A stretch of DNA of 64,000 bases, taken from Runella sp. SP2 (GTDB lineage Bacteria; Bacteroidota; Bacteroidia; Cytophagales; Spirosomataceae). The notes below the pieces were generated by a model. The model ran no database searches. It saw only the letters and a list, made by a program, of their open reading frames with translations, and was not told the DNA's origin. Positions 1 through 64,000 of this stretch are shown one piece after another. Every line of letters begins with the position of its first letter. Position 1 is the first letter of the stretch. The DNA is taken from assembly GCF_003711225.1 (NCBI RefSeq), contig NZ_CP031030.1, positions 1,550,001-1,614,000 on the forward strand. Reading direction: 5' to 3'. A program made the position numbers and the translations under genes.

Positions 1-2
1 CG

Positions 3-1028
3 TGCCAGTACCGTAACAAGTGCGCGCGTGGATGTCCTTATGGTGGATATTATAGCTCGCTGTCGGGGGCGATTCCCGCTGCCATGCGTACCAAACGCCT
101 AACGATGTTACACGATTCGATTGTGGCCGAAATTATCTATGATGACCAAAAAAATAAGGCCGTTGGCGTTCGGGTTATCAATCAGCATAACAATCTTGTT
201 ACCGATTATTTCTCAAAAATTATCTTCTTAAACGCAGGTTCTATCAATACTGCTGCGTTGATGCTTAACTCTAAATCGAGGCGTTTCCCCAACGGATTCG
301 GAAACGATAGCGACCAAGTAGGGCGTAATCTCATGGATCACCAACTTGGCGCAGGAGCTACGGCGAGTATCGAGGGCTTTGAAGACGATTATGTATATGG
401 ACAGCGCCCCAACGCGCTCTACATTCCTCGTTTCCGAAACTGGGGGAACGACAAGCAAACGGCGTATCTCAGGGGCTTTGGCTACCAAGGCGGAGCGAGC
501 CGCGAAGGTTGGAACCGTGGCGTGGCCGCCGATGGTTTTGGCAGTGATTTTAAAGAAAACCTCACCAAGCCAGGCGCGTGGACGATTAGTATTGGAGGGT
601 TTGGGGAAGTGTTGCCCGACCCCAACAACCGAATGTACCTCGACCCCGATAAAAAAGACAAATGGGGCGTGCCGTTGATTGTGTTTGATGCGGCCTTTAG
701 TGACAACGACCGTGCAATTCGCAAGGACATCGTAGCTTCGGCGGTAGAAATGCTGGAAACGGCGGGTTTCAAAAACGTGACTCCTTACGACCGCCCGACC
801 CACCTTGGATTGGGTATTCACGACATGGGAACGGCTCGGATGGGGCGCGACCCAAAAACGTCGGTCTTGAATTCTTTCAACCAAGTGCATGACAGTAAAA
901 ATGTATTTGTGACCGATGGCGCGGCGATGGCTTCGGCTTCTTGTGTCAATCCATCCATTACCTACATGGCGCTTACGGCCCGTGCAGTAGATCATGCAGT
1001 GAAGTCTTTGAAAAAAAGAGAATTGTAA
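3..1028 (+). CDS. GMC family oxidoreductase, C-terminal part (5' end outside window)
   Basis: The reading frame is open from base 3 and has no start in the window, so the N-terminal FAD-binding Rossmann part lies upstream. The first visible residues read CQYRNKCARGCPYGGYYSS, a cysteine-rich stretch seen in the Bacteroidota branch of the glucose-methanol-choline family. The C-terminal domain carries HDMGTARMG and then FVTDGAAMASASCVNPSITY, the GMC_oxred_C signature with the active-site His/Asn region. Such enzymes oxidise sugar or alcohol hydroxyls with FAD, often passing electrons to a cytochrome c. The next gene, 62 bases on, is an exported sugar isomerase-like protein, which fits oxidation of a sugar at C3 in the periplasm (inference). 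The substrate cannot be read from the sequence. Confidence 0.9.
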   Translation, partial: CQYRNKCARGCPYGGYYSSLSGAIPAAMRTKRLTMLHDSIVAEIIYDDQKNKAVGVRVINQHNNLVTDYFSKIIFLNAGSINTAALMLNSKSRRFPNGFGNDSDQVGRNLMDHQLGAGATASIEGFEDDYVYGQRPNALYIPRFRNWGNDKQTAYLRGFGYQGGASREGWNRGVAADGFGSDFKENLTKPGAWTISIGGFGEVLPDPNNRMYLDPDKKDKWGVPLIVFDAAFSDNDRAIRKDIVASAVEMLETAGFKNVTPYDRPTHLGLGIHDMGTARMGRDPKTSVLNSFNQVHDSKNVFVTDGAAMASASCVNPSITYMALTARAVDHAVKSLKKREL

Positions 1029-1090
1029 CTCAAAACAGTATCTGTTTCCTTTTTTTGCCTTTCTTAATGAAAAAAGTACCAGAGAAAAAG

Positions 1091-1933
1091 ATGAATAACC
1101 GTAGAAAGTTTCTTAAACAAGCAAGTAGCGCTTTGGCGATTGGGGCAGTTGCACCCGCGATGGCGCACGAAAACGCGGCCACGCCCAAAGCCCAAGAAGA
1201 TTTGTTCAAGCTAGGAATCGCAGGCTATAGTTTTGTGCATTTTAAACTAGATCAAGCCCTCGAAATGATGCGTAAGGTGGACGTTCACTACCTGTGTATC
1301 AAAGATTTTCACTTGCCTTTTAATAGTACCGACGAACAAATCGCGGCGTTTCATGCGACCCTCAAAGCCTCCAACGTAACGGGCTACGCTGTGGGGCCGA
1401 TTTACATGAAAACGACCCAAGAAATCGACAATGGTTTTGAATATGCAAAACGCGTTGGAGTAAAACTTATCGTGGGCGTACCAAACGAAGAGTTGTTGCC
1501 GTATATCGACAAAAAAGTGAAGGAATACGACATGCGTTATGCAATTCACATTCACGGGCCTGACATTAAATTGTGGCCAAATGCGTCGTCGGTTATCAAT
1601 GCCGTTAAAAACCTTGATCCGCGTATGGGATTGTGTTTTGACATGGGGCACGATGCGCGTTTTGGCGATGACCCAATTGCCGACCTCAAAAAATACGCCG
1701 ACCGCATTTTTGACATTCACCTCAAAAACGTAACGGCGGCTTCTAAAGAAGGAAAAACCTGCGAACTCGGACGCGGTATCATCGACGTGCCTGCCTTTGT
1801 GGCCATGCTTCGCAAAATCAAGTACAGCGGAAGTTGTAGCCTTGAGTATGAAAAAGACATGAAAGACCCGTTGGCAGGTATCGCCGAATCGGTGGGGTAC
1901 TTCAAAGGAGTTTGCCAAGCGAGCCGTAAATAG
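1091..1933 (+). CDS. Tat-exported sugar phosphate isomerase/epimerase-like TIM-barrel protein
   Basis: This 280-residue protein has an N-terminal twin-arginine signal (NNRRKFLKQASSALAIGA) ending near AMAHE, so it is probably folded and cofactor-loaded before export. The rest matches the xylose isomerase-like AP-endonuclease-2 TIM barrel: strands ending in KLIVGVP, YAIHIHGP, GLCFDMGHDA, FDIHLKN and CSLEYEKD supply the usual His/Asp/Glu metal ligands. I chose ATG 1091 because the Tat motif starts there; an in-frame ATG at 1067 would add eight residues ahead of it. It follows a GMC oxidoreductase and is probably cotranscribed, which suggests work on an oxidised or keto-sugar. Exported members of this family are common in Bacteroidota; exact substrates are mostly unknown. 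Confidence 0.85.
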   Translation: MNNRRKFLKQASSALAIGAVAPAMAHENAATPKAQEDLFKLGIAGYSFVHFKLDQALEMMRKVDVHYLCIKDFHLPFNSTDEQIAAFHATLKASNVTGYAVGPIYMKTTQEIDNGFEYAKRVGVKLIVGVPNEELLPYIDKKVKEYDMRYAIHIHGPDIKLWPNASSVINAVKNLDPRMGLCFDMGHDARFGDDPIADLKKYADRIFDIHLKNVTAASKEGKTCELGRGIIDVPAFVAMLRKIKYSGSCSLEYEKDMKDPLAGIAESVGYFKGVCQASRK

Positions 1934-1955
1934 TCAAGAGCAGTCAGTAATAAGT

Positions 1956-1998
1956 AAAAGGGGTTGGGTAAGGCTTTGGCCAATATCCAGCCCCTTTT
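1956..1998. terminator. Hairpin terminator between convergent genes
   Basis: AAAGGGGTTGG at 1957-1967 pairs with CCAGCCCCTTT at 1987-1997, with one G-T wobble, and the right arm ends in TTTT. It lies between a plus-strand gene ending at 1933 and a minus-strand gene ending at 2046, and could serve both. Confidence 0.6.
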
Positions 1999-2045
1999 AA
2001 ATGATTAAGCACAGTTAACGATTAACGGATAACAATTAACTTTGC

Positions 2046-3539
2046 TTATTTTATGTGTTGATTTTTTAAAACAAGAAGCTGAGGGATGGACAAAATCCCT
2101 TTGAACATAAGCTTCGTTAGTTCGCCAACGTTGTGAAAATACGAGCCAAGTACAAGGTCGGTATCGCCGTCGCGGTCGATGTCGGCGGCTTCTAAAGTAA
2201 GCCACTTTCCTGCGGCGGCAGCTTGCGTGCTTGAGACATCAAATTGAAAGTTACCTTTGTTAGAAAAATACAAAAATCCTTGTTCTGGTTGGCCGAGGTC
2301 GTCGTAAAAGGAGATGGCGGCGATGTCGATGTCGCCGTCGTTGTCAAAATCTCGCGCCACCGCTTTGCTGGTGCCGTAGAGCGGATAAAACCATGCTTCC
2401 TTAAAATTGTCTTTCCCATCGTTCAGAAAAAGACGGATGCCGTGGTAGTTTTTGGAGATGGCCGAATAATCCCAATTGTCGCCGTTGGTCAATAAAATAT
2501 CTAAAGTGCCGTCTTTGTTAAAATCCACGAACTCAAAATAACTTACACCATACACAGGTGGGAATTGAAGTACCACTTTTTCTTTAAATTGGCCTTTGCC
2601 GAGGTTATAAAAAATGTGAATACTTTCGCGGGCTTGTGCCATCAACACCACGATGTCAGGTTTTTTGTCGTTGTTCATGTCTCTGATTTCCACCCTGCGC
2701 GCGCCAGGTAGAGCGAGCAAAATGTGTTCTTTTTCGGGCAACATACTCTCGTACCACGCCAGTTTTCCCGTATTATTTCCAAAGTGACAAATCACGACAT
2801 CTTCTTGGCCGTCTTGGTTGAGGTCGGCCGTAGCAAAGTCAACACCCCGCTGAATGGCGTCAAAATAAAGGGTGGCGTTGGCCATGGTAGTATCAAGAAC
2901 AATTAATTTCCCCAATGCCTGGTCAGAAGGGCGAAATGACCCAATTGTGAGTAAGCGGGGAGGGGCATTGGTTGGAAATGAAATGGCAGACGGTGGACTA
3001 TCGACATTCCATGTCATGCGCAACTGAAGAAGTGAATCGACTTCGTACAATTCATTTTGGGCATCACCCACGTACAAAATGCCATTTTTGGGGTTAAACT
3101 TGAGTAGTGACGTTTGCGGAATGGGCTTGTCGTGCACTTTTACTTCGAGGGCTTCAAACTGTGACAAAGTCGGTAAGATGGAAGCGTGTTTGGACTGTGG
3201 CAATGGCGACTCGGGGGCAGTTTGAACGTAGAAATCAACAATCTGTTTCCACGCTTCTTGCGACAATTGGGGTGTTTCTGGATACGCGCCTGATTGCCTC
3301 AACACGGCTTCTTCCTTAGGGTCGAGGTCTTCGTACGGATTTTTACCTGCGTCTTTGATACCCAACCGAAGGCCCATGTTGGGAAGTACGCTATTCGCCC
3401 ACGTTTTTTTGTCCAACAAGGCTGGTTCAGGGTACAGATGGCAGCTTTGGCAATGCGTTAAAGCAAGTTGTTTTCCTTGAGAAAAAGCATTTGTTGACCA
3501 AAAGATTATAATGAGTAGTCCCGTAATTTTAGAAACCAT
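2046..3539 (-). CDS. Exported FG-GAP/VCBS repeat protein with an N-terminal c-type haem motif
   Basis: The 497-residue protein begins with a Sec signal peptide (hydrophobic ITGLLIIIFW, cleavage after AFSQ). Close behind is a CXXCH motif, THCQSCH, expected to bind haem c. The remainder is a beta-propeller of FG-GAP/VCBS blades, each with a calcium-binding loop: DLNQDGQED, DMNNDKKPD, DFNKDGTLD, DFDNDGDID and DIDRDGDTD. Fusions of a small cytochrome domain to such propellers occur in Bacteroidota and Planctomycetota, but their role is not known to me; binding of a sugar or a redox partner is possible. It lies downstream of susC/susD on the same strand, but a strong hairpin at 3571-3599 separates them, so it may be expressed separately or by read-through. 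Confidence 0.8.
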   Translation of the reverse strand: MVSKITGLLIIIFWSTNAFSQGKQLALTHCQSCHLYPEPALLDKKTWANSVLPNMGLRLGIKDAGKNPYEDLDPKEEAVLRQSGAYPETPQLSQEAWKQIVDFYVQTAPESPLPQSKHASILPTLSQFEALEVKVHDKPIPQTSLLKFNPKNGILYVGDAQNELYEVDSLLQLRMTWNVDSPPSAISFPTNAPPRLLTIGSFRPSDQALGKLIVLDTTMANATLYFDAIQRGVDFATADLNQDGQEDVVICHFGNNTGKLAWYESMLPEKEHILLALPGARRVEIRDMNNDKKPDIVVLMAQARESIHIFYNLGKGQFKEKVVLQFPPVYGVSYFEFVDFNKDGTLDILLTNGDNWDYSAISKNYHGIRLFLNDGKDNFKEAWFYPLYGTSKAVARDFDNDGDIDIAAISFYDDLGQPEQGFLYFSNKGNFQFDVSSTQAAAAGKWLTLEAADIDRDGDTDLVLGSYFHNVGELTKLMFKGILSIPQLLVLKNQHIK

Positions 3540-3570
3540 AAGGGAGAAATTTGAATCGAAAAATAAAAAA

Positions 3571-3599
3571 AATTCCGAGATAAAACCTATCTCGGAATT
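3571..3599 (-). terminator. Intrinsic terminator after the first susD gene
   Basis: A perfect 12-bp stem, AATTCCGAGATA (3571-3582) with TATCTCGGAATT (3588-3599) and a 5-base loop, is followed on the minus strand by a T-rich run (complement of 3560-3570). It should end susC-susD transcription before the FG-GAP gene. Confidence 0.8.
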
Positions 3600-3672
3600 C
3601 TAACTACTTACCAAAGTTCAACTCTAACGTTGTATTTTTAATGTATGAATACTGCATACATGGTTAAAAGTA

Positions 3673-5241
3673 CTATTTAACATCCCAAAAAAGTTTGGTA
3701 GTTAGATTATCTTTTGCTTTTACAGTACCATAGTTAGTGGTATTGTAGATTTGCTCGCTTGATGGATAAATCCAGCGTACTGGAGGTTGGGTCTGCGCAT
3801 TGGCATTATCTACCATAAAGCTAAATTTCGGCAAATCTAATCGACGAATTTCTGACCAACTTTCATACGGCTGAACTACACTGTAGTGAATCCACTTTTG
3901 AGTAGCGATAGCGGCTAGTTTATCTGTAGCCTTGTCCCAGCTGATACCATCACTATTGATATACTTCTGGATTTCGTCAGCGGTAGCAGGAGTTGGGGCA
4001 GCGATTGTATTATCATTACTAATTTTACTGAAATTATAGTAATACTCAACCGACTGCGCAATACCTTTTTCGTAAGCAGCTTTGGCGGCAGCTGCGTTGT
4101 TGGCTTTTAGATAGTACTCAGCAGCCAAGAAGCTCACCTCGGCAGCGTTGATGATAACACCAGGGAAAAACTGGTTACGACTTATTGTAGAGCGGTTATA
4201 AATCGAAAGTGTACCACCCGCAATCAACGCTTCTTGTGCTGATCCTGTCAACATTGGATCTAAACCAGCATATTTACCCGCAGCATTAGCACCTGGCTCA
4301 AACATTACGCGCAAACGAGGGTCTGTGTTTTTGTTCATGTGGTCAATCATCACTTTCCCTGCTACGTTTCCGTTCCAATCTTCCAAGCCTGTACGGAAGT
4401 TTTTGGAATGAATATCCGTATTGATGTCATACACTGCAATTTGGATATTTTCAGCGTTTGCTGAAACAACAGGATATTTAGTTGGGTTGCCCAAGATGTC
4501 TGCAATTTCCGTTTTAGCTCTAGCTGAAAAAGCCGAAGCATCCGAAACCCGCGTAAGAATGCGGAGGCGAAGCGAGTTACAGTATCTTTTCCACTGATTG
4601 ATATCGCCTTTATTAACAAAGTCCTGCGTTTTGAAACCTGTCAAAATACCCGCATTGATACTAATTGTGTTAAGCTCGTCGGCAAATCCTTTAAGTTCGT
4701 CCAACATTTTGGTATAAACCGCATCTGCCGCATCGTAGGTTGCGAATGAGTTGTTAAAATCACCACCTTTAGTACTCAGAAGTCCTGCCGTAGAGAGTGG
4801 CATGTCGCCGTGTAAGTCAACGTTTTTCTGAACGTGATCGTAAAGATAGATGGTTGATGTAATCTTATAAATACGACGTAATGACTGGGCATCTGCGCTC
4901 AAAGCGTTGTAAATTTTTTCCATTTCGCGGTACTGAGCGAGGGTACCATAAAATGTATTCCAACGGTCAGAAATCAAACCACCTCCTGGAATGTACTGGT
5001 TATCGGCATTGACCCAACCAACAGCTTGGTTATAGCGATTGAGGGTTGGCCGAATCACAACGAAATAGTTCCAGTAATCTGGCAATACATACCATTTGTT
5101 GGCATTTAGAAAGCCAGTAAACTGCTTTTCGACGGTTGAGGTAGAGATTTTTGAAGGATCTGGGTACGCTTTCTCAAAGTCTGACTTTTCGCAGGCAGTA
5201 AGACCAAGCGTAGTTAAAGCGATTAGTGCTATTTTTTTCAT
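3673..5241 (-). CDS. SusD/RagB-type nutrient-binding outer-membrane lipoprotein (SusD-like 2 group)
   Basis: The 522-residue protein has a lipoprotein signal, with hydrophobic IALIALTTLGLTA and lipid-accepting Cys17. The body matches the SusD-like group that starts with a short NPN/YPDPSK segment and ends in a WIYPSSEQIYN-type region, with helical TPR-like pairs between (for example AAEYYLKANNAAAAKAAYEKG). Proteins of this type form the lid of a SusC barrel and capture an oligosaccharide or peptide ligand at the cell surface. The gene starts 33 bases after the susC stop, so the two form an operon, closed by a terminator at 3571-3599. The ligand is unknown; the neighbouring ROK regulator favours a carbohydrate. 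Confidence 0.92.
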   Translation of the reverse strand: MKKIALIALTTLGLTACEKSDFEKAYPDPSKISTSTVEKQFTGFLNANKWYVLPDYWNYFVVIRPTLNRYNQAVGWVNADNQYIPGGGLISDRWNTFYGTLAQYREMEKIYNALSADAQSLRRIYKITSTIYLYDHVQKNVDLHGDMPLSTAGLLSTKGGDFNNSFATYDAADAVYTKMLDELKGFADELNTISINAGILTGFKTQDFVNKGDINQWKRYCNSLRLRILTRVSDASAFSARAKTEIADILGNPTKYPVVSANAENIQIAVYDINTDIHSKNFRTGLEDWNGNVAGKVMIDHMNKNTDPRLRVMFEPGANAAGKYAGLDPMLTGSAQEALIAGGTLSIYNRSTISRNQFFPGVIINAAEVSFLAAEYYLKANNAAAAKAAYEKGIAQSVEYYYNFSKISNDNTIAAPTPATADEIQKYINSDGISWDKATDKLAAIATQKWIHYSVVQPYESWSEIRRLDLPKFSFMVDNANAQTQPPVRWIYPSSEQIYNTTNYGTVKAKDNLTTKLFWDVK

Positions 5242-5274
5242 TGTGTTTTCTTTCGTTTTGAATGACTCAACAAA

Positions 5275-8200
5275 TTAGAAACTTGCTCTTAACATGATAC
5301 CCATGGTACGAGTTGCAGGGTTTGTACCCGCGTTGTTAAGTGTTTGGAACCAGCGAGAACCAGCGGTTGTTTGTTCTGGATCCATGTCCTTGATAGAACG
5401 GTAAATGAAGAATGGGTTTCTTGCAAATACTGAAAGCGTCAATTGTTTAGCACCAATTTTATTAATGATATTGCTTGGCATTTGATAAGCAAGCGACAAT
5501 TCACGTACTTTAACATAGTTGTTTTCAACTACGTATAATTCGTAGCGTGAAGAACCGTACTGAGGTCCACCCCAGTTGTAAGTAAGCCAATAGTAGTAGG
5601 CCTGTGAAATGACGTTGGTGTTTTTCTCACCGTTGGCAAGTACTCCGTCTAGCAACATACCATCGTTGAATACTTTTTCGCCGTTAGGGCCTTGTGTTGC
5701 TGTCGTTTGAATACCTTTACCATCTTTTACGTAGTAGCTAAGACCACCGCTTGCTGCATCCATGTACTTGGTACTTTCTTCCGTTAATCCTCGTGATGTC
5801 ATCCAGAAAAGACCTGTAGGCATGACGTGTCCACCGTAACGGTAATCAATGTTAACATCTAATGTAATGCCTTTGTAAGAGAAGGTATTAAGCAAACCAC
5901 CAACCGCTTTTGGCATCGCATTTCCGACTTTGTGCATGGTGCTTCCGTCAAGTTGGTACAAGCCATTAGGTTGTACAATCATTTGACCGTTGCTGCTACG
6001 GGCAACCAACGGCGTGTAGAAATCGCCCATAGCTTGACCTACAACCGAACGCAATTGAGCTGCTGCACCGTCAAAATCTGAGTGTAATAACTCCGTAGAG
6101 TTGTTAGCTAATTTTTCTACAACGTTTGTGTTTTTGGCAAACGTCAAGGTAGTTTCCCAATTAAGTTTACGCCCTTGGAGTGGAACGGCATTAAGTAACA
6201 CTTCTATCCCTTTGTTACGAAGTGTACCAATGTTAGCCAATACTGAAGTAGCGCCCGAAGTAGCAGGAATTGTAAGTGGCAAAATTTGGTCTCTGATTTG
6301 GCCATTATAGTAGTTTAGCTCTAAGCCAAGTCGTTTACCAAAGAATTTTGTTTCTAAACCAAATTCGATTTCATGCTTCTGCTCTGGACGGATACCATCG
6401 TTTCCGAAAGATGACGAGATATTTGTGTAAAGAACAGGCTGACCACCTACTTGCTGAACACCCAAAGTACCTTGGTTGTAAGCAATATTAGCACGGTAAA
6501 TATCTGGGAAGTTACCCACAATACCCCAAGAACCACGGATTTTACCAAAGCTAATGAAAGCTGGTAATTGGAAAGCATCCGAGAAAACAAAACTTGCATT
6601 AAGTGATGGGTAGGTAAAGGTATTGTTGTTAGGGTTCATGGTAGAAGTACGGTCGCGACGAATCGTTCCTTCCAAGAAAGCAAAACCTTTGTAATCTAAG
6701 TTGATTGTTCCAATCAAGGCATCCTTCACGATTGACCAACGTGATGAACCTGTACTTGCTAGGTTGACAGAAGCGGCAATATCAAACAAGTTTTCAGTAC
6801 TCAAACCACCATTCGTTCCACGGTTTACCATTGTGTAAAGTTCTTTAGTCGCCGTGTAGCCACCCATTACGTTCAAATCTAGGTCTTTGGTGATTTTTTT
6901 GTTGTAGGTCAACAACGCATCTCCGTACATTAATGAAGAGATAGAGTTTGTCAAACCAAAGTAACCAGAGTATCCAAAAGCCAACGGGCGTTCTGTTGAT
7001 TGGCGTGTTTCTTCGCGTTGCGAGGTGAAGTCAGTTGATGTACGCAAACGGAATTTAAGGTCTTTTGTGATTTGGTAGTGGTTGGTCATACTTGCAATCA
7101 CGCGGTTATTAAATTCGTCGTAGCCGTGTTCTTTCACACGCCAAACGTAGTCTGCAATATCAGCCTTGAAACCATTGCGAATGATATTTTCGCTAGGAGT
7201 TAAGCTTTGACCATTTGCACCTTGCACAAAACGGTATCCTTGGCTGGTTTTGTATTTGTTGAAGTACCAGTCAGCATTGTCAAAACGACCAATCATTCCC
7301 GTGAAGTTGTTGATCATACGGTCGATAGAGTACGGACGGTTGAAGGTGTTTTGGTTAATGTAATTAATCATTACATCTGTCGTCCACTTTTTGCCAATTT
7401 TGAAACTACTGTTGAGGTTAGCAATATTTTTAACGTTTTGAGAACCGAAGCTGATACCACGGTTGTCTTGGCGAGTCAATGAGAAACGAATGTTTGAATT
7501 GTCGGTCGATTGAGACACAGCAACGTTGATGTTTGAGTTACTGCCTTGTTGATAGAGGCCTTCATAAGCAGTTGGTTGTGCTTCATAAGGACGAACCACG
7601 CCATCCCATGACATGATAGGCTTTCCATCAAATTTAGGACCGAAGTTGATACTAAAGTTAGTGATACCACGCGTATCTGGAGTACCGTCACCGTTTGTAT
7701 CATAATAAATAAAACCTTCTGCATCTTGACCACCGTTGCTTACGTGAATAGGCGCACCTGCCCCGCGAATGTTTTGGTAGCGAGGCGTGTATGCGATTCT
7801 ATCAACGCTATAACTCGTGTTGAAAGTAACGCCAAGTCCTTTTTTGCCTTTTCCGCTCTTAGTGGTAATAAGAACGACCCCGTTTACAGCTTCTGAACCG
7901 TAAAGTGCAGCAGCAGAAGCACCTTTCAAAATGTCAAGACGCTCGATGTCTTCAGGGTTGATGTCCAATAAACCGTTACCTCGAAGACGTTGGTCACTCC
8001 AGTAGTCGTTGTTTCTTACTTCTCCATCACGGATAGGTACCCCGTCTAATACTATAAGAGGCTGGTTTTTACCCGTAATTGAGTTGATACCACGAATCGT
8101 AATGTTGGTCGCACTTGTAGCGCCACCTGGCGTAGAGGCAATCCGAACACCAGCTGCTTTTCCGTAAAGTGCATTGGCGAAGTTTGGAGAGGCCGCAACA

Positions 8201-8589
8201 ACGATTTTGTCTGACTTAATGCTAGAGGTAGCATAACCTGTCGCACGTTGTTCCTTTGAAAGGCCAAGACCTGTCACAACCACTTCTTGGAGTTGTGAAG
8301 CATCTTCTTGAAGGACAATTTCAATGGTTGAACGGTTTCCAACAGCAATCTCTTGCGTCTTAAAACCAATGTACGAAAAAACGAGGGTACTTTTTGAAGA
8401 GCCAGCAATGCTGAACTTTCCGTTGCCGTCGGTGGTCGTACCAGCACTTGTTCCTTTCACAACGATTGACACGCCTGGTAGTGGCTGTCCATCAGTTTGG
8501 GAAGTTACTTTCCCTGTAATCGTTTGCGCGAAAACAGAGCCGCCTATCATTGTCAGCAAGACAATCAGTGCAAGTAATTTGTGTTTCAT
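5275..8589 (-). CDS. SusC/RagA family TonB-linked outer-membrane receptor
   Basis: A full-length receptor of 1104 residues. The signal peptide (LLALIVLLTMIGGSVFA) is followed by a carboxypeptidase-D-like regulatory domain (ITGKVTSQTDGQPLPGVS, about residues 22-95), then the TonB-box/plug region (LQEVVVTGLGLSKEQRA; GIRGINS-like segment; LIVLDGVPI; ILKGASAAALYGSEAVNGV; ITTKSG) and a long 22-strand barrel ending in the aromatic C-terminus LRASF. There is no STN domain, so it is not expected to signal directly through a FecR protein. It forms a pair with the SusD gene 33 bases downstream and is divergent from a ROK regulator across 353 bases. Confidence 0.95.
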   Translation of the reverse strand: MKHKLLALIVLLTMIGGSVFAQTITGKVTSQTDGQPLPGVSIVVKGTSAGTTTDGNGKFSIAGSSKSTLVFSYIGFKTQEIAVGNRSTIEIVLQEDASQLQEVVVTGLGLSKEQRATGYATSSIKSDKIVVAASPNFANALYGKAAGVRIASTPGGATSATNITIRGINSITGKNQPLIVLDGVPIRDGEVRNNDYWSDQRLRGNGLLDINPEDIERLDILKGASAAALYGSEAVNGVVLITTKSGKGKKGLGVTFNTSYSVDRIAYTPRYQNIRGAGAPIHVSNGGQDAEGFIYYDTNGDGTPDTRGITNFSINFGPKFDGKPIMSWDGVVRPYEAQPTAYEGLYQQGSNSNINVAVSQSTDNSNIRFSLTRQDNRGISFGSQNVKNIANLNSSFKIGKKWTTDVMINYINQNTFNRPYSIDRMINNFTGMIGRFDNADWYFNKYKTSQGYRFVQGANGQSLTPSENIIRNGFKADIADYVWRVKEHGYDEFNNRVIASMTNHYQITKDLKFRLRTSTDFTSQREETRQSTERPLAFGYSGYFGLTNSISSLMYGDALLTYNKKITKDLDLNVMGGYTATKELYTMVNRGTNGGLSTENLFDIAASVNLASTGSSRWSIVKDALIGTINLDYKGFAFLEGTIRRDRTSTMNPNNNTFTYPSLNASFVFSDAFQLPAFISFGKIRGSWGIVGNFPDIYRANIAYNQGTLGVQQVGGQPVLYTNISSSFGNDGIRPEQKHEIEFGLETKFFGKRLGLELNYYNGQIRDQILPLTIPATSGATSVLANIGTLRNKGIEVLLNAVPLQGRKLNWETTLTFAKNTNVVEKLANNSTELLHSDFDGAAAQLRSVVGQAMGDFYTPLVARSSNGQMIVQPNGLYQLDGSTMHKVGNAMPKAVGGLLNTFSYKGITLDVNIDYRYGGHVMPTGLFWMTSRGLTEESTKYMDAASGGLSYYVKDGKGIQTTATQGPNGEKVFNDGMLLDGVLANGEKNTNVISQAYYYWLTYNWGGPQYGSSRYELYVVENNYVKVRELSLAYQMPSNIINKIGAKQLTLSVFARNPFFIYRSIKDMDPEQTTAGSRWFQTLNNAGTNPATRTMGIMLRASF

Positions 8590-8942
8590 TTGGTAATGGA
8601 GGTTAAAATTAAAAATAAATAAGAAAGGGATTCTTGGTGAAAATTGGTTGCGAGTGTAAAAATCTCATAGTAAGAGATTTAGGGACGTAGAGCTGACCAG
8701 TCATTTGATGCAAATAAGTAGCTGGGCTATAATTAAAAAAAAATAAAAAATGAGGTTGGTTAGAGTTTAACGAATCTTAAATTCGGAAATATTTTACAAT
8801 GTTAACAATAATTTCACTAATCCAAATGAATATTAATAAAAAAATATTTTTAAATATGAGTAGTAAGTAAAAAAAATTAATATTATATTTATATCCATAA
8901 AATAAACTAATTTAGCGCTTCCTTATATTCTACTTATTCAGC
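8590..8942. promoter_or_regulatory. AT-rich divergent control region between susC and the ROK regulator gene
   Basis: These 353 bases hold no gene. They must contain the start sites of the minus-strand susC-susD operon and of the plus-strand ROK gene. The sequence is strongly AT-rich with several A and T runs. AAATCTC and GAGATTT (near 8660-8682) form a 7-bp inverted repeat spaced by seven bases, a possible hairpin or operator in the susC leader. I found no clean TAnnTTTG box on either strand. Autoregulation by the ROK protein would be natural here (inference). Confidence 0.45.
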
Positions 8943-10172
8943 ATGTTTGAGCCCACTACATCGTCAGAACTAGATATCTTACCCAAAACCTCGGTTGTTG
9001 ATTATAAAAAGAACCTTCACCGCCGACGTATATTAATCGAACTTTACCGTTCTGGTACATCTTCTATTGCCGAGTTGGCCCGAGTGATTCACAGCAGCGT
9101 TCCTTCCGTGACGAGCATTGTAGAGGAAATGGTGGATGAAAAGTGGATTGTGCCCGTGGGGACTGGCGTGACAAAACAAGGTCGAAAGCCCGTTTTGTTC
9201 AGCCTAAGTACTGAGCGGTACTATGTTTTGGTATTGGACGTAAATACACACGATACCAAAGTGCTGGTGATGAATCTCAAAAACGAGGTGGTATTTCGGA
9301 GAGACCTCGACATGAAGTTGGAAGATTCATCCAAATTCTTGGGGGCGCTGATTGAAGCTACCGAAGATGTAATTAATGAATCTAATATTCGCCACGATGA
9401 TTTTATGGCGATGGGGATTTCGGTGGCAGGGTTGGTAGATGCCCGTAAGGGTTTTAACTTTACCTATCGTAGCCTTAACCAAGGCGATCAGTCGTTTGGT
9501 ACATTGCTCGAAAGGCATTTTAAATTTCCTGTGTATGTCATCAACGATACCAAAGCTACTACCCTTGGCGAACACCGTTTTGGATTGGCACAAGGAAAAG
9601 ACCATGTACTTGCCATTTATATTGATTGGGGTGTTGGGCTAGGCGTTATTCTCAACGGGGAAGTTTTTCAGGGAGCTTCGGGCTTTGCGGGTGAGCTTGG
9701 GCATATTCAAGTAGTACCCAACGGTGAGTTGTGTCATTGTGGAAAAGTGGGGTGCTTAGATACTATCACTTCGGCGGCTTCTTTGCTGAGACGTATCAAA
9801 AAAGGTCTCAATGAAGGTCGAATTTCGCGCTTGTCGGGGATGGATATTGAGAAAATCGACGCCGAAATCATCATTGATGCCGCTTGGCAGGGCGATTCAT
9901 TTGCCATTGATATTCTTCACGAGATTGGAATGGAGCTAGGTAAAGGGTTGTCGATTGCCATTCATCTGTTTAATCCCGAAATCATTATCGTGGACGGTAT
10001 TGTGGCCAAAGCAGGAGCGTTTATTACGAACCCCATCGAGCAGGCTATCAATAAATACTGCTTAACGGACTTTAGAAGTAATCTGAACGTGGTTATTTCT
10101 CAACTTGGGCAAGAAGCCAAATGGTTGGGAACGCAAGCGTACGTGGTAGAAAAAGTGATTGAAAATAATTAG
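8943..10172 (+). CDS. ROK family transcriptional regulator (NagC/Mlc-like)
   Basis: The 409-residue protein has an N-terminal winged helix-turn-helix (about residues 25-80, including SIAELARVIHSSVPSVTSIVEE) followed by a ROK sugar-kinase-like domain. Visible ROK marks are VINDTKATTLGEH (the catalytic-Asp position of ROK kinases), GFAGELGHIQV with the zinc-ligand His, and the zinc motif CHCGKVGCLD. Proteins of this kind bind a sugar or phosphosugar and release DNA. It is divergent from susC-susD and 20 bases upstream of a nitrilase gene, so it probably controls both. Because the ND of the kinase active site is kept, residual sugar kinase activity is possible, but the HTH makes regulator the better call. 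Confidence 0.92.
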   Translation: MFEPTTSSELDILPKTSVVDYKKNLHRRRILIELYRSGTSSIAELARVIHSSVPSVTSIVEEMVDEKWIVPVGTGVTKQGRKPVLFSLSTERYYVLVLDVNTHDTKVLVMNLKNEVVFRRDLDMKLEDSSKFLGALIEATEDVINESNIRHDDFMAMGISVAGLVDARKGFNFTYRSLNQGDQSFGTLLERHFKFPVYVINDTKATTLGEHRFGLAQGKDHVLAIYIDWGVGLGVILNGEVFQGASGFAGELGHIQVVPNGELCHCGKVGCLDTITSAASLLRRIKKGLNEGRISRLSGMDIEKIDAEIIIDAAWQGDSFAIDILHEIGMELGKGLSIAIHLFNPEIIIVDGIVAKAGAFITNPIEQAINKYCLTDFRSNLNVVISQLGQEAKWLGTQAYVVEKVIENN

Positions 10173-10192
10173 GTTCACTATCGTTGAGTACG

Positions 10193-11122
10193 ATGAATTT
10201 TAAACAAGTAAAGGTAGGGGTTGTGCAAGCAACTCCTTTTCTTTTTGATAAGGCTAAAACCGTCGAACGGGTCATTGAATGGATTGAAAAGGCGGCCAGA
10301 GCGCAGTGTGAACTGCTGCTTTTTCCTGAGTCTTTTATTCCTTGTTATCCGCGCGGGCTCGATTTTGATTCCCGCGTTGGTCGCCGAACGGAAAAAAGCC
10401 GCGAGCATTGGCTCGACTATTGGGCAAATAGCATCGAAGCTGACTCAGAAGAAGTTAAGAAAATAGGCGAAGCCGTTCGCAAAGCAGGAATGTATGTGGC
10501 GTTGGGCGTGACCGAACGCGAGCCCGTCGGTGGGTCGTTGCATTGTGCTTTGTTTTACTTTAACCAAGATGGAGTGCTGGTGGGCAAACATCGGAAATTA
10601 AAACCTACGGGGCTTGAGCGGTACATTTGGGCAGAAAGTGATGGAAGTACGCTTTTGGCGTTTGATACCAAAGTGGGTCGAGTAGGAGGGCTGATTTGTT
10701 GGGAAAATTACATGCCCCTAGCGCGTATGTCGATGTACCAGCAGGGGGTTGAAATTTATTTGGCTCCTACGGCCGACGCCCGCGAATCGTGGCAAGCTAC
10801 CATGCAACACGTGGCGTTGGAAGGACGCTGTTTTGTGTTGGCCGCCAACCAGTTTGTACGGAAATCTGATTACCCCGAACGTTACCAAGAAGATTTAACC
10901 GAAGAACCCGACATCATGAGTGCGGGTGGAAGTGTGATCATCTCGCCTTTAGGGGAAGTATTAGCGGGTCCACTTTGGAACGAAGAAGGTTTGCTGACAG
11001 CCGAGTTGGATTTCTCGGTACTGGCCAAAAGTAAATTGGATTTTGACGTGGTCGGGCATTATGCGCGTCCCGACGTTTTTTCGTTGGAAGTGAAGGGGCA
11101 ACCACCCATTTGTAAAATATAA
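10193..11122 (+). CDS. Nitrilase (carbon-nitrogen hydrolase superfamily)
   Basis: A 309-residue enzyme with the complete nitrilase triad: Glu46 in LLFPESF, Lys135 in KHRKLKPT and Cys169 in GLICWENYMPL. CWENYMPL is characteristic of true nitrilases and cyanide hydratases rather than of amidases or N-carbamoylases. The length is a little shorter than the usual 320-360. Nitrilases convert a nitrile to the carboxylic acid and ammonia in the cytoplasm; there is no signal peptide. I chose ATG 10193; a TTG three codons upstream (10184) is a weaker option. Its position 20 bases behind a ROK regulator is odd and hints at a cyanogenic glycoside or other nitrile-bearing plant sugar as substrate for the locus (speculative). 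Confidence 0.88.
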   Translation: MNFKQVKVGVVQATPFLFDKAKTVERVIEWIEKAARAQCELLLFPESFIPCYPRGLDFDSRVGRRTEKSREHWLDYWANSIEADSEEVKKIGEAVRKAGMYVALGVTEREPVGGSLHCALFYFNQDGVLVGKHRKLKPTGLERYIWAESDGSTLLAFDTKVGRVGGLICWENYMPLARMSMYQQGVEIYLAPTADARESWQATMQHVALEGRCFVLAANQFVRKSDYPERYQEDLTEEPDIMSAGGSVIISPLGEVLAGPLWNEEGLLTAELDFSVLAKSKLDFDVVGHYARPDVFSLEVKGQPPICKI

Positions 11123-11145
11123 TATGAGGGTTAACCTCATCCCAA

Positions 11146-11175
11146 CCCTTCTCCTTTCTGGAGAAGGGCTTTTTT
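11146..11175 (+). terminator. Intrinsic terminator after the nitrilase gene
   Basis: CCCTTCTCC (11146-11154) pairs with GGAGAAGGG (11160-11168) around a 5-base loop and is followed by a run of six T. It is a classic rho-independent terminator for the plus strand and abuts the next inverted repeat. Confidence 0.85.
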
Positions 11176-11235
11176 GTGGTGCAGGTTGCTCACAACCTGC
11201 ACTATAAGGTTGTGAGCAACCTGCACCACAAAAAA
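11170..11235. repeat. 29-bp perfect inverted repeat between convergent genes
   Basis: The left arm at 11170-11198 and the right arm at 11207-11235 are exact reverse complements, with an 8-base loop. Each arm also contains a smaller hairpin: GTGCAGGTTG pairs with CAACCTGCAC across CTCA in the left half, and AGGTTG pairs with CAACCT in the right. T-run and A-run ends would let it act as a terminator for both strands, after the nitrilase gene and after purB. The nested design is like REP/BIME-type or MITE-like intergenic elements; copy number in the genome cannot be judged here. Confidence 0.8.
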
Positions 11236-11237
11236 CG

Positions 11238-12581
11238 TTACACTCCCGTATAACTAAAGGGAGAAATCGCGCGTAATTCTTCTTTTATTGCTTCTGATAC
11301 TTCAAGGCAATCAATAAATTCTGCAATGGTATTGGAGGTGATTTTTTCGTTTTTACGCGTAAGGGCCTTGAGCGCCTCGTAAGGTTGGGGGTAAGCCTCG
11401 CGACGTAAAATGGTTTGAATCGCTTCGGCTACCACTGCCCAGTTGTTGTCGAGGTCGGCGTAGAAAGCAGTTTCGTTCAATTCAAGTTTTCCTAATCCCC
11501 TCAACAACGCCTTCAAACCGATGATGGTGTGGCCCAATGGTACACCAAGATTACGAAGTACAGTCGAGTCGGTTAGGTCGCGTTGGAGGCGTGAAATAGG
11601 AAGTTTGGCCGACAAATGCTCAAAAACGGCGTTGGCAATGCCTAAATTTCCTTCTGAATTTTCAAAATCAATGGGGTTCACCTTGTGTGGCATGGCCGAC
11701 GAGCCTACTTCGCCTGCTTTGATTTTTTGCTTAAAATACTCCATCGAAACGTACGTCCAAACATCGCGGTCGAGGTCGATGAGAATGGTATTTAAGCGTT
11801 TGAACGTATCCATCAACGCCGCGAGCATGTCGTAATGCTCGATTTGGGTCGTCAACTGGCTCCGCGACAGTCCTAATTTTTCATTCACAAATGTATTTCC
11901 AAACGCTACCCAATCAATGTCAGGATAAGCCACGTGGTGCGCGTTGAAGTTGCCCGTTGCCCCGCCAAATTTTGCGGCGTAAGGAATGGCCTGAATCATC
12001 GCAAGTTGTTTCTCAAGACGTTCGATAAACACGCCAAATTCTTTTCCCAAACGCGTAGGCGAGGCAGGTTGTCCGTGTGTACGGGCCAGCATCGGGATGT
12101 GTTTCCATTCTTCGGCCAAAGCTTTCAGTTTGGTAACAACTTCTTCAAACGTTGGAATAATCTCGTCCGTAATGGCTTCTTTGAGTGAAAGCGGAATCGA
12201 GGTATTGTTAACGTCTTGCGACGTAAGTCCAAAATGGATAAACTCCAAGTACGAATCTAGCTGCTTGTCTTTGAGTTTTTCTTTGATAAAATACTCTACG
12301 GCTTTGACATCGTGGTTGGTGACCGATTCGATTTCTTTGATTCGTAAAGCATCTGTTTCCGTAAAGTCGAGATACAAAGCCTGTAAGTCGGTGTAAATGG
12401 TTTTGTCGAAACCTTCCAATTGGGGAAGGGGAAGTTCGCAAAGGGCGATAAAATACTCGACTTCGATGCGAATTCGGTAGCGAATAAGCCCAAATTCCGA
12501 GAAATAGGGAGCGAGTTTTTCAACTTGACGACGGTAACGTCCATCGACGGGCGAGATAGCTGTGAGGGTGTTTAATTGCAT
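11238..12581 (-). CDS. purB: Adenylosuccinate lyase
   Basis: The 447-residue protein starts LTAISPVDGRYRRQ, the typical N-terminus of PurB of the fumarase/aspartase superfamily. It carries HTHGQPASPT-like ARTHGQPASPTRLG, QIEHYDMLAALMDT and the catalytic signature loop GSSAMPHKVNPIDFENSEGN. It makes AICAR plus fumarate from SAICAR, and AMP plus fumarate from adenylosuccinate, in cytoplasmic purine synthesis. I set the start at the ATG at 12581; the frame stays open to 12758, but that extension would run into the divergent gene starting at 12661 and does not look like PurB. A box TATCTTTG lies just upstream on the minus strand. It is a single-gene housekeeping unit. Confidence 0.97.
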   Translation of the reverse strand: MQLNTLTAISPVDGRYRRQVEKLAPYFSEFGLIRYRIRIEVEYFIALCELPLPQLEGFDKTIYTDLQALYLDFTETDALRIKEIESVTNHDVKAVEYFIKEKLKDKQLDSYLEFIHFGLTSQDVNNTSIPLSLKEAITDEIIPTFEEVVTKLKALAEEWKHIPMLARTHGQPASPTRLGKEFGVFIERLEKQLAMIQAIPYAAKFGGATGNFNAHHVAYPDIDWVAFGNTFVNEKLGLSRSQLTTQIEHYDMLAALMDTFKRLNTILIDLDRDVWTYVSMEYFKQKIKAGEVGSSAMPHKVNPIDFENSEGNLGIANAVFEHLSAKLPISRLQRDLTDSTVLRNLGVPLGHTIIGLKALLRGLGKLELNETAFYADLDNNWAVVAEAIQTILRREAYPQPYEALKALTRKNEKITSNTIAEFIDCLEVSEAIKEELRAISPFSYTGV

Positions 12582-12599
12582 AGCTTGGTTACTAAAATG

Positions 12600-12607
12600 C
12601 AAAGATA
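12600..12607 (-). promoter_or_regulatory. Possible -7 box for purB
   Basis: The minus strand reads TATCTTTG, an exact match to the Bacteroidota -7 consensus TAnnTTTG, 19 bases before the purB ATG. No clear -33 TTTG sits at the usual distance, so this is tentative. Confidence 0.35.
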
Positions 12608-12660
12608 CGCCATCCATGCCAAAGATTTGGTAGAAAACGCTCGAAAATGCTTTTGGAAGT

Positions 12661-14757
12661 ATGAAACATCGCATTCTACTTAGTATAGCAGGAGGGCTTA
12701 TGGCATTGTTGGCTTTCCGTGAAGCAAATGATTTGGGGTTGGATTGGCCCGAATACAACGGAAACGCAGCCCGAAGCCATTATTCGGAGGCGAGCCAGAT
12801 TTCGGCCGAAAACGTCAGCCAGCTTAAAGTGGCTTGGACGTATGCCTCGGGTGGGGCCGATACGGTTTTTCACCGTACCCAAATGCAATGTAATCCCATC
12901 GTAATTGATGGTATTTTGTATGGCGTTTCGGCCAATACCCAAGCGTTTGCGCTGGATGCTACAACGGGGAAGGAACTTTGGAAAACTAACGTCAGCGAAA
13001 CAGAAGGAACAACAAGTCGTGGGGTAAGTTATTGGTCAGAAGGAACTGAAAAAACAATCTTTTTTGGGGCTGGAAAATGGCTATATGCCGTGGATGCCGT
13101 CTCGGGAAAACTTCGTTCATCGTTTGGTGAAAAAGGACGAATCAATTTAAAAACTGGAATAGAACGCCCTACGGCCGACGATTACGTGGTTTCAAATACG
13201 CCCAATGCCATTTTTGAGGATAAAATCATCGTCGGAACGCGGGTGTCGGAAAGTGAATCGGCTTTGCTGGGGGACATTCGGGCTTATGACGTGCGAACGG
13301 GTAAACGCATTTGGACGTTTCGAACCATTCCCGAAGCGGGCGAAATGGGAGCTGCATCTTGGCCAGCTAAAGCTCGACAAAACATTGGTGGTGCAAATGC
13401 GTGGGCGGGCATGGCCTTAGATCGTCAGCGGGGGATTTTGTATGCGCCCACGGGCTCGGCGGCATTCGATTTTTATGGTGGAAATCGCAAAGGGGATAAC
13501 CTTTTTGCCAATTGTTTGCTGGCGTTAGATGTCCGCACTGGAAAACGACTCTGGCATTACCAGTTGGTGCGCCATGATATTTGGGACCGCGATGTGCCTG
13601 CTCCTCCCAATTTGGTGACGGTAGTTCAAAACGGAAAAAAAATAGACGCTGTGGCGCAAATTACTAAACAAGGCTACATTTTTGTGTTTGACCGAGTGAG
13701 TGGAAAACCGTTGTTCCCCATCGAAAATCGTGCATTTACGTTTGACGCTGTAGCGGGTGAATTTCCGTCAAAAACGCAGCCTATTCCGCTCAAACCGACC
13801 TATTTTGCCCGTCAAAGTTTTACCGAAAAAGACCTAAACTCGTTCGTAGCCGACCGTGATTCGTTGGTGGCCTTGATCCGAAAAGCCCGTACGGGGAGTG
13901 CTTACATTCCTATTGGCAAAGACATGACTATTTTCTTCCCTGGCACCGACGGCGGTGGGCAATGGGGCGGTGCTGCCACCGACCCGCAGGGAGTGATGTA
14001 TGTGCCATCTAAAGAAATCCCCGTTTACACTTCGCTCGTATCTCGTAAGCAAGAGTCAAACGCAAAAACCACGACAGGAAAACAGTTGTATCGCCAGTAT
14101 TGCTCGGCCTGTCACGGTGAAGACCGCCGAGGAAACCACGATGGCTCGTACCCTTCTTTGCTGACCGTTTCAAAACGACTTTCGGAAGATGCTGTCAAAA
14201 ATTTGATTACCAAAGGCCGTGCCATGATGCCGTCGTTTGTGCATCTCTCAGCGGCAGAAAACAAAGCAATTGTCGATTTTTTGTTCCAAAAACAGCAAGA
14301 TATTCAGGTGGCTAGCTCACAAAAAGGTGTTATTCCGTACCAACACACGGGCTATAATCGCTGGTACGACCGAAATGGGTATCCGATAAGTGCTCCACCT
14401 TGGGGAACGTTGACAGCCACGGATTTGAATACAGGCGAACGACTTTGGCAAGTACCGTTGGGCGAATATCCAGAACTAACTGCCAAGGGAATTGCACCTA
14501 CGGGAACGGACAACTACGGCGGGCCGCTGGTGACAGGGAGCGGATTGCTTTTTATTGCCGCAACCCGTGACGAACGTTTACGGGCATTTGACAAAAAAAC
14601 GGGAAAAATACTTTGGCAGACCCAACTGCCAGCGGCGGGTTATGCCTCACCGAGTACGTACGTTGTGAATGGTAAACAGTACGTAGTCATTGCCTGTGGC
14701 GGAGGAAAGTTGAAAACAAAGTCGGGTGATAAATACGTGGCTTTTGCATTGCCATAA
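12661..14757 (+). CDS. PQQ-dependent dehydrogenase with inserted cytochrome c domain
   Basis: The 698-residue protein has an N-terminal hydrophobic signal (ILLSIAGGLMALLAF) and then quinoprotein beta-propeller blades with repeated ALDxxTGKxLW motifs (ALDATTGKELW, AYDVRTGKRIW, ALDVRTGKRLW). A cytochrome c domain with CSACHGED (Cys481, His485) and axial Met in RAMMPSF is inserted at about residues 470-545. The last blades follow (ATDLNTGERLW, AFDKKTGKILW, YVVIACGGGK). This is the soluble relative of quinoprotein glucose dehydrogenase and alcohol dehydrogenase: it oxidises a sugar or alcohol in the periplasm and passes electrons to its own haem. It starts 79 bases from the divergent purB gene. 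The substrate is not readable; glucose is the usual assumption for this branch. Confidence 0.88.
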   Translation: MKHRILLSIAGGLMALLAFREANDLGLDWPEYNGNAARSHYSEASQISAENVSQLKVAWTYASGGADTVFHRTQMQCNPIVIDGILYGVSANTQAFALDATTGKELWKTNVSETEGTTSRGVSYWSEGTEKTIFFGAGKWLYAVDAVSGKLRSSFGEKGRINLKTGIERPTADDYVVSNTPNAIFEDKIIVGTRVSESESALLGDIRAYDVRTGKRIWTFRTIPEAGEMGAASWPAKARQNIGGANAWAGMALDRQRGILYAPTGSAAFDFYGGNRKGDNLFANCLLALDVRTGKRLWHYQLVRHDIWDRDVPAPPNLVTVVQNGKKIDAVAQITKQGYIFVFDRVSGKPLFPIENRAFTFDAVAGEFPSKTQPIPLKPTYFARQSFTEKDLNSFVADRDSLVALIRKARTGSAYIPIGKDMTIFFPGTDGGGQWGGAATDPQGVMYVPSKEIPVYTSLVSRKQESNAKTTTGKQLYRQYCSACHGEDRRGNHDGSYPSLLTVSKRLSEDAVKNLITKGRAMMPSFVHLSAAENKAIVDFLFQKQQDIQVASSQKGVIPYQHTGYNRWYDRNGYPISAPPWGTLTATDLNTGERLWQVPLGEYPELTAKGIAPTGTDNYGGPLVTGSGLLFIAATRDERLRAFDKKTGKILWQTQLPAAGYASPSTYVVNGKQYVVIACGGGKLKTKSGDKYVAFALP

Positions 14758-14828
14758 GATAAATTTGTACTTAATTGCGAGAAACTAATCCGAACAATCC
14801 TTTAACCTTCTAACTACTAAAAATTCTG

Positions 14829-15527
14829 ATGACTCCTTCTCCTTTTTTAGGTGAACTTCTGGGCACGATGGTGCTTATTATTCTTGGCAACGGTGTAGTT
14901 GCAAACGTTGTGCTCAAAGATACCAAAGGCAATAATGGCGGCTGGATTGTCATTACCGCAGGTTGGGCTTTTGCTGTCACGATGGGCGTGTTTGTCTCCC
15001 AAGCTTTTGGCGGGTACGATGCGCATTTAAACCCTGCCGTTACAGTTGGAATGGCCATTGCCAAAAACGAATACAGTAAAGTGGTTAGTTATATCACGGC
15101 ACAAATGATGGGAGCCATGTTGGGTGCGATTACCGTCTGGCTGTTTCATTTACCACATTACGCACGCACCGAAGACAAAGGAGCTAAGCGAGCCACTTTT
15201 TGTACAGAACCTGCTATTCGTTCGACGGGGTCAAATTTCTTTAGTGAAGTCCTTGGAACAATCGTTCTTCTTGTGGGTATCAAAGGCATTGGGGCAGTGA
15301 CCACGGGCTTGGGTCCTTTCGCCGTAGGTATTTTAGTTTGGGCGATTGGTCTTTCATTGGGAGGAACGACGGGCTATGCCATTAACCCTGCTCGTGATTT
15401 AGGTCCTCGCATCGTTCATGCCATTATGCCGATTGCAGGCAAAGGCGATTCTGATTGGCAATATTCGTGGATTCCAGTAGCAGGCCCGATTGTAGGGGCG
15501 ATGATTGCAGGTCTTTTATTGCTTTAA
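14829..15527 (+). CDS. MIP family channel, aquaglyceroporin (GlpF type)
   Basis: The 232-residue integral membrane protein shows both half-helix pore motifs, LNPAVTVGMA and INPARDLGPR. The Asp right after NPAR is a mark of glycerol facilitators (GlpF) rather than strict water channels, which usually have Ser or Thr there. Six transmembrane helices fit the hydrophobic blocks (LLGTMVLIILGNGV, YITAQMMGAMLGAI, VLGTIVLLVGIKG, GILVWAIGLSLGG, VAGPIVGAMIAGLLLL). It should let glycerol or small polyols cross the inner membrane. No glycerol kinase or glycerol-3-phosphate dehydrogenase gene is beside it. It is 71 bases downstream of the PQQ dehydrogenase, with a TAAATTTG box at 14760-14767 that may give it its own start. 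Confidence 0.9.
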   Translation: MTPSPFLGELLGTMVLIILGNGVVANVVLKDTKGNNGGWIVITAGWAFAVTMGVFVSQAFGGYDAHLNPAVTVGMAIAKNEYSKVVSYITAQMMGAMLGAITVWLFHLPHYARTEDKGAKRATFCTEPAIRSTGSNFFSEVLGTIVLLVGIKGIGAVTTGLGPFAVGILVWAIGLSLGGTTGYAINPARDLGPRIVHAIMPIAGKGDSDWQYSWIPVAGPIVGAMIAGLLLL

Positions 15528-15541
15528 AATAGAAACCCTAA

Positions 15542-15573
15542 ATTGGTATCACGGTGTTTCACCTGTATCTTTG
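15542..15573 (+). promoter_or_regulatory. Bacteroidota-type promoter for the TPR lipoprotein gene
   Basis: ATTG at 15542-15545 and TATCTTTG at 15566-15573 are spaced by 20 bases, matching the -33 TTG / -7 TAnnTTTG layout of the Bacteroidota primary sigma factor. The start would lie 20-30 bases before the ATG at 15599. Confidence 0.55.
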
Positions 15574-15598
15574 GCGGCGTAAAATCAACCAAAAATCA

Positions 15599-16309
15599 AT
15601 GAAATACCTCATCACCATAACATTAGGAGTGCTTATCGTTCTTTTTCAAGCTTGTAGTTTCTCGTCGGAAGGTATGCTAGAAAAAGGAAAAGAGTTAATG
15701 AAAGAAGGCAAATTTAGCGAAGCATTGCCCTTTCTCAATAAAGCCATCGAACGCGATAATGGTAATTTTGAAGCCCTCAACGCGCGTGGGGTGGTTTATT
15801 ACGAATTGAAAGAATTCCAAAATGCCTTGCTGGATTATGAACAAGCCCTCAAAGTAAAGCCCGATTATTATCGTCCTTATTACAATCGTGCGATGCTAAA
15901 AGTAGCCCAAAATGATACCGAAGGCGCTTTAAAAGACTACGCAGAGGCCATTCGATTGGAAGATAAAAATGCCGAGTTGTTTGTGAATCGGGGTCAACTT
16001 TTGGCGGCAATGGGGCAAATGGACGGAGCGCTCAACGATTTCGACAAGGCAATTACGCTGGACTCAAAAAATGCCTTGGCGTATTACAACAAGGGAAATA
16101 TTGTGTTTCAAAAAGGTGATTTTAAAGGAGCAGTTATTCAGTTTGAAAACGCTGTAAAAAGTGATGCAAAGTTTGGCAAGGCTTTCCACGCGTTGGGCGT
16201 AGCCCAATTGATGGAGCAGCAAAAAGAAGCAGGCTGCCTTAACCTCAAACAAGCCGATAAACTCGGTTATCCTGCCGCGAAAGAAGCACTGGAGCAGAAT
16301 TGTAAATAA
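15599..16309 (+). CDS. TPR repeat lipoprotein
   Basis: The 236-residue protein has a lipoprotein signal peptide with Cys19 (VLIVLFQAC) and six tandem tetratricopeptide repeats covering about residues 28-230. Each repeat shows the G/A-Y-A-P pattern, for example ALNARGVVYYELKEFQNAL and YYNKGNIVFQKGDFKGAV. TPR solenoids are protein-binding scaffolds; as a lipoprotein it faces the periplasm or the outside. The ATG at 15599 was preferred to an upstream in-frame codon at 15554 because the signal peptide begins there and a promoter lies between. A bidirectional terminator follows. The partner is unknown. Confidence 0.85.
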   Translation: MKYLITITLGVLIVLFQACSFSSEGMLEKGKELMKEGKFSEALPFLNKAIERDNGNFEALNARGVVYYELKEFQNALLDYEQALKVKPDYYRPYYNRAMLKVAQNDTEGALKDYAEAIRLEDKNAELFVNRGQLLAAMGQMDGALNDFDKAITLDSKNALAYYNKGNIVFQKGDFKGAVIQFENAVKSDAKFGKAFHALGVAQLMEQQKEAGCLNLKQADKLGYPAAKEALEQNCK

Positions 16310-16323
16310 TGGTAGATTAAAAA

Positions 16324-16360
16324 AATAAAGCCTCGCCGAATCATTCGGCGAGGCTTTATT
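16324..16360. terminator. Bidirectional terminator between TPR and MFS genes
   Basis: AATAAAGCCTCGCCGAA (16324-16340) and TTCGGCGAGGCTTTATT (16344-16360) form a perfect 17-bp stem with a 3-base loop. A-rich and T-rich flanks allow termination on both strands for the convergent genes ending at 16309 and 16399. Confidence 0.9.
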
Positions 16361-16398
16361 TGTAACAGTCGGCTAACAATTAACCGACAACAATATAG

Positions 16399-17604
16399 TT
16401 ACGCTTTTTTGAGGCTCTTGGTCCAGAAGTACAAACCGATAAAAGCAACGATAAGAATGGCTGGGAAAGTCACCATCGTGCTCAGTGTCGCTTGTCCAGC
16501 GGCCAATTCAAGTGCATCACCTTGGAAACCTTGAGCGGCTGCCTCTGTTTTAGCGCTATCAATCCAGTTACCAATAATTGGCTGAAAAATAGAGCTTGAG
16601 AACATCCCAACCCCACCAATTACCGACATTCCAAGGGCGCCACTCGCAGGGATTTTTTCAGCCACAAATCCAACCATGTTTGGCCAGAAGTACGCAATAC
16701 CGCAAGCATATACAAAAGCCGCAGCGTAGGCAGTTCCACCCGTTACTTTGCTCAATAAGAACAAACCAATTGTCGCCAAAACGGCCGAAACAAGAAGAAC
16801 CCCCGTTTGATCGATTTTGTGAATTACTGGTCCTGCAAAGAAACGTGCTACGGCCATTGTACCTGTCGTGATTGCAAGAAGTAACATAGGGTCAGCTCCC
16901 GACTTGCTCAAAATTAACCCTACCCACTGTTGAGGGCCAAATTCTGAAATGGCTGTCAAGGCCATACAAGCAAACATGAAAATGAAAAGCGGTGAAAGCA
17001 TCGCTTTGAAGTTCTCACTTATTGAAGCAGCGGCTTCAGTTTTTGGTTTTGGAAACTCTTGTCCCCAGAAAAGATAAGCATAGATAATAGCCGGAAGAAG
17101 AATAATCCAAATTTGTGCTTCCCAACCAGTGTTGGCTTCGGTCATAAATTTAGAAATCAACGAACCAATCACAATTCCACCTGGGAACCACATGTGGAAT
17201 TTGTTTAACATGGCATTCATTTTATTGCCATCGTACGCGTCGGCAATCATCGGGTTACAAGCGGCTTCTGTACAGCCGTTACCCAAACCGATAAGAAGGG
17301 TTGAAATCAACAAGGTCATGTAGTTTCCACCCGAAAAGATTGTTAATAAAATACCGATGGTGTGGGCAAAAAATGCGAACTGCATGATTTTTTTGCCACC
17401 TACTGAGTTGTAAATTAAACCTCCAACAATCATGGAGATAGGGAAACCTAAGAACCACATGGAGTTGATGGTTCCTAGTTGCTCGCCTGAGAAGCCGTAC
17501 TGTTTGGCTAGTTGGTCTAGGATACCTGCACGAATACTGAACGAGAACGCAGTGGTAATCAGCGCAAAGCAACTACCGTAAAACAATCTGTCTTTGTTAA
17601 TCAT
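16399..17604 (-). CDS. MFS transporter
   Basis: A 401-residue, twelve-helix inner-membrane protein. The first helix (LFYGSCFALITTAFSFSIR) and the loop GGLIYNSVGGKKIMQFAFF correspond to the major facilitator superfamily GxxxDRxGRR region between helices 2 and 3, here modified. The second half repeats the fold (FAGPVIHKIDQTGVLLVSAV). In Bacteroidota this type of sugar-related permease is often found with Gfo/Idh/MocA and TIM-barrel isomerase genes, as here: a Gfo/Idh/MocA gene is divergent at 17807 and shares a 202-base control region. The substrate is therefore likely a sugar or keto-sugar derivative (inference). Confidence 0.85.
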   Translation of the reverse strand: MINKDRLFYGSCFALITTAFSFSIRAGILDQLAKQYGFSGEQLGTINSMWFLGFPISMIVGGLIYNSVGGKKIMQFAFFAHTIGILLTIFSGGNYMTLLISTLLIGLGNGCTEAACNPMIADAYDGNKMNAMLNKFHMWFPGGIVIGSLISKFMTEANTGWEAQIWIILLPAIIYAYLFWGQEFPKPKTEAAASISENFKAMLSPLFIFMFACMALTAISEFGPQQWVGLILSKSGADPMLLLAITTGTMAVARFFAGPVIHKIDQTGVLLVSAVLATIGLFLLSKVTGGTAYAAAFVYACGIAYFWPNMVGFVAEKIPASGALGMSVIGGVGMFSSSIFQPIIGNWIDSAKTEAAAQGFQGDALELAAGQATLSTMVTFPAILIVAFIGLYFWTKSLKKA

Positions 17605-17806
17605 TGTTTGAAAGGTTTGGTTGAAGGGTATGAAACATATTACTTCCAGTGGACTAAAGTAGGCGTAAGTTTTTTTTTACCCAATTTTCGTGAGAAAAAG
17701 GCTTTTTTTTACTTTGTGAGTGTAATAGTACTTCGCTCGTGAACGGCGAAAACGATAGAATCAAACTAACCTTGTAACTAAAACACCAAATTTAAAAATT
17801 AAAAAT

Positions 17807-18955
17807 ATGGCTCGAAAAATTAGAATGGGCATGGTTGGTGGAGGCCGTGGGGCTTTCATTGGAGGAGTACACCGAATTGCGGCTGCCATCGACGGTGAGA
17901 TTGACCTAGTATGCGGAGCGTTTAGCTCAACGCCCGAAAAGTCGAAAGCATCAGGTGAAGACCTTATGCTTGATCCGTCGCGTTGTTATGGCGATTTCAA
18001 AGAAATGATTCAAAAAGAAAAACGCCGTAAAGACCGCATGGACGTGGTGTCGATTGTAACGCCTAACCACATGCACTTTGCCCCAGCTAAAATGGCGCTC
18101 GAAAACGGCTTCCACGTGATTTGTGATAAGCCCGTGACGTTTTCGTTGAGTGAGGCTAGAAAATTGCAAGAAATTGTTGAAAAGACGGGTTTAACTTTTG
18201 CCTTAACCCATAACTATACGGGCTACCCAATGGTAAAAGAAGCGCGTCAACGTATCAAAAGTGGAGCCATCGGCGCTATTCGTAAAGTGGTGGTTGAATA
18301 CCCGCAAGGCTGGTTGTCGTTTCCTGTCGAAAAAGATGGGTCGAAACAAGCTGAATGGCGTACCGATCCAAAACGTTCAGGAATTGCAGGGGCGGTGGGT
18401 GACATCGGAACTCACGCAGAAAACCTTGCCGAATACATTACAGGTTTGAAAATAACGGAATTGTGTGCCGACGTGAGCCGCGTGGTAGAAGGGCGTGTGT
18501 TGGATGATGACGCCAACGTTTTGCTTCGTTTTGACAACGGCGCAAGAGGAATTTTGCATTGTAGCCAAATTTGTAATGGTGATTGGAATGGCCTCAATAT
18601 CCGCATTTACGGGGAGTTGGGAAGTTTGCACTGGCACCAAGAAACACCTCAATATTTACACCACAAAAGCACAGATGGTTATCAGATTTATCAGCCATCG
18701 GTGGGGCAATTGTCAGACTCAGCTAATGCCCACTCACGCATTCCGTTTGGTCACCCAGAAGGGTATTTGGAAGCTTTTGCCAACGTCTATCGTAATTTTG
18801 CCCGTACGGTACGTAAGCGCATGAATGGTGAAGAACCCAATGAATTTGATTTAGATTTCCCAACCATCGAAGACGGTATCCGTGGAATGCAATTTGTCGA
18901 AACGGTCATCGCTTCGGGAAAAAGCAACAGCAAATGGGTGAAGTTTAAAGGATAA
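17807..18955 (+). CDS. Gfo/Idh/MocA family NAD(P)-dependent oxidoreductase
   Basis: The 382-residue cytoplasmic enzyme has an N-terminal Rossmann fold with MGMVGGGRGAFIGGVHR, the SIVTPNHMH strand, and CDKPVTFS in the place of the family's EKP motif with catalytic Lys. The C-terminal alpha/beta domain has GAVGDIGTHAENLAEYITG, where Asp and His are the usual catalytic and substrate residues. Members oxidise or reduce sugars, inositols or keto-sugars with NAD(P). No signal peptide is present. It is divergent from an MFS permease, and the pair looks like an uptake-plus-oxidation module. A hairpin at 18968-19000 follows the stop. Confidence 0.93.
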   Translation: MARKIRMGMVGGGRGAFIGGVHRIAAAIDGEIDLVCGAFSSTPEKSKASGEDLMLDPSRCYGDFKEMIQKEKRRKDRMDVVSIVTPNHMHFAPAKMALENGFHVICDKPVTFSLSEARKLQEIVEKTGLTFALTHNYTGYPMVKEARQRIKSGAIGAIRKVVVEYPQGWLSFPVEKDGSKQAEWRTDPKRSGIAGAVGDIGTHAENLAEYITGLKITELCADVSRVVEGRVLDDDANVLLRFDNGARGILHCSQICNGDWNGLNIRIYGELGSLHWHQETPQYLHHKSTDGYQIYQPSVGQLSDSANAHSRIPFGHPEGYLEAFANVYRNFARTVRKRMNGEEPNEFDLDFPTIEDGIRGMQFVETVIASGKSNSKWVKFKG

Positions 18956-18967
18956 AATTGCTTAAAT

Positions 18968-19000
18968 AACATCCTGTATATGTATAATGTACAGGATGTT
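18968..19000. terminator. Hairpin after the Gfo/Idh/MocA gene
   Basis: AACATCCTGTA (18968-18978) and TACAGGATGTT (18990-19000) form an 11-bp perfect stem with an 11-base loop. No long T-run follows, so it could instead be an operator or RNA-stabilising hairpin upstream of the sigma factor gene at 19063. Confidence 0.5.
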
Positions 19001-19062
19001 ATACAGAAAATCAACCATCATTAGTTACCTCTTAAATCAGAAAAACATGATTCGCTATTTGA

Positions 19063-19647
19063 ATGAAATTGACGCAAGTACATCTTGATGAGCGAGAGCT
19101 GTGGGATCGCCTGAAATCGGGAGATACAAATGCGTTTGGACAAATTTCGACGCATTATTATCGGATATTGTTTGACTATGGCCGTAAATTCACCAAAGAC
19201 CGTGAACTTATAAAAGATGTCATTCAAGATGCGCTAGTGGTGTTGTGGCAAAAAAGAGCCCACATCAATCCCGACGAAAATGCCAAATTGTACTTACTCA
19301 AAATCATTCGGAATAGTTTATTCAAAGAACTGCAAAAACAGCACCTGCGGGTAACCGATGGCCAGTTTGATGAACTGGAATTTATGGAGCCGGAAGAATC
19401 GTTTATCATTTCGGCAGAATCATCACAGCAGATGAATGCCAAGCTGCAATTACACCTCAAAAATCTTCCCAAGCGGCAGCAAGAAGTACTTTTTCTGAAA
19501 TTTTACGAAGACCTCAGCAATGACCAAATCGCGGAGGTAATGAATATTCATCGCCAATCGGTCGCCAATTTGCTCCACAATGGCCTTCGGCTGCTCAAAA
19601 ACCGCTTTTTTCTTACGACCCTCTATTTCATTTTGGCCAGGTGTTGA
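19063..19647 (+). CDS. FecI-type ECF RNA polymerase sigma factor
   Basis: The 194-residue protein has sigma region 2 at about residues 20-90 (AFGQISTHYYRILFDYGRKF; DVIQDALVVLWQKR) and region 4 at about residues 125-180 (LPKRQQEVLFLKFYEDLSNDQIAEVM and a helix-turn-helix). It is the first gene of the classic Bacteroidota set FecI-FecR-SusC(STN)-SusD, where the receptor reports ligand to FecR, which frees the sigma factor to transcribe susC and susD. The FecR gene starts 136 bases on. No autoregulatory sequence could be identified with certainty. Confidence 0.92.
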   Translation: MKLTQVHLDERELWDRLKSGDTNAFGQISTHYYRILFDYGRKFTKDRELIKDVIQDALVVLWQKRAHINPDENAKLYLLKIIRNSLFKELQKQHLRVTDGQFDELEFMEPEESFIISAESSQQMNAKLQLHLKNLPKRQQEVLFLKFYEDLSNDQIAEVMNIHRQSVANLLHNGLRLLKNRFFLTTLYFILARC

Positions 19648-19783
19648 CAATTTGTTAACACGCCAAATTTCTCCCGCCTGAGAAATACCTTCTTTTTTGC
19701 ATAATAAATTTTGACTTTCATGAGTATAGACCACCAAAGTCTGGATATACCTTATAAAAGCAGAGATAAGTACTATTTTTTCT

Positions 19784-20875
19784 ATGATAGATTATAGTAA
19801 GTTCGAGGTAGAAGATTTTATAACCGACGAATCCTTTGGCGAGTGGGTCAAGGGTAAGTCGGACAAGCATACGGCATTTTGGGAGTTTTGGCTGGAAGCA
19901 CATCCTGAAAAAAAAGAAATTGTGAAGCAAGCAAGGCAGTTGTTGGAGGCTCTTAAAAACCAACCGACGGCTATCAACGACGACGAAATTTCCATTGAAG
20001 TCGCCAAAGTAGTAAGCCAAGTGGAGGAAGAACAACCTCGTTTACTTTTTCTATGGTGGGGAAAGGTGGCAGCAGCAGCAGTGGTGGCTTTGGGAATAGG
20101 CGTATGGTTTTGGGCCACGTTTGTACCAAATACAACAGCTACAGTAGCGACTTTACCACTAAACAGCACCACCACAAAGAATGCAAAAGTAGAAGTAATC
20201 AATAACACCAATTCCGATTACACGGCGTCTTTACCCGATGGCAGTAGCGTAGTGCTGAAAAAAGGGAGCAAAGTGAGTTTTATTGAAAAATTTGTGGGCG
20301 ACAAACGCGAAGTGTTTTTGACGGGGGAGGGTTTCTTTAACGTGGTTCGCAATCCCGCCCAACCTTTTTATGTGTATGCCAATGGCCTAGTGACGCGGGT
20401 ATTGGGAACGAGTTTTACGGTACGGGCTTATGCCAAAGACAAAGAAGTAACAGTGGCAGTAAAAACGGGTAAGGTGATGGTGTACTCGCTCTCAGAATTG
20501 AAAAAATCGGAGCAAAATGCCAATTATCAGGTACAAAGTTTGTATTTAACCCCCAACCAGAAAGCCACTTTTGAGCGTGAGGTAGAAAAGTTCAATAAAG
20601 CATTGGTAGCACAACCAACAATCATTACCAAACCTGTTGAAACGCCCAATTTTACCTTTGAAAATACCCCGATTGCTGAAGTATTCCAACGTCTCAAAAC
20701 GGCCTATGGCGTCGATATTGTGTATGATGCAGAAGTGATGAAAAACTGCTCCGTTACGGCACCTTTGGGAGACGAATCGCTTTTTACGAAGCTGACCATC
20801 ATTTGCAAAACCATCGGGGCGCGTTACGAAATCGTCGAAACCGAAATTGTGGTTTCGGGCCGCGGGTGTCCCTAA
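19784..20875 (+). CDS. FecR-family anti-sigma factor / signal transducer
   Basis: The 363-residue inner-membrane protein has a cytoplasmic N-terminal part (about residues 1-85), a single membrane helix (VAAAAVVALGIGVWFWATF, about 90-110), a periplasmic FecR domain (about 140-240, including YTASLPDGSSVVLKKGS and VKTGKVMVYS) and a C-terminal DUF4974-like domain (FENTPIAEVFQRLKTAYGV) that should meet the STN domain of the receptor. It holds the FecI sigma factor inactive until the SusC protein encoded at 21104 signals. The order and strand of the neighbouring genes support this pairing. Confidence 0.93.
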   Translation: MIDYSKFEVEDFITDESFGEWVKGKSDKHTAFWEFWLEAHPEKKEIVKQARQLLEALKNQPTAINDDEISIEVAKVVSQVEEEQPRLLFLWWGKVAAAAVVALGIGVWFWATFVPNTTATVATLPLNSTTTKNAKVEVINNTNSDYTASLPDGSSVVLKKGSKVSFIEKFVGDKREVFLTGEGFFNVVRNPAQPFYVYANGLVTRVLGTSFTVRAYAKDKEVTVAVKTGKVMVYSLSELKKSEQNANYQVQSLYLTPNQKATFEREVEKFNKALVAQPTIITKPVETPNFTFENTPIAEVFQRLKTAYGVDIVYDAEVMKNCSVTAPLGDESLFTKLTIICKTIGARYEIVETEIVVSGRGCP

Positions 20876-20969
20876 ATTGTGAACTTTAATGCTATTCCTC
20901 TCTACTAAACTATCCTAAACTTAAACCGAACTCTATGTCTCCATAACTACCTAACTCCTTTAAAAAACG

Positions 20970-21000
20970 AAGTCGGCAATGGTCGCAACATTACCGACTT
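20970..21000 (+). terminator. Hairpin in the leader of the STN-type susC gene
   Basis: AAGTCGGCAATG (20970-20981) pairs with CATTACCGACTT (20989-21000), with one mismatch. It lies between fecR and susC and may act as a partial terminator or leader structure that sets different levels for regulator and transporter genes. Confidence 0.5.
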
Positions 21001-21103
21001 GCAGTTTTATCCCCTCCATTTTGTTGTGCTGCAACTGCCCGATTTCTCGGGTGCTGGGTGGGATTTTGTCCAAAAAAATTTGAACTAAAACCAAACCAAA
21101 TGT

Positions 21104-24100
21104 ATGGAAAGTTTACCAAAAAAGCGCAAACTGTTGCTTATAGCTATGCGAATCACCTGTTTACAACTACTGATTAGTGTCGTGCTTAGTGGTTTGGCCG
21201 TCGCGCGTGAGGGACTGGCCCAAGAAGCGCTGAATCGTAACATCAGCCTTTCGGTCGAAAATAAGCCATTAAAAACTGCATTGACGCTCATTGAAAAAAC
21301 AGCTAACGTCAAATTTACGTATTTACCGCAGCTGATTGCCAAAAACGACAAAGTGTCATTGACAGTTTCGAACCAACAGCTGTCGGTCGTGCTTGAAAAA
21401 CTACTGCGCCCGTTGGGATTATCGTATGAAGCATCGGGAGAGTACATTATTCTGACCAAAGCGGATGTTCAGATGCTCGAAAAAAGGAGCTACGTGCCGA
21501 TGCAAACCATAGAACAGAATGTAAAAGGACGTATCAACGACGAAAAAGGGGAGGGGCTTCCTGGCGTGAGTGTGGTCGTAAAAGGAACACAACGTGGCAC
21601 TACCACAAACGCCAACGGAGAGTTTTCGCTGGTTGTACCTGACAGTAAAACAGTGTTGATTATCAGTTACGTAGGATATACACCCCAAGAAATTATTGTT
21701 GGGAATCAATCGACGATTTTGATTTCGCTCAAAGCTGACTTGAAAACGTTGAACGAAGTCGTAGTGGTTGGTTATGGCGTTCAGAAGAAAGCCAACTTGA
21801 CTGGTGCGGTGGACATGGTTACGAGCGAGATATTTGAAAACCGTCCGATGACCAACCTGAACCAAGGTATGCAAGGGGTGTTGCCCAACCTTAACATCAA
21901 GATGATGGATGGGAAGCCCAACCAAGCACCAAGTTTTAACATTCGGGGGACGACCTCGATTGGACAAGGTGGAAACGCCTTGGTTTTGATTGATAACGTG
22001 GAGGGTGATCCAAGTTTGTTGAATCCCAACGATATTGCTAGTGTTACCTTGTTAAAAGACGCAGCTTCGGCTTCAATTTACGGAGCAAGGGGGGTATTTG
22101 GAGTGGTGTTGATTACCACAAAAAATCCAGCAGCGGGAAAAACAAACGTTACCTATTCGACCAATTATTCGTTCAAAAAGCCCATTGCAAGACCTGACTT
22201 GGTTACAGATGGATATACTTGGGCCTCAATGTTTGCCGAGTCATTCGTCAATTTTGGAGGAACGTTTCCCCAAAATGCCAATAAAACCCTCAAGTTTTCT
22301 CAGGCGTATTTGAATGAACTCAAACGGCGCTCGGAGGTAGGAGGCTTGCCAGAAGTAGAAATTGATCCTGCAACGGGTGAGTATGTCTATTATGGCAGTA
22401 CAGATTATTATGGGCATTTATACAAAGATGTTAACAACTCCAACGAGCACAACCTGAGTATCTCTGGAAGCACCGACAAAGCGAGTTACCTAATTACGGG
22501 TCGTTATTTTGGTCAAGAAGGTTTGTTTCGCTACAACTCGGACGATTATCGGGTTTTCAACTTTACAGGTAAAGGTTCGATTCAGCTATTCCCTTGGTTG
22601 AAAATCAATAACATGTCGCAATACTCCGATATGAAATACCACAACCCATCGAATGTCGGCGAAGGTGGGGGTGTTTGGCGTAATATTGCGGATGAAGGCC
22701 ACCCTTTGGCGCCTTTGTTGAACCCCGACGGTACCATTACTTTTTCGGCAGCGTACAGCATTGGTGATTTTTACTACGGTAAAAACGGCATTGACAACAA
22801 CAAAAAGGTGTTTAGAAATACGACTGGATTTGTATCTCAGTTTTTTAACGACAAATTGAGAGTCAAAGGTGATTTTACGATTCAAAATACCGACAACAAT
22901 GACCGAATCAAGGCAGTGCCTGTGCCTTATAGTGTCAAACCTGGTACAATAGCGTACGTTGGAACGACGACCAATTCCATCAATGATGTGTATCGTGAAA
23001 CGTCGTACATGACGACCAACCTTTATACGGAGTACGAGAATACGTTCAAGGAAAACCATTATTTGAAAGCGATGGTGGGGTATAACTACGAGCAATCAAA
23101 TTTTAAGCGGTTATCTGCCCAACGCAACGGCCTTATTTTTGAGGATGCACAAGACATTAACTTAGCGCTAGGGCAGGCCATTACTGCCACGGGAGGCTGG
23201 GAAAGATGGAAAATTCAAGGAGGTTTTGCAAGGCTCAACTATTCGTACAAAGACCGATATTTGTTGGAAGTAAACGGTCGTTACGATGGGTCTTCTAAAT
23301 TTCCTGCCAATCAGCGATTTGCCTTTTTTCCATCGTACTCTTTCGGTTGGAGGTTATCCAAAGAGCCCTTCTGGAAAGTATCAGAACGTATTGTTTCCGA
23401 TTTAAAACTAAGGGCATCTTATGGGTCATTAGGAAATGGGAACATCAGCTCGTATGCTTACTTGGAGCAATTCTCAATTTCGCAATCATCCATGATTTTG
23501 GCAGGTCAGCGGCCACAGCAAACCAGAAACCCAACGGTTTTGCCTGAGGGGCTTACATGGGAAACCGCCACCACCAAGAACATCGGGATTGATTTGTCGA
23601 TGCTTTCCAATCGGTTGACTTTTGTGGCTGATGCTTATATCCGAACCACAACCGATATGTTTACCGTAGGTTTGACGCTTCCTGCTGTTTTTGGCGCGAC
23701 TGCTCCCAAGGGTAACTATGCCGATTTGGAAACCAAAGGTTGGGAAGCCATGCTGTCGTACCGCGATAAATTTTCGCTGGGCTCAAAGCCATTTAATTTT
23801 GATTTGCGCCTAACGATGGCTGATTATAAGGCGGTAATTACTAAATATAATAACCCACAAAAATTGTTAAATGACTATTACGAAGGACAAGTATTGGGTG
23901 AAATTTGGGGATACCAAACCGATGGTTTCTTTAAGTCGGCAGATGACGTAAAAAACAGTGCGAGCCAGAATTTGTTCAGAACTGCTTCCAATGGACTTTG
24001 GTTTCCAGGTGATATTAAGTTCAAGGATGTCAACGGAGACGGTGCCATTACGCCAGGTACCGATCGGGTAGAAAACCCAGGCGATCGCTCTATCATTGGT

Positions 24101-24655
24101 AATTCTACCCCAAGATATACCTACGGCATAATGCTAGGTGCTGACTGGAATAATTTCTTCTTCTCCGCTTTTATTCAGGGTGTTGGGCAACAAAATTGGT
24201 ATCCAAGCAGGGAAGCAAGTCTATTTTGGGGACAATACAACCGTCCTTATGGAGATATTCCCAAGAGTCAATTGGGAAATATCTGGACCGAACAAAACCC
24301 CGACGCGTACTTCCCACGCTATGTGTCGCGGATTGCTAGTAATGCCAACGGAACCCTCAGCGCGGCTCAGACTCGCTACTTACAAAATGTGGCGTATATG
24401 CGTCTGAAAAACATTCAAATAGGGTACAATCTGCCCCGCGCCATCGTTTCAAAAATTGGTTCTTCGGCAGGACGAGTTTTCGTGTCGGCTGAAAATATTT
24501 GGTCATTATCACCGCTTTACAAACATACCCGTGATTTTGACGTAGAAAGCGCCGTTGCTTCCGACCAAGTATTTAGCCCTGGAGGAAACTCTGGCGATGC
24601 CTACAACTATCCAATTATGAAAAGTGTAACCGTTGGTTTGTCTATCACTTTCTAA
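21104..24655 (+). CDS. SusC/RagA TonB-linked receptor with N-terminal STN signalling domain
   Basis: At 1183 residues this is the longer, transducing type of SusC. After a signal peptide (LLISVVLSGLAVA) comes an STN domain at about residues 45-120 (ISLSVENKPLKTALTLIEK; LEKLLRPLGLSYEASGEYI), then a carboxypeptidase-D-like regulatory domain (VKGRINDEKGEGLPGVSV), the plug (LNEVVVVGYGVQKKANLTGA; NIRGTTS; VLIDNVEGDPS; LLKDAASASIYGARGVFGV) and the barrel ending in VGLSITF. The plug has VLIDNVEG in place of the more usual VVDGVPG. The STN domain should contact the FecR protein encoded just upstream. SusD follows 19 bases later. Ligand unknown; these pairs import glycans, or sometimes peptides. Confidence 0.95.
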   Translation: MESLPKKRKLLLIAMRITCLQLLISVVLSGLAVAREGLAQEALNRNISLSVENKPLKTALTLIEKTANVKFTYLPQLIAKNDKVSLTVSNQQLSVVLEKLLRPLGLSYEASGEYIILTKADVQMLEKRSYVPMQTIEQNVKGRINDEKGEGLPGVSVVVKGTQRGTTTNANGEFSLVVPDSKTVLIISYVGYTPQEIIVGNQSTILISLKADLKTLNEVVVVGYGVQKKANLTGAVDMVTSEIFENRPMTNLNQGMQGVLPNLNIKMMDGKPNQAPSFNIRGTTSIGQGGNALVLIDNVEGDPSLLNPNDIASVTLLKDAASASIYGARGVFGVVLITTKNPAAGKTNVTYSTNYSFKKPIARPDLVTDGYTWASMFAESFVNFGGTFPQNANKTLKFSQAYLNELKRRSEVGGLPEVEIDPATGEYVYYGSTDYYGHLYKDVNNSNEHNLSISGSTDKASYLITGRYFGQEGLFRYNSDDYRVFNFTGKGSIQLFPWLKINNMSQYSDMKYHNPSNVGEGGGVWRNIADEGHPLAPLLNPDGTITFSAAYSIGDFYYGKNGIDNNKKVFRNTTGFVSQFFNDKLRVKGDFTIQNTDNNDRIKAVPVPYSVKPGTIAYVGTTTNSINDVYRETSYMTTNLYTEYENTFKENHYLKAMVGYNYEQSNFKRLSAQRNGLIFEDAQDINLALGQAITATGGWERWKIQGGFARLNYSYKDRYLLEVNGRYDGSSKFPANQRFAFFPSYSFGWRLSKEPFWKVSERIVSDLKLRASYGSLGNGNISSYAYLEQFSISQSSMILAGQRPQQTRNPTVLPEGLTWETATTKNIGIDLSMLSNRLTFVADAYIRTTTDMFTVGLTLPAVFGATAPKGNYADLETKGWEAMLSYRDKFSLGSKPFNFDLRLTMADYKAVITKYNNPQKLLNDYYEGQVLGEIWGYQTDGFFKSADDVKNSASQNLFRTASNGLWFPGDIKFKDVNGDGAITPGTDRVENPGDRSIIGNSTPRYTYGIMLGADWNNFFFSAFIQGVGQQNWYPSREASLFWGQYNRPYGDIPKSQLGNIWTEQNPDAYFPRYVSRIASNANGTLSAAQTRYLQNVAYMRLKNIQIGYNLPRAIVSKIGSSAGRVFVSAENIWSLSPLYKHTRDFDVESAVASDQVFSPGGNSGDAYNYPIMKSVTVGLSITF

Positions 24656-24674
24656 CCACCAAAAAAGTACGACT

Positions 24675-26444
24675 ATGAAGCTTAAATACATCCTTATATT
24701 ACTTGTCGCAACCTTATGTGTGGGTTGTGATTTGGAGGAACTTCCAGAAGCAACTACTTCAAAGGGGCCTATATTTGGTAGCGAAAGTGGCTTGGTGCTT
24801 TATACCAACTCGTTTTATACGATGTTTAATGGTAAAAACCTCCACCGAGCCGATGCCATGTCAGACTACTTGGCGCGGCGAGAGTCACCCTCTTTTATTA
24901 CCGAAGGCAACTACAGTGCCCAAGTGAGTACGGGCTGGAGTTGGTCAGATTTGAGAAATATCAATTATTTTATCCAAAACTGCAACGACCCCAAAGTGCC
25001 TCTTGCTGTACGTAAAAATTATTTGGGCATTGCAAGGTTCTTTCGGGCTTGGTTTTATTTTGATAAGGTCAAACGTTTTGGTGATGTGCCTTGGTATGGT
25101 AAAGCGCTTGACGTAGCGGATACGGAATTGCTGTTTAAAGGCCGAGATCCGCGTAGTGTAGTGATGGATTCGGTGGTGGCCGACTTGGACTATGCTTGTC
25201 AAAACATATCAGCGAGCAGCGAGCCAACCAGAAGCTTAGTGACCAAGTACGTTGCATACGCATTTAAGGCACGTGTTTGCCTTTTTGAAGGAACTTTCCG
25301 AAAATACCACACCAATTTAGGGCTGCAAAATACAGCCGCTGGTTTTCTGACCCAAGCGGCTGAGGCAGCTAAAAAAGTAATGGACGAAGGTGGATATAAA
25401 CTATTTGATGGGTCGGGAACGGACAAATCGTACCGCCAAGTATTTATCAGTGCTGCGCCAGTTAGTACGGAAGTGATGCTGTCAGCGGTGTGTGATTTGG
25501 CCCTCAACAACCTAAACGATGCCAATTGGTACTGGACAAGCGGTACCTATGGCGACAAAGCGAGCTTTATTCGGACGTTTATTAATACGTATTTGAACAT
25601 CGACGGAACGCCATTTACCAATAATCCAGCTTACAAAACCATGTTGTTTAAGGATGAGGTAAAAGGACGCGACAGACGTCTTCAACAAACCATTCGGGTA
25701 GGTGACTATAAGCGTACTAGCGGGGGAGTGTTGGTGCCATCGCCGCCGTTGTTTTCATATACCTTCACGGGTTATATGCCGATCAAATGGACGTTGGATG
25801 ACATGTATTACGATACCCGCGACTTGAACATTAACTCCGTTTCTATTTTCCGCTTTGCTGAAGTATTACTCAACTACGCTGAGGCAAAAGCTGAATTAGG
25901 AACGCTTACCGACGCTGATTGGGCTGCTTCGATTGGAGCTTTGCGTAAGCGTGCAGGCATTACGGGTGGACTTACGACCAAACCAACGGTGGTGGATAGC
26001 TATTTGCAATCGAAGTATTTCCCAGCCATTACCGACCCTGTGGTGTTGGAAGTACGTCGGGAACGTGGCATTGAGCTTTGTTTGGAAGGTTTCCGCTTTG
26101 ACGATATTTTAAGATGGAAACGCGGAGAGTTGATGCAAATGGAGTGGAATGGTATGTACGTCCCGTCGCTCAATACGCCGATGGATTTGAACGAAGACGG
26201 GATTTTGGACGTGGCATTTTACAAAACGCTGCCATCGTCGCGCCCTGCGGGAGTGACTTACGTGGAAGTGTCTCCTACCATCGCGGGCAAACCTAATTCT
26301 CAACTTATTTCGGGAGATACTTCGGGGGAATTGACGTGGTTGAACAACATTCCACGTAAGTGGACAGACCGAAACTATTATTATCCGATTCCAACGGCTG
26401 ATATTATTACCAATCCAAAGCTTACCCAAAATGCGGGCTGGTAG
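24675..26444 (+). CDS. RagB/SusD family nutrient-binding outer-membrane lipoprotein
   Basis: The 589-residue protein has a lipoprotein signal (YILILLVATLCVGC, Cys18) and the SusD fold: N-terminal SusD-like domain with FFRAWFYFDKVKRFGDVPWYG and a C-terminal RagB domain with RFAEVLLNYAEAKAEL, RRERGIELCLEGFRFDDILRW and the terminal YPIPTADIITNPKLTQN. These are classical landmarks of RagB/SusD proteins, which cap the SusC barrel. The ATG at 24675 lies 19 bases after the susC stop and places the signal peptide correctly; a codon at 24633 would overlap susC. It is the last gene of the FecI/FecR/SusC/SusD set. Confidence 0.95.
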   Translation: MKLKYILILLVATLCVGCDLEELPEATTSKGPIFGSESGLVLYTNSFYTMFNGKNLHRADAMSDYLARRESPSFITEGNYSAQVSTGWSWSDLRNINYFIQNCNDPKVPLAVRKNYLGIARFFRAWFYFDKVKRFGDVPWYGKALDVADTELLFKGRDPRSVVMDSVVADLDYACQNISASSEPTRSLVTKYVAYAFKARVCLFEGTFRKYHTNLGLQNTAAGFLTQAAEAAKKVMDEGGYKLFDGSGTDKSYRQVFISAAPVSTEVMLSAVCDLALNNLNDANWYWTSGTYGDKASFIRTFINTYLNIDGTPFTNNPAYKTMLFKDEVKGRDRRLQQTIRVGDYKRTSGGVLVPSPPLFSYTFTGYMPIKWTLDDMYYDTRDLNINSVSIFRFAEVLLNYAEAKAELGTLTDADWAASIGALRKRAGITGGLTTKPTVVDSYLQSKYFPAITDPVVLEVRRERGIELCLEGFRFDDILRWKRGELMQMEWNGMYVPSLNTPMDLNEDGILDVAFYKTLPSSRPAGVTYVEVSPTIAGKPNSQLISGDTSGELTWLNNIPRKWTDRNYYYPIPTADIITNPKLTQNAGW

Positions 26445-26472
26445 AGATTGGTAAGGATTTTTGTATTTTATC

Positions 26473-26506
26473 ACGCGCTCGGCCAACGGTCGAGCGCGTT
26501 TGTTTT
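26473..26506 (+). terminator. Intrinsic terminator after the second susD gene
   Basis: ACGCGCTCG (26473-26481) pairs with CGAGCGCGT (26491-26499), followed by TTGTTTTT. It ends the susCD operon just before the convergent regulator gene. Confidence 0.85.
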
Positions 26507-26507
26507 T

Positions 26508-29500
26508 CTACACTTTGTCTTTTTTGGGCGAGTAGCCGTAGTATTCTTGGTACATCTTTGAAAAATACGATTGCGAACTGTATCCAACCTCATAAGCTAC
26601 TTGGGTTACGTTTAGGTTTCCTTCTTTGAGCAATTCATTGGCGCGCTCCAAACGCACTTGGTGGATAAATTGAGAAGGAGTTTGTTGGGTCAACGCTTGT
26701 ATTTTTCGATACAGTTGCGAACGACTCAAATTGGCTTTCTGGGCCAACGTCTCTATTTCAAACGATTCTTCGGCTAGGTTTTGTAAAATGATATTCCTGA
26801 TTTTTTGGAGAAACAACTGCTCTTTTTCAATCAAAATGGGTGGTAGCGATGCCGTAAGTTCAGGCGTAAGCGGGGCTGACGTACCTATTTTTAAAAGTAA
26901 CTTTTGGCGAATCGCGATGGTATTTTTGACCCGAATTAGCAGTTCAGAAAGGCTAAAAGGTTTACTCATGTATTCATCGGCACCAAAGGAGAGTCCTTTC
27001 AGTTTGCTGTCAAAAGACGATTTTGCCGACAGGACAATCATCGGAATGTGGCTGGTACGTTCATCGTTTTTGAGGGTTTGAATCACTTCGTAGCCGTCTG
27101 CCAAGGGCATCATTACGTCCGTAATAAGTACGTCGGGTAAAGAAGCTAAAGCGATATCAATGCCCTCTTTTCCGTTGGTTGCGGCTTTTACTTGGTAGGT
27201 AGTTTGCAAACTTTCTACCAAAAAATGACGAAGCTCTTCATTGTCTTCGATGATTAAAATAAGTGGTTTATCAGACGGAGTGCCCGCTTCTGATGTTTCA
27301 TTTATTGGCGAAACGGAAGGGGTAAATTCAAAAGAAACTGGTGCGGCTTTGCCTTGGGTAGCAGTAGCTTCGTTCAAAGGAAGTTCAACAACAAACGAAC
27401 TCCCCAAGGCAAGAATGCTTTCAGCTTTAATGGTACCACCCATCATTTCGACCAATTCTTTCACCAGCGCTAATCCGATACCTGTACCTGCATACTGACG
27501 GGTAAATGAGGCATCGGCTTGATAAAATCGTTCAAAAATATGCGGTAGTTTTTCGGGCGCGACCCCGATTCCCGTATCATTGACTTTTAGTAAAAATACT
27601 TGTTGGGATAAAATCTGCGCGTTGACAGCCACTTTGCCACCCTCAGGCGTAAACTTGATGGCATTAGAAAGTAGATTATAAACAATTTTTTCAAGTTTAT
27701 CGTGGTCATAAAAATAAGCAAGCCCTGGGTCATCGGCGGAGAAAGTGAGGGAGAGTTTTTTCTTCCCCGCCATGCTTTCAAACGCCCCGACGATTTGGGC
27801 GGTTTGTTGGATGGGGTTTCCAATGGTTTCGATGACTTCCAACTTACCCGCATCTTTTTTGGTCAAATCCAGCATTTCGTTAATCAATCGAAGCAATTGA
27901 TGTGAATTTTGTTGAATGGATTTGATGCGGGGTGTGGCGATTGCATCGGTGTTGGTAGCTTCCAATTGTTCGGCAGCGTTGAGAATAAGCGTCAAAGGAG
28001 TTCGGAATTCGTGGGTAAGGTTGGAAAAAAAATGCGTTTTCATCTCGTCAACTCGCTTTAATACTTCGGTTTCTTGCTGTCGTTGGCGCAGTTCTTTTCT
28101 GAGCTTACGGCGTTTTTGCCACTCTTTAAAACCCAAGTATAAAACAAGAAATCCGACAACTAAGTACAATAAAATAGCCCACCATTCTTTCCAAAAAGGT
28201 TTGATTACGATGATTTTGAGATAACCAACCTCTTTCCATTCGTTGGCCGAAACCCGCTGGGTGGTCGTAAACTTAAATGTACCTGCCTCCATTTGATTAT
28301 AGGTAACGCGATTGGCCATGGTAGAAAAGGTCAATCCGTTATCGGAGGCGCCATCCAGCAATTGTTTGTATTCGTACAGCTTAGCGGGCGCTGCGGGAGC
28401 GCTATAAATGGTCAGGTTATCGCCTTCTTGTAGGGTGACGATTGGAATGCCCTTTTCATCACGTACGTACGAATAATTTTCGGTGTTATCTTTGATAACG
28501 CTGCCATTGACGGTCAAGAAAATGGGGTGAAACAATTGCGTACGTTGGGTTTGGTTTAAATCATAGACCCTGACATACTTCGCATTCCCGACCCACAGCC
28601 GATTTTGGGAGTCAATCATCATCGCGAAGGCAAATCGCCCAGAAGGAGTCAAATCCATCCTAAGTAGCCCTTCACGGTCATTATAACGGTAAACCAAATA
28701 CCCATGCGTAAAATAATCATTTCCTTCGCGGTCGGTGGCGAAGTTAACGACGCGGTTATTTTCAGGAACGGAGTGGAGAAGAATGTGCTTCACTTTGCCC
28801 GTAGAAGGAGTCAGGATATTGACCTGATTTGAAAAACCTACCAAAATATCTCCGTTTTGACGGAGGCCAACGCTCATAGGCTGGTTGTTGCTGAGGGATT
28901 CGCCATTGAGTGGATCATGCAAAAAAACGGTAAATTTCCCCGTGCTGGGCATATATTTTTGAACTCCCTGATTGGTGGCCAGCCAAAGGTTATGGTCAGC
29001 ATCTTCTACAATGCCGTTGACGTTGATTTTGTTAGGGGTAACTTGGGCAACGTTATCGAGCGCTGGGTCGAACCTTAACAGCCCAATTTCATTTAAGCCA
29101 ATCCATAAAATGCCTTTTTGGTCGGGATATAGAAAATTACAACCGTGCTTAGAAAGGTACTTTTTAATGACCAAAGTGCTATCTGCTATGCGCACAATTT
29201 TCTGAAGTTTTGGGTCAAAATAAGACAGTGAAAACCCTAAACTGGTTTTGAACCACACTTTCCCGTCGGACGAGGCACGGGCTTTGGTGTAAAATTCTTC
29301 TTTGTCGGCAAGTGGGTCTTTAAAAATTTGAGTTTGTTTGCCATCGTACCGACACATACCTTTTCTTCCCGCAAACCAGTAATGACCAGAACGATCTTTG
29401 GTAATGTCACTTCCTCCAAAAAAATGCCCCTTGACGGAAATCACTTGGAGTGGCTTTGGCATGATTTGGCCCCAACAGGTAAAGGCAGGCAGCAATAACA

Positions 29501-29528
29501 GTACCAATAAATAATAAGAACATCTCAT
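26508..29528 (-). CDS. Hybrid two-component sensor kinase / AraC-type regulator (HTCS)
   Basis: One 1006-residue protein combines sensing and transcription control. After a signal peptide come beta-propeller blades of the reg_prop kind (DRSGHYWFAGRKGMCRYDG, GILWIGLNEIGLLRFDP) over about residues 25-340, a Y_Y_Y-like domain, a membrane helix near 455-475 (WWAILLYLVVGFLVLYLG), a HisKA domain with His506 (SNLTHEFRTPLTLI), an ATPase domain (NLLSNAIKFTPEGG; GTGIGLALVKELVE), a receiver with phospho-acceptor Asp804 (VLITDVMMPLADG) and a C-terminal AraC helix-turn-helix pair. Usual HTCS proteins are 1300-1400 residues with about fourteen blades; this one seems to have only one propeller. It faces the susCD operon and probably controls it or the cluster at 29755. 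Confidence 0.93.
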   Translation of the reverse strand: MRCSYYLLVLLLLPAFTCWGQIMPKPLQVISVKGHFFGGSDITKDRSGHYWFAGRKGMCRYDGKQTQIFKDPLADKEEFYTKARASSDGKVWFKTSLGFSLSYFDPKLQKIVRIADSTLVIKKYLSKHGCNFLYPDQKGILWIGLNEIGLLRFDPALDNVAQVTPNKINVNGIVEDADHNLWLATNQGVQKYMPSTGKFTVFLHDPLNGESLSNNQPMSVGLRQNGDILVGFSNQVNILTPSTGKVKHILLHSVPENNRVVNFATDREGNDYFTHGYLVYRYNDREGLLRMDLTPSGRFAFAMMIDSQNRLWVGNAKYVRVYDLNQTQRTQLFHPIFLTVNGSVIKDNTENYSYVRDEKGIPIVTLQEGDNLTIYSAPAAPAKLYEYKQLLDGASDNGLTFSTMANRVTYNQMEAGTFKFTTTQRVSANEWKEVGYLKIIVIKPFWKEWWAILLYLVVGFLVLYLGFKEWQKRRKLRKELRQRQQETEVLKRVDEMKTHFFSNLTHEFRTPLTLILNAAEQLEATNTDAIATPRIKSIQQNSHQLLRLINEMLDLTKKDAGKLEVIETIGNPIQQTAQIVGAFESMAGKKKLSLTFSADDPGLAYFYDHDKLEKIVYNLLSNAIKFTPEGGKVAVNAQILSQQVFLLKVNDTGIGVAPEKLPHIFERFYQADASFTRQYAGTGIGLALVKELVEMMGGTIKAESILALGSSFVVELPLNEATATQGKAAPVSFEFTPSVSPINETSEAGTPSDKPLILIIEDNEELRHFLVESLQTTYQVKAATNGKEGIDIALASLPDVLITDVMMPLADGYEVIQTLKNDERTSHIPMIVLSAKSSFDSKLKGLSFGADEYMSKPFSLSELLIRVKNTIAIRQKLLLKIGTSAPLTPELTASLPPILIEKEQLFLQKIRNIILQNLAEESFEIETLAQKANLSRSQLYRKIQALTQQTPSQFIHQVRLERANELLKEGNLNVTQVAYEVGYSSQSYFSKMYQEYYGYSPKKDKV

Positions 29529-29664
29529 GGGTGAGTAGGGTATATAAATGCAACATATTTACACAAAACGACACAATAGTGATTGTTTTTTGAGGTGTGG
29601 AAACAGTTGAATAAGCGACATAATTGCCTAATGCAATATAGGTATATAAAATGACACTTTGGTG

Positions 29665-29697
29665 ATTGTGTGGAGGGTTTGGGTACGATTAGCTTTG
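29665..29697 (+). promoter_or_regulatory. Bacteroidota-type promoter for the surface-protein cluster
   Basis: ATTG at 29665-29668 and TAGCTTTG at 29690-29697 are spaced by 21 bases, matching the -33/-7 layout. The transcript would begin near 29705, about 50 bases before the first gene of the cluster. Confidence 0.5.
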
Positions 29698-29754
29698 TAG
29701 AAATCCAACTAACCTCGGTCGTTGGGCTGCCCTTTACCCTTTTTTTGAAAAGTT

Positions 29755-31473
29755 ATGAATAAACTATGTACTGCCTGTATTGTTTCCTTTTGGCTGGTTA
29801 TTGGGTTCGACAGTCTTGGCCAAGCCATTGACTTGAGTGCTTTGAAAGGTGGGGATACTAAAGTGAAAGTAAGCGGTGGCTTAAACAGTAACGTGGTTTA
29901 TAATGCTAGCCAAGCGACCAATATTCCGCCCATTAGCTTGTTTTTGAGCGGAAATCTCAATGTAAGCTACCGAAACTTTAATCTTCCGTTGAGTGTCAAT
30001 TACTCCAATCGGAAGTTTACGTACAGTCAGCCTTTCTCTTTCAACTTCGTCACGTTTCGGCCTTCGTATCAATGGATTTCGGCAGAAATAGGGACTTGCT
30101 TTATGTCTTTTTCTCCCTATTCGCTCAGTGGGCATCAGTTTCAGGGGGTGGGCTTGACCCTCACGCCCAATCGGTGGAGCGTCAGTGCCATGTATGGGCG
30201 TCTTTTTAAAGCGACTGATGGCAATCCCGAGCTTCAACAACTTCCTACCTATCGGCGCATGGGGATGGGTGTCAAAACGGTATATAAATCTGACCATTTT
30301 ACCCTTGGCTTGAGCCTTTTTAATGCGGCAGACAAGCCTAATTCGTTGGCGCATCTTTCTGAGCCACTTCGCCCCCAACCGAAAGAGAACATGGTGGTGG
30401 GCTTAGAATTCAGTACCATGCTTTTTCGGAAATTAGAGGTGAGTGCCGCCTATCATTCCAGCTCGCTTAATGCCGATACCAATCAGCCTGATAGCAATGG
30501 CATCGCCCGTCAAAAATCAATTTCGGGTTGGCTGCTAAACAAATCATCTTTGGGGCAGTCGTATAATAGTTACCGTTTCGGGATAAATTACAATTTGAGT
30601 AAATCCAACGGCATTATCGGCATCGAATACCAAAAAGTTGATCCTGACTACATTACCTTGGGTGGTTATTATTTTGTCAATGATTTTGAGAACCTTACCC
30701 TTAAATACAACCAAAGCCTGTGGTCGGGAAAAGTGAACTTGTCGGGTAGTTTGGGGCTTCAGCAAGACGACATTGCCCGCCAAAAATCGTCGGGGCAACG
30801 ACGTGTGGTCGGGATGGCGAACCTCATGTTTTCACCTTCCCAACGCTTAAACGCAGGACTCACATTTTCTAATTTTACTTCCTATTCTTTTGTGAGAACA
30901 GCCTTTGACGAAATCAGAAGATTGAACCCTTTTGAACAATTAGATACCCTTAATTACCGCCAAATCAATCAGAATATTTCAGCATTCGTCAATTATACGT
31001 TGTCTCAAACTGAAACAAGAGTGCAAACCATCAACGTCAATGTTTCTCAAATGCAGTCCGTTGCTAAGCAGGGCGATGTCGTGCGCGTGGGGCAACAATC
31101 GGGTTTTATCAATTCTGACATTACCTACAACTATCAATTACCCCAAAAAGCCCAAAGCATTGGGGTAGGGGTCAACACAAGTTTTAATTCCATTGGTACC
31201 CAGAACTCCTTTTCGGTGGGACCGTTGTTTCATGTCCAAAAAGGGTTTTTACAAAGTAAACTGACGACCAACACCGCCTTGTCGTACATCTACTCAAAAG
31301 ATGCGACATTAGAAACGAGCGCGGGGGCTTTTAATCTTCGCGAAAGCGCCCAGTATAATTGGGACAAAAAAAATAGCCTCTCGGCCAATCTGGGCTTCAC
31401 GCAAGTGTCAGGTTCTACATTGGCGGGGCGCACGTATGTGTCGGCAACAGTGGGCTACATCAATCGTTTTTAA
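29755..31473 (+). CDS. Predicted outer-membrane beta-barrel protein, first gene of the surface cluster
   Basis: I do not recognise a named family. The 572-residue protein has a signal peptide (LCTACIVSFWLVIGF, cleavage near SLGQA) and a body of alternating amphipathic strands such as VSGGLNSNVVYNA, LNVSYRNFNLPLSVNYSN and YVSATVGYINRF; the last residue is aromatic, as usual for barrels inserted by the BAM machinery. One stretch (ISGWLLNKSSLGQSYNSYRFG) separates two barrel-like halves. It begins a tight run of six genes that encode exported proteins, including a SprB-like adhesin. By analogy with SprF, which helps F. johnsoniae release SprB, it could be a secretion or anchoring partner; that is inference from context only, since I see no SprF/PorP similarity. 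Confidence 0.65.
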   Translation: MNKLCTACIVSFWLVIGFDSLGQAIDLSALKGGDTKVKVSGGLNSNVVYNASQATNIPPISLFLSGNLNVSYRNFNLPLSVNYSNRKFTYSQPFSFNFVTFRPSYQWISAEIGTCFMSFSPYSLSGHQFQGVGLTLTPNRWSVSAMYGRLFKATDGNPELQQLPTYRRMGMGVKTVYKSDHFTLGLSLFNAADKPNSLAHLSEPLRPQPKENMVVGLEFSTMLFRKLEVSAAYHSSSLNADTNQPDSNGIARQKSISGWLLNKSSLGQSYNSYRFGINYNLSKSNGIIGIEYQKVDPDYITLGGYYFVNDFENLTLKYNQSLWSGKVNLSGSLGLQQDDIARQKSSGQRRVVGMANLMFSPSQRLNAGLTFSNFTSYSFVRTAFDEIRRLNPFEQLDTLNYRQINQNISAFVNYTLSQTETRVQTINVNVSQMQSVAKQGDVVRVGQQSGFINSDITYNYQLPQKAQSIGVGVNTSFNSIGTQNSFSVGPLFHVQKGFLQSKLTTNTALSYIYSKDATLETSAGAFNLRESAQYNWDKKNSLSANLGFTQVSGSTLAGRTYVSATVGYINRF

Positions 31474-31484
31474 TCAATCAGGAA

Positions 31485-33437
31485 ATGAAAACTATTCGAT
31501 ATATCGTACTCATGGCACTGGTCTTTCTGCCGCTGGCGAAAACGATGGCGCAGCATTTTCCAGTACAGGCAACTTTTTATTCCAAACCACCTTACCCCAT
31601 TTTCTTGTCGGATTATGCCAATCCTGTGGGTCAAAACTTGACGCTCAAAGTGTTGCTTCGGGACTTGAACTTAGGCCCTACGCAGATTTATTTTCGTTTT
31701 CGTATTTCAAGCAATCGGATGACGGTCGGAAATCCTTCTTTTCGGGTAAATATGCCCATTTTTACCCTGACTCCTGGCATTGTTCAAACCTTCACCCAAG
31801 CCGACTTTGGGAAATATTTTGAGTGGATGAATCTGGGTATGAACCCGTTTTCGTATGCCCTACCACTACCCGAAGGTATTTATACGTTTTCGGTTGAAAT
31901 CATGGATGCGTTGACCAATAAACCCCTTTCCAAATCGGAACAACTCCCGCCCGTTTGGCTCATTGTGAACGACCCGCCGCTGTTGGTACAGCCGCAGAAC
32001 GAAAGCATTCAAAAGATACAAAATCCACAAAACTTGGTTTTTCAGTGGACGCCGCGCCATCGGCAGGCCAATACAGTTGAATATGAGTTTGTGCTGACGG
32101 AATTGTTGGTGCCCGATAATTTCAACGGAAATTTACAAAACCTGTTTCTATCCCAGCCCCCTTACTACCGAACCACGACGCTCAATTCTTCTTTTTTGTA
32201 CGGCCCGACCCTTCCTCCGCTCATCGCAGGGCGTACCTATGGCTTTAGAGTGCGGGCGGTGGCCAAAAAAGGATTTGAAGAGATTGGTATTTTTCGGAAC
32301 GACGGCTACAGCGAAGTGGGTATTTTTCATTATGGTGAAAAGAATCGTGCGCCCGTCATTCTTTCGGCCCGATGGGGAAACGACGCCAAGCCGCTGATTA
32401 CTTGGAAAGGCATCGAGCGGCACGCCCAATTTGAGGTATTTTACAAAAGAACGACCGATGCACAGGAGGCGTCTTTTCCATATTTTAGTTTATCTAACCC
32501 CTATCTCCAAAAAGTAGGAGAAAATACCTATGCGGGAAAAATCAACGCCGTAAGCGATGTTAAATCAAGTTATACCTTTCGGGTGAGTGGAATTACTGGC
32601 GTCACTGGTGAGGCATCACTTTTTTCGGGCTTGGTTACACTACCGCCGATTGATTGGTCGAAAATCACCATCAACGGAATCACGCGTGACAACGAAGATT
32701 ACCTTGGGCTGTTGGCGGGGAAAAGTCGTAAAGATAACCCTAACCCTTTGGCGGCTACTTGCCAAAACCCGCGCGTCAACCCAACCGATACCAAAACCAA
32801 CGCGGTAGTGCTGGGGGATACCCTTCATGCAGGTGGAACGGATGTGGTTGTGGTATCAGACGAATACGTCAAGGCCCTCATTAAAACACCGAGCGGAGGT
32901 ACGACTGACGTCAAGCTTTATTATTCTGCCGATTTTAAAATCAATCAATACAACGAGCTGATTTCAGGGTATTTGACGGGGGAAGTAACCAACCATCGCA
33001 TCAAACTCCTGAGTTCGGGAAATGCAGTTGGGGAAGAAGACATCACCAATCAGCAATTGATTTCACTTGGGGTAAGAACCGATTCGCTCAAAGTGCTGGC
33101 CAATCAGTTTCATGACCAAAGTAAGCAACAATTGAGCTATACCACTGCCTACAGGTACATTTCGGTCATTTCTACGTCTTTACCTATCCTCCTAAATTTG
33201 CTGAAGGCCAAGCATGTATTACTTCAAGAAAGTATCCAAGTGCTCAACGGTGAGTTGGCTAAAAATCTATCCAACCAGCAGCGAACCCAGCTGCAAACAA
33301 TGAGAACCAAATTAACCGCTCAGTCGAATGAAACCCAACGAAACATGGATCGTTTGGGTACATACATCCAAAATTTTGGAGGACGTAAGTTTCCCAATGA
33401 AGTTCAGGGATTGCTTTTACCTCAACTCTTTTTATAA
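31485..33437 (+). CDS. Exported multi-domain protein with Ig/FN3-like segments, second gene of the cluster
   Basis: The 650-residue protein has a signal peptide (YIVLMALVFLPLAKTMA). The N-terminal 160 residues look like an Ig-like domain (VLLRDLNLGPTQIYFRFRI; LPEGIYTFSVEIMDA). Next is a segment with NLVFQWTPRHRQANTVEYEF and LIAGRTYGFRVRAVAKKGF, which has the strand pattern of fibronectin type III and resembles cell-surface proteins of other Bacteroidota sometimes annotated as TANFOR-domain proteins (from memory, not checked). The C-terminal 130 residues are helical and probably coiled coil (LLKAKHVLLQESIQVLNGEL). It starts 12 bases after the barrel gene. The likely role is an exported or surface structural component. 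Confidence 0.65.
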   Translation: MKTIRYIVLMALVFLPLAKTMAQHFPVQATFYSKPPYPIFLSDYANPVGQNLTLKVLLRDLNLGPTQIYFRFRISSNRMTVGNPSFRVNMPIFTLTPGIVQTFTQADFGKYFEWMNLGMNPFSYALPLPEGIYTFSVEIMDALTNKPLSKSEQLPPVWLIVNDPPLLVQPQNESIQKIQNPQNLVFQWTPRHRQANTVEYEFVLTELLVPDNFNGNLQNLFLSQPPYYRTTTLNSSFLYGPTLPPLIAGRTYGFRVRAVAKKGFEEIGIFRNDGYSEVGIFHYGEKNRAPVILSARWGNDAKPLITWKGIERHAQFEVFYKRTTDAQEASFPYFSLSNPYLQKVGENTYAGKINAVSDVKSSYTFRVSGITGVTGEASLFSGLVTLPPIDWSKITINGITRDNEDYLGLLAGKSRKDNPNPLAATCQNPRVNPTDTKTNAVVLGDTLHAGGTDVVVVSDEYVKALIKTPSGGTTDVKLYYSADFKINQYNELISGYLTGEVTNHRIKLLSSGNAVGEEDITNQQLISLGVRTDSLKVLANQFHDQSKQQLSYTTAYRYISVISTSLPILLNLLKAKHVLLQESIQVLNGELAKNLSNQQRTQLQTMRTKLTAQSNETQRNMDRLGTYIQNFGGRKFPNEVQGLLLPQLFL

Positions 33438-33467
33438 CTGCCCAACGCCCGATAATCTCTTGAAGTT

Positions 33468-36400
33468 ATGTTTGCTCGAAATAAAATACAGATACTCTTC
33501 TTTAGTTGGCTGACACTGGCTTCGTTGGCAACCTACGCAGGCAACGACCCCACTACGACCAGTGGCAGTGAAAGTCAGCGCAAAACCATGCTGGCGTTGG
33601 AAGCAGCCCTCAATAAAAGCCTCAGCGCGCCTAATGCCGTGGAAATTGCTAACGCCCTTTCGCCTACTCAAATTCCAACGGCCGATTTAACCCAAGAAGC
33701 AAAAGAAGCCAAAGCATTGTTTGAAGCGCTGGAGCGGCAGAATAAAGTGTTAGCTCAGCTAAAAAACAATCCGTTGCAGTCGTTGCCAGTAGCCATTCCG
33801 TTGGATGGGACGGGCCAGGGATATTTAGCCCTGAAAAAAGCAGTTTTTTACCCTACTCACGTCGAATTGGAAGTGTATGCCCGCCTGTATTTGGGGGAGG
33901 AAGAGCTTTATTTCGGCAATAAAAAAGTGAATTACGTGCCTGGCTCGGGTTTTGCGGGCAATGCCTCTTTGGCCTTGCTGGGCACGCAAGAATTTTCAAA
34001 TGCGCAATACAAACTAAGCCTGACAGGAGGCAACGCCGCCAATTTGCCCAACGCCAACGCATCCCAACTGAAAATCAATTGTGGAGCTTTTGAAGCGTTG
34101 GTGTTGAAGGGGAAATTTGAATTAAACAAAGAGAGTTTTCTCAAACTGGACACCAAAGGCTATCCGATGGCGGAGGGGACGGTGGTTTCTTCTGCAATAG
34201 ACGTACAAGTTACAAACCTAAGTGCGCTCACGGTCAAACTCAAAGACCCCTTGGCCTTTACTTTGAAAAAGTCAGTGACGACGATGGGGTTTCTTTTAAG
34301 CGAAGCATTCTTTGATTTTTCAGAAAAAAACACCCCTACCGCCATTTCAGCACAGGTGGGAGGGTTTTTTGGTAGTTCAACGGCCCTTATTAACCAATGG
34401 ACGGGATTATATACAGTCAATTCAAGGGTGTATCTGCCTCAGTTTTTTATTCCTGCTACGCCTTCCAATCCTACCCCAGAGCGCCCCAGCTTTTCATCGT
34501 CTGTTTTTTTGATGGATGCCTCTGGAATTTATATGAAAGTGGTAGGGAGCAACGTCGCGAACTTTAAACAACTCGGTGGCTCGCCCATGAGTATTGATCA
34601 AATAAGTTTTGAAATCAAAAAAAGCAACTACACTTCGTTTGCACTTAGCGGAAAAATTGGGGTTCCCATTGCTAAAAATCCCTTCAAAAAGAACAGCCCA
34701 ACGTACGATTTGGCGACGGCCAGCCCAGAGGAATACATCACTTACACAGGAAGTATTGATGACAAGTCACAAAACTTTGCGTTGAAGGTTAAAAAACAAG
34801 ACAATCTCTATTTTGTTGGGGCTAAATCGGCCCTAAGGGAGGATTCAAAAGTGGAATTTGTAGAAGATTCACCCACGTATGTCAACAACAGAAGGGCTAC
34901 CACGGGCGGAGCTACGGATACAGAAGGGACAGGTAGCGATGAGTTGGAGGAAATAAAAGACACATCAGGACTCAGGACGGGAAGCCACCGCTTACAAGCA
35001 CGTCTGGTGACACCCAAGTTGAACTTTCGCTACGTTATCGGATTAGATGTGCAGGGAAAGCAGGTTTCGCACGATACAGCATCCCTCAAAAATGTACTTT
35101 CGCTGGGTGTGATTTTGGTCGAAGATTTGGTGGTGGGGTATTCTTTTTTGGCGAAAAGACCCATTTTTAAGTTTACCCGCATGGGCTACGAGCGTTTGGG
35201 AAATGCCCCTGTATTCGGCAAAATTGGTTTGAAAAGATTAATGGCTTACTACAGCGATGCCGATAAACAGTGTACCGTTAATTTTACTTTCTACGCCAAC
35301 CACAATCCTGTTTCCAAACAAGTTGTTTATGATGCGATTCCCGATACTACTTCAGGTTTAAATATCACGGCAGGCGTAGATATTGTTTTCGATTGGGAGG
35401 TCAGTGACAGACAGACAAGTGAAGTTGATTTTAAAGCAAACTTTAAAAGTATCAGCCTGAGTATTCTCCAATTAAAAACGGGTGACGACATGGGCTTTAC
35501 CCTCGATGGCACTTTAGCTTATGACCACAACGATGAAGAATTTGGCACAGTTTGCCGAGGGAATATCACCGCAGAGTTTAAAATTAAGGGACTGAAAAAA
35601 TTGGCGACGGGAAAACAAGTAGCCCCAGCCATGCCAGCAGAAGACCGAGAGTCGCCGCGCATGACAGTTAACTGGGTTGGTGGGCGAATTGAAAAACCTG
35701 CTGACGGAGGGAAAGCCTTTTCATTTACGTATTTTGATTTTCTTCTTTCGTTTGGAGAAGGTGGAGCTGTGATTGGCCCCAACTCAGTCGTCAATGGTTT
35801 TGGGGCAGGTTTTGCCGCTAACATGACCCAAACCAATGAAGTTGGCTCACGCTATTCGTTGACGGGGAAAAAGTATATTCCTCGCCGTGCAACAGGTGGA
35901 GGGCTTATTGCGGTCACTTTTGCATCGTTGGAAAAAACCCAGCGTGGATTTATTGGGGTGTACGTGGAAGGAGCCAAAGCCTCAGACAGGGAAAGTGCGG
36001 GAGGCTTTCGTAAACTCAGCATTTTTGGTACGTGGGAGTTTGCGCGCGATAAAGTGACTTTAGAGCCAATTGATGCCAAAGGAGCACTTACTGCGGCTAA
36101 GATCCCTAATTCAACAACAAGTTCACCCACCACTGCTCCAAATCCTACTGTCCAAAAAAACCTAACTTCTGCCCAAATTAACAATGCAGTCAAAATGTTG
36201 GACGTGCCGTTGGATGATAAATTTGCCATCTTCAAATTTGACCTCACCTTCGACTGCACTACCGACGATTTTATCATGGAGGGAAATGTGTACGGCTTTA
36301 TGCACGCCCCCCTCAAAACAGATACCACAGGTAAAAGCACCGATGGAAATCGCTCCTACGTAAGAGGTGCTGCCGATAGCCAAGGTGCAGGTTTTTTGGG

Positions 36401-37709
36401 GATGGTTAGTTTTAAATTGATAGCAAAAAATCTTATTGGGGAAAATAAAGAAAACAAAGAAAATAAGAAAAATGGGCTTGATAAAAAGAATGAGCCAAAT
36501 CCCGTCAATGGTTATCTCTGGATTGGTCGCCCTGACCAGCCTCTGGCCATCGAAATCAACATTAACCTTGGCAAAGAAGAATCACCTACCTATCTCAAAA
36601 TCGGGGCGACATTCTATGTAGTGGGAGGAAACGTCCCGTTGCCAAGCAACAAAGTCGTTTATACACCAATCGTCGAGAATGCCAAAAGCCAAATCAATAA
36701 TGAATTGATAGCCAGGGGGCAACGTCCAATATATTTTGATTTGCCCACTTCGGTTACGATGGATGGTACCTCCTATTTTAGTTTGGGGCTTTCTTTGGGA
36801 GGTTCAGTTTATCTTTCTACCCCCACAAAAGCCGTATCAGTTTATGCCAATCTGACACTCGGACTTGGCTTTATGGTTGCCTATGATAAAAACTTTTTGT
36901 CCTGCAACGAATCCCATTGGTTGGGTTCAGGGGTATTCCACGGTTCGGGCGATTTGGGTATCGTGCTTAATATTAAGAAGACCCAAACGAAATTTGAGAT
37001 ACTGAAAGGGGCAATTACGGCGGGAGGTGTATTTGATTTTAAAGGTAGCTACGGTGCCATGACGTTTGAGTACAGCTTATTGGGAGGTATTGTAGAAGGA
37101 AAAGCCTTTATGAAATTTGGTGATTCCCCTTGTTTAGCAGGAAACGAAACGTATGACCTTAATTCTCGCGTCAATCTGGTGCAGGGAACATCCCCTTCCG
37201 CTGAAATTATCAGAAGTGGAGAAACCTCAACGGCCAGCGCACATTACACCGAATTGATGATTCAACGGCACGAAATGATTATTCTGAAAATGGATCCTGC
37301 CGTACCTGTTTATGAATGGTGTAATCTTCGGGTGAATGGGCAAGTTATTGAAAACGTTTTCATTGCCGCCAATTACTACTCTTACGGTTCAGGTTTAAAA
37401 CGGTTTGTTCATCAACAACCGAACAATCAAATTCGATTTGTTTCAAATAATGCTGACTATGACATGGATAGCCGAAAACTGTATAAAAAGTGGACAGCAC
37501 TCCACAATCCCAACGTTGACTTGACATTGGTGGCCGAATTGGTGATTACCGAGGGGAACCAAGCACCAGATACTGCATGGATACCGATTGAAGGCACTGA
37601 CTTTAAACAAACCTTTACTTTCAGAACGCGAACCTGGAACTCCTTTAATGATTGGGAAGCCACCAAGATAAAGGGTAGCGACCGCTGGCATTATATCAGA
37701 AATCCGTAA
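33468..37709 (+). CDS. Very large exported beta-rich protein of unknown function, third gene of the cluster
   Basis: The 1413-residue protein has a signal peptide (ILFFSWLTLASLATYAG), a short helical segment (residues about 25-110, rich in Ala, Glu and Leu) and then a long series of beta strands, many of the form FALSGKIGVPI, LSIFGTWEFA and YLKIGATFYVVGG. A charged low-complexity linker rich in Glu, Asn and Lys sits near residue 990. There is no type IX sorting domain at its C-terminus and no membrane helix after the signal. I recognise no family. The gene begins 30 bases after the previous stop. A long shell- or rod-like periplasmic or surface protein is a reasonable reading, but the function is unknown. 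Confidence 0.6.
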   Translation: MFARNKIQILFFSWLTLASLATYAGNDPTTTSGSESQRKTMLALEAALNKSLSAPNAVEIANALSPTQIPTADLTQEAKEAKALFEALERQNKVLAQLKNNPLQSLPVAIPLDGTGQGYLALKKAVFYPTHVELEVYARLYLGEEELYFGNKKVNYVPGSGFAGNASLALLGTQEFSNAQYKLSLTGGNAANLPNANASQLKINCGAFEALVLKGKFELNKESFLKLDTKGYPMAEGTVVSSAIDVQVTNLSALTVKLKDPLAFTLKKSVTTMGFLLSEAFFDFSEKNTPTAISAQVGGFFGSSTALINQWTGLYTVNSRVYLPQFFIPATPSNPTPERPSFSSSVFLMDASGIYMKVVGSNVANFKQLGGSPMSIDQISFEIKKSNYTSFALSGKIGVPIAKNPFKKNSPTYDLATASPEEYITYTGSIDDKSQNFALKVKKQDNLYFVGAKSALREDSKVEFVEDSPTYVNNRRATTGGATDTEGTGSDELEEIKDTSGLRTGSHRLQARLVTPKLNFRYVIGLDVQGKQVSHDTASLKNVLSLGVILVEDLVVGYSFLAKRPIFKFTRMGYERLGNAPVFGKIGLKRLMAYYSDADKQCTVNFTFYANHNPVSKQVVYDAIPDTTSGLNITAGVDIVFDWEVSDRQTSEVDFKANFKSISLSILQLKTGDDMGFTLDGTLAYDHNDEEFGTVCRGNITAEFKIKGLKKLATGKQVAPAMPAEDRESPRMTVNWVGGRIEKPADGGKAFSFTYFDFLLSFGEGGAVIGPNSVVNGFGAGFAANMTQTNEVGSRYSLTGKKYIPRRATGGGLIAVTFASLEKTQRGFIGVYVEGAKASDRESAGGFRKLSIFGTWEFARDKVTLEPIDAKGALTAAKIPNSTTSSPTTAPNPTVQKNLTSAQINNAVKMLDVPLDDKFAIFKFDLTFDCTTDDFIMEGNVYGFMHAPLKTDTTGKSTDGNRSYVRGAADSQGAGFLGMVSFKLIAKNLIGENKENKENKKNGLDKKNEPNPVNGYLWIGRPDQPLAIEININLGKEESPTYLKIGATFYVVGGNVPLPSNKVVYTPIVENAKSQINNELIARGQRPIYFDLPTSVTMDGTSYFSLGLSLGGSVYLSTPTKAVSVYANLTLGLGFMVAYDKNFLSCNESHWLGSGVFHGSGDLGIVLNIKKTQTKFEILKGAITAGGVFDFKGSYGAMTFEYSLLGGIVEGKAFMKFGDSPCLAGNETYDLNSRVNLVQGTSPSAEIIRSGETSTASAHYTELMIQRHEMIILKMDPAVPVYEWCNLRVNGQVIENVFIAANYYSYGSGLKRFVHQQPNNQIRFVSNNADYDMDSRKLYKKWTALHNPNVDLTLVAELVITEGNQAPDTAWIPIEGTDFKQTFTFRTRTWNSFNDWEATKIKGSDRWHYIRNP

Positions 37710-37775
37710 ACGTGGATGAGGAGCGCAAGGCCTGAAAAAAGTGAACGAATGAACCCTTGAAACAAAACAGATAAA

Positions 37776-39893
37776 ATGAATAATTCTTTCCTAAGACGAA
37801 TTTTATTTATCGCACTGGCCGCTATTCTAGGGGTGGTTGAGGTGAGCAATGGGCAAAGTAAACCCGCACCTGCTGCCAAACCGAAAAAATACAACATGTC
37901 TAATGAAAAAATGGAGGCCAAGCCTTCGGTGGGTATAGTGGTAAAAGCCATTCAAAACCGTATTTGCTTGCGCTGGATTCCTGTAATGCAGAGCTATTGG
38001 GAGTTTGGCCATCGAGATGGATACATTGTAGAACGTATTAATGTAAAGACCAAACAGCGAGTTGTCATCAGCAACCGAGTAATGCCCAAACGACCCGCCG
38101 ATTGGCAGTCATTTTTGGACAAAAAAGACCGAAACTACAGTTTGCTTTATGCTGCCCTCTATGAAGAACCTGAATTTTCGAATGACCCAATCACCCAAAT
38201 AAACGAACGCCGCCAGTTGTTCCACTTTGCTCTTTTCTGTGCCGATATGGACTTTCAAGCAGCCTGCATGGCTGGTTTAGGGCTGATTGATTCTACGGCC
38301 GTATCAGGCGAGCGTTATCAATACGTTGTCAGTCACAAATCAGCGGCACGCTACAAGTTGTTGCCAGGGATTTCGATGGAAGTTGGTTTGGGGGATGCCA
38401 ATGTCTTACCCGATATTTCAAATTTCAGCGGTAAAGTGGGCGGAAAAGTAGTGACGTTGCTTACTCCAACCGCATCCCTTCGACAGTCGTACAATCAGTA
38501 TCAAATTGAGCGTTCGGACGATTCAATCCACTACCAATCTATTACTGAATTGCCTATTATCGTTACGAACAAACTGGATACGTTGGCCATTGCTGATACG
38601 TTGGTCAGGGAAGATACTTTTTATTACTATCGTATTCGAGGGATAACGGTATTTCAGGAAAAAGGCCCTTATTCTTCACCTCTTCGAGTAAAAGCGAAAA
38701 CTTCATTGCCAAGTCCTGAAATTTACGCAGTCAAGGAGACGACCGATAAGGCGATGTTGGAAGTACAATGGCTCTACAAAGATAGTTTGAATCAATACAT
38801 AGACCATTACCAAATTGTGGGTTCATTAGAGCCAAATGGTTCATTTATTTCCCTCAAAGATTCCATTCCCGCTGACCAGCACCTCGCTTTCATCAAGGCT
38901 ATGGTGCCAACATCTGGATTTACTTTTTTTATCAAGCTCCGGACGTTTACAAAGAAAGGGGCTGTGCTCGAAACCCTTTCCATGCCCGTGGTGCTGGCCG
39001 ACGATGATGCACCCGCGCAGCCTCAAAGACTCACAGGAAGTATCAAAGTCGAGGGTGAACAAGCGATTGTGACCGTTTCGTGGATGGCCAATCCCGACGC
39101 CGATTTATTTGGATACTATCTCAACCGAAGGGATCGTGACAATGGACAATTTCATCGGGTAAACAATTCATTCATTACTCAAACAACGCTCACGGACACC
39201 ATCTACCTGCGACAAATGCAAAAGTATGTTTACTACACGGTGAAGGCCATTGATATGTTGTTTAAAGAATCAATTGACTCAAAGGTGCTTATCTTGAAAG
39301 TGCCCGACATCAATCCCCCCACTTCACCCCTTATTGACAGTTTTGCGGTAGAAGATAAAAAAATCTTCCTACGTTGGACGCGCAGCTATTCCGACGACGT
39401 TCAAAAACACATTTTGTACCGAAAAAAACTGCCCACGACGGCTTGGGAAGAAGTAATGACCCTGACCGATACCCTTCGGAATACTTATGTTGATTCAAAC
39501 GTGGTGGAAAAGAGCCTGTATGCTTACACATTGATTGCATTTGACAACGACCAAAACCAGTCCGAACCCGCCAGCCCAGTGGTTCTTGAAACTCCCTACT
39601 TTACCCAAAACGTTGATTTTCTTCATTTTACCTCAGTATTGGATACTACCGAATATCGGGTCAAACTATCGTGGGAATGTAAGCAAACGGATAAAATTGA
39701 CAATTTCTTGATTTATCGTTCCTCACAGGGAAAAGAACTGGCTTTTGTCAAAAAAATGGATAAAAACAACCGTGAATGGCGTGATTTGATTGAGGTTGAG
39801 CCCAATACGGTGTATAAATACGTCATTCGGGCTAAAATGCAGGAAGGGTACTTGTCGGGTTGGAAAGAAACTGAAATTGAGCTGAAACCATGA
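37776..39893 (+). CDS. Exported fibronectin type III-repeat protein, fourth gene of the cluster
   Basis: The 705-residue protein has a signal peptide (ILFIALAAILGVVEVSNG). From about residue 220 it is a series of fibronectin type III modules: YNQYQIERSDDSIHYQSI, VTVSWMANPDADLFGYYLN, KIFLRWTRSYSDDVQKHILY and VKLSWECKQTDKIDNFLIY. The first 200 residues hold another domain that starts IQNRICLRWIPVMQSYW and describes something like a partial FN3 module. FN3 tandem arrays are adhesion and spacer domains. Its TGA overlaps the ATG of the giant adhesin gene (ATGA at 39890-39893), which shows translational coupling and suggests that the two proteins act in fixed ratio or in one complex. Confidence 0.75.
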   Translation: MNNSFLRRILFIALAAILGVVEVSNGQSKPAPAAKPKKYNMSNEKMEAKPSVGIVVKAIQNRICLRWIPVMQSYWEFGHRDGYIVERINVKTKQRVVISNRVMPKRPADWQSFLDKKDRNYSLLYAALYEEPEFSNDPITQINERRQLFHFALFCADMDFQAACMAGLGLIDSTAVSGERYQYVVSHKSAARYKLLPGISMEVGLGDANVLPDISNFSGKVGGKVVTLLTPTASLRQSYNQYQIERSDDSIHYQSITELPIIVTNKLDTLAIADTLVREDTFYYYRIRGITVFQEKGPYSSPLRVKAKTSLPSPEIYAVKETTDKAMLEVQWLYKDSLNQYIDHYQIVGSLEPNGSFISLKDSIPADQHLAFIKAMVPTSGFTFFIKLRTFTKKGAVLETLSMPVVLADDDAPAQPQRLTGSIKVEGEQAIVTVSWMANPDADLFGYYLNRRDRDNGQFHRVNNSFITQTTLTDTIYLRQMQKYVYYTVKAIDMLFKESIDSKVLILKVPDINPPTSPLIDSFAVEDKKIFLRWTRSYSDDVQKHILYRKKLPTTAWEEVMTLTDTLRNTYVDSNVVEKSLYAYTLIAFDNDQNQSEPASPVVLETPYFTQNVDFLHFTSVLDTTEYRVKLSWECKQTDKIDNFLIYRSSQGKELAFVKKMDKNNREWRDLIEVEPNTVYKYVIRAKMQEGYLSGWKETEIELKP

Positions 39894-42800
39894 AAAAATA
39901 CGTACTCCTTTTTTGGGTAATGCTGTCGGTAATAGCCCATACGTTCGCTCAGAATTTCTCCTGTACGGCAGGGAGCCCCGTAAGGGTTCAATTTACAGGT
40001 TGTGCCAGTACACCCACTTGGGCTGATAATGGTGCATCAGCCGCGACATTGCGCACCATTTCGTCCGCAGGAACATATACGGTCAATTGTGGAGGGACGC
40101 TCTACTCGTTTCGTATTACCAACGTCAATGCCTGTCCCTCATTCGCTTGTGATTTAAGTCTCAATGCTTCCGTCAACCCCGTCACGGCTGGGCAAAGTTC
40201 GGTGTTGACCTACTCGGGATGTGATGGTGGTACTGTGACTTGGGATCGTGGCTTGGGCACGGGTGATAACAAAACGGTTTCTCCAACGGCCACTACTACC
40301 TACAACGCAACCTGTACTCCTACCAATGGAATAATTTGTACAAGAGCTGTAACGGTCAACTTTGTGGATTGTGCGGTAACTGCCAATGCAAACCCTTCCA
40401 CCATTGTCGCTGGGCAAAGTTCAACATTGTCATTTACAGGTTGTTCGGGCGGTTCTGTTGATTGGGTGACCGATAAAGATGAAGGTGTAGGGTCGGGAAA
40501 TAATGTGGTGGTCAGACCGACGGTTACGACCAACTACGTTGCGGTATGTAGTAAAGGGGGTGGCTATTGCTTGGGTACTGTGACAGTAAATGTAACAAAT
40601 TGTGATATTACGGCCTCCGCCTCATCCACTAACATCAACGCAGGTCAAAGCTCGACTTTGAGTTATACAGGCTGCGTGGGTGGAAGCGTGAGTTGGAGCA
40701 ATGGTCTGGGGACGGGCAACAACAAAACCGTCACCCCTGCCTCATCGACCCGATACACAGCGACGTGTACCCCATCGGGCGGGGGTAGTTCATGCACATC
40801 ATCAGTGACAGTGAGTGTAACAGCCTGTTCTGTGTTGGCTTTTGCTCAAAATACCAACCTCAATGCAGGGCAATCGACGATACTGGCGTACGAAAACTGT
40901 ACCAATGGAAATGTGAGTTGGAGCAACGGTTTGGGAACGGGTAACAACAAAACCGTCACTCCCGCCACGACGACGACCTACACAGCGACGTGTACTCCAA
41001 CTGGTGGGGGTAGTTCATGCACGTCATCAGTGACAGTGAGTGTAACAGCCTGTTCTGTGTTGGCTTTTGCTCAAAATACCAACATCAATGCAGGGCAATC
41101 GACGATATTAGCGTACGAAAACTGTACCAATGGAAATGTGAGTTGGGACAACGGTTTAGGAACGGGCAACAACAAAATGGTTACTCCTTCAATAACAACG
41201 ACTTACACGGCGACGTGTATCCCAACAGGCGGAGGTAGTCCTTGTACATCATCGGTAACGGTAAATGTAACAAATTGTACTATAACAGCCTCGGCTTCCC
41301 CCAACAACATCAACGCAGGCCAAAACTCGACTTTGAGCTACACGGGTTGCGCGAGCGGAAGCGTGAGTTGGGATAATGGTTTGGGAACGGGCAATAATAA
41401 AACGGTTACTCCTTCAACAACGACGACCTACACAGCTACTTGTACTCCCACAGGCGGAGGCAGTCCTTGTACATCTTCAGTAACGGTAAACGTAACAAAT
41501 TGTACTATTACAGCCTCGGCTTCCCCCAACAACATCAACGCAGGCCAGAGCTCGACTTTGAGTTATACAGGTTGCGCAAGCGGAAGCGTGAGTTGGGATA
41601 ATGGTTTGGGAACGGGCAATAATAAAACGGTTACTCCTTCAACAACAACGACTTACACGGCGACGTGTACTCCAACTGGCGGAGGCAGTCCTTGTACATC
41701 GTCAGTAACGGTAAACGTAACAAATTGTGATATTACGGCCTCCGCCTCATCCACCAACATCAACGCAGGCCAGAGCTCAACCTTGAGCTACACGGGTTGC
41801 GCAAGCGGAAGCGTGAGTTGGAGCAATGGTGCAGGAACTGGAAATAATGTGACCGTAAGTCCAGCAACGACGACAACCTATACCGCTACTTGTACCCCAA
41901 CTGGCGGCGGTAGTCCTTGTACATCGTCAGTAACGGTGAATGTAACTAGTTGTACTATTACAGCCTCGGCTTCCCCCAACAACATCAACGCAGGCCAAAG
42001 CTCGACCTTGAATTACACGGGATGCGCAAGCGGAAGCGTGATTTGGGACAACGGTTTAGGAACGGGCAACAACAAAACAGTTACTCCTTCAATAACAACG
42101 ACTTACACGGCGACGTGTACCCCAACTGGCGGCGGTAGCCCTTGTACATCTTCAGTAACGGTAAACGTAACAAATTGCACTATAACAGCCTCGGCTTCCC
42201 CCAACAACATTAACGCAGGCCAAAACTCGACCTTGAGCTACACGGGTTGCGCGAGTGGAAATGTGAGTTGGGATAATGGTGCAGGAACTGGAAATAATGT
42301 GACCGTAAGTCCAGCAACGACGACAACCTATACCGCTACTTGTACCCCAACTGGCGGAGGTAGCCCTTGTACATCTTCAGTAACGGTAAACGTAACAAAT
42401 TGCACTATAACAGCCTCGGCTTCTCCCAACAACATCAACGCAGGCCAGAGCTCGACCTTGAGCTACACGGGTTGCGAGAGCGGAAGCGTGATTTGGGACA
42501 ACGGTTTAGGAACGGGCAACAACAAAATGGTTACTCCTTCAATAACAACGACTTACACGGCGACGTGTACTCCAACTGGTGGTGGCAGCCCTTGTACATC
42601 GTCAGTAACGGTAAACGTAACAAATTGCACTATAACAGCCTCGGCTTCCCCCAACAACGTTAACGCAGGCCAAAGCTCGACCTTGAGCTACACGGGTTGC
42701 GCGAGCGGAAGCGTGAGTTGGGACAACGGCGCAGGAACGGGCAATAACAAAACGGTTACTCCTTCAACAACAACGACTTACACGGCGACGTGTACCCCAA

Positions 42801-45800
42801 CAGGCGGAGGCAGTCCTTGTACATCATCAGTAACGGTAAACGTAACAAATTGCACTATAACAGCCTCGGCTTCCCCCAACAACATCAACGCAGGACAAAG
42901 CTCGACTTTGAGTTATACGGGTTGCACAAGCGGAAGTGTGAGCTGGGACAATGGCGCGGGCAGAGGAAATACTATTGTTGTTACTCCTTCAACAACGACG
43001 ACTTACACAGCGACTTGTACCCCAACTGGCGGCGGCAGTCCTTGTACATCTTCGGTAACGGTGAATGTAACTAGTTGTACAGTCACAGCCTCGGCTTCTC
43101 CAAACAACATCAACGCAGGCCAAAGCTCGACTTTGAGCTACACGGGTTGCGCGAGCGGAAGCGTGAGTTGGGACAACGGCGCAGGAACGGGCAACAACAA
43201 AACGGTTACTCCTTCAACAACAACGACTTACACGGCGACGTGTACCCCAACAGGTGGTGGCAGCCCTTGTACATCTTCAGTAACGGTAAACGTAACAAAT
43301 TGTACTATAACAGCCTCGGCTTCCCCCAACAACATCAACGCAGGCCAGAGCTCGACCTTGAGTTATACAGGTTGCGCGAGCGGAAGCGTGAGTTGGGACA
43401 ACGGCGCAGGAACGGGCAACAACAAAACGGTTACTCCTTCAACAACAACGACTTACACGGCGACGTGTACCCCAACAGGTGGTGGCAGCCCTTGTACATC
43501 TTCAGTAACGGTAAACGTAACAAGTTGCACTATTACAGCCTCGGCTTCCCCCAACAACATCAACGCAGGCCAGAGCTCGACCTTGAATTACACGGGATGC
43601 GCGAGCGGAAGCGTGAGTTGGGATAATGGTGCAGGAACTGGAAATAATGTGACCGTAAGTCCAGCAACGACGATAACCTATACCGCTACTTGTACCCCTT
43701 TAGGCGGAGGTAGCCCTTGTACATCGTCAGTAACGGTAAACGTAACAAATTGTACTATTACAGCCTCGGCTTCCCCCAACAACATCAACGCAGGCCAAAG
43801 CTCGACCTTGAATTACACGGGTTGCGCAAGCGGAAGCGTGAGTTGGGATAATGGTTTGGGAACGGGCAATAACAAAACGGTTACTCCTTCAACAACAACG
43901 ACTTACACGGCGACGTGTGTCCCAACAGGCGGTGGCAGCCCTTGTACATCGTCAGTAACGGTAAACGTAACAAATTGTACTATTACAGCCTCGGCTTCCC
44001 CCAACAACATCAACGCAGGCCAAAGCTCGACCTTGAATTACACGGGTTGCGCAAGCGGAAGCGTGAGTTGGGATAATGGTTTGGGAACGGGCAATAATAA
44101 AACGGTTACTCCTTCAACAACAACGACTTACACGGCGACGTGTACCCCAACAGGTGGTGGCAGCCCTTGTACATCTTCGGTAACGGTGAATGTAACTAGT
44201 TGCACTATTACAGCCTCGGCTTCCCCCAACAACATCAACGCAGGCCAGAGCTCGACCTTGAATTACACGGGATGCGCGAGCGGAAGCGTGAGTTGGGATA
44301 ATGGTGCAGGAACTGGAAATAATGTGACCGTAAGTCCAGCAACGACGATAACCTATACCGCTACTTGTACCCCTTTAGGCGGAGGTAGCCCTTGTACATC
44401 GTCAGTAACGGTAAACGTAACAAATTGTACTATTACAGCCTCGGCTTCCCCCAACAACGTTAACGCAGGCCAAAGCTCGACCTTGAGCTACACGGGTTGC
44501 GCGAGCGGAAGCGTGAGTTGGGATAATGGTTTGGGAACGGGCAATAACAAAACGGTTACCCCTTCAACAACAACGACTTACACGGCGACGTGTACCCCAA
44601 CAGGCGGAGGTAGTCCTTGTACATCGTCAGTAACGGTAAACGTAACAAATTGTACAATCACTGCCTCGGCTTCCCCCAACAACATCAACGCAGGCCAGAG
44701 CTCGACCTTGAGCTACACGGGTTGCGCGAGCGGAAGCGTGAGTTGGGATAATGGTTTGGGAACGGGCAATAATAAAACGGTTACTCCTTCAACAACAATG
44801 ACTTACACGGCCACGTGTACTCCAACTGGCGGGGGGAACACCTGCACTGCATCCGTCACTGTCAGTGTAACACCTTGTTCAATCTCGGCTTTTTCGTCTT
44901 CGCCTGGGATTAATGTGGGGCAAAGTGCTATCCTCTCTTACACAGGTTGTAGTAATGGAAGTGTCAATTGGAATAATGGTGGTGGAAGCGGAAATACCCG
45001 TACTGTGACGCCTGTATTCACCACTACATACACGGCAACTTGTACCCCTTTTGGCGGTGGAAATGCTTGTAGTGCTGAGGTAACTGTGTCAGTCAGCCCT
45101 GCGCCAATTTTTATTACTTCAACTTCTTCTAAAGCTCCTTCGTGTACCGACGGTAAAAACGGTAGCATTTTCATTGGTTTAAGTCGAAGAACCGTCACGG
45201 GAGAAACAAACATTCGCCTAACCCTCCTTAAAAATAACTCACTGGTGGGGACTTTCCTGGGACAAGCGGCTGCCTTTGTAACTCCCGAAAATTTGGATGC
45301 AGGTATGTATCAAATAGTGATTGAAACGCTGATTGGTTCGGTAGTGTCTGCACGAGCCGAGGGCAGCATTACCTTGCTTAATCCCTTGCCAGTGGTTTTT
45401 TCGTTGTCCAAAACTGACATTAAATGTTTTGGAGGTATGGATGGAACGCTTCAAATTGAAGCGAGTGGCGGGACAGGAGGTTTTTTCTACCAAATTAATG
45501 AGGGAAACTCAAGTGCGTTTAACGGAGGTACGAAACATAATCTCACAAATGTCGGCTTAGGAACGTACCGTATTCGGGTCAGCGACAGCTTTAATTGTAC
45601 TGCTCTGCCCCAAAATATTTCCATCAATCAGCCAAGTGAGAAAGTGGAATTGACCAAGATTTCGCAGAAAGATCCGCGTGGGTTTGAAACTAAGGATGGT
45701 CAGGGTGTGGTCAGGGTCAAAGGGGGAACGCCTAGTTATGTATTTGAATGGGTCGATGAGAAAGGAGTAAGCTATGGTTCAGGTGAAACAACCTTGCCCG

Positions 45801-47416
45801 AGAATGCCAACAAGACGCTGCGAGGGGGGACGTATTTTGTCCGAGCCTATGATGCTAATTATGCGACGGCTACCCAAAAAGCGGGCTGTTTTAGCGAAGT
45901 GGCTTTTGCGCTGGTAGAGCCGCCCATCATTGAAGCCCGCATTGATTTAACGAATGAGGTTTCGTGTTTTGGTAAAAAAGATGGAGTGCTGTTGGTTACG
46001 CCCAAGGGCGGTGTACCTTCAGCGGCTGGAGGGTACAAGATGCAGTTGTGGAGCCAAACCAATGCTTCATCGGTGTTTTTGCCCAACAAAAATTCATTTG
46101 AAAAGTTGCCAGCGGGTCAATATACCTTGACAGTTACGGATGCCAATGAGGTGTCCCGAACCTTTAATTATACCCTAACAGAACCGTCAAAAGTGGTTAC
46201 TCGGGTGGTTGCAACGACTCAGCCGACGTGTTTTGGTGATAAAACGGGAAGTGTTGAAATAAGTGCCAGCGGAGGGAGAGGAGGATATTTAGCTACTTGG
46301 AATACAAACAGCAAGGCAATGAATATCAGTGGATTGTCGGCTGGAAGATACACTGCTGTAGTTACTGACGCAGGCGGATGCCAGTCGGACATCGTTGCGG
46401 TTGAAATCAAAGCACCTCCCAAGTTGGACATCGCATTTAGAATAACCCAACCTACCTGCTCTTATTCTTGCAATGGCTCGGTAACGGCGAGTGTTACGGG
46501 AGGAATTGGCGCCTATCAAATGTCGTGGGAAGGGCGTAACGACAAAGATACGAGGCTTGAAAACCTGTGTGGAAACGAACTTTTGTTGTTCAAAGTAACT
46601 GATGCCAACCAGTGTGTAGCAACCAAAACGGCCGTTTTACTTCGTCCTGCGGGCATTGTCTCCAAAGTTGAAAGTGAAAAGAAGTTGTGTCAAGGACAAA
46701 GCATTCGATTGGATGCTACCAACGAACAAGCTGACAGCTATTTGTGGAAACTTCCCGATGGCACGACTTCCACTCAGCCAATTCTTGAAACAAAACTGGC
46801 AGGAATGTATTCACTATCGCTATTTGACAAAGCTAAATGTGAGTTTAAATCAACCGTAAATGTTGCTCAAGTGGCGACAAACGGAAAGATTCGGTTTGCG
46901 TCGGCTTCCGTAGCACCGCGCAATGAGTCAGTAGTTGTGCTGAACCTTTCTGATCCTGCCCCAACCCAAGTGGATTGGTTGTTGCCCAAAGAAGCTTTGG
47001 TAAAAATTAAAACCAACGAACGGGTGGAGTTTAGTATCGGTACCCTCGGAAATTATACAGTGGGCGTTAAAGCTTCTTTTGCCGCGTGTGAAATGTACCA
47101 ATCAAAGCCGCTTTCTATCGTAGATTTTTATCCTAAAACGGTTGCAGTCCACAACGACGATGTCGTTTTGAAAGTAAGTCCCAATCCGAGTTTTGACGAT
47201 TTGGAGGTCAATTTACGTTTTGACCAACCGACTTCTTTTAAGCTTCGATTGTTTGAAGCAGGGAATCCCGACCGAGTTGTTTTTGAAATGGAGGAAAAAG
47301 ACAAGGCTGATTTTATTACCAAAATCAGCGCCCCTTTGCTGAACTCGGGGCAATACATTCTAACGGTTGATACCCCAACGGGAAGAGTCTCCCAAAAAGT
47401 AACAGTACTCAAATAA
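39890..47416 (+). CDS. Giant SprB-like adhesin with 22 tandem four-cysteine modules and a type IX sorting domain
   Basis: The 2508-residue protein starts with a signal peptide (YVLLFWVMLSVIAHTFA). Residues 87-1737 are 22 tandem modules; modules 3-22 are exactly 75 residues each. Each has four Cys (positions 1, 25, 57 and 66 of a module) and motifs NINAGQSSTLSYTGC, TYTATCTPTGGG and SSVTVNVT. After residue 1745 follow SprB-type repeats, each opening with a C-F-G-x-x-D/T-G motif (KCFGGMDGT, SCFGKKDGV, TCFGDKTGS) and closing in aGxYtvtvtD, then PKD-like sequence. The end (VSPNPSFDD, then SGQYILTVDTPTGRVSQKV) is a type A sorting domain for the type IX system. It is thus a surface adhesin, possibly for gliding. 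It is translationally coupled to the FN3 gene. Confidence 0.85.
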   Translation: MKKYVLLFWVMLSVIAHTFAQNFSCTAGSPVRVQFTGCASTPTWADNGASAATLRTISSAGTYTVNCGGTLYSFRITNVNACPSFACDLSLNASVNPVTAGQSSVLTYSGCDGGTVTWDRGLGTGDNKTVSPTATTTYNATCTPTNGIICTRAVTVNFVDCAVTANANPSTIVAGQSSTLSFTGCSGGSVDWVTDKDEGVGSGNNVVVRPTVTTNYVAVCSKGGGYCLGTVTVNVTNCDITASASSTNINAGQSSTLSYTGCVGGSVSWSNGLGTGNNKTVTPASSTRYTATCTPSGGGSSCTSSVTVSVTACSVLAFAQNTNLNAGQSTILAYENCTNGNVSWSNGLGTGNNKTVTPATTTTYTATCTPTGGGSSCTSSVTVSVTACSVLAFAQNTNINAGQSTILAYENCTNGNVSWDNGLGTGNNKMVTPSITTTYTATCIPTGGGSPCTSSVTVNVTNCTITASASPNNINAGQNSTLSYTGCASGSVSWDNGLGTGNNKTVTPSTTTTYTATCTPTGGGSPCTSSVTVNVTNCTITASASPNNINAGQSSTLSYTGCASGSVSWDNGLGTGNNKTVTPSTTTTYTATCTPTGGGSPCTSSVTVNVTNCDITASASSTNINAGQSSTLSYTGCASGSVSWSNGAGTGNNVTVSPATTTTYTATCTPTGGGSPCTSSVTVNVTSCTITASASPNNINAGQSSTLNYTGCASGSVIWDNGLGTGNNKTVTPSITTTYTATCTPTGGGSPCTSSVTVNVTNCTITASASPNNINAGQNSTLSYTGCASGNVSWDNGAGTGNNVTVSPATTTTYTATCTPTGGGSPCTSSVTVNVTNCTITASASPNNINAGQSSTLSYTGCESGSVIWDNGLGTGNNKMVTPSITTTYTATCTPTGGGSPCTSSVTVNVTNCTITASASPNNVNAGQSSTLSYTGCASGSVSWDNGAGTGNNKTVTPSTTTTYTATCTPTGGGSPCTSSVTVNVTNCTITASASPNNINAGQSSTLSYTGCTSGSVSWDNGAGRGNTIVVTPSTTTTYTATCTPTGGGSPCTSSVTVNVTSCTVTASASPNNINAGQSSTLSYTGCASGSVSWDNGAGTGNNKTVTPSTTTTYTATCTPTGGGSPCTSSVTVNVTNCTITASASPNNINAGQSSTLSYTGCASGSVSWDNGAGTGNNKTVTPSTTTTYTATCTPTGGGSPCTSSVTVNVTSCTITASASPNNINAGQSSTLNYTGCASGSVSWDNGAGTGNNVTVSPATTITYTATCTPLGGGSPCTSSVTVNVTNCTITASASPNNINAGQSSTLNYTGCASGSVSWDNGLGTGNNKTVTPSTTTTYTATCVPTGGGSPCTSSVTVNVTNCTITASASPNNINAGQSSTLNYTGCASGSVSWDNGLGTGNNKTVTPSTTTTYTATCTPTGGGSPCTSSVTVNVTSCTITASASPNNINAGQSSTLNYTGCASGSVSWDNGAGTGNNVTVSPATTITYTATCTPLGGGSPCTSSVTVNVTNCTITASASPNNVNAGQSSTLSYTGCASGSVSWDNGLGTGNNKTVTPSTTTTYTATCTPTGGGSPCTSSVTVNVTNCTITASASPNNINAGQSSTLSYTGCASGSVSWDNGLGTGNNKTVTPSTTMTYTATCTPTGGGNTCTASVTVSVTPCSISAFSSSPGINVGQSAILSYTGCSNGSVNWNNGGGSGNTRTVTPVFTTTYTATCTPFGGGNACSAEVTVSVSPAPIFITSTSSKAPSCTDGKNGSIFIGLSRRTVTGETNIRLTLLKNNSLVGTFLGQAAAFVTPENLDAGMYQIVIETLIGSVVSARAEGSITLLNPLPVVFSLSKTDIKCFGGMDGTLQIEASGGTGGFFYQINEGNSSAFNGGTKHNLTNVGLGTYRIRVSDSFNCTALPQNISINQPSEKVELTKISQKDPRGFETKDGQGVVRVKGGTPSYVFEWVDEKGVSYGSGETTLPENANKTLRGGTYFVRAYDANYATATQKAGCFSEVAFALVEPPIIEARIDLTNEVSCFGKKDGVLLVTPKGGVPSAAGGYKMQLWSQTNASSVFLPNKNSFEKLPAGQYTLTVTDANEVSRTFNYTLTEPSKVVTRVVATTQPTCFGDKTGSVEISASGGRGGYLATWNTNSKAMNISGLSAGRYTAVVTDAGGCQSDIVAVEIKAPPKLDIAFRITQPTCSYSCNGSVTASVTGGIGAYQMSWEGRNDKDTRLENLCGNELLLFKVTDANQCVATKTAVLLRPAGIVSKVESEKKLCQGQSIRLDATNEQADSYLWKLPDGTTSTQPILETKLAGMYSLSLFDKAKCEFKSTVNVAQVATNGKIRFASASVAPRNESVVVLNLSDPAPTQVDWLLPKEALVKIKTNERVEFSIGTLGNYTVGVKASFAACEMYQSKPLSIVDFYPKTVAVHNDDVVLKVSPNPSFDDLEVNLRFDQPTSFKLRLFEAGNPDRVVFEMEEKDKADFITKISAPLLNSGQYILTVDTPTGRVSQKVTVLK
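40148..45100 (+). repeat. Array of 22 tandem coding repeats of about 225 bp
   Basis: The array lies inside the giant adhesin gene. Repeat 1 (74 codons) starts at 40148 and repeat 2 (77 codons) is the most diverged; repeats 3-22 run from 40601 in exact 225-bp steps to 45100. The 16 repeats at 41276-44875 are nearly identical at both protein and DNA level, while the outer repeats are diverged, the usual picture of a core homogenised by unequal crossing-over or gene conversion. Two module versions alternate, one with GNNKTVTPSTTTTYTA and one with GNNVTVSPATTTTYTA. The copies at 43526-43750 and 44201-44425 appear identical base for base. Confidence 0.95.
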
Positions 47417-47423
47417 ACCACAA

Positions 47424-47497
47424 GACAAGGTCAGACAATAGTCAGACCGTTTAACATAGGGACAAGGTCAGACGACAGTCAGACCGTTTAAACAGAC
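47424..47497. repeat. 37-bp tandem direct repeat between adhesin and PKD lipoprotein genes
   Basis: Two adjacent 37-base units (47424-47460 and 47461-47497) both begin GACAAGGTCAGAC and continue AGTCAGACCGTTTAA; each contains GTCAGAC twice. A degenerate third piece (ACTCAGATCTTTTAAA) follows. It lies in the 111-base gap between two genes of the cluster and could bind a regulator or be a small expanding repeat. Confidence 0.7.
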
Positions 47498-47527
47498 GAT
47501 ACTCAGATCTTTTAAATTGCCTGATCC

Positions 47528-48856
47528 ATGTTTAGAGCTTTACTTTATACCGCAACTTTATTTTTTATTCTGGCTGCACTGGTAGGTTGCGTCAAAGAAG
47601 TGGCACTTCCAGTGACGGCTGATTTCGACTATCAGTCACCCAATAACTCGTTTACAATACCTGCCACCGTCACTTTTAATAATACCTCAACAGGAGGTGA
47701 AACTTTCCTGTGGACTTTCCAAGGGGGCGAGCCAAGTACTTCTACAAAAAAAACACCAGGAGAAGTCATTTATAAAACAGCGGGTACGTTCAATGTCCGT
47801 TTGGAAGTTAGTAATTTTGATGGTAGTCAGCGTGTTATTGAAAAAAAAGTCACCATCGACGCCAATTTAAAAGCCGATTTTGGTTACGCTGTAGAGGGAA
47901 ATACGTACGCTCCTGCCACTGTCAAATTTTCAAATACTTCAGCAGGATTTGAGAAAATTGAGTGGACATTTGAAGGAGGAACGCCTGCCACTTCGATTCA
48001 AAAAGACCCTGTTGTCACTTTTGAAACAGGAGGAACTCACAAGGTACGACTGACGGTTTCAAACTCTCGTCTCACCGCTTTTCGAGATACCGTTATTGTA
48101 TTAGAACCTGAACTGACTCCCACGTTTACTATCGACATCCCCAAGCAATACGAGGAATTGGAGGCACCCGTAACGTTACAATTAAAAAATACATCGGTGG
48201 GTAATACCACCAATCGTTGGGAAATAGAAGGTGCTGAGGTAAGTCAGTCGCAGGAAAAAGAGCCCTCAGTTCGTTTTTCCAAAGCTGGAACGTACAGCAT
48301 TTCGTTGGAAGTAAGTAATGGGAAAAAGACAAAAAAAATCAGCCAGTCGATTACCATAAAACCTAGCAAAGGGTACGCGTACATCAAGGATGTAGAGCTG
48401 GGGATTTATGACAGTAGGGGAGAACGGGGTATTTTTTATTCCACGACCCTAAGAAAAGCCTTCAAGGAATCGGAAGACGTGACCCTTGCCGAGGCTGCTA
48501 CCATTGATTTGCTCTTTTTTGGGCTTAATGGATCTTTTAGCTTTAATCGTTTTCTTTCACCTCATGCGGCTGCTTCGGCGGGAGTAAATCCGATTACAGG
48601 CGTGGGTAAAACCACCGTAATCAATCCACTAAACGTAGAAAATGTTCTTGATTTTGAAAATTTGGGAGAGGCTCAACTTAAAGCATTGCAGATAATTCGG
48701 GATGAGAACGAACCTGATGAATTTTTCGATGAAAAAAGCCCTAAAATCGTGTTGTTCGAAAATGCACAGAAGAAAAAAGGAGTATTGCTTATCAAAGAAT
48801 TTATTAAGGATGGCGCCAATTCTCGCATTCGTTTTGACATAAAAATATTGAAATAA
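47528..48856 (+). CDS. PKD-domain lipoprotein, last gene of the surface cluster
   Basis: The 442-residue protein has a lipoprotein signal (FFILAALVGC, Cys21). Three PKD-type beta-sandwich domains follow, at about residues 30-120, 120-205 and 205-285, with hallmarks VTFNNTSTGGETFLWTFQGG, VKFSNTSAGFEKIEWTFEGG and LKNTSVGNTTNRWEIEGAE, each ending in a G-TY/TF/TH-x-V/I-L/R pattern. The C-terminal 150 residues form a separate domain (YIKDVELGIYDSRGERGIF) that I do not recognise. It probably anchors or displays the complex at the outer membrane. It lies 111 bases after the adhesin gene and is convergent with the Kunitz gene, 30 bases away. Confidence 0.75.
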   Translation: MFRALLYTATLFFILAALVGCVKEVALPVTADFDYQSPNNSFTIPATVTFNNTSTGGETFLWTFQGGEPSTSTKKTPGEVIYKTAGTFNVRLEVSNFDGSQRVIEKKVTIDANLKADFGYAVEGNTYAPATVKFSNTSAGFEKIEWTFEGGTPATSIQKDPVVTFETGGTHKVRLTVSNSRLTAFRDTVIVLEPELTPTFTIDIPKQYEELEAPVTLQLKNTSVGNTTNRWEIEGAEVSQSQEKEPSVRFSKAGTYSISLEVSNGKKTKKISQSITIKPSKGYAYIKDVELGIYDSRGERGIFYSTTLRKAFKESEDVTLAEAATIDLLFFGLNGSFSFNRFLSPHAAASAGVNPITGVGKTTVINPLNVENVLDFENLGEAQLKALQIIRDENEPDEFFDEKSPKIVLFENAQKKKGVLLIKEFIKDGANSRIRFDIKILK

Positions 48857-48886
48857 AGCCCTAAATGGGTTTTTTAATCCCTTTTG

Positions 48887-49156
48887 TCATTTCCGACACT
48901 CACAGTCTCGGCAGGCTTCCAACGTCTCAAACGGGACAACGCCACCGCACCCTCCCCACGTAAATTCTTTGCATTTCTTTTCTTTTTTGTCGTAATAAAA
49001 TCGCTTAAACGCCGCAAAACATACACCCGTCTCAGGCTCTAAAGCGCAATTGGGGGGAATAGGGCAAGAGCCTTCACAACTTAGTTGGAATTTAAGCGCT
49101 ATGTTTGTGGTAGCTATCAGTAATAAAACCCGTTTTTCTGCTTTAAAAAGTACCAA
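48887..49156 (-). CDS. Small exported protein with a Kunitz (BPTI-type) protease-inhibitor domain
   Basis: The 89-residue protein has a signal-like N-terminus (KRVLLLIATTNIALKF) and then a Kunitz domain. From CALEPETGVC on, the spacing of cysteines is 8, 15 and 7 residues between the first four, exactly as in bovine pancreatic trypsin inhibitor; RFYYDKKEKKC and FTWGGCGG match BPTI's RYFYN and FVYGGC. The last part, ACRDCEC, departs slightly from the canonical C-x3-C. The residue after the second Cys, which sets inhibitor specificity (P1), is Phe, so a chymotrypsin-like target would be predicted. Extra Cys residues lie before the domain and could include a lipid anchor. No ATG is present; TTG at 49156 is the best start. 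It could protect the cell surface from its own or foreign proteases. Confidence 0.85.
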   Translation of the reverse strand: MVLFKAEKRVLLLIATTNIALKFQLSCEGSCPIPPNCALEPETGVCFAAFKRFYYDKKEKKCKEFTWGGCGGVVPFETLEACRDCECRK

Positions 49157-49226
49157 AAAGCTTGCAGGAATTTGTTTAATTGCGGGCTGTAACGTAAAAC
49201 ATTTTGTCTTTTACTCGTTCAAACCA

Positions 49227-50279
49227 ATGAAAACCATCAAAGGACCTGCCATATTTTTGGCGCAATTTATGGGCGACGAAGCCCCGTTCAACTCGTTGGA
49301 TACCATCGCAGCATACATGGCCGATTTGGGCTACAAAGGAATTCAAATTCCGACTTGGGATTCGCGTTGTATCGACCTCAAAACTGCTGCTGAGTCAAAA
49401 ACGTACTGCGACGAGTACAAAGGAAAATTGGCCGACATCGGCGTGGAAATCACCGAATTGTCTTCGCACTTGCAAGGTCAATTGGTAGCGGTTCACCCTG
49501 CCTATGACCCTATGTTCGACGGTTTTGCTTCTCCAGAAGTGCGCAATAACCCTGCGGCTCGTACGGAGTGGGCTATTCAACAATTAAAATGGGCGGCAAA
49601 AGCCTCACAAAACCTCGGATTGACCTCGCACGTGACGTTTTCGGGGGCGTTGTTGTGGCCTTTCTTGTATCCGTGGCCGCAGCGTCCAGCAGGTTTGGTA
49701 GAAACAGGCTTTAAAGAATTAGGAAAACGTTGGAAGCCCATTTTGGATGCTTTCGACGAAGCAGGCGTAAACGTAGGTTACGAACTTCACCCAGGTGAAG
49801 ACCTTCACGACGGAATTACGTTTGAGATGTTCTTGGAAGCGGTTGGTAACCACCCACGGGCGGGTATCAATTACGACCCAAGCCACTTTGTATTGCAACA
49901 GCTTGACTATTTACAATTTATTGATTTTTACCACGAGCGTATTTTTGCTTACCACGTTAAAGACGCTGAGTTTAACCCAACAGGTAAGCAAGGCGTTTAC
50001 AGTGGCTTCCAAGGCTGGGCCGACCGCGCGGGCCGTTTCCGTTCGTTGGGAGATGGTCAAGTAGATTTTAGCGGAATTTTCTCTAAATTATCGCAGTACA
50101 ACTACGATGGTTGGGCAGTGTTAGAGTGGGAATGCTGCATCAAATCGCCGATTCAAGGAGCTGCTGAAGGAGCACCGTTTATCGCGGACCACATCATCCA
50201 AGTGACCGAAAAAGCATTTGATGATTTTGCAGGAACGGGCGCTGACGAAGCCTTTAACCGTAAAGTATTAGGTTTGTAA
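49227..50279 (+). CDS. Cytoplasmic sugar phosphate isomerase/epimerase (TIM barrel)
   Basis: The 350-residue protein lacks a signal peptide. It has the xylose isomerase-like TIM barrel with metal ligands in VGYELHPGED (Glu), GINYDPSHF (Asp/His), FAYHVKDAEF (His/Asp) and WAVLEWECC (Glu). SRCIDL and LVAVHPAYD also match bacterial sugar epimerases and 3-keto-sugar converting proteins. I took ATG 49227; the frame is open up to 49050, but that stretch overlaps the divergent Kunitz gene and has no isomerase character. The likely role is conversion of an imported sugar derivative, as for the exported relative at 1091, but the substrate is unknown. Confidence 0.92.
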   Translation: MKTIKGPAIFLAQFMGDEAPFNSLDTIAAYMADLGYKGIQIPTWDSRCIDLKTAAESKTYCDEYKGKLADIGVEITELSSHLQGQLVAVHPAYDPMFDGFASPEVRNNPAARTEWAIQQLKWAAKASQNLGLTSHVTFSGALLWPFLYPWPQRPAGLVETGFKELGKRWKPILDAFDEAGVNVGYELHPGEDLHDGITFEMFLEAVGNHPRAGINYDPSHFVLQQLDYLQFIDFYHERIFAYHVKDAEFNPTGKQGVYSGFQGWADRAGRFRSLGDGQVDFSGIFSKLSQYNYDGWAVLEWECCIKSPIQGAAEGAPFIADHIIQVTEKAFDDFAGTGADEAFNRKVLGL

Positions 50280-50287
50280 ATAACCTG

Positions 50288-50340
50288 CCTTCCCGAAAGT
50301 TCAAAACTTTCGGGAAGGTAATTTTTAACCTTTCGGGAAG
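50288..50340. repeat. Palindromic intergenic repeat (CCCGAAAGTT type), one and a half copies
   Basis: CCTTCCCGAAAGTT (50288-50301) pairs perfectly with AACTTTCGGGAAGG (50305-50318); a further half copy, ACCTTTCGGGAAG, follows at 50328-50340. It lies between convergent genes and could act as a terminator. The same core occurs at 53325-53357. Confidence 0.75.
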
Positions 50341-50380
50341 TTAACTCAATTGAAATCCCAAGAGGTTCTCAAACCTTCTT

Positions 50381-50806
50381 CTATTTTTTTTCGGTCGCTA
50401 CGGCCGTATGGTGAGAAGCGGCAAACATCCACCTGCCGTTTTGTTTTTGGAGGGTATAAGTAAAAGCCACGAGATAACCTCCAAAGCTGTGAATGCCACT
50501 GGCGACAATCAAATTGCCTTCTTTAAAAAATTTGAGATTAGACACGTCGCTGGTGAGACTCTTGCGCCCTTCGTTATTTTTTACCACAGATTCTCGGTTT
50601 GAAAAAAGCCCTTTAGAATCCGTAAACCTAAAATCAGCGGGCGTTCGACTGTCAAAAAAACGGTGAGGATCAGCGTTGTATTCGGAGATAAATAATTGAA
50701 GTACTTTTTCGGGGTCGTCCGTATTGTCTTTTTGGGCAAAACTGACCGAGCAAACACTCAACAATAGCAACGAGTAAAGGGCGATTTTGAAGGATAAAGT
50801 TTTCAT
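50381..50806 (-). CDS. Exported NTF2-like (DUF4440/SnoaL-type) protein
   Basis: The 141-residue protein has a signal peptide (IALYSLLLLSVCSVSFA, cleavage before QKDN) and a single small NTF2-like domain: an N-terminal helix (DPEKVLQLFISEYN), a strand-loop region (ADFRFTDSKGLFSNRESVV) and terminal strands ending in NGRWMFAASHHTAV, the usual DUF4440 tail. Such domains bind small hydrophobic ligands or have mild hydrolase/isomerase activity. I placed the start at 50806, where the signal peptide begins; the frame is open 23 codons further. It is transcribed after the LuxR-type regulator on the same strand (81 bases), perhaps in one operon. Specific function unknown. Confidence 0.7.
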   Translation of the reverse strand: MKTLSFKIALYSLLLLSVCSVSFAQKDNTDDPEKVLQLFISEYNADPHRFFDSRTPADFRFTDSKGLFSNRESVVKNNEGRKSLTSDVSNLKFFKEGNLIVASGIHSFGGYLVAFTYTLQKQNGRWMFAASHHTAVATEKK

Positions 50807-50887
50807 TGGAGCATTAAAGTTTAGTAAATGACTGAGGCAAAGTTCAGTGATTAACCTAAACAGTTCTCTCCCCAATTTGGGTAGTTT

Positions 50888-51523
50888 TTAAACCAACTTT
50901 TGCTCAATGGCTTTCACCACTGCTTCGGGTGCTGAGTTGACGTGTAGCTTTTCATAAATGTGCTTGATGTGGTAATGCACGGTATGGACGCTTAAATTAC
51001 ACGAATGGGCTATCATCTTATAACTCATGCCTTTGACCATGCAAGCCAACACCTCACGCTCCCTACCTGTCAGTTCGACATACGTGGGTTGTGACTGCAC
51101 AAATTGGCTTTGAAACATCTGCATTACTTTGAGTGCAATGGCGGGCGACATGTGAGCGCCACCTTGATACACATCTTGTATGGCCTGAAGTACATCATCG
51201 GGGTCAGGGCTTTTGAGGACATAGCCCGAGGCACCGCCGCAAACCGCCGAAAAAATACGGTGGTCATCTTCAAAAATGGTGTGAATCAGTACTTTGGTGT
51301 CAGGATAAGCAGCTTTTATTCGACTCAATGCTTCGATGCCCGACAGTCCAGGCATCTGAATATCCATCAGCACGACGTCGGGGCGGTGTTTGCGGATTTT
51401 GGCTATGACTTCGTTGGCATCTTCGTACGCACCAGCCAAATGGATTCCTTCGGTGTTATTAAAATAGAGTGTCAGGCTTTGCCTAAGCACTTTATTATCT
51501 TCAAAAATAACGATACTAATCAT
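50888..51523 (-). CDS. NarL/LuxR-type response regulator
   Basis: The 211-residue protein has a receiver domain (IVIFEDNKVLRQSL; phospho-acceptor Asp in VVLMDIQMPGLSG; conserved Lys in GYVLKSPDPDD) and a C-terminal LuxR helix-turn-helix (LTGREREVLACMVKGMSYK; SVHTVHYHIKHIYEKL). It lies downstream of a histidine kinase on the same strand (51712-53224), its natural partner, but that kinase gene is broken. If the kinase is inactive, this regulator may act without phosphorylation or be served by another kinase, such as the one encoded at 55882. Its targets are unknown. Confidence 0.93.
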   Translation of the reverse strand: MISIVIFEDNKVLRQSLTLYFNNTEGIHLAGAYEDANEVIAKIRKHRPDVVLMDIQMPGLSGIEALSRIKAAYPDTKVLIHTIFEDDHRIFSAVCGGASGYVLKSPDPDDVLQAIQDVYQGGAHMSPAIALKVMQMFQSQFVQSQPTYVELTGREREVLACMVKGMSYKMIAHSCNLSVHTVHYHIKHIYEKLHVNSAPEAVVKAIEQKLV

Positions 51524-51711
51524 TGAGAGCGATTGAAAATGATGGTTGCCATAAAGCTAAGGAAAACCAAATGAATGTGTTCTCCCCAATTTGGGTAGCA
51601 TTCCTTTTAAAACACATAGTAAACATAGACATTTAGCTTTGTGTGCTATGTGAAAATTCTAGGTGGTCTATGTGTTTACATTTACCTAGTCACATACAAA
51701 GTTTCTATTAT

Positions 51712-52563
51712 TTAAATTGACAACATGACCTCAACTCCAGCCCCATTTTTCGACGAAACGTTCACCTCAAATCCCCCTTCCTTGGCCCGTTTCTGAAAAT
51801 TTTTCAGCCCGTTTCCATCGGTGATTGTGGCACAATCAAAGCCTTTGCCATCGTCCGAGATACGAATGCGGAACTCCATGTTTTGTTGGTAAATCCGTAC
51901 TTGCGCGTGAGTTGCTTCGCTGTGTTTGGCGATGTTGTGCAGGGCTTCCTTATAGACCAGATACAGGTTGCGCCGCTGTTCCATCGAAAAAGCAGGTAGT
52001 TGATTGACAGGTACTTCGTTCTCAAACGCAAAAACAATGTCATGGGGCATAAGCAGTTTAAAACCCACGGCTTTCATTTTTTCGATGAGCTTTTCGGGCG
52101 CATCGTTATCGGGGTTCAAGGCCCAGATGGTGTCCCTGATGGTGTGAATGGCTTCTTCTGAATCGTCTTTCATTTGTCCCAACACGGCTTTGAGTTCAGG
52201 CTGTTGGCTGTCCATTTTCTTTTGAACAACTTTGGCCGAGGTGGCAATGCCCGTGAGGGTAGCGCCTACTTCGTCGTGGAGGTCGCGGGCGATTTCGTCA
52301 CGGATTTGCAGGAGTTTCTGTTGCTGATGCAAGTTTTCCTGTAACTGGGCAATGAGTTGTTTTTGTGTTTGTGCTTTTTCTTTGCGGTGTCTATTGGCAC
52401 GCTCAGCAAGAATGAAGCCGAGCATGATGATTTCAATCAAAGTACCAGGAACAAAGAAATTATTGTAGGGAAGATAAGGCAGCCACGGAATATTGTAGAG
52501 TGCAAACATGCTGATAATCATGATTGACGTATTTATTGATGGGGAAAAAACTGTAATAATCAA
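51712..52563 (-). pseudogene. Histidine kinase, C-terminal (kinase) half of a split DISM-type sensor
   Basis: This 283-codon stretch encodes the last membrane helix (GTLIEIIMLGFILAE), a coiled linker, a HisKA_3 dimerisation domain with phospho-acceptor His in IARDLHDEVGATLTG and an ATPase domain (KEALHNIAKHSEATH; ISDDGKGFD; GNGLKNFQKRA). All catalytic motifs are intact. It begins in a different frame inside the end of the sensor half (52460-53224). It could still be translated from a TTG at 52563 or an internal ATG as a short membrane-bound kinase without a sensor. Either a real frameshift or a sequencing error may explain the split; the loss of several membrane helices between the halves favours a real deletion. 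Confidence 0.75.
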
Positions 52564-53224
52564 CGTAGAAGAAAAGAATACTCAGCATCAGCAAGGCGTA
52601 CCAGCCAATCAGAGCGTCTCGCAGGCGAATGGCAAAAATAAAGGCATAGATAAAGACAAGCACATAAATACCCATTGAAAAACTTTGCCAGACGGTATTG
52701 AATCGCTGGTAGGAGAGTGCTTGGTCCAAATTACCAATGTGAATAAAATCGCCGTGGGCATTTTCCGTTACGACTGAAAGATAAACAGTTGAAGGCTTAT
52801 GACCGATTGGAAAAACGGGGGGCTTGATTTGAATTTGCTGGTACAGGGCAGGAAGTGATTCACCCGATTGATAGGCTCGCTTTTGCCCGTTTTCGTCTAT
52901 AATAATAACTTCCATCCGACGAAAACCTCGGTAGCTATGAATGAGGTAGAGGTCTTCTTTTGTCTTATTTTTTACCTCAAACCGTAACCAGATTTTATCG
53001 TAGAAATAACCAAATTGAACAATTTCCTGTTGGTTTAATCGCTGGAAAAAATCCAACGGAAAGTGTGCTATTTCTTCGTAAGGGAGTTGTTTAGTTTTGT
53101 CCTTAAATACATAGGTGTATGGTGCAATCGGGTTAGCTTTTTGGGCATTGGTAATGGTGAGCACCTGCTGCCCCCAAAGTGGCGTCCACACCCCGAAAAA
53201 TAGGAAGAAAAGCAGAAGGCGCAT
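52460..53224 (-). pseudogene. Histidine kinase, N-terminal (sensor) half of a split DISM-type sensor
   Basis: The 254-codon fragment has a signal peptide (LLLFFLFFGVWTPLWG), a 7TMR-DISM extracellular domain (about residues 30-170; FYDKIWLRFEVKN, YRGFRRMEVIIID, STVYLSVVTENA) and only about two membrane helices (YVLVFIYAFIFAI, GWYALLMLSILFFYV) before an out-of-frame tail and stop at 52460. Intact DISM kinases have seven helices before the kinase part, so roughly 100 residues are missing. The next piece continues in another frame at 52563. This looks like a gene damaged by a deletion that also shifted the frame. Confidence 0.7.
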
Positions 53225-53324
53225 ATTGAGCAGATTTGTGCTAGAAGAGAAACTTCTTCAAATGGCCAAAGTTATGGACTTCTTTATCCGTTTACTATCC
53301 CCAATTGTGGTAGTCTAAAAAACA

Positions 53325-53357
53325 AACCTCCCGAAAGTTTTAAACTTTCGGGAGGTT
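53325..53357. repeat. Palindromic intergenic repeat (CCCGAAAGTT type), second copy
   Basis: AACCTCCCGAAAGTTT (53325-53340) is the perfect complement of AAACTTTCGGGAGGTT (53342-53357), separated by one base. It shares the CCCGAAAGTT core with the element at 50288-50340, and lies between the broken kinase gene and the end of the cytochrome gene. Confidence 0.8.
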
Positions 53358-53381
53358 GATAACTATTTTATTGCCAATTGA

Positions 53382-53894
53382 TTAGTTTCTTGGAGGGCCG
53401 CCAGGACGAGCACCGTTGGGGCGGCCTGGGTGGGCTTCGCCACGGTGGCAAGTAGAGCAACCGATGCGAGGTTTACGGTCTTTGGTTGCGTAGGAAGGCA
53501 AAGCAGCAATGACTTCATCGTTGATTTTGCCCACCATCGCCACCATATCAGTAGCAATTTTGTGGTCATTTTTCTCATCAGAAGCCCAGTCGTTTAGGTT
53601 GTGGCAGTGGCTGCAACTAACACCTAACGTTTTGCTCCAACGGTTTTCCATAATGCCTAAAACGGCTTCTGCGGGTTGGCCTTTAAAAATCTTAATGTTT
53701 TTGAACACTTGTTCTGCGGGTAGTTTTTCTTTACCAGCAATGGCCTCCTTGATGGCTTTCACGTGCTTAGCGCGATCGGCAGCAAGACTGTCTTCGCGCG
53801 GATCAGCAGAAGGGGCCGTGGTGCGAGAGGGAGTTAAAGCCAATAAAGAAGCGATGGCAGTTACTCCAAAAAGGGATAAAATCCATTTTTTCAT
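53382..53894 (-). CDS. Exported dihaem c-type cytochrome of the reaction-centre cytochrome subunit family
   Basis: The 170-residue protein has a signal peptide (ILSLFGVTAIASLLALT) and two haem c sites, VSCSHCHNLNDW and IGCSTCHRGE, with a Met-rich helix between (IATDMVAMVGKIN). Helices such as EQVFKNIKIFKGQPAEAVLGIM belong to the CytoC_RC family, first known from photosynthetic reaction centres but common in non-photosynthetic Bacteroidota. It probably shuttles electrons in the periplasm. The tail is a Gly/Pro/Arg-rich, presumably disordered extension. The start at 53894 places the signal peptide; the frame is open further upstream without signal character. Confidence 0.85.
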   Translation of the reverse strand: MKKWILSLFGVTAIASLLALTPSRTTAPSADPREDSLAADRAKHVKAIKEAIAGKEKLPAEQVFKNIKIFKGQPAEAVLGIMENRWSKTLGVSCSHCHNLNDWASDEKNDHKIATDMVAMVGKINDEVIAALPSYATKDRKPRIGCSTCHRGEAHPGRPNGARPGGPPRN

Positions 53895-54005
53895 GGGAAG
53901 GAAGAGGTTTAAATAGGAACTTTGATTACGGTAACAAACATAGATAAAAAGTAAAAGTTTCCAAGAATCTACGCTAAAATAAGTTAGGAAAACGTGGGGA
54001 TTTGA

Positions 54006-54013
54006 TAGATTTG
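54006..54013 (+). promoter_or_regulatory. Possible -7 box for the dipeptidase gene
   Basis: TAGATTTG matches the Bacteroidota -7 consensus and lies 34 bases before the ATG at 54048. A matching -33 element is not clear. Confidence 0.35.
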
Positions 54014-54047
54014 AGGCTGTTTTGAACAAGTACCTAACAAATTAACC

Positions 54048-55130
54048 ATGCTTATCATTGACGCACACCTCGACATGGCCATGAATGCCGTCGAATGGAA
54101 CCGTGACTATACGTGTTCGGTTCAGGAACTTCGTGAACGTGAAATTGAAAAAAACTTGACCGATAAACGCGACCGCGGCAAAGGGACGGTTTCGTTGCCC
54201 GAACTTCGAAAAGGGAAAATAGGCTTGGTAGTGGCAACGCAACTGGCCAGAGTAACCGAGCGCGGCAGTGCCTTTGACGGCTGGTATTCTCCCGCCCAAG
54301 CCTGGGCCATGACCCAAGCCCAACTCGCGTGGTACCAAGCCATGACAGATTTGGGTGAAATGGTGCAAATTACGGATTACGAAGGACTCACAAAGCACAT
54401 TTCGTTGTGGGAAAATACCTCCATCGCCGACGAAACCAAACCTGTTGGTTTTATTTTATCCTTAGAAGGGGCGGACTCGTTGGTAAACCTTTCTTACCTT
54501 GAAAAAGCCTACGGCTACGGATTGCGCGCCCTTGGGCCTGCTTGGTACGGGCCAGGTCGGTATGCGTCGGGCACGGCTACGACCGACGGTTTGACGGCTG
54601 CTGGAAAAGATTTATTACGAGAAATGGACGCGCTCGGAATGATTTTGGATGCCACGCACCTTACCGATAAAGGTTTTGACGAAGCGTTGTCTATTTATAA
54701 AGGTACGATTTGGGCGAGCCACCACAACTGCCGTACGTTGGTGCCTCACCAGCGCCAACTTTCTGACGAGCAAATTTTACGTTTAGTGGAAAGAGGTGCC
54801 GTAATTGGTGGGGCGTTGGATGCTTGGATGATGGCACCAGGGTTTTTGCAACGGCAATCAGACCCCAAAGAATTTGGCGTAACGATGGATAAACTTGTGG
54901 ATCATTGGGACCACATTTGCCAACTGACGGGCAACAGCCTCCACGTAGCATTTGGGACGGATTTGGACGGAATGTTTGGCCGCGAGCAGTCGCCTTACGA
55001 CTTAGACACCATCTCCGACCTGCAAAAGTACCAAGACTTACTGCGCCAACGCGGTTACGCCGAAAGCGATATTGAGAATATATTTCATAAGAATTGGTTA
55101 AGATTATTGGAAAAGACGTGGCGAAAGTGA
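54048..55130 (+). CDS. Membrane dipeptidase-type metallopeptidase (M19 family)
   Basis: The 360-residue enzyme has the M19 renal-dipeptidase TIM barrel with its zinc ligands: IDAHLDMAM at the N-terminus, the bridging Glu in ILSLEGADSL, His in ATHLTDKGFDE and ASHHNCRTLVP, and Asp in AFGTDLDGMFG. Such enzymes cleave dipeptides, including some with a D-residue, and often serve in peptide or peptidoglycan scavenging. No signal peptide is seen, so it may be cytoplasmic here. The final 105 bases of its homologous 3' end occur again at 61877-61981, and its last residues (LLEKTWRK) differ from those of that remnant (LLTNIWK). The gene is complete but seems to have been the insertion site of the islet downstream. 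Confidence 0.92.
   Translation: MLIIDAHLDMAMNAVEWNRDYTCSVQELREREIEKNLTDKRDRGKGTVSLPELRKGKIGLVVATQLARVTERGSAFDGWYSPAQAWAMTQAQLAWYQAMTDLGEMVQITDYEGLTKHISLWENTSIADETKPVGFILSLEGADSLVNLSYLEKAYGYGLRALGPAWYGPGRYASGTATTDGLTAAGKDLLREMDALGMILDATHLTDKGFDEALSIYKGTIWASHHNCRTLVPHQRQLSDEQILRLVERGAVIGGALDAWMMAPGFLQRQSDPKEFGVTMDKLVDHWDHICQLTGNSLHVAFGTDLDGMFGREQSPYDLDTISDLQKYQDLLRQRGYAESDIENIFHKNWLRLLEKTWRK
55001..55105 (+). repeat. 105-bp direct repeat, left copy (3' end of dipeptidase gene)
   Basis: This stretch matches 61877-61981 at 102 of 105 bases. The three differences, at about 55010, 55038 and 55055, are synonymous in the dipeptidase frame. Homology stops in both copies just before the last codons. 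It marks the left edge of a possible insertion of about 6.9 kb. Confidence 0.9.
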
Positions 55131-55256
55131 TTCGTCAATGTTTTTTGAGGCTATAAATTGCGAATGGTGAGGCTAAATAAATGTATTTAGCCTTTACCTT
55201 TAAATGGTTTAGCTTTTGTAGAATATGGTCGGCAGTTCGGTAATTCACTAGATTTT

Positions 55257-55910
55257 TCATAGTTTGACAATACCCGCTTTGACAGCAAACATGGCAAGCC
55301 CCGTGCGGGTTTTGATATTGAGTTTGTCAAAAAGCGCGTCTCGATACCCTTCAACAGTACGTGGGCTACAACACATTTGGTCAGCGATTTCTTTATAGGT
55401 GAGTTCTGTACAAGCATAATGTAAAAACTCTAGCTCTCGATGGCTGAGTTTTTCATCAGAGGAGATAAGCTTCTTATGTTTGTTATTTGAAATTGTTTGG
55501 AGTACAATACTTGTGGCCCAATTTGGAAAATAAATTCCTTGTTCGGTAACATTCGTTAAAGCTTTCTCTAATTCGGCAGGAGGAGTATTTTTATGGAGGT
55601 ACCCTTTTACACCGTATTTTATCATTTTTATCACCGAATCTTCATCATCTTGCATCGAAAGAACGAGTATTTTTACTGTAGGGTATTTTTCTTGGAGCCA
55701 TTGGGCTGTTTGAAATCCATCCATTATAGGCATGGAAATATCAAGTAATACAATATCAGGGACAGAGTCGCGAGTTTTGAATTTGTTGATAAGCACACTA
55801 CCATTTTCAGCTTCATATAAAACCTCAAAATGAGCCATGTTGCGTACCATTGAGCTAATGGCTTTGGCGATAAGTAAGTGGTCATCCACAATTACTACTG
55901 TGTGTTTCAT
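55257..55910 (-). CDS. NarL/LuxR-type response regulator of the islet
   Basis: The 217-residue protein has a receiver (VVIVDDHLLIAKAI; Asp in IVLLDISMPIMDGF; Lys in GYLHKNTPPAEL) and a LuxR helix-turn-helix (LSHRELEFLHYACTELTYKE; CSPRTVEGYRDALFDKLN). Its start overlaps the end of the kinase gene by 29 bases, so the two are translationally linked and surely partners. It is the last gene of a four-gene minus-strand unit that begins at 58063. The region is more AT-rich than the sugar genes to the left, in line with transfer. Likely targets are the divergent genes at 58448 and 60167, or its own operon (inference). Confidence 0.92.
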   Translation of the reverse strand: MKHTVVIVDDHLLIAKAISSMVRNMAHFEVLYEAENGSVLINKFKTRDSVPDIVLLDISMPIMDGFQTAQWLQEKYPTVKILVLSMQDDEDSVIKMIKYGVKGYLHKNTPPAELEKALTNVTEQGIYFPNWATSIVLQTISNNKHKKLISSDEKLSHRELEFLHYACTELTYKEIADQMCCSPRTVEGYRDALFDKLNIKTRTGLAMFAVKAGIVKL

Positions 55911-56703
55911 CGGGAATATTTAAAAATGGAATTGAAAATTGTAAGGTAGTGCCACTGCCCAAAATTGATACGAATGATTCATCAAAAGCAGTTAATTCAC
56001 TCAAACGCCGTTTTACATTGGATAATCCAATCCCCGTACTTTGCATATCTATTTCAAACCCTTTACCATCATCTTTAAATACAAAATCAAGCCTGTTTGG
56101 TTTTATATATATACTAATCCAAATATTTTGACAAGAAGCGTGCTTGAGGCTATTTTGCATAAACTCCTGAGAGGTACGAAAGATATTATTTTTGATAGAA
56201 GTATCCAATAAAAGAGGAGCCGACGGAAGTGATAAATGAACATGGCAACTTCCAAGTTGGTTGAATTGGACTACTTCCTGCCGAAGTAGGTCTTCTAGTG
56301 AAGTATGGGTGAGCTCAGGTTGGACAAGTGATTTTGAGAGTTGCCTTAAATCTTGTAATGAAGTGTCAATTAGTTTGGCGATTTCAGATATTTGAGAAAA
56401 AAAAACATCACTTTTAATCGTTTTAGAATGGAGTAAGCCTTGTGTGTAAATAGACGCGAGTGTAAGCTTTTGCCCGACGTCATCGTGGATTTCCCTGCCT
56501 ATATCGCGCATAGTCTGCTGCTGGATAGCCAGTTGGGTTTCGATAAGTTCTTGTTGATGAAGCTGTTGAAGTAATTGGGTCTCACGGATATATTGTATTT
56601 TACGTTGTCGGTAAAGTACAATAAATGCCAAAATCCCGCCGACAAAAATTAGCAGGACTACGTTGACCAGAATCAGAAATATGGTTAGCTCTTTTTCTGC
56701 CAT
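55882..56703 (-). CDS. Sensor histidine kinase (HisKA_3 type) of the islet
   Basis: The 273-residue protein has one N-terminal membrane helix (IFLILVNVVLLIFVGGILAF), a coiled region rich in Gln, a dimerisation domain with phospho-acceptor His in IGREIHDDVGQKLT, and an ATPase domain (EFMQNSLKHASCQN; FKDDGKGFE; GIGLSNVKRRL). It has no separate sensor domain, so input probably comes from the membrane protein encoded just upstream, with which it overlaps by 19 bases. I took ATG 56703 because an AGG-rich stretch precedes it; a start at 56736 would add eleven residues. Its partner is the regulator at 55257. Confidence 0.9.
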   Translation of the reverse strand: MAEKELTIFLILVNVVLLIFVGGILAFIVLYRQRKIQYIRETQLLQQLHQQELIETQLAIQQQTMRDIGREIHDDVGQKLTLASIYTQGLLHSKTIKSDVFFSQISEIAKLIDTSLQDLRQLSKSLVQPELTHTSLEDLLRQEVVQFNQLGSCHVHLSLPSAPLLLDTSIKNNIFRTSQEFMQNSLKHASCQNIWISIYIKPNRLDFVFKDDGKGFEIDMQSTGIGLSNVKRRLSELTAFDESFVSILGSGTTLQFSIPFLNIPDETHSSNCG

Positions 56704-57350
56704 AGGAAACCTACCGTAAATAGTAAATACATACAAATAGATAAGCAGTACACAATCACCTGATATATTTCAAAAATGTGTTTATAATTTTGAGTTAATG
56801 TATTGTAAGTACCATAATAAGGCAGGGATAGTAGATAATACGAAATGATGCCCAAAATAACCCAAAATTCTATGGTTTTAGCAAAAGACAAAATATAGTC
56901 TGATGCTACAATTTGATACAAATACACAATAATTAGTATCACCATCAAGATACTTCCTACTGTCACCGAAAACGACTGAAAAGTATAGGTTTGTTTTGAA
57001 AAATAAAAATGGTCAAAAAACCAAGCTATTGAATAAATCAATATACTATATTCAGGAACTACCAATACCTTTTGTTTTCTACTTCTAATAAGCTGACTCA
57101 ACAGCCATAGAAAAAATAAATATTCTGAAGGTATAGAGACATAATTATACAATCTGCTGTTGAAGTCCATTTTATTCCATAATCTTGACAGCCATCCAAT
57201 CCACTCAAGTGTGCTAATCCAAATCAAATAGTAAGTTAAGTAACTCCAAAGGGAGTCACTTAACTTACGGTGTTGGGAAATGCCAGCAATTGCTGCAATC
57301 GTTTCTGAAATGATGACCCCAATACTGAGTATCATTATGATCGCGACCAT
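56685..57350 (-). CDS. Six-to-seven-helix membrane protein, probable sensor partner of the kinase
   Basis: I recognise no named family. The 221-residue protein is almost wholly hydrophobic: helices are visible as ILSIGVIISETIAAIAG, LTYYLIWISTLEWIGWL, YLFFLWLLSQLI, YSILIYSIAWFFDHFYF, SILMVILIIVYLYQIV, WVILGIISYYLLSL and IVYCLSICMYLLFTVGFLW. Its stop overlaps the kinase start, and similar membrane proteins without enzymatic domains are often found just ahead of HisKA_3 kinases in Bacteroidota. It is best read as the membrane sensing part of the kinase system (inference). Confidence 0.65.
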   Translation of the reverse strand: MVAIIMILSIGVIISETIAAIAGISQHRKLSDSLWSYLTYYLIWISTLEWIGWLSRLWNKMDFNSRLYNYVSIPSEYLFFLWLLSQLIRSRKQKVLVVPEYSILIYSIAWFFDHFYFSKQTYTFQSFSVTVGSILMVILIIVYLYQIVASDYILSFAKTIEFWVILGIISYYLLSLPYYGTYNTLTQNYKHIFEIYQVIVYCLSICMYLLFTVGFLWQKKS

Positions 57351-57361
57351 TGTAATTCCGT

Positions 57362-58063
57362 TTAGTAATTATCAGTAGATTGCATTAACTCATCGCCGTC
57401 GTTATAAGGTGGGGGCCCCATTCCTCCTCTGTTCATCGCAAAGGGGTTACTGGCGTCTCCTGGAGCAGCTGAAAACATGGAAAAAGTAGCTTTTTCAAGA
57501 CTCTTTTCATTTCTGTAATTGGCCATTACTTCGCTCATCGGCATATACACACACTTACTTTGGGTACTTTTTATATCGAAATCTACATGGGTTTTGTTAC
57601 CTTTTTGGAAAGTTGGTACCAAAAGTAAATTGTGTTTTCGATAATAGACTGAAGATAAGTGGTTAAAATAGTTTTGGGAGGGAGTGTCCATCCTAGTTAG
57701 TTGTGCCTTGTCTGGATATTCTATAAAATAGAAGCGAACTCCCAAGGTAGTTTTTGTTTCTGCTAAACATTCTTTACAGCTTGTTTTTTCCACAAGATAA
57801 ATAAAATGCTTTAGCTTTTCTAGCGGAAACCAAACCCATCGTGTGTCTTTTTTTTCAAACTTATTCCCCCATCTATCTCGGTAATTATCCATCACAGTAT
57901 TCATTGCTTGATATGGGATTTCTTCAATAGGTTTGTTGGAATAATTGTAACAAAACCAATCACAGTTTTTGCCTTGGATACTTGCTAGGTTACTATACTT
58001 ATAGCTTGTATATAACCATAAACTCAATGTAAAGAGGTTAGAAATAATCAGGAACTTCTTCAT
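57362..58063 (-). CDS. Exported or membrane-anchored protein of unknown function, first gene of the islet sensory operon
   Basis: The 233-residue protein has an N-terminal hydrophobic segment (FLIISNLFTLSLWLYTSY) that could be a signal peptide or anchor. The mature part has pairs of cysteines (NCDWFCYN; SCKECLAE; SKCVYMP), several Trp/Tyr-rich stretches (DTRWVWFPLEKLKHFIYLV) and a Gly/Pro-rich tail (NRGGMGPPPYNDGDE). I know no family for it. It precedes the membrane protein by 11 bases, so it should be part of the same signalling operon and could be the extracytoplasmic ligand-binding member. The start at 58063 was chosen for its better signal and spacing. Confidence 0.6.
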   Translation of the reverse strand: MKKFLIISNLFTLSLWLYTSYKYSNLASIQGKNCDWFCYNYSNKPIEEIPYQAMNTVMDNYRDRWGNKFEKKDTRWVWFPLEKLKHFIYLVEKTSCKECLAETKTTLGVRFYFIEYPDKAQLTRMDTPSQNYFNHLSSVYYRKHNLLLVPTFQKGNKTHVDFDIKSTQSKCVYMPMSEVMANYRNEKSLEKATFSMFSAAPGDASNPFAMNRGGMGPPPYNDGDELMQSTDNY

Positions 58064-58447
58064 CTTAGGAATAATATTAAAGTGAAACACTAAATGAATA
58101 TTACAAATATAGATGCTTTGGGAAATTAGAATCGTTGCCAGTGAAGCGTGGTAAATGCGTATTTTGGATTAAGTATCTGTATATCAAGTGTATATATTTA
58201 ATTTGTCTCTTGCAATCAAGTGTTTTTACGCATTAAATACCGTTAAATAACGGTATATGTTCTCGTTAAAAATCGGCATAAAAATCCGTTTTTTGTGGCT
58301 TTTGTCGCTTTTAAAAATGCTACACCTTTGTACTGTCAATTTTAATAATTCTTTACATAGTATCATTATAAGAATTATAGTTTTTAAAACGCAGAAGCCG
58401 AAAAGCGTACAATAGAGTAGGTAAGTTTATAAAATAATTTCCAAATA
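58064..58447. promoter_or_regulatory. AT-rich divergent control region of the islet
   Basis: These 384 bases hold no gene and separate the minus-strand sensory operon from the plus-strand pair. ATACCGTTA (58237-58245) and TAACGGTAT (58248-58256) make a 9-bp inverted repeat with a 2-base spacer, a good candidate operator for a dimeric regulator such as the islet's LuxR protein. The last 60 bases hold the leader repeat listed separately. No clear -33/-7 promoter pair was found. Confidence 0.45.
58386..58421 (+). repeat. Leader repeat, copy upstream of the GATase-like gene
   Basis: The 36-base stretch begins AAAACGCAGAAGCCG and ends AATAGAGTAGG; it matches 60112-60147 with two substitutions near its ends and middle. 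It lies 26 bases before an ATG. ACGC and GCGT inside could form a small hairpin. Presence before both genes of the pair implies a shared control signal. Confidence 0.8.
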
Positions 58448-60106
58448 ATGAAAGAGTTAGAAGAGCAATTTAAAAACATGTATTTGCTAAATCGGGATGA
58501 GAGACTAGACCTTATAAGAAAACTAGAAACTTTGAAACCCGAGTTTTTTAAGGCATTTACGCCAAAATGGTGGTGGTGGCGGCGCTGTACCGTTAAGGTT
58601 TTGGTTGTTACTGATGGTGGACTGAATTTTGGTACTGGCGTTGTAGGGCTTTCTGAATTTTTAACAGCCTTTAACCAACTTCAGGCTACTACATGGAATA
58701 ACTATCAGATTACACTTGGGCATCGTTCTAGCTCTCCTCCAAGCCTTAATCCCTTGGTGGTAAATCAGATAAGTAGCTTCAACTTTCAAACCAGTGTCAA
58801 CTTGAATGATTTTGATCAAGTTTGGCTGTTTGGTATAAATTCAGGTTCAGGACTTTCGCAAAGCGAATTGCCTGTTGTTGAGGCATATATGAATGGTGGT
58901 GGCGGTTTGTTCGCGACTGGTGATCACGGAAATTTGGGTTCTGCCCTGTGCGGAAATATTCCAAGAGTGAAAGATATGCGTTATTGGGCTGATACACCTG
59001 CAGGTGCTTCAAATGATGCCAATGAGGTGAGTATGAGTGGGCGTAGAAGAAACGACACTAATAGACCTCGTTTGGGTGATGCTACTTCTCTTTTCTTCGA
59101 TAATCAGTCCGACAATATTCCACAGACTATCGCCGTGAGAACTTTTGGCAGTGGGATGCCGCATCCCTTGTTGTCTATTAGCACAAACATTAGAGCATCT
59201 GGGATTATAGACATCATGCCCGACCACCCGCACGAAGGAGAATGTAAGCCCGAAACGTCGTTTACCATTAACAATGTCACCGTTCCTACCCAAATTATTG
59301 CTACCTCCTTTGTTATGGGGGGAAGTACAACTGGTGGAGGGAGTGGTAAAGCACTGACAGACCCTCACTGTTTTCCTTCTATTGCCGTGTGGGATGGGCG
59401 TTTGGCCAACGTTGGCCGTGTCGTTGTGGACTCTACTTGGCATCATTTTGTAAATGTGAATTTGAATGGAGTAGGCTCACAGGGAGGAATGGGTTTTACG
59501 CCAAATGATAGATCAGGGCAACAATCTGGTTTAGCAACTGCCGATTTTAACATCATACGGCAGTACTTCATGAATATTTCATTGTGGATGTCAAGAAGAA
59601 AATCTTGGCTGTGCTGGAGAAGATTCTTGTGGATTGAACTATTGAGAGACTCCCAACTCATAGAAGCTAGTTTGAACAATCCTGTTGAAAAGCTTGAAAA
59701 TATTTCATTGGCGGATTTAAGTAGTATTGGATCCTTAGCAGAAGAAATACTATCATCAAAACTTAACCCGTCACTCGCTCGTGAGTTTTTAGTCGAATCG
59801 CTTGAGACAACAAACCCTAATGTGGCATCTATGCTTAATGTGTGGAAGCCTAAAAGCAAAGAGCAGCAGAAAGGGTATTATCAGCCATGGCTCAATCTTG
59901 ATTTGATTCTTTATACGTCTATTGGGGCGGGTTTTATTGCTCTAAGAGATGATAAGAGTATTTCGGGGGAAGAATTGAATGAAAAAGACTTAGACCGTGT
60001 GACAGAAATATTCACTAAAGGCATGGCTTTCGGATTCGATAAATCCATTGAAAACCTCAGTTCAAATCTTAAAAATTTTGCTTCTGAAGCGAGGTTAAAA
60101 TTATAG
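58448..60106 (+). CDS. Cytoplasmic protein with a GATase1/ThuA-like domain, unknown function
   Basis: The 552-residue protein has no signal peptide. The first 45 residues are charged and helical and end in KWWWWRRC. Then comes a Rossmann-like fold with VKVLVVTDGGLNFGTG, VWLFGINSGSG, LSQSELPVVEAYMNGGGGLF and ATGDHGNLGSALCG, which recalls the class I glutamine amidotransferase/ThuA superfamily; the Cys in SALCGN and His in GDHGN could be catalytic, but the nucleophile elbow is not canonical. Later there is GRVVVDSTWHHFVNVNL, also found in such proteins. The last 150 residues are helical. It precedes a subtilisin-like protease gene with which it shares a 36-base leader repeat. Function unknown. 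Confidence 0.6.
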   Translation: MKELEEQFKNMYLLNRDERLDLIRKLETLKPEFFKAFTPKWWWWRRCTVKVLVVTDGGLNFGTGVVGLSEFLTAFNQLQATTWNNYQITLGHRSSSPPSLNPLVVNQISSFNFQTSVNLNDFDQVWLFGINSGSGLSQSELPVVEAYMNGGGGLFATGDHGNLGSALCGNIPRVKDMRYWADTPAGASNDANEVSMSGRRRNDTNRPRLGDATSLFFDNQSDNIPQTIAVRTFGSGMPHPLLSISTNIRASGIIDIMPDHPHEGECKPETSFTINNVTVPTQIIATSFVMGGSTTGGGSGKALTDPHCFPSIAVWDGRLANVGRVVVDSTWHHFVNVNLNGVGSQGGMGFTPNDRSGQQSGLATADFNIIRQYFMNISLWMSRRKSWLCWRRFLWIELLRDSQLIEASLNNPVEKLENISLADLSSIGSLAEEILSSKLNPSLAREFLVESLETTNPNVASMLNVWKPKSKEQQKGYYQPWLNLDLILYTSIGAGFIALRDDKSISGEELNEKDLDRVTEIFTKGMAFGFDKSIENLSSNLKNFASEARLKL

Positions 60107-60111
60107 TTCTA

Positions 60112-60147
60112 AAAACGCCGAAGCCGAAAAGCGTATAATAGAGTAGG
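60112..60147 (+). repeat. Leader repeat, copy upstream of the subtilisin-like protease gene
   Basis: This is the second copy of the 36-base element, six bases after the previous stop codon and 19 bases before the protease ATG. It reads GAAGCCGAAAAGCGTA then AATAGAGTAGG, nearly as in the copy at 58386. Confidence 0.8.
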
Positions 60148-60166
60148 CACTTATCCCTTACGTTTT

Positions 60167-61786
60167 ATGAAAATGAAAAATAAACAATTAAAAGAAGATG
60201 GGCAGGCCAGTGCCCCCGAAAAATTGTTTGCGTTTGCGTCTGTTCGTTCAGTTGGAGGAAAGTCACTTTTTGACGAAAAAGACATTGTCACCTCTCAAAA
60301 TGCACACTTGTTTCAATCAGAAGAGCAGTTGATTACACAAGCAATTAAGAAATTTACGGAACTTGGTTTTGAAGTCTTAGGTCAGTCAAAAATTGGGGTG
60401 TCTATTGCAGGGCCGATTTCATTGTATGAAAAAATATTCAAGACTAAAATTTCATCCAATGAGAAGCGAGTTATCAAAGAGTCTGGTAAAGAAGACGATG
60501 CCACTTTTTGGGATTCAAACAATAGCCCCACCCCTGGATTGATTAATACAAACGAGTCTCCATTGGCCGATTTGATAGAAGGGATTGCTATTGAAGAACC
60601 CATATATTTCATGTCAGAACGGATTATTGGTCCATATAAAACATACAACCATTTGACAGTTCCTGATGGGGTTGGGGTAGTTTTGAATGCCTACCAAGCA
60701 CATCGGTCTGGCTTTACTGGTAAAGGTATCAAAATATGTATGGTAGATTCGGGTTGGTATAAGCACCCGTTTTTCTTAAGCCGTTATTATAACGTGCTTA
60801 CACCGTTGTTAGGGCCATCAGCTGTTTCTCCTCTAACGGATGAAAATGGACATGGTACATCTGAGTCCGCTAATATTTTTGCCGTGGCACCTGAAGTAAC
60901 GCTCCAACCCGTTAAAATCAATTTTGTCAATTCTATTGGAGCTTTCAACGTAGCGGTTGCTCAATCTCCCCAAATTATTACGTGCAGCTGGGGGTCGAGT
61001 ATTCGCAATCCTCCCTTATCTGCGGCCAATCAAGCTCTAGCGGCATCCATAGCGTCAGCAGTAGCTAGCGGGATTGTTGTAGTATTTTCTGCGGGAAATA
61101 TCCACTACGGTTTTCCTGGCCAACACCCTGACGTGATTTCGGCAGGTGGGGTGTATCGAGAAATGGATGGTACGCTTAAAGCGAGTAACTATGCTAGTGG
61201 GTTTACAAGCAATATTTATATAGGTAGAAAAGTGCCTGATTTGTCGGGTTTGGTTGGAATGCTGCCAAGAGCGGCCTATTTGATGTTGCCACTCCCTGCC
61301 AACTGTGAAATAGACCAAGCTTTAGGCAATGGAAGTCCACACCCAAATGGTGATGAAACAGCCACAAATGATGGTTGGGCAGCGATCAGCGGTACATCAG
61401 CCGCCGCACCACAGATTGCGGGAGCTTGCGCATTAGTTTTGCAGGCATATCCAGGCATTTCTCCTGCACGTGTACGGTCATTTCTGATGTCCACAGCAAC
61501 AGATGTCACGATTGGTGTAGGTGGAAATGGTTCAGTAGCGACAGTAGGGTATGATACCGCCACTGGAGCTGGGCTTTTGAATGCAGGTAAAGCGGCGCTA
61601 CTAGCCAGATGGAGGCGGATTATTGAATCAATCGTTATTCGACCCAATCCGATTCCACCAATACTACCAGAGCGTCCGAATATGTTTGCGGCAGAACACC
61701 AAGCAGCATACATGGCCGCCAATAATCATTACAATGACAATACTAACTTATTTCAACAAATTGAAGATTTGATTCTTCAAAATTAA
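60167..61786 (+). CDS. Subtilisin-like serine peptidase (S8 family) without a signal peptide
   Basis: The 539-residue protein has the complete subtilase triad: Asp194 (ICMVDSGWY), His229 (ENGHGTSES) and Ser411 (ISGTSAAAPQIAG), plus the oxyanion Asn in VFSAGNIHYG. The first 150 residues look like an inhibitory prodomain (LGFEVLGQSKIGVSIAGP, ISLYEKIFKTKI), reminiscent of those in the kumamolisin group, although the triad is of S8 type. No signal peptide is seen, so the protease may act in the cytoplasm, or leave by a non-Sec route. The 80-residue tail is Pro-rich (RPNPIPPILPERPN) and then helical. It is paired with the 552-residue protein by strand and shared leader. A processing or effector protease is suspected. 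Confidence 0.88.
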   Translation: MKMKNKQLKEDGQASAPEKLFAFASVRSVGGKSLFDEKDIVTSQNAHLFQSEEQLITQAIKKFTELGFEVLGQSKIGVSIAGPISLYEKIFKTKISSNEKRVIKESGKEDDATFWDSNNSPTPGLINTNESPLADLIEGIAIEEPIYFMSERIIGPYKTYNHLTVPDGVGVVLNAYQAHRSGFTGKGIKICMVDSGWYKHPFFLSRYYNVLTPLLGPSAVSPLTDENGHGTSESANIFAVAPEVTLQPVKINFVNSIGAFNVAVAQSPQIITCSWGSSIRNPPLSAANQALAASIASAVASGIVVVFSAGNIHYGFPGQHPDVISAGGVYREMDGTLKASNYASGFTSNIYIGRKVPDLSGLVGMLPRAAYLMLPLPANCEIDQALGNGSPHPNGDETATNDGWAAISGTSAAAPQIAGACALVLQAYPGISPARVRSFLMSTATDVTIGVGGNGSVATVGYDTATGAGLLNAGKAALLARWRRIIESIVIRPNPIPPILPERPNMFAAEHQAAYMAANNHYNDNTNLFQQIEDLILQN

Positions 61787-61795
61787 ACATAGCTC

Positions 61796-61838
61796 AAACG
61801 CCCTCCTCAAATATATAAAAAGGAGGGCGTTTGTTTTT
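61796..61838 (+). terminator. Intrinsic terminator after the protease gene
   Basis: AAACGCCCTCCT (61796-61807) pairs with AGGAGGGCGTTT (61821-61832), followed by GTTTTT. It ends the islet's plus-strand pair. Confidence 0.9.
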
Positions 61839-61876
61839 CTAGACTATGCCGACTCTCTCAACTTCAATTTATACTT

Positions 61877-62003
61877 CTTAGACACTATCTCCGACCTGCA
61901 AAAGTACCAAGACCTACTGCGCCAACGCGGCTACGCCGAAAGCGATATTGAGAATATATTTCATAAGAATTGGTTAAGATTGCTTACAAATATTTGGAAA
62001 TAG
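61877..62003 (+). pseudogene. Remnant of an M19 dipeptidase 3' end (right copy of the direct repeat)
   Basis: The frame reads LDTISDLQKYQDLLRQRGY and goes on to NWLRLLTNIWK followed by a stop, i.e. the last 41 codons of a dipeptidase gene like that at 54048, with only three synonymous changes in the shared 105 bases. There is no start codon or upstream part, so it cannot make an enzyme. Its own last codons and stop differ from those of the complete gene. It is most easily explained as the old 3' end displaced by an insertion. Confidence 0.9.
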
Positions 62004-62181
62004 CCCGATAAGACATTGTATTATTGTTAGATTAAATATTGGTATATCGTTAATATGTCCAATTTTTAAGTGTATAAATGACATATTAAAAAAATTTAAC
62101 AAATGTTGTCATTTAAATAACAATAATTTAAAAATTGCGTATAACTTGCATTTGGTAATCAAAACTAATCCAAATCAATTT
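62004..62181. promoter_or_regulatory. AT-rich leader before the third SusC locus
   Basis: The 178 bases hold no gene. TAAATGACA (62075-62083) and TGTCATTTA (62107-62115) form a 9-bp inverted repeat with a 23-base spacer, a possible operator or leader hairpin. A weak -7-like box (TAACTTG) lies near 62140. Confidence 0.4.
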
Positions 62182-62460
62182 ATGCGTAAAATTTTATTTG
62201 CCAACTTAGTTGTAATACTTATTGCGACTGGGAACTTGATGGCGAAAGACAGGGCACTGTCGGGAGCCGTCAAGGTTGAAAACGGGCAAAGGCTGCCCGG
62301 TATGAACATTCTACTCAAAGGCACCAACCGAGGGACGAACTCCGACGGTAATGGTGCCTTTAAACGTTCGGTTCCAGCTTCTGGAACTTTTGTCTCTTCT
62401 TCAATGGGCTACGAAACAAAAGAAGTAGCGTTCGGTTCAAGGGTATTTGTTTCAATTTAA
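62182..62460 (+). pseudogene. Short SusC-like fragment: signal peptide plus carboxypeptidase-like domain only
   Basis: The 92-residue frame has a signal peptide (ILFANLVVILIATGNLMA) and one carboxypeptidase-D-like regulatory domain (RLPGMNILLKGTNRGTNSDG, then SSMGYETKEVAFGS), exactly the part with which SusC proteins start, and then stops. A complete susC gene begins 20 bases later with its own signal peptide and the same domain. The likeliest explanation is the residue of a second, lost susC gene; a functional small exported domain cannot be ruled out. Upstream in-frame codons add 12 residues without signal character, so ATG 62182 was taken. Confidence 0.65.
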
Positions 62461-62480
62461 TTCGTTTAATCACAACTACT

Positions 62481-64000
62481 ATGCAAAAAAATAAACTTGT
62501 ATGGTTCATAGCCATTTTACTTTTCATGGTAAATGGCCTACGAGCACAAACGCGTGTCATAACAGGGAAGGTGACTTCCACCGCAAATGAAGCCCAACCT
62601 GGTGCTTCGGTGATTGTTAAGGGCACAAACAGAGGAACGGTCACGGATGCAAACGGTAACTACAGTTTGAGTGTACCCAATGGCGATGTGACGATAACGG
62701 TGTCGATTATTGGGTTTAATGCGCTAGAAAAACTTGTGGGAGCCAGTGTTTCGAAGATGGACTTTGCGCTTACTGAAAATGCAAGTACTTTAAACGAAGT
62801 CGTTGTGACGGCACTTGGTATTTCTCGCGAAAAGAAAACGTTGGTGTATGCAACCCAAACGGTAAAACCCACGGAATTGGTAGAAGCAAGAGATCCAAAC
62901 AACGTCATAAATTCACTTTCTGGTAAAATTGCCAATGCCGTTATCACGCAAGGTTCGGGTGGGCCAGGTTCGGGTGCTCGAATTGTATTGAGGGGTAATC
63001 GTTCTATTCAGGGGTCAAACAATGCGCTGATTGTAGTAGATGGTGTGCCATTGAGCAATGGTACAAACGGTACTGCTGGAAGCGACTTCGGTTTTGTGCA
63101 AGGTTCCGACGGTGCTTCGAGCATCAACCCTGACGATATTGAGTCTGTTACGGTACTGAGAGGTGCCTCGGCCGCAGCGTTGTACGGAAGCCAAGCAGGT
63201 AATGGCGTTTTGGTGATTACGACCAAAAAAGGGAAAGCAGATAAAGTGGCGGTGAGTATCAATTCAGGGTTTAGTACTGAAAATGTGTGGGCATTGCCTC
63301 GCTTTCAAAATACCTACGGACAAGGCAACGGTGGTACATTGAGTACAACTTCGGGCGAAAGCTGGGGTGCAAAAATGACGGGACAGTCTATCACTAACCA
63401 CTTGGGACAGCCTGGGACTTATTCTGCACAGCCTAATAATGTTCGGGATTTTTTCAGAAATGGTTCGAGCTTAAATAATGCGATTAGTGTGACGGGTGGT
63501 ACCGATAAAATGCAAACGTATGTATCTTATACCAACAACCGCATTGGTGGGATTATTAACAAAAATGATTTATTCCGAAACACGATAAACCTTCGTATTA
63601 CTAACCAAATCTCGAAGCGTTTTTCCACGGATGCCAAAATCACGTATGTGAATCAACGGATAAATAGCCGCCCACGGTCGGGAGAAGAAAACGCCCCAGT
63701 TTCTAATATTTATAATGTGGCGAGAAACATGACGACTGCCGATTTGATGCAATATGAGAAACTAAGCAACATTGGTATCCCAGAACCTACTACTTTTCCA
63801 TCTACGCTAAGTTCGATTTATCAAAACCCTTATTGGATGATAAATAACTACATCAATAACGAAGCGAGAGATAGGGTGATTGGGTTTTTAACGGCTAAAT
63901 ACAAACTGACGGACTGGTTGACGCTTTCAGGAAAAGCGAACCTTGATAAAACTACTGACAACGGTGAAACTTCGATTTATCAAGGAACAATCTTGTATTC
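62481..64000 (+). CDS. SusC/RagA family TonB-linked outer-membrane receptor, 3' end outside window
   Basis: The frame is open from ATG 62481 to the window edge (506 codons). It has a signal peptide (LVWFIAILLFMVNGLRA), a carboxypeptidase-D-like domain (ITGKVTSTANEAQPGASVIV), the plug with LNEVVVTALGISREKKT, VLRGNRSIQGSNNALIVVDG, TVLRGASAAALYGSQAGNGV and ITTKKGK, and the first barrel strands. No STN domain is present. The fused plug-barrel layout is the same as in the gene at 5275, but the sequence is clearly different. A SusD partner is expected just beyond the window. Substrate unknown. Confidence 0.93.
   Translation, partial: MQKNKLVWFIAILLFMVNGLRAQTRVITGKVTSTANEAQPGASVIVKGTNRGTVTDANGNYSLSVPNGDVTITVSIIGFNALEKLVGASVSKMDFALTENASTLNEVVVTALGISREKKTLVYATQTVKPTELVEARDPNNVINSLSGKIANAVITQGSGGPGSGARIVLRGNRSIQGSNNALIVVDGVPLSNGTNGTAGSDFGFVQGSDGASSINPDDIESVTVLRGASAAALYGSQAGNGVLVITTKKGKADKVAVSINSGFSTENVWALPRFQNTYGQGNGGTLSTTSGESWGAKMTGQSITNHLGQPGTYSAQPNNVRDFFRNGSSLNNAISVTGGTDKMQTYVSYTNNRIGGIINKNDLFRNTINLRITNQISKRFSTDAKITYVNQRINSRPRSGEENAPVSNIYNVARNMTTADLMQYEKLSNIGIPEPTTFPSTLSSIYQNPYWMINNYINNEARDRVIGFLTAKYKLTDWLTLSGKANLDKTTDNGETSIYQGTILY

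What the first reader, a model, noticed from the sequence alone, without database searches (positions are those of the whole stretch)
55001..62003. About 6.9 kb islet bounded by a 105-bp direct repeat of a dipeptidase 3' end
Seen: 102 of 105 identical bases between 55001-55105 and 61877-61981, changes all synonymous, right copy start-less with a different tail. The DNA between is AT-rich and unrelated to sugar genes. Inference: an element entered at the 3' end of the dipeptidase gene and supplied a new 3' end, as integrative elements do. No integrase is visible, so recombination with a foreign allele is also possible.
Basis: partly seen in the sequence, partly recalled or inferred. Interest (0 to 1): 0.75.

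Follow-up and report, generated by a model that had tools for sequence, protein, structure and literature searches.

The report
Swappable gene islet behind dipeptidase gene
An acquired block of six genes (a sensor and regulator set, an unstudied protein and a protease) sits in the end of a dipeptidase gene of a Runella bacterium; nine of ten related genomes examined lack it, and the tenth carries the same block with a different protease in the last slot.

Summary
The repeat is real: 102 of 105 bases, all three changes synonymous. Relatives settle its nature. Of 10 congeneric relatives with an orthologous dipeptidase, 9 have an empty site and 1 (G001, Runella defluvii DSM 17976) is occupied. 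In the empty relative G004 the native gene end corresponds to the tail of the RIGHT copy. So DNA entered, gave the left gene a new end (7 codons), and left the native end at the far side. No recombinase gene was found.

The islet holds a four-gene two-component module (P233, M221, kinase, regulator), a 552-aa protein without a Pfam, NCBIfam or PHROG match (Q552), and an S8 subtilase. Q552 and the subtilase each follow a copy of the orphan cis-regulatory RNA DUF805b (RF02914).

Against R. defluvii, four islet genes have synonymous divergence 0-0.02 (P233 0.11), flanking genes 0.19-0.28; the left junction has diverged like the host gene. So the insertion seems older than the species split and its interior exchanged recently. 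Identity stops at the end of the second DUF805b RNA: R. defluvii has another subtilase there, then 41-43 bp of dipeptidase tail. Best reading: an old, non-autonomous insertion whose last gene is a swap slot.

The parts
54048..55130 (+). membrane dipeptidase (M19), complete; hybrid: host body, foreign last 7 codons
   Evidence: PF01244 E=1e-49; alignment with G004
55001..55105 (+). left repeat copy
   Evidence: 102/105 with 61877-61981
55106..55130 (+). new 3' end of the gene (LEKTWRK, stop)
   Evidence: 13/25 to G004, 15/25 to G008, 24/25 to G001
55257..55910 (-). response regulator, NarL/LuxR type (RR217)
   Evidence: PF00072, PF00196
55882..56736 (-). histidine kinase (HK284)
   Evidence: PF07730, PF02518
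56685..57350 (-). 221-aa protein, apparently membrane (M221), no family
   Evidence: gene neighbour in L119-L124
57362..58063 (-). 233-aa protein (P233; 242 aa from a GTG), no family
58239..58254 (.). palindrome ACCGTTAAATAACGGT in the divergent region, candidate regulator site
   Evidence: same form upstream of P homologues in 3 of 7 other loci with this module; by itself not beyond chance (26 of 100 shuffles, one mismatch allowed)
58388..58423 (+). DUF805b cis-regulatory RNA, copy 1
   Evidence: RF02914, 45.8 bits, cut-off 35.6
58448..60106 (+). Q552, 552-aa protein of unnamed family
60114..60149 (+). DUF805b RNA, copy 2; its end is where identity with R. defluvii stops
   Evidence: RF02914, 48.7 bits; block end 60149
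60167..61786 (+). S8 subtilase, 539 aa: variable slot
   Evidence: PF00082; R. defluvii has another S8, 439 aa, here
61877..62003 (+). right repeat copy running into the native dipeptidase end and stop
   Evidence: same tail and downstream DNA as empty-site G004

Best explanation
One old insertion, then recombination at its edges. In a common ancestor of this Runella and R. defluvii, DNA carrying a sensor module, Q552, a subtilase and a stretch of dipeptidase 3' end recombined with the host dipeptidase gene. The simplest geometry is a single (Campbell-type) crossover between a circle and the gene: it leaves a complete gene with a foreign last 7 codons on the left and a start-less piece joined to the native end on the right. 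Shown: insertion, new end, native end on the right, empty site, recent exchange of the interior, a different last gene in the second carrier. Inferred: the circle; whether an integrase in trans or homologous recombination acted; that the DUF805b leader and the dipeptidase tail were the homology patches of the swap. Function, inferred: the P233-M221-HK-RR module senses an outside cue and controls Q552 through the divergent region, while the DUF805b RNA adds a second control shared by Q552 and whichever subtilase sits in the slot.
For: Empty site in 9 of 10 congeneric relatives whose orthologue is at least 83% identical: the downstream flank begins within about 75 bp of the gene end. G004's end and downstream DNA continue the right copy. 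Left-junction DNA 55066-55256 is found in full only in G000 and G001 of 59 genomes. The new tail reads like a dipeptidase C-terminus (KTW beside G004's NTW), as if from another allele. Left junction 55106-55250 differs at 8/145 sites from R. defluvii, like the gene body 42/1058 (p=0.37), while 55251-57394 differs at 9/2144 (p=3e-6). dS: RR 0.022, HK 0.016, M221 0, Q552 0.014, P233 0.109; dipeptidase 0.185, TonB receptor 0.276, upstream kinase 0.25. Block end equals the end of the second RF02914 match. The right repeat is nearer to R. defluvii's left copy (105/106) than to its own left copy (102/105). GC3 of the islet genes is low.
Against: No donor locus, circle or recombinase was found; the 38-bp core has no exact match in viral contigs. 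Stretch 55041-55065 is of one type in both copies but 14/25 to G004; a single crossover with a G004-like host does not explain this unless the host already had that type or it was converted. P233 is more divergent than its neighbours (dS 0.109), so the exchange is patchy. Only two occupied genomes exist, so direction and order of events are open. The RNA as a recombination patch rests on one coincidence of endpoints.
Confidence: 0.72

Rival explanations
1. A site-specific integrative element that has lost its integrase, or moves with one supplied in trans; the repeats are attL and attR.
For: Repeat at a gene 3' end, new end supplied, empty sites. Both carriers share the 41-bp core.
Against: No recombinase in the islet; the core has no third copy in the 59 genomes beyond the dipeptidase genes themselves; repeat length differs between carriers.
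Confidence: 0.3
2. Linear donor DNA, in which the islet already lay behind a dipeptidase gene, was joined by homologous recombination on the left and end-joining on the right; the right copy is a remnant of the host gene.
For: The new tail resembles a dipeptidase end; the right copy is native downstream; both copies are of one type at 55041-55065.
Against: No donor with that gene order in 59 genomes.
Confidence: 0.2
3. Two independent insertions of related islets into the same site in the two species.
For: Low dS of the interior and different right ends.
Against: The left junction 55106-55250 is shared and has diverged like the host gene.
Confidence: 0.1
4. An old tandem duplication of the gene end.
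For: A partial copy exists.
Against: 9 of 10 relatives have a single copy and no islet; the islet genes have low GC3.
Confidence: 0.01

Closest known systems
Genomic islands at gene 3' ends, e.g. the Riemerella anatipestifer 10K island (PMC6764341, passages seen) and the dusA/trmE islands (PMC8409611, start of abstract in the listing)
   Same: Foreign genes bounded by a direct repeat at a host gene; strains without the island exist.
   Different: The 10K island has an integrase and a 53-bp perfect repeat at an Arg-tRNA gene; here no recombinase, a protein gene, and repeats of 105 or 41-43 bp.
DUF805b RNA (Rfam RF02914)
   Same: Two copies above the gathering score, each upstream of an ORF.
   Different: Sits inside an acquired islet and its end coincides with a cargo boundary; a second helix, not in the model's structure line, is supported by covariation.
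Subtilases beside class-V-lanthipeptide-like genes (HopA1, APH)
   Same: The two nearest relatives of the 539-aa subtilase among 198 genomes (55-56%) lie beside such genes.
   Different: None of those genes in this islet.
NarL-type two-component systems
   Same: HisKA_3 kinase and regulator with GerE domain.
   Different: Comes as a four-gene cluster with two unnamed partners.

Membership tests
Integrative element / genomic island with site-specific recombinase | direct repeat of a host gene end at both edges | tested here: met
   102/105; 41-43 bp in R. defluvii
Integrative element / genomic island with site-specific recombinase | empty site in relatives | tested here: met
   9 of 10 congeneric relatives
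Integrative element / genomic island with site-specific recombinase | recombinase gene in the element | tested here: not met
   no recombinase family among six islet ORFs
Integrative element / genomic island with site-specific recombinase | excision or circular form | not testable with these tools
   needs PCR or reads
DUF805b RNA (RF02914) | match above the curated gathering score | tested here: met
   48.7 and 45.8 bits against 35.6
DUF805b RNA (RF02914) | cis-regulatory position upstream of an ORF | tested here: met
   58388-58423 before 58448; 60114-60149 before 60167; regulation itself not tested
Class V lanthipeptide cluster | kinase-like, HopA1-like and precursor genes beside the protease | tested here: not met
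   HopA1 and APH in L125 and L126, LANC_like in L125 (LxmK match of L125 below cut-off); none in the islet
S8 subtilase, active enzyme | PF00082 with Asp, His, Ser triad | tested here: inconclusive
   PF00082 E=4e-26; the three motifs read by eye; activity not tested
ThuA-like / amidotransferase-like fold (Q552) | significant fold match | tested here: inconclusive
   model pLDDT 85; best PDB match 4e5v_A, E=5.9e-4, TM-score 0.26 by query

The most novel reading that the evidence does not exclude
The islet is a sensor-effector module with a cargo slot: a conserved orphan pseudoknot RNA (DUF805b) marks the genes of a regulon (proteases, a caspase-like and a lectin-like protein, small peptides), and its conserved sequence also acts as the upstream homology patch for exchanging cargo at a chromosomal slot closed by the target gene's 3' end.
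Probability: 0.25. Interest if true: 0.75.

Novelty: new variant of a known kind. Interest (0 to 1): 0.5.

Why it matters
It shows a small islet without a recombinase that restored its target gene, persisted through a species split and still exchanges genes between species. It links an orphan RNA family to acquired effector genes and gives a narrow regulon in which the ligand or role of that RNA could be tested.

Tried and rejected
Tandem duplication: rejected by the empty sites. Transposon: no transposase family among islet ORFs. Defence system: PADLOC gave a generic subtilase model (E=9e-11) and otherwise weak matches from 0.001 up. A G008-like donor for the new end: dropped, because G008 matches the left copy at 23/25 in 55041-55065 but only 31/40 in the core and 15/25 in the tail. 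Injection-system (eCIS) cargo: one of 80 Q552 relatives (L128) lies among tail-sheath-like genes (gene names by eye), and no sheath relative was found in G000 or G001. Plasmid or phage origin: one weak plasmid match and no phage record for Q552; one of the viral contigs, L251, carries a Q552 relative (75%) beside capsid and portal genes; none for the kinase. Direct link of Q552 with subtilases: few subtilases near the 80 relatives.

Dropped rows: the cytochrome row was out of frame and is not used. In the RNA alignment, 5 of 30 loci (L220, L223, L230, L238, L245) were left out as duplicates or for brevity. Sixteen of the 18 leaders were judged by eye; eight of 17 Q552 relatives showed no such leader.

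Full report
Observation. The 105-bp repeat is present as described (102/105, three synonymous changes) and has no third copy in the genome. The window lies in a genome of 7.6 Mb in 4 contigs. Its relative G001 is Runella defluvii DSM 17976: contig C9 has the length of NZ_JACIBY010000009.1.

Empty site. Of 12 congeneric relatives, G002 had no dipeptidase match and G005 only one of 67%. The other 10 have an orthologue of at least 83% aa identity. G001 is occupied. In the other nine (G003, G004, G006-G012) the DNA that follows the islet here begins within about 75 bp of the gene end. In G004 the gene ends as the right copy does, so the right copy is the native end and the left copy has the new one. 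The new end, 7 codons, reads like a dipeptidase C-terminus. The 191-bp left junction occurs in full only in G000 and G001 of 59 genomes.

Age and exchange. Between this genome and G001 the four genes RR, HK, M221 and Q552 have dS 0-0.022 and P233 0.109, while the dipeptidase, the TonB receptor and the upstream kinase have 0.185, 0.276 and 0.25 (a simple Nei-Gojobori count). The junction 55106-55250 differs at 8/145 sites, like the gene body at 42/1058 (p=0.37), and unlike 55251-57394 at 9/2144 (p=3e-6). I read this as an insertion before the split, with the interior exchanged later. Stretch 57395-57660 is more divergent, so the exchange is patchy. The right copy is 105/106 identical to G001's left copy and 102/105 to its own; this fits either an exchange from a G001-like donor or slow change since one duplication.

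Swap. Identity with G001 ends at 60149. Beyond it G001 has an S8 subtilase of 439 aa, then 41-43 bp of dipeptidase core and the native tail. The two subtilases are only distantly related (43% over 71 residues).

RNA. The 49-bp repeats before Q552 and before the subtilase are DUF805b RNA, RF02914, at 45.8 and 48.7 bits (cut-off 35.6). The second ends at 60149, the block end. DUF805b gave matches in 44 of 59 related genomes at E of 0.001 or less, in 26 above the cut-off, and in 0 of 14 control genomes. Of 30 loci listed, 20 downstream proteins were scanned: 8 had a Pfam family above cut-off (outer-membrane barrel, S8, caspase, ricin-type lectin, DUF6973, DUF805, DUF4440, secretion tail), 3 only matches below cut-off, 9 none. 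One small protein has a lanthipeptide-leader match just below cut-off. Leaders of other Q552 genes show the motif in 9 of 17 cases by eye. At gathering threshold 5 loci gave none; four scored 29.7-34.2 bits, below cut-off; L139 has two copies above it, one on each side of its Q552 gene, and L130 one below.

Pseudoknot. In 31 sequences a second helix pairs the loop (columns 13-16) with the 3' end (40-43). With helix 1, 87.6% of cells pair against 65.0% shuffled; covariation 0.568 against 0.147, 0 of 500 shuffles as high; slid versions fall to 20-43%. Pair 14-42 is standard in 30 of 31 with five pair types. Pair 13-43 fails in 21 of 31. Relatedness can inflate the shuffle test. The structure line printed for the Rfam model has one helix only. 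I cannot say this helix is new: the paper that I recall as the source of the family is not held, and searches for DUF805b and DUF805 listed no paper on the RNA (listings only).

Module. P233, M221, kinase and regulator homologues stand together in 6 of 6 loci fetched because they hit M221 or P233; M221 matched in 13 and P233 in 6 of 198 genomes. In L129, a Flavobacteriales contig, a kinase and a regulator piece lie divergent from a Q552 gene with two more ORFs of like size between, which are not matched by sequence. The palindrome at 58239-58254 recurs upstream of the module in L119, L120 and L122 but not in L121, L123, L124 or L129.

Q552. Homologues in 11 of 198 related genomes and 188 stretches of genome contigs, 80 kept, from several phyla. 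Invariant residues include GDH, PDH.HEG and D.TWHH. A model with mean pLDDT 85 has its best PDB match to a ThuA-like protein, weakly. One relative lies on a contig with phage capsid and portal genes.

Verdict. Insertion with a new gene end is well supported; its recombination mechanism is open; the exchange and the second subtilase are shown; the role of the RNA in the swap is inference.

Noticed in passing
52522/52523: Relative to R. defluvii, 323 bp are missing inside a kinase-like gene, which is split here into ORFs 51712-52563 and 52460-53224 (one 615-aa ORF in G001).
   Followed up: partly
62182-62460: Short ORF with a CarboxypepD_reg domain resembles the start of a longer receptor-like ORF found at this place in L006 and L008-L011: apparently a receptor stub.
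   Followed up: partly
58388-58423 and 60114-60149: DUF805b RNAs carry a covarying second helix (pseudoknot).
   Followed up: yes
L249 (G000:C1:1532397-1532432), outside the window: A third DUF805b RNA of this genome precedes a 188-aa protein like the ricin-lectin-like one of L237.
   Followed up: partly
L125, L126: Relatives of the 539-aa subtilase lie beside HopA1-like and APH-like genes.
   Followed up: partly
L251: Q552 relative on a contig with phage capsid and portal genes.
   Followed up: partly
50291-50345 and 53329-53360: Repeated hairpin-like sequences TCCCGAAAGTT...AACTTTCGGGA.
   Followed up: no
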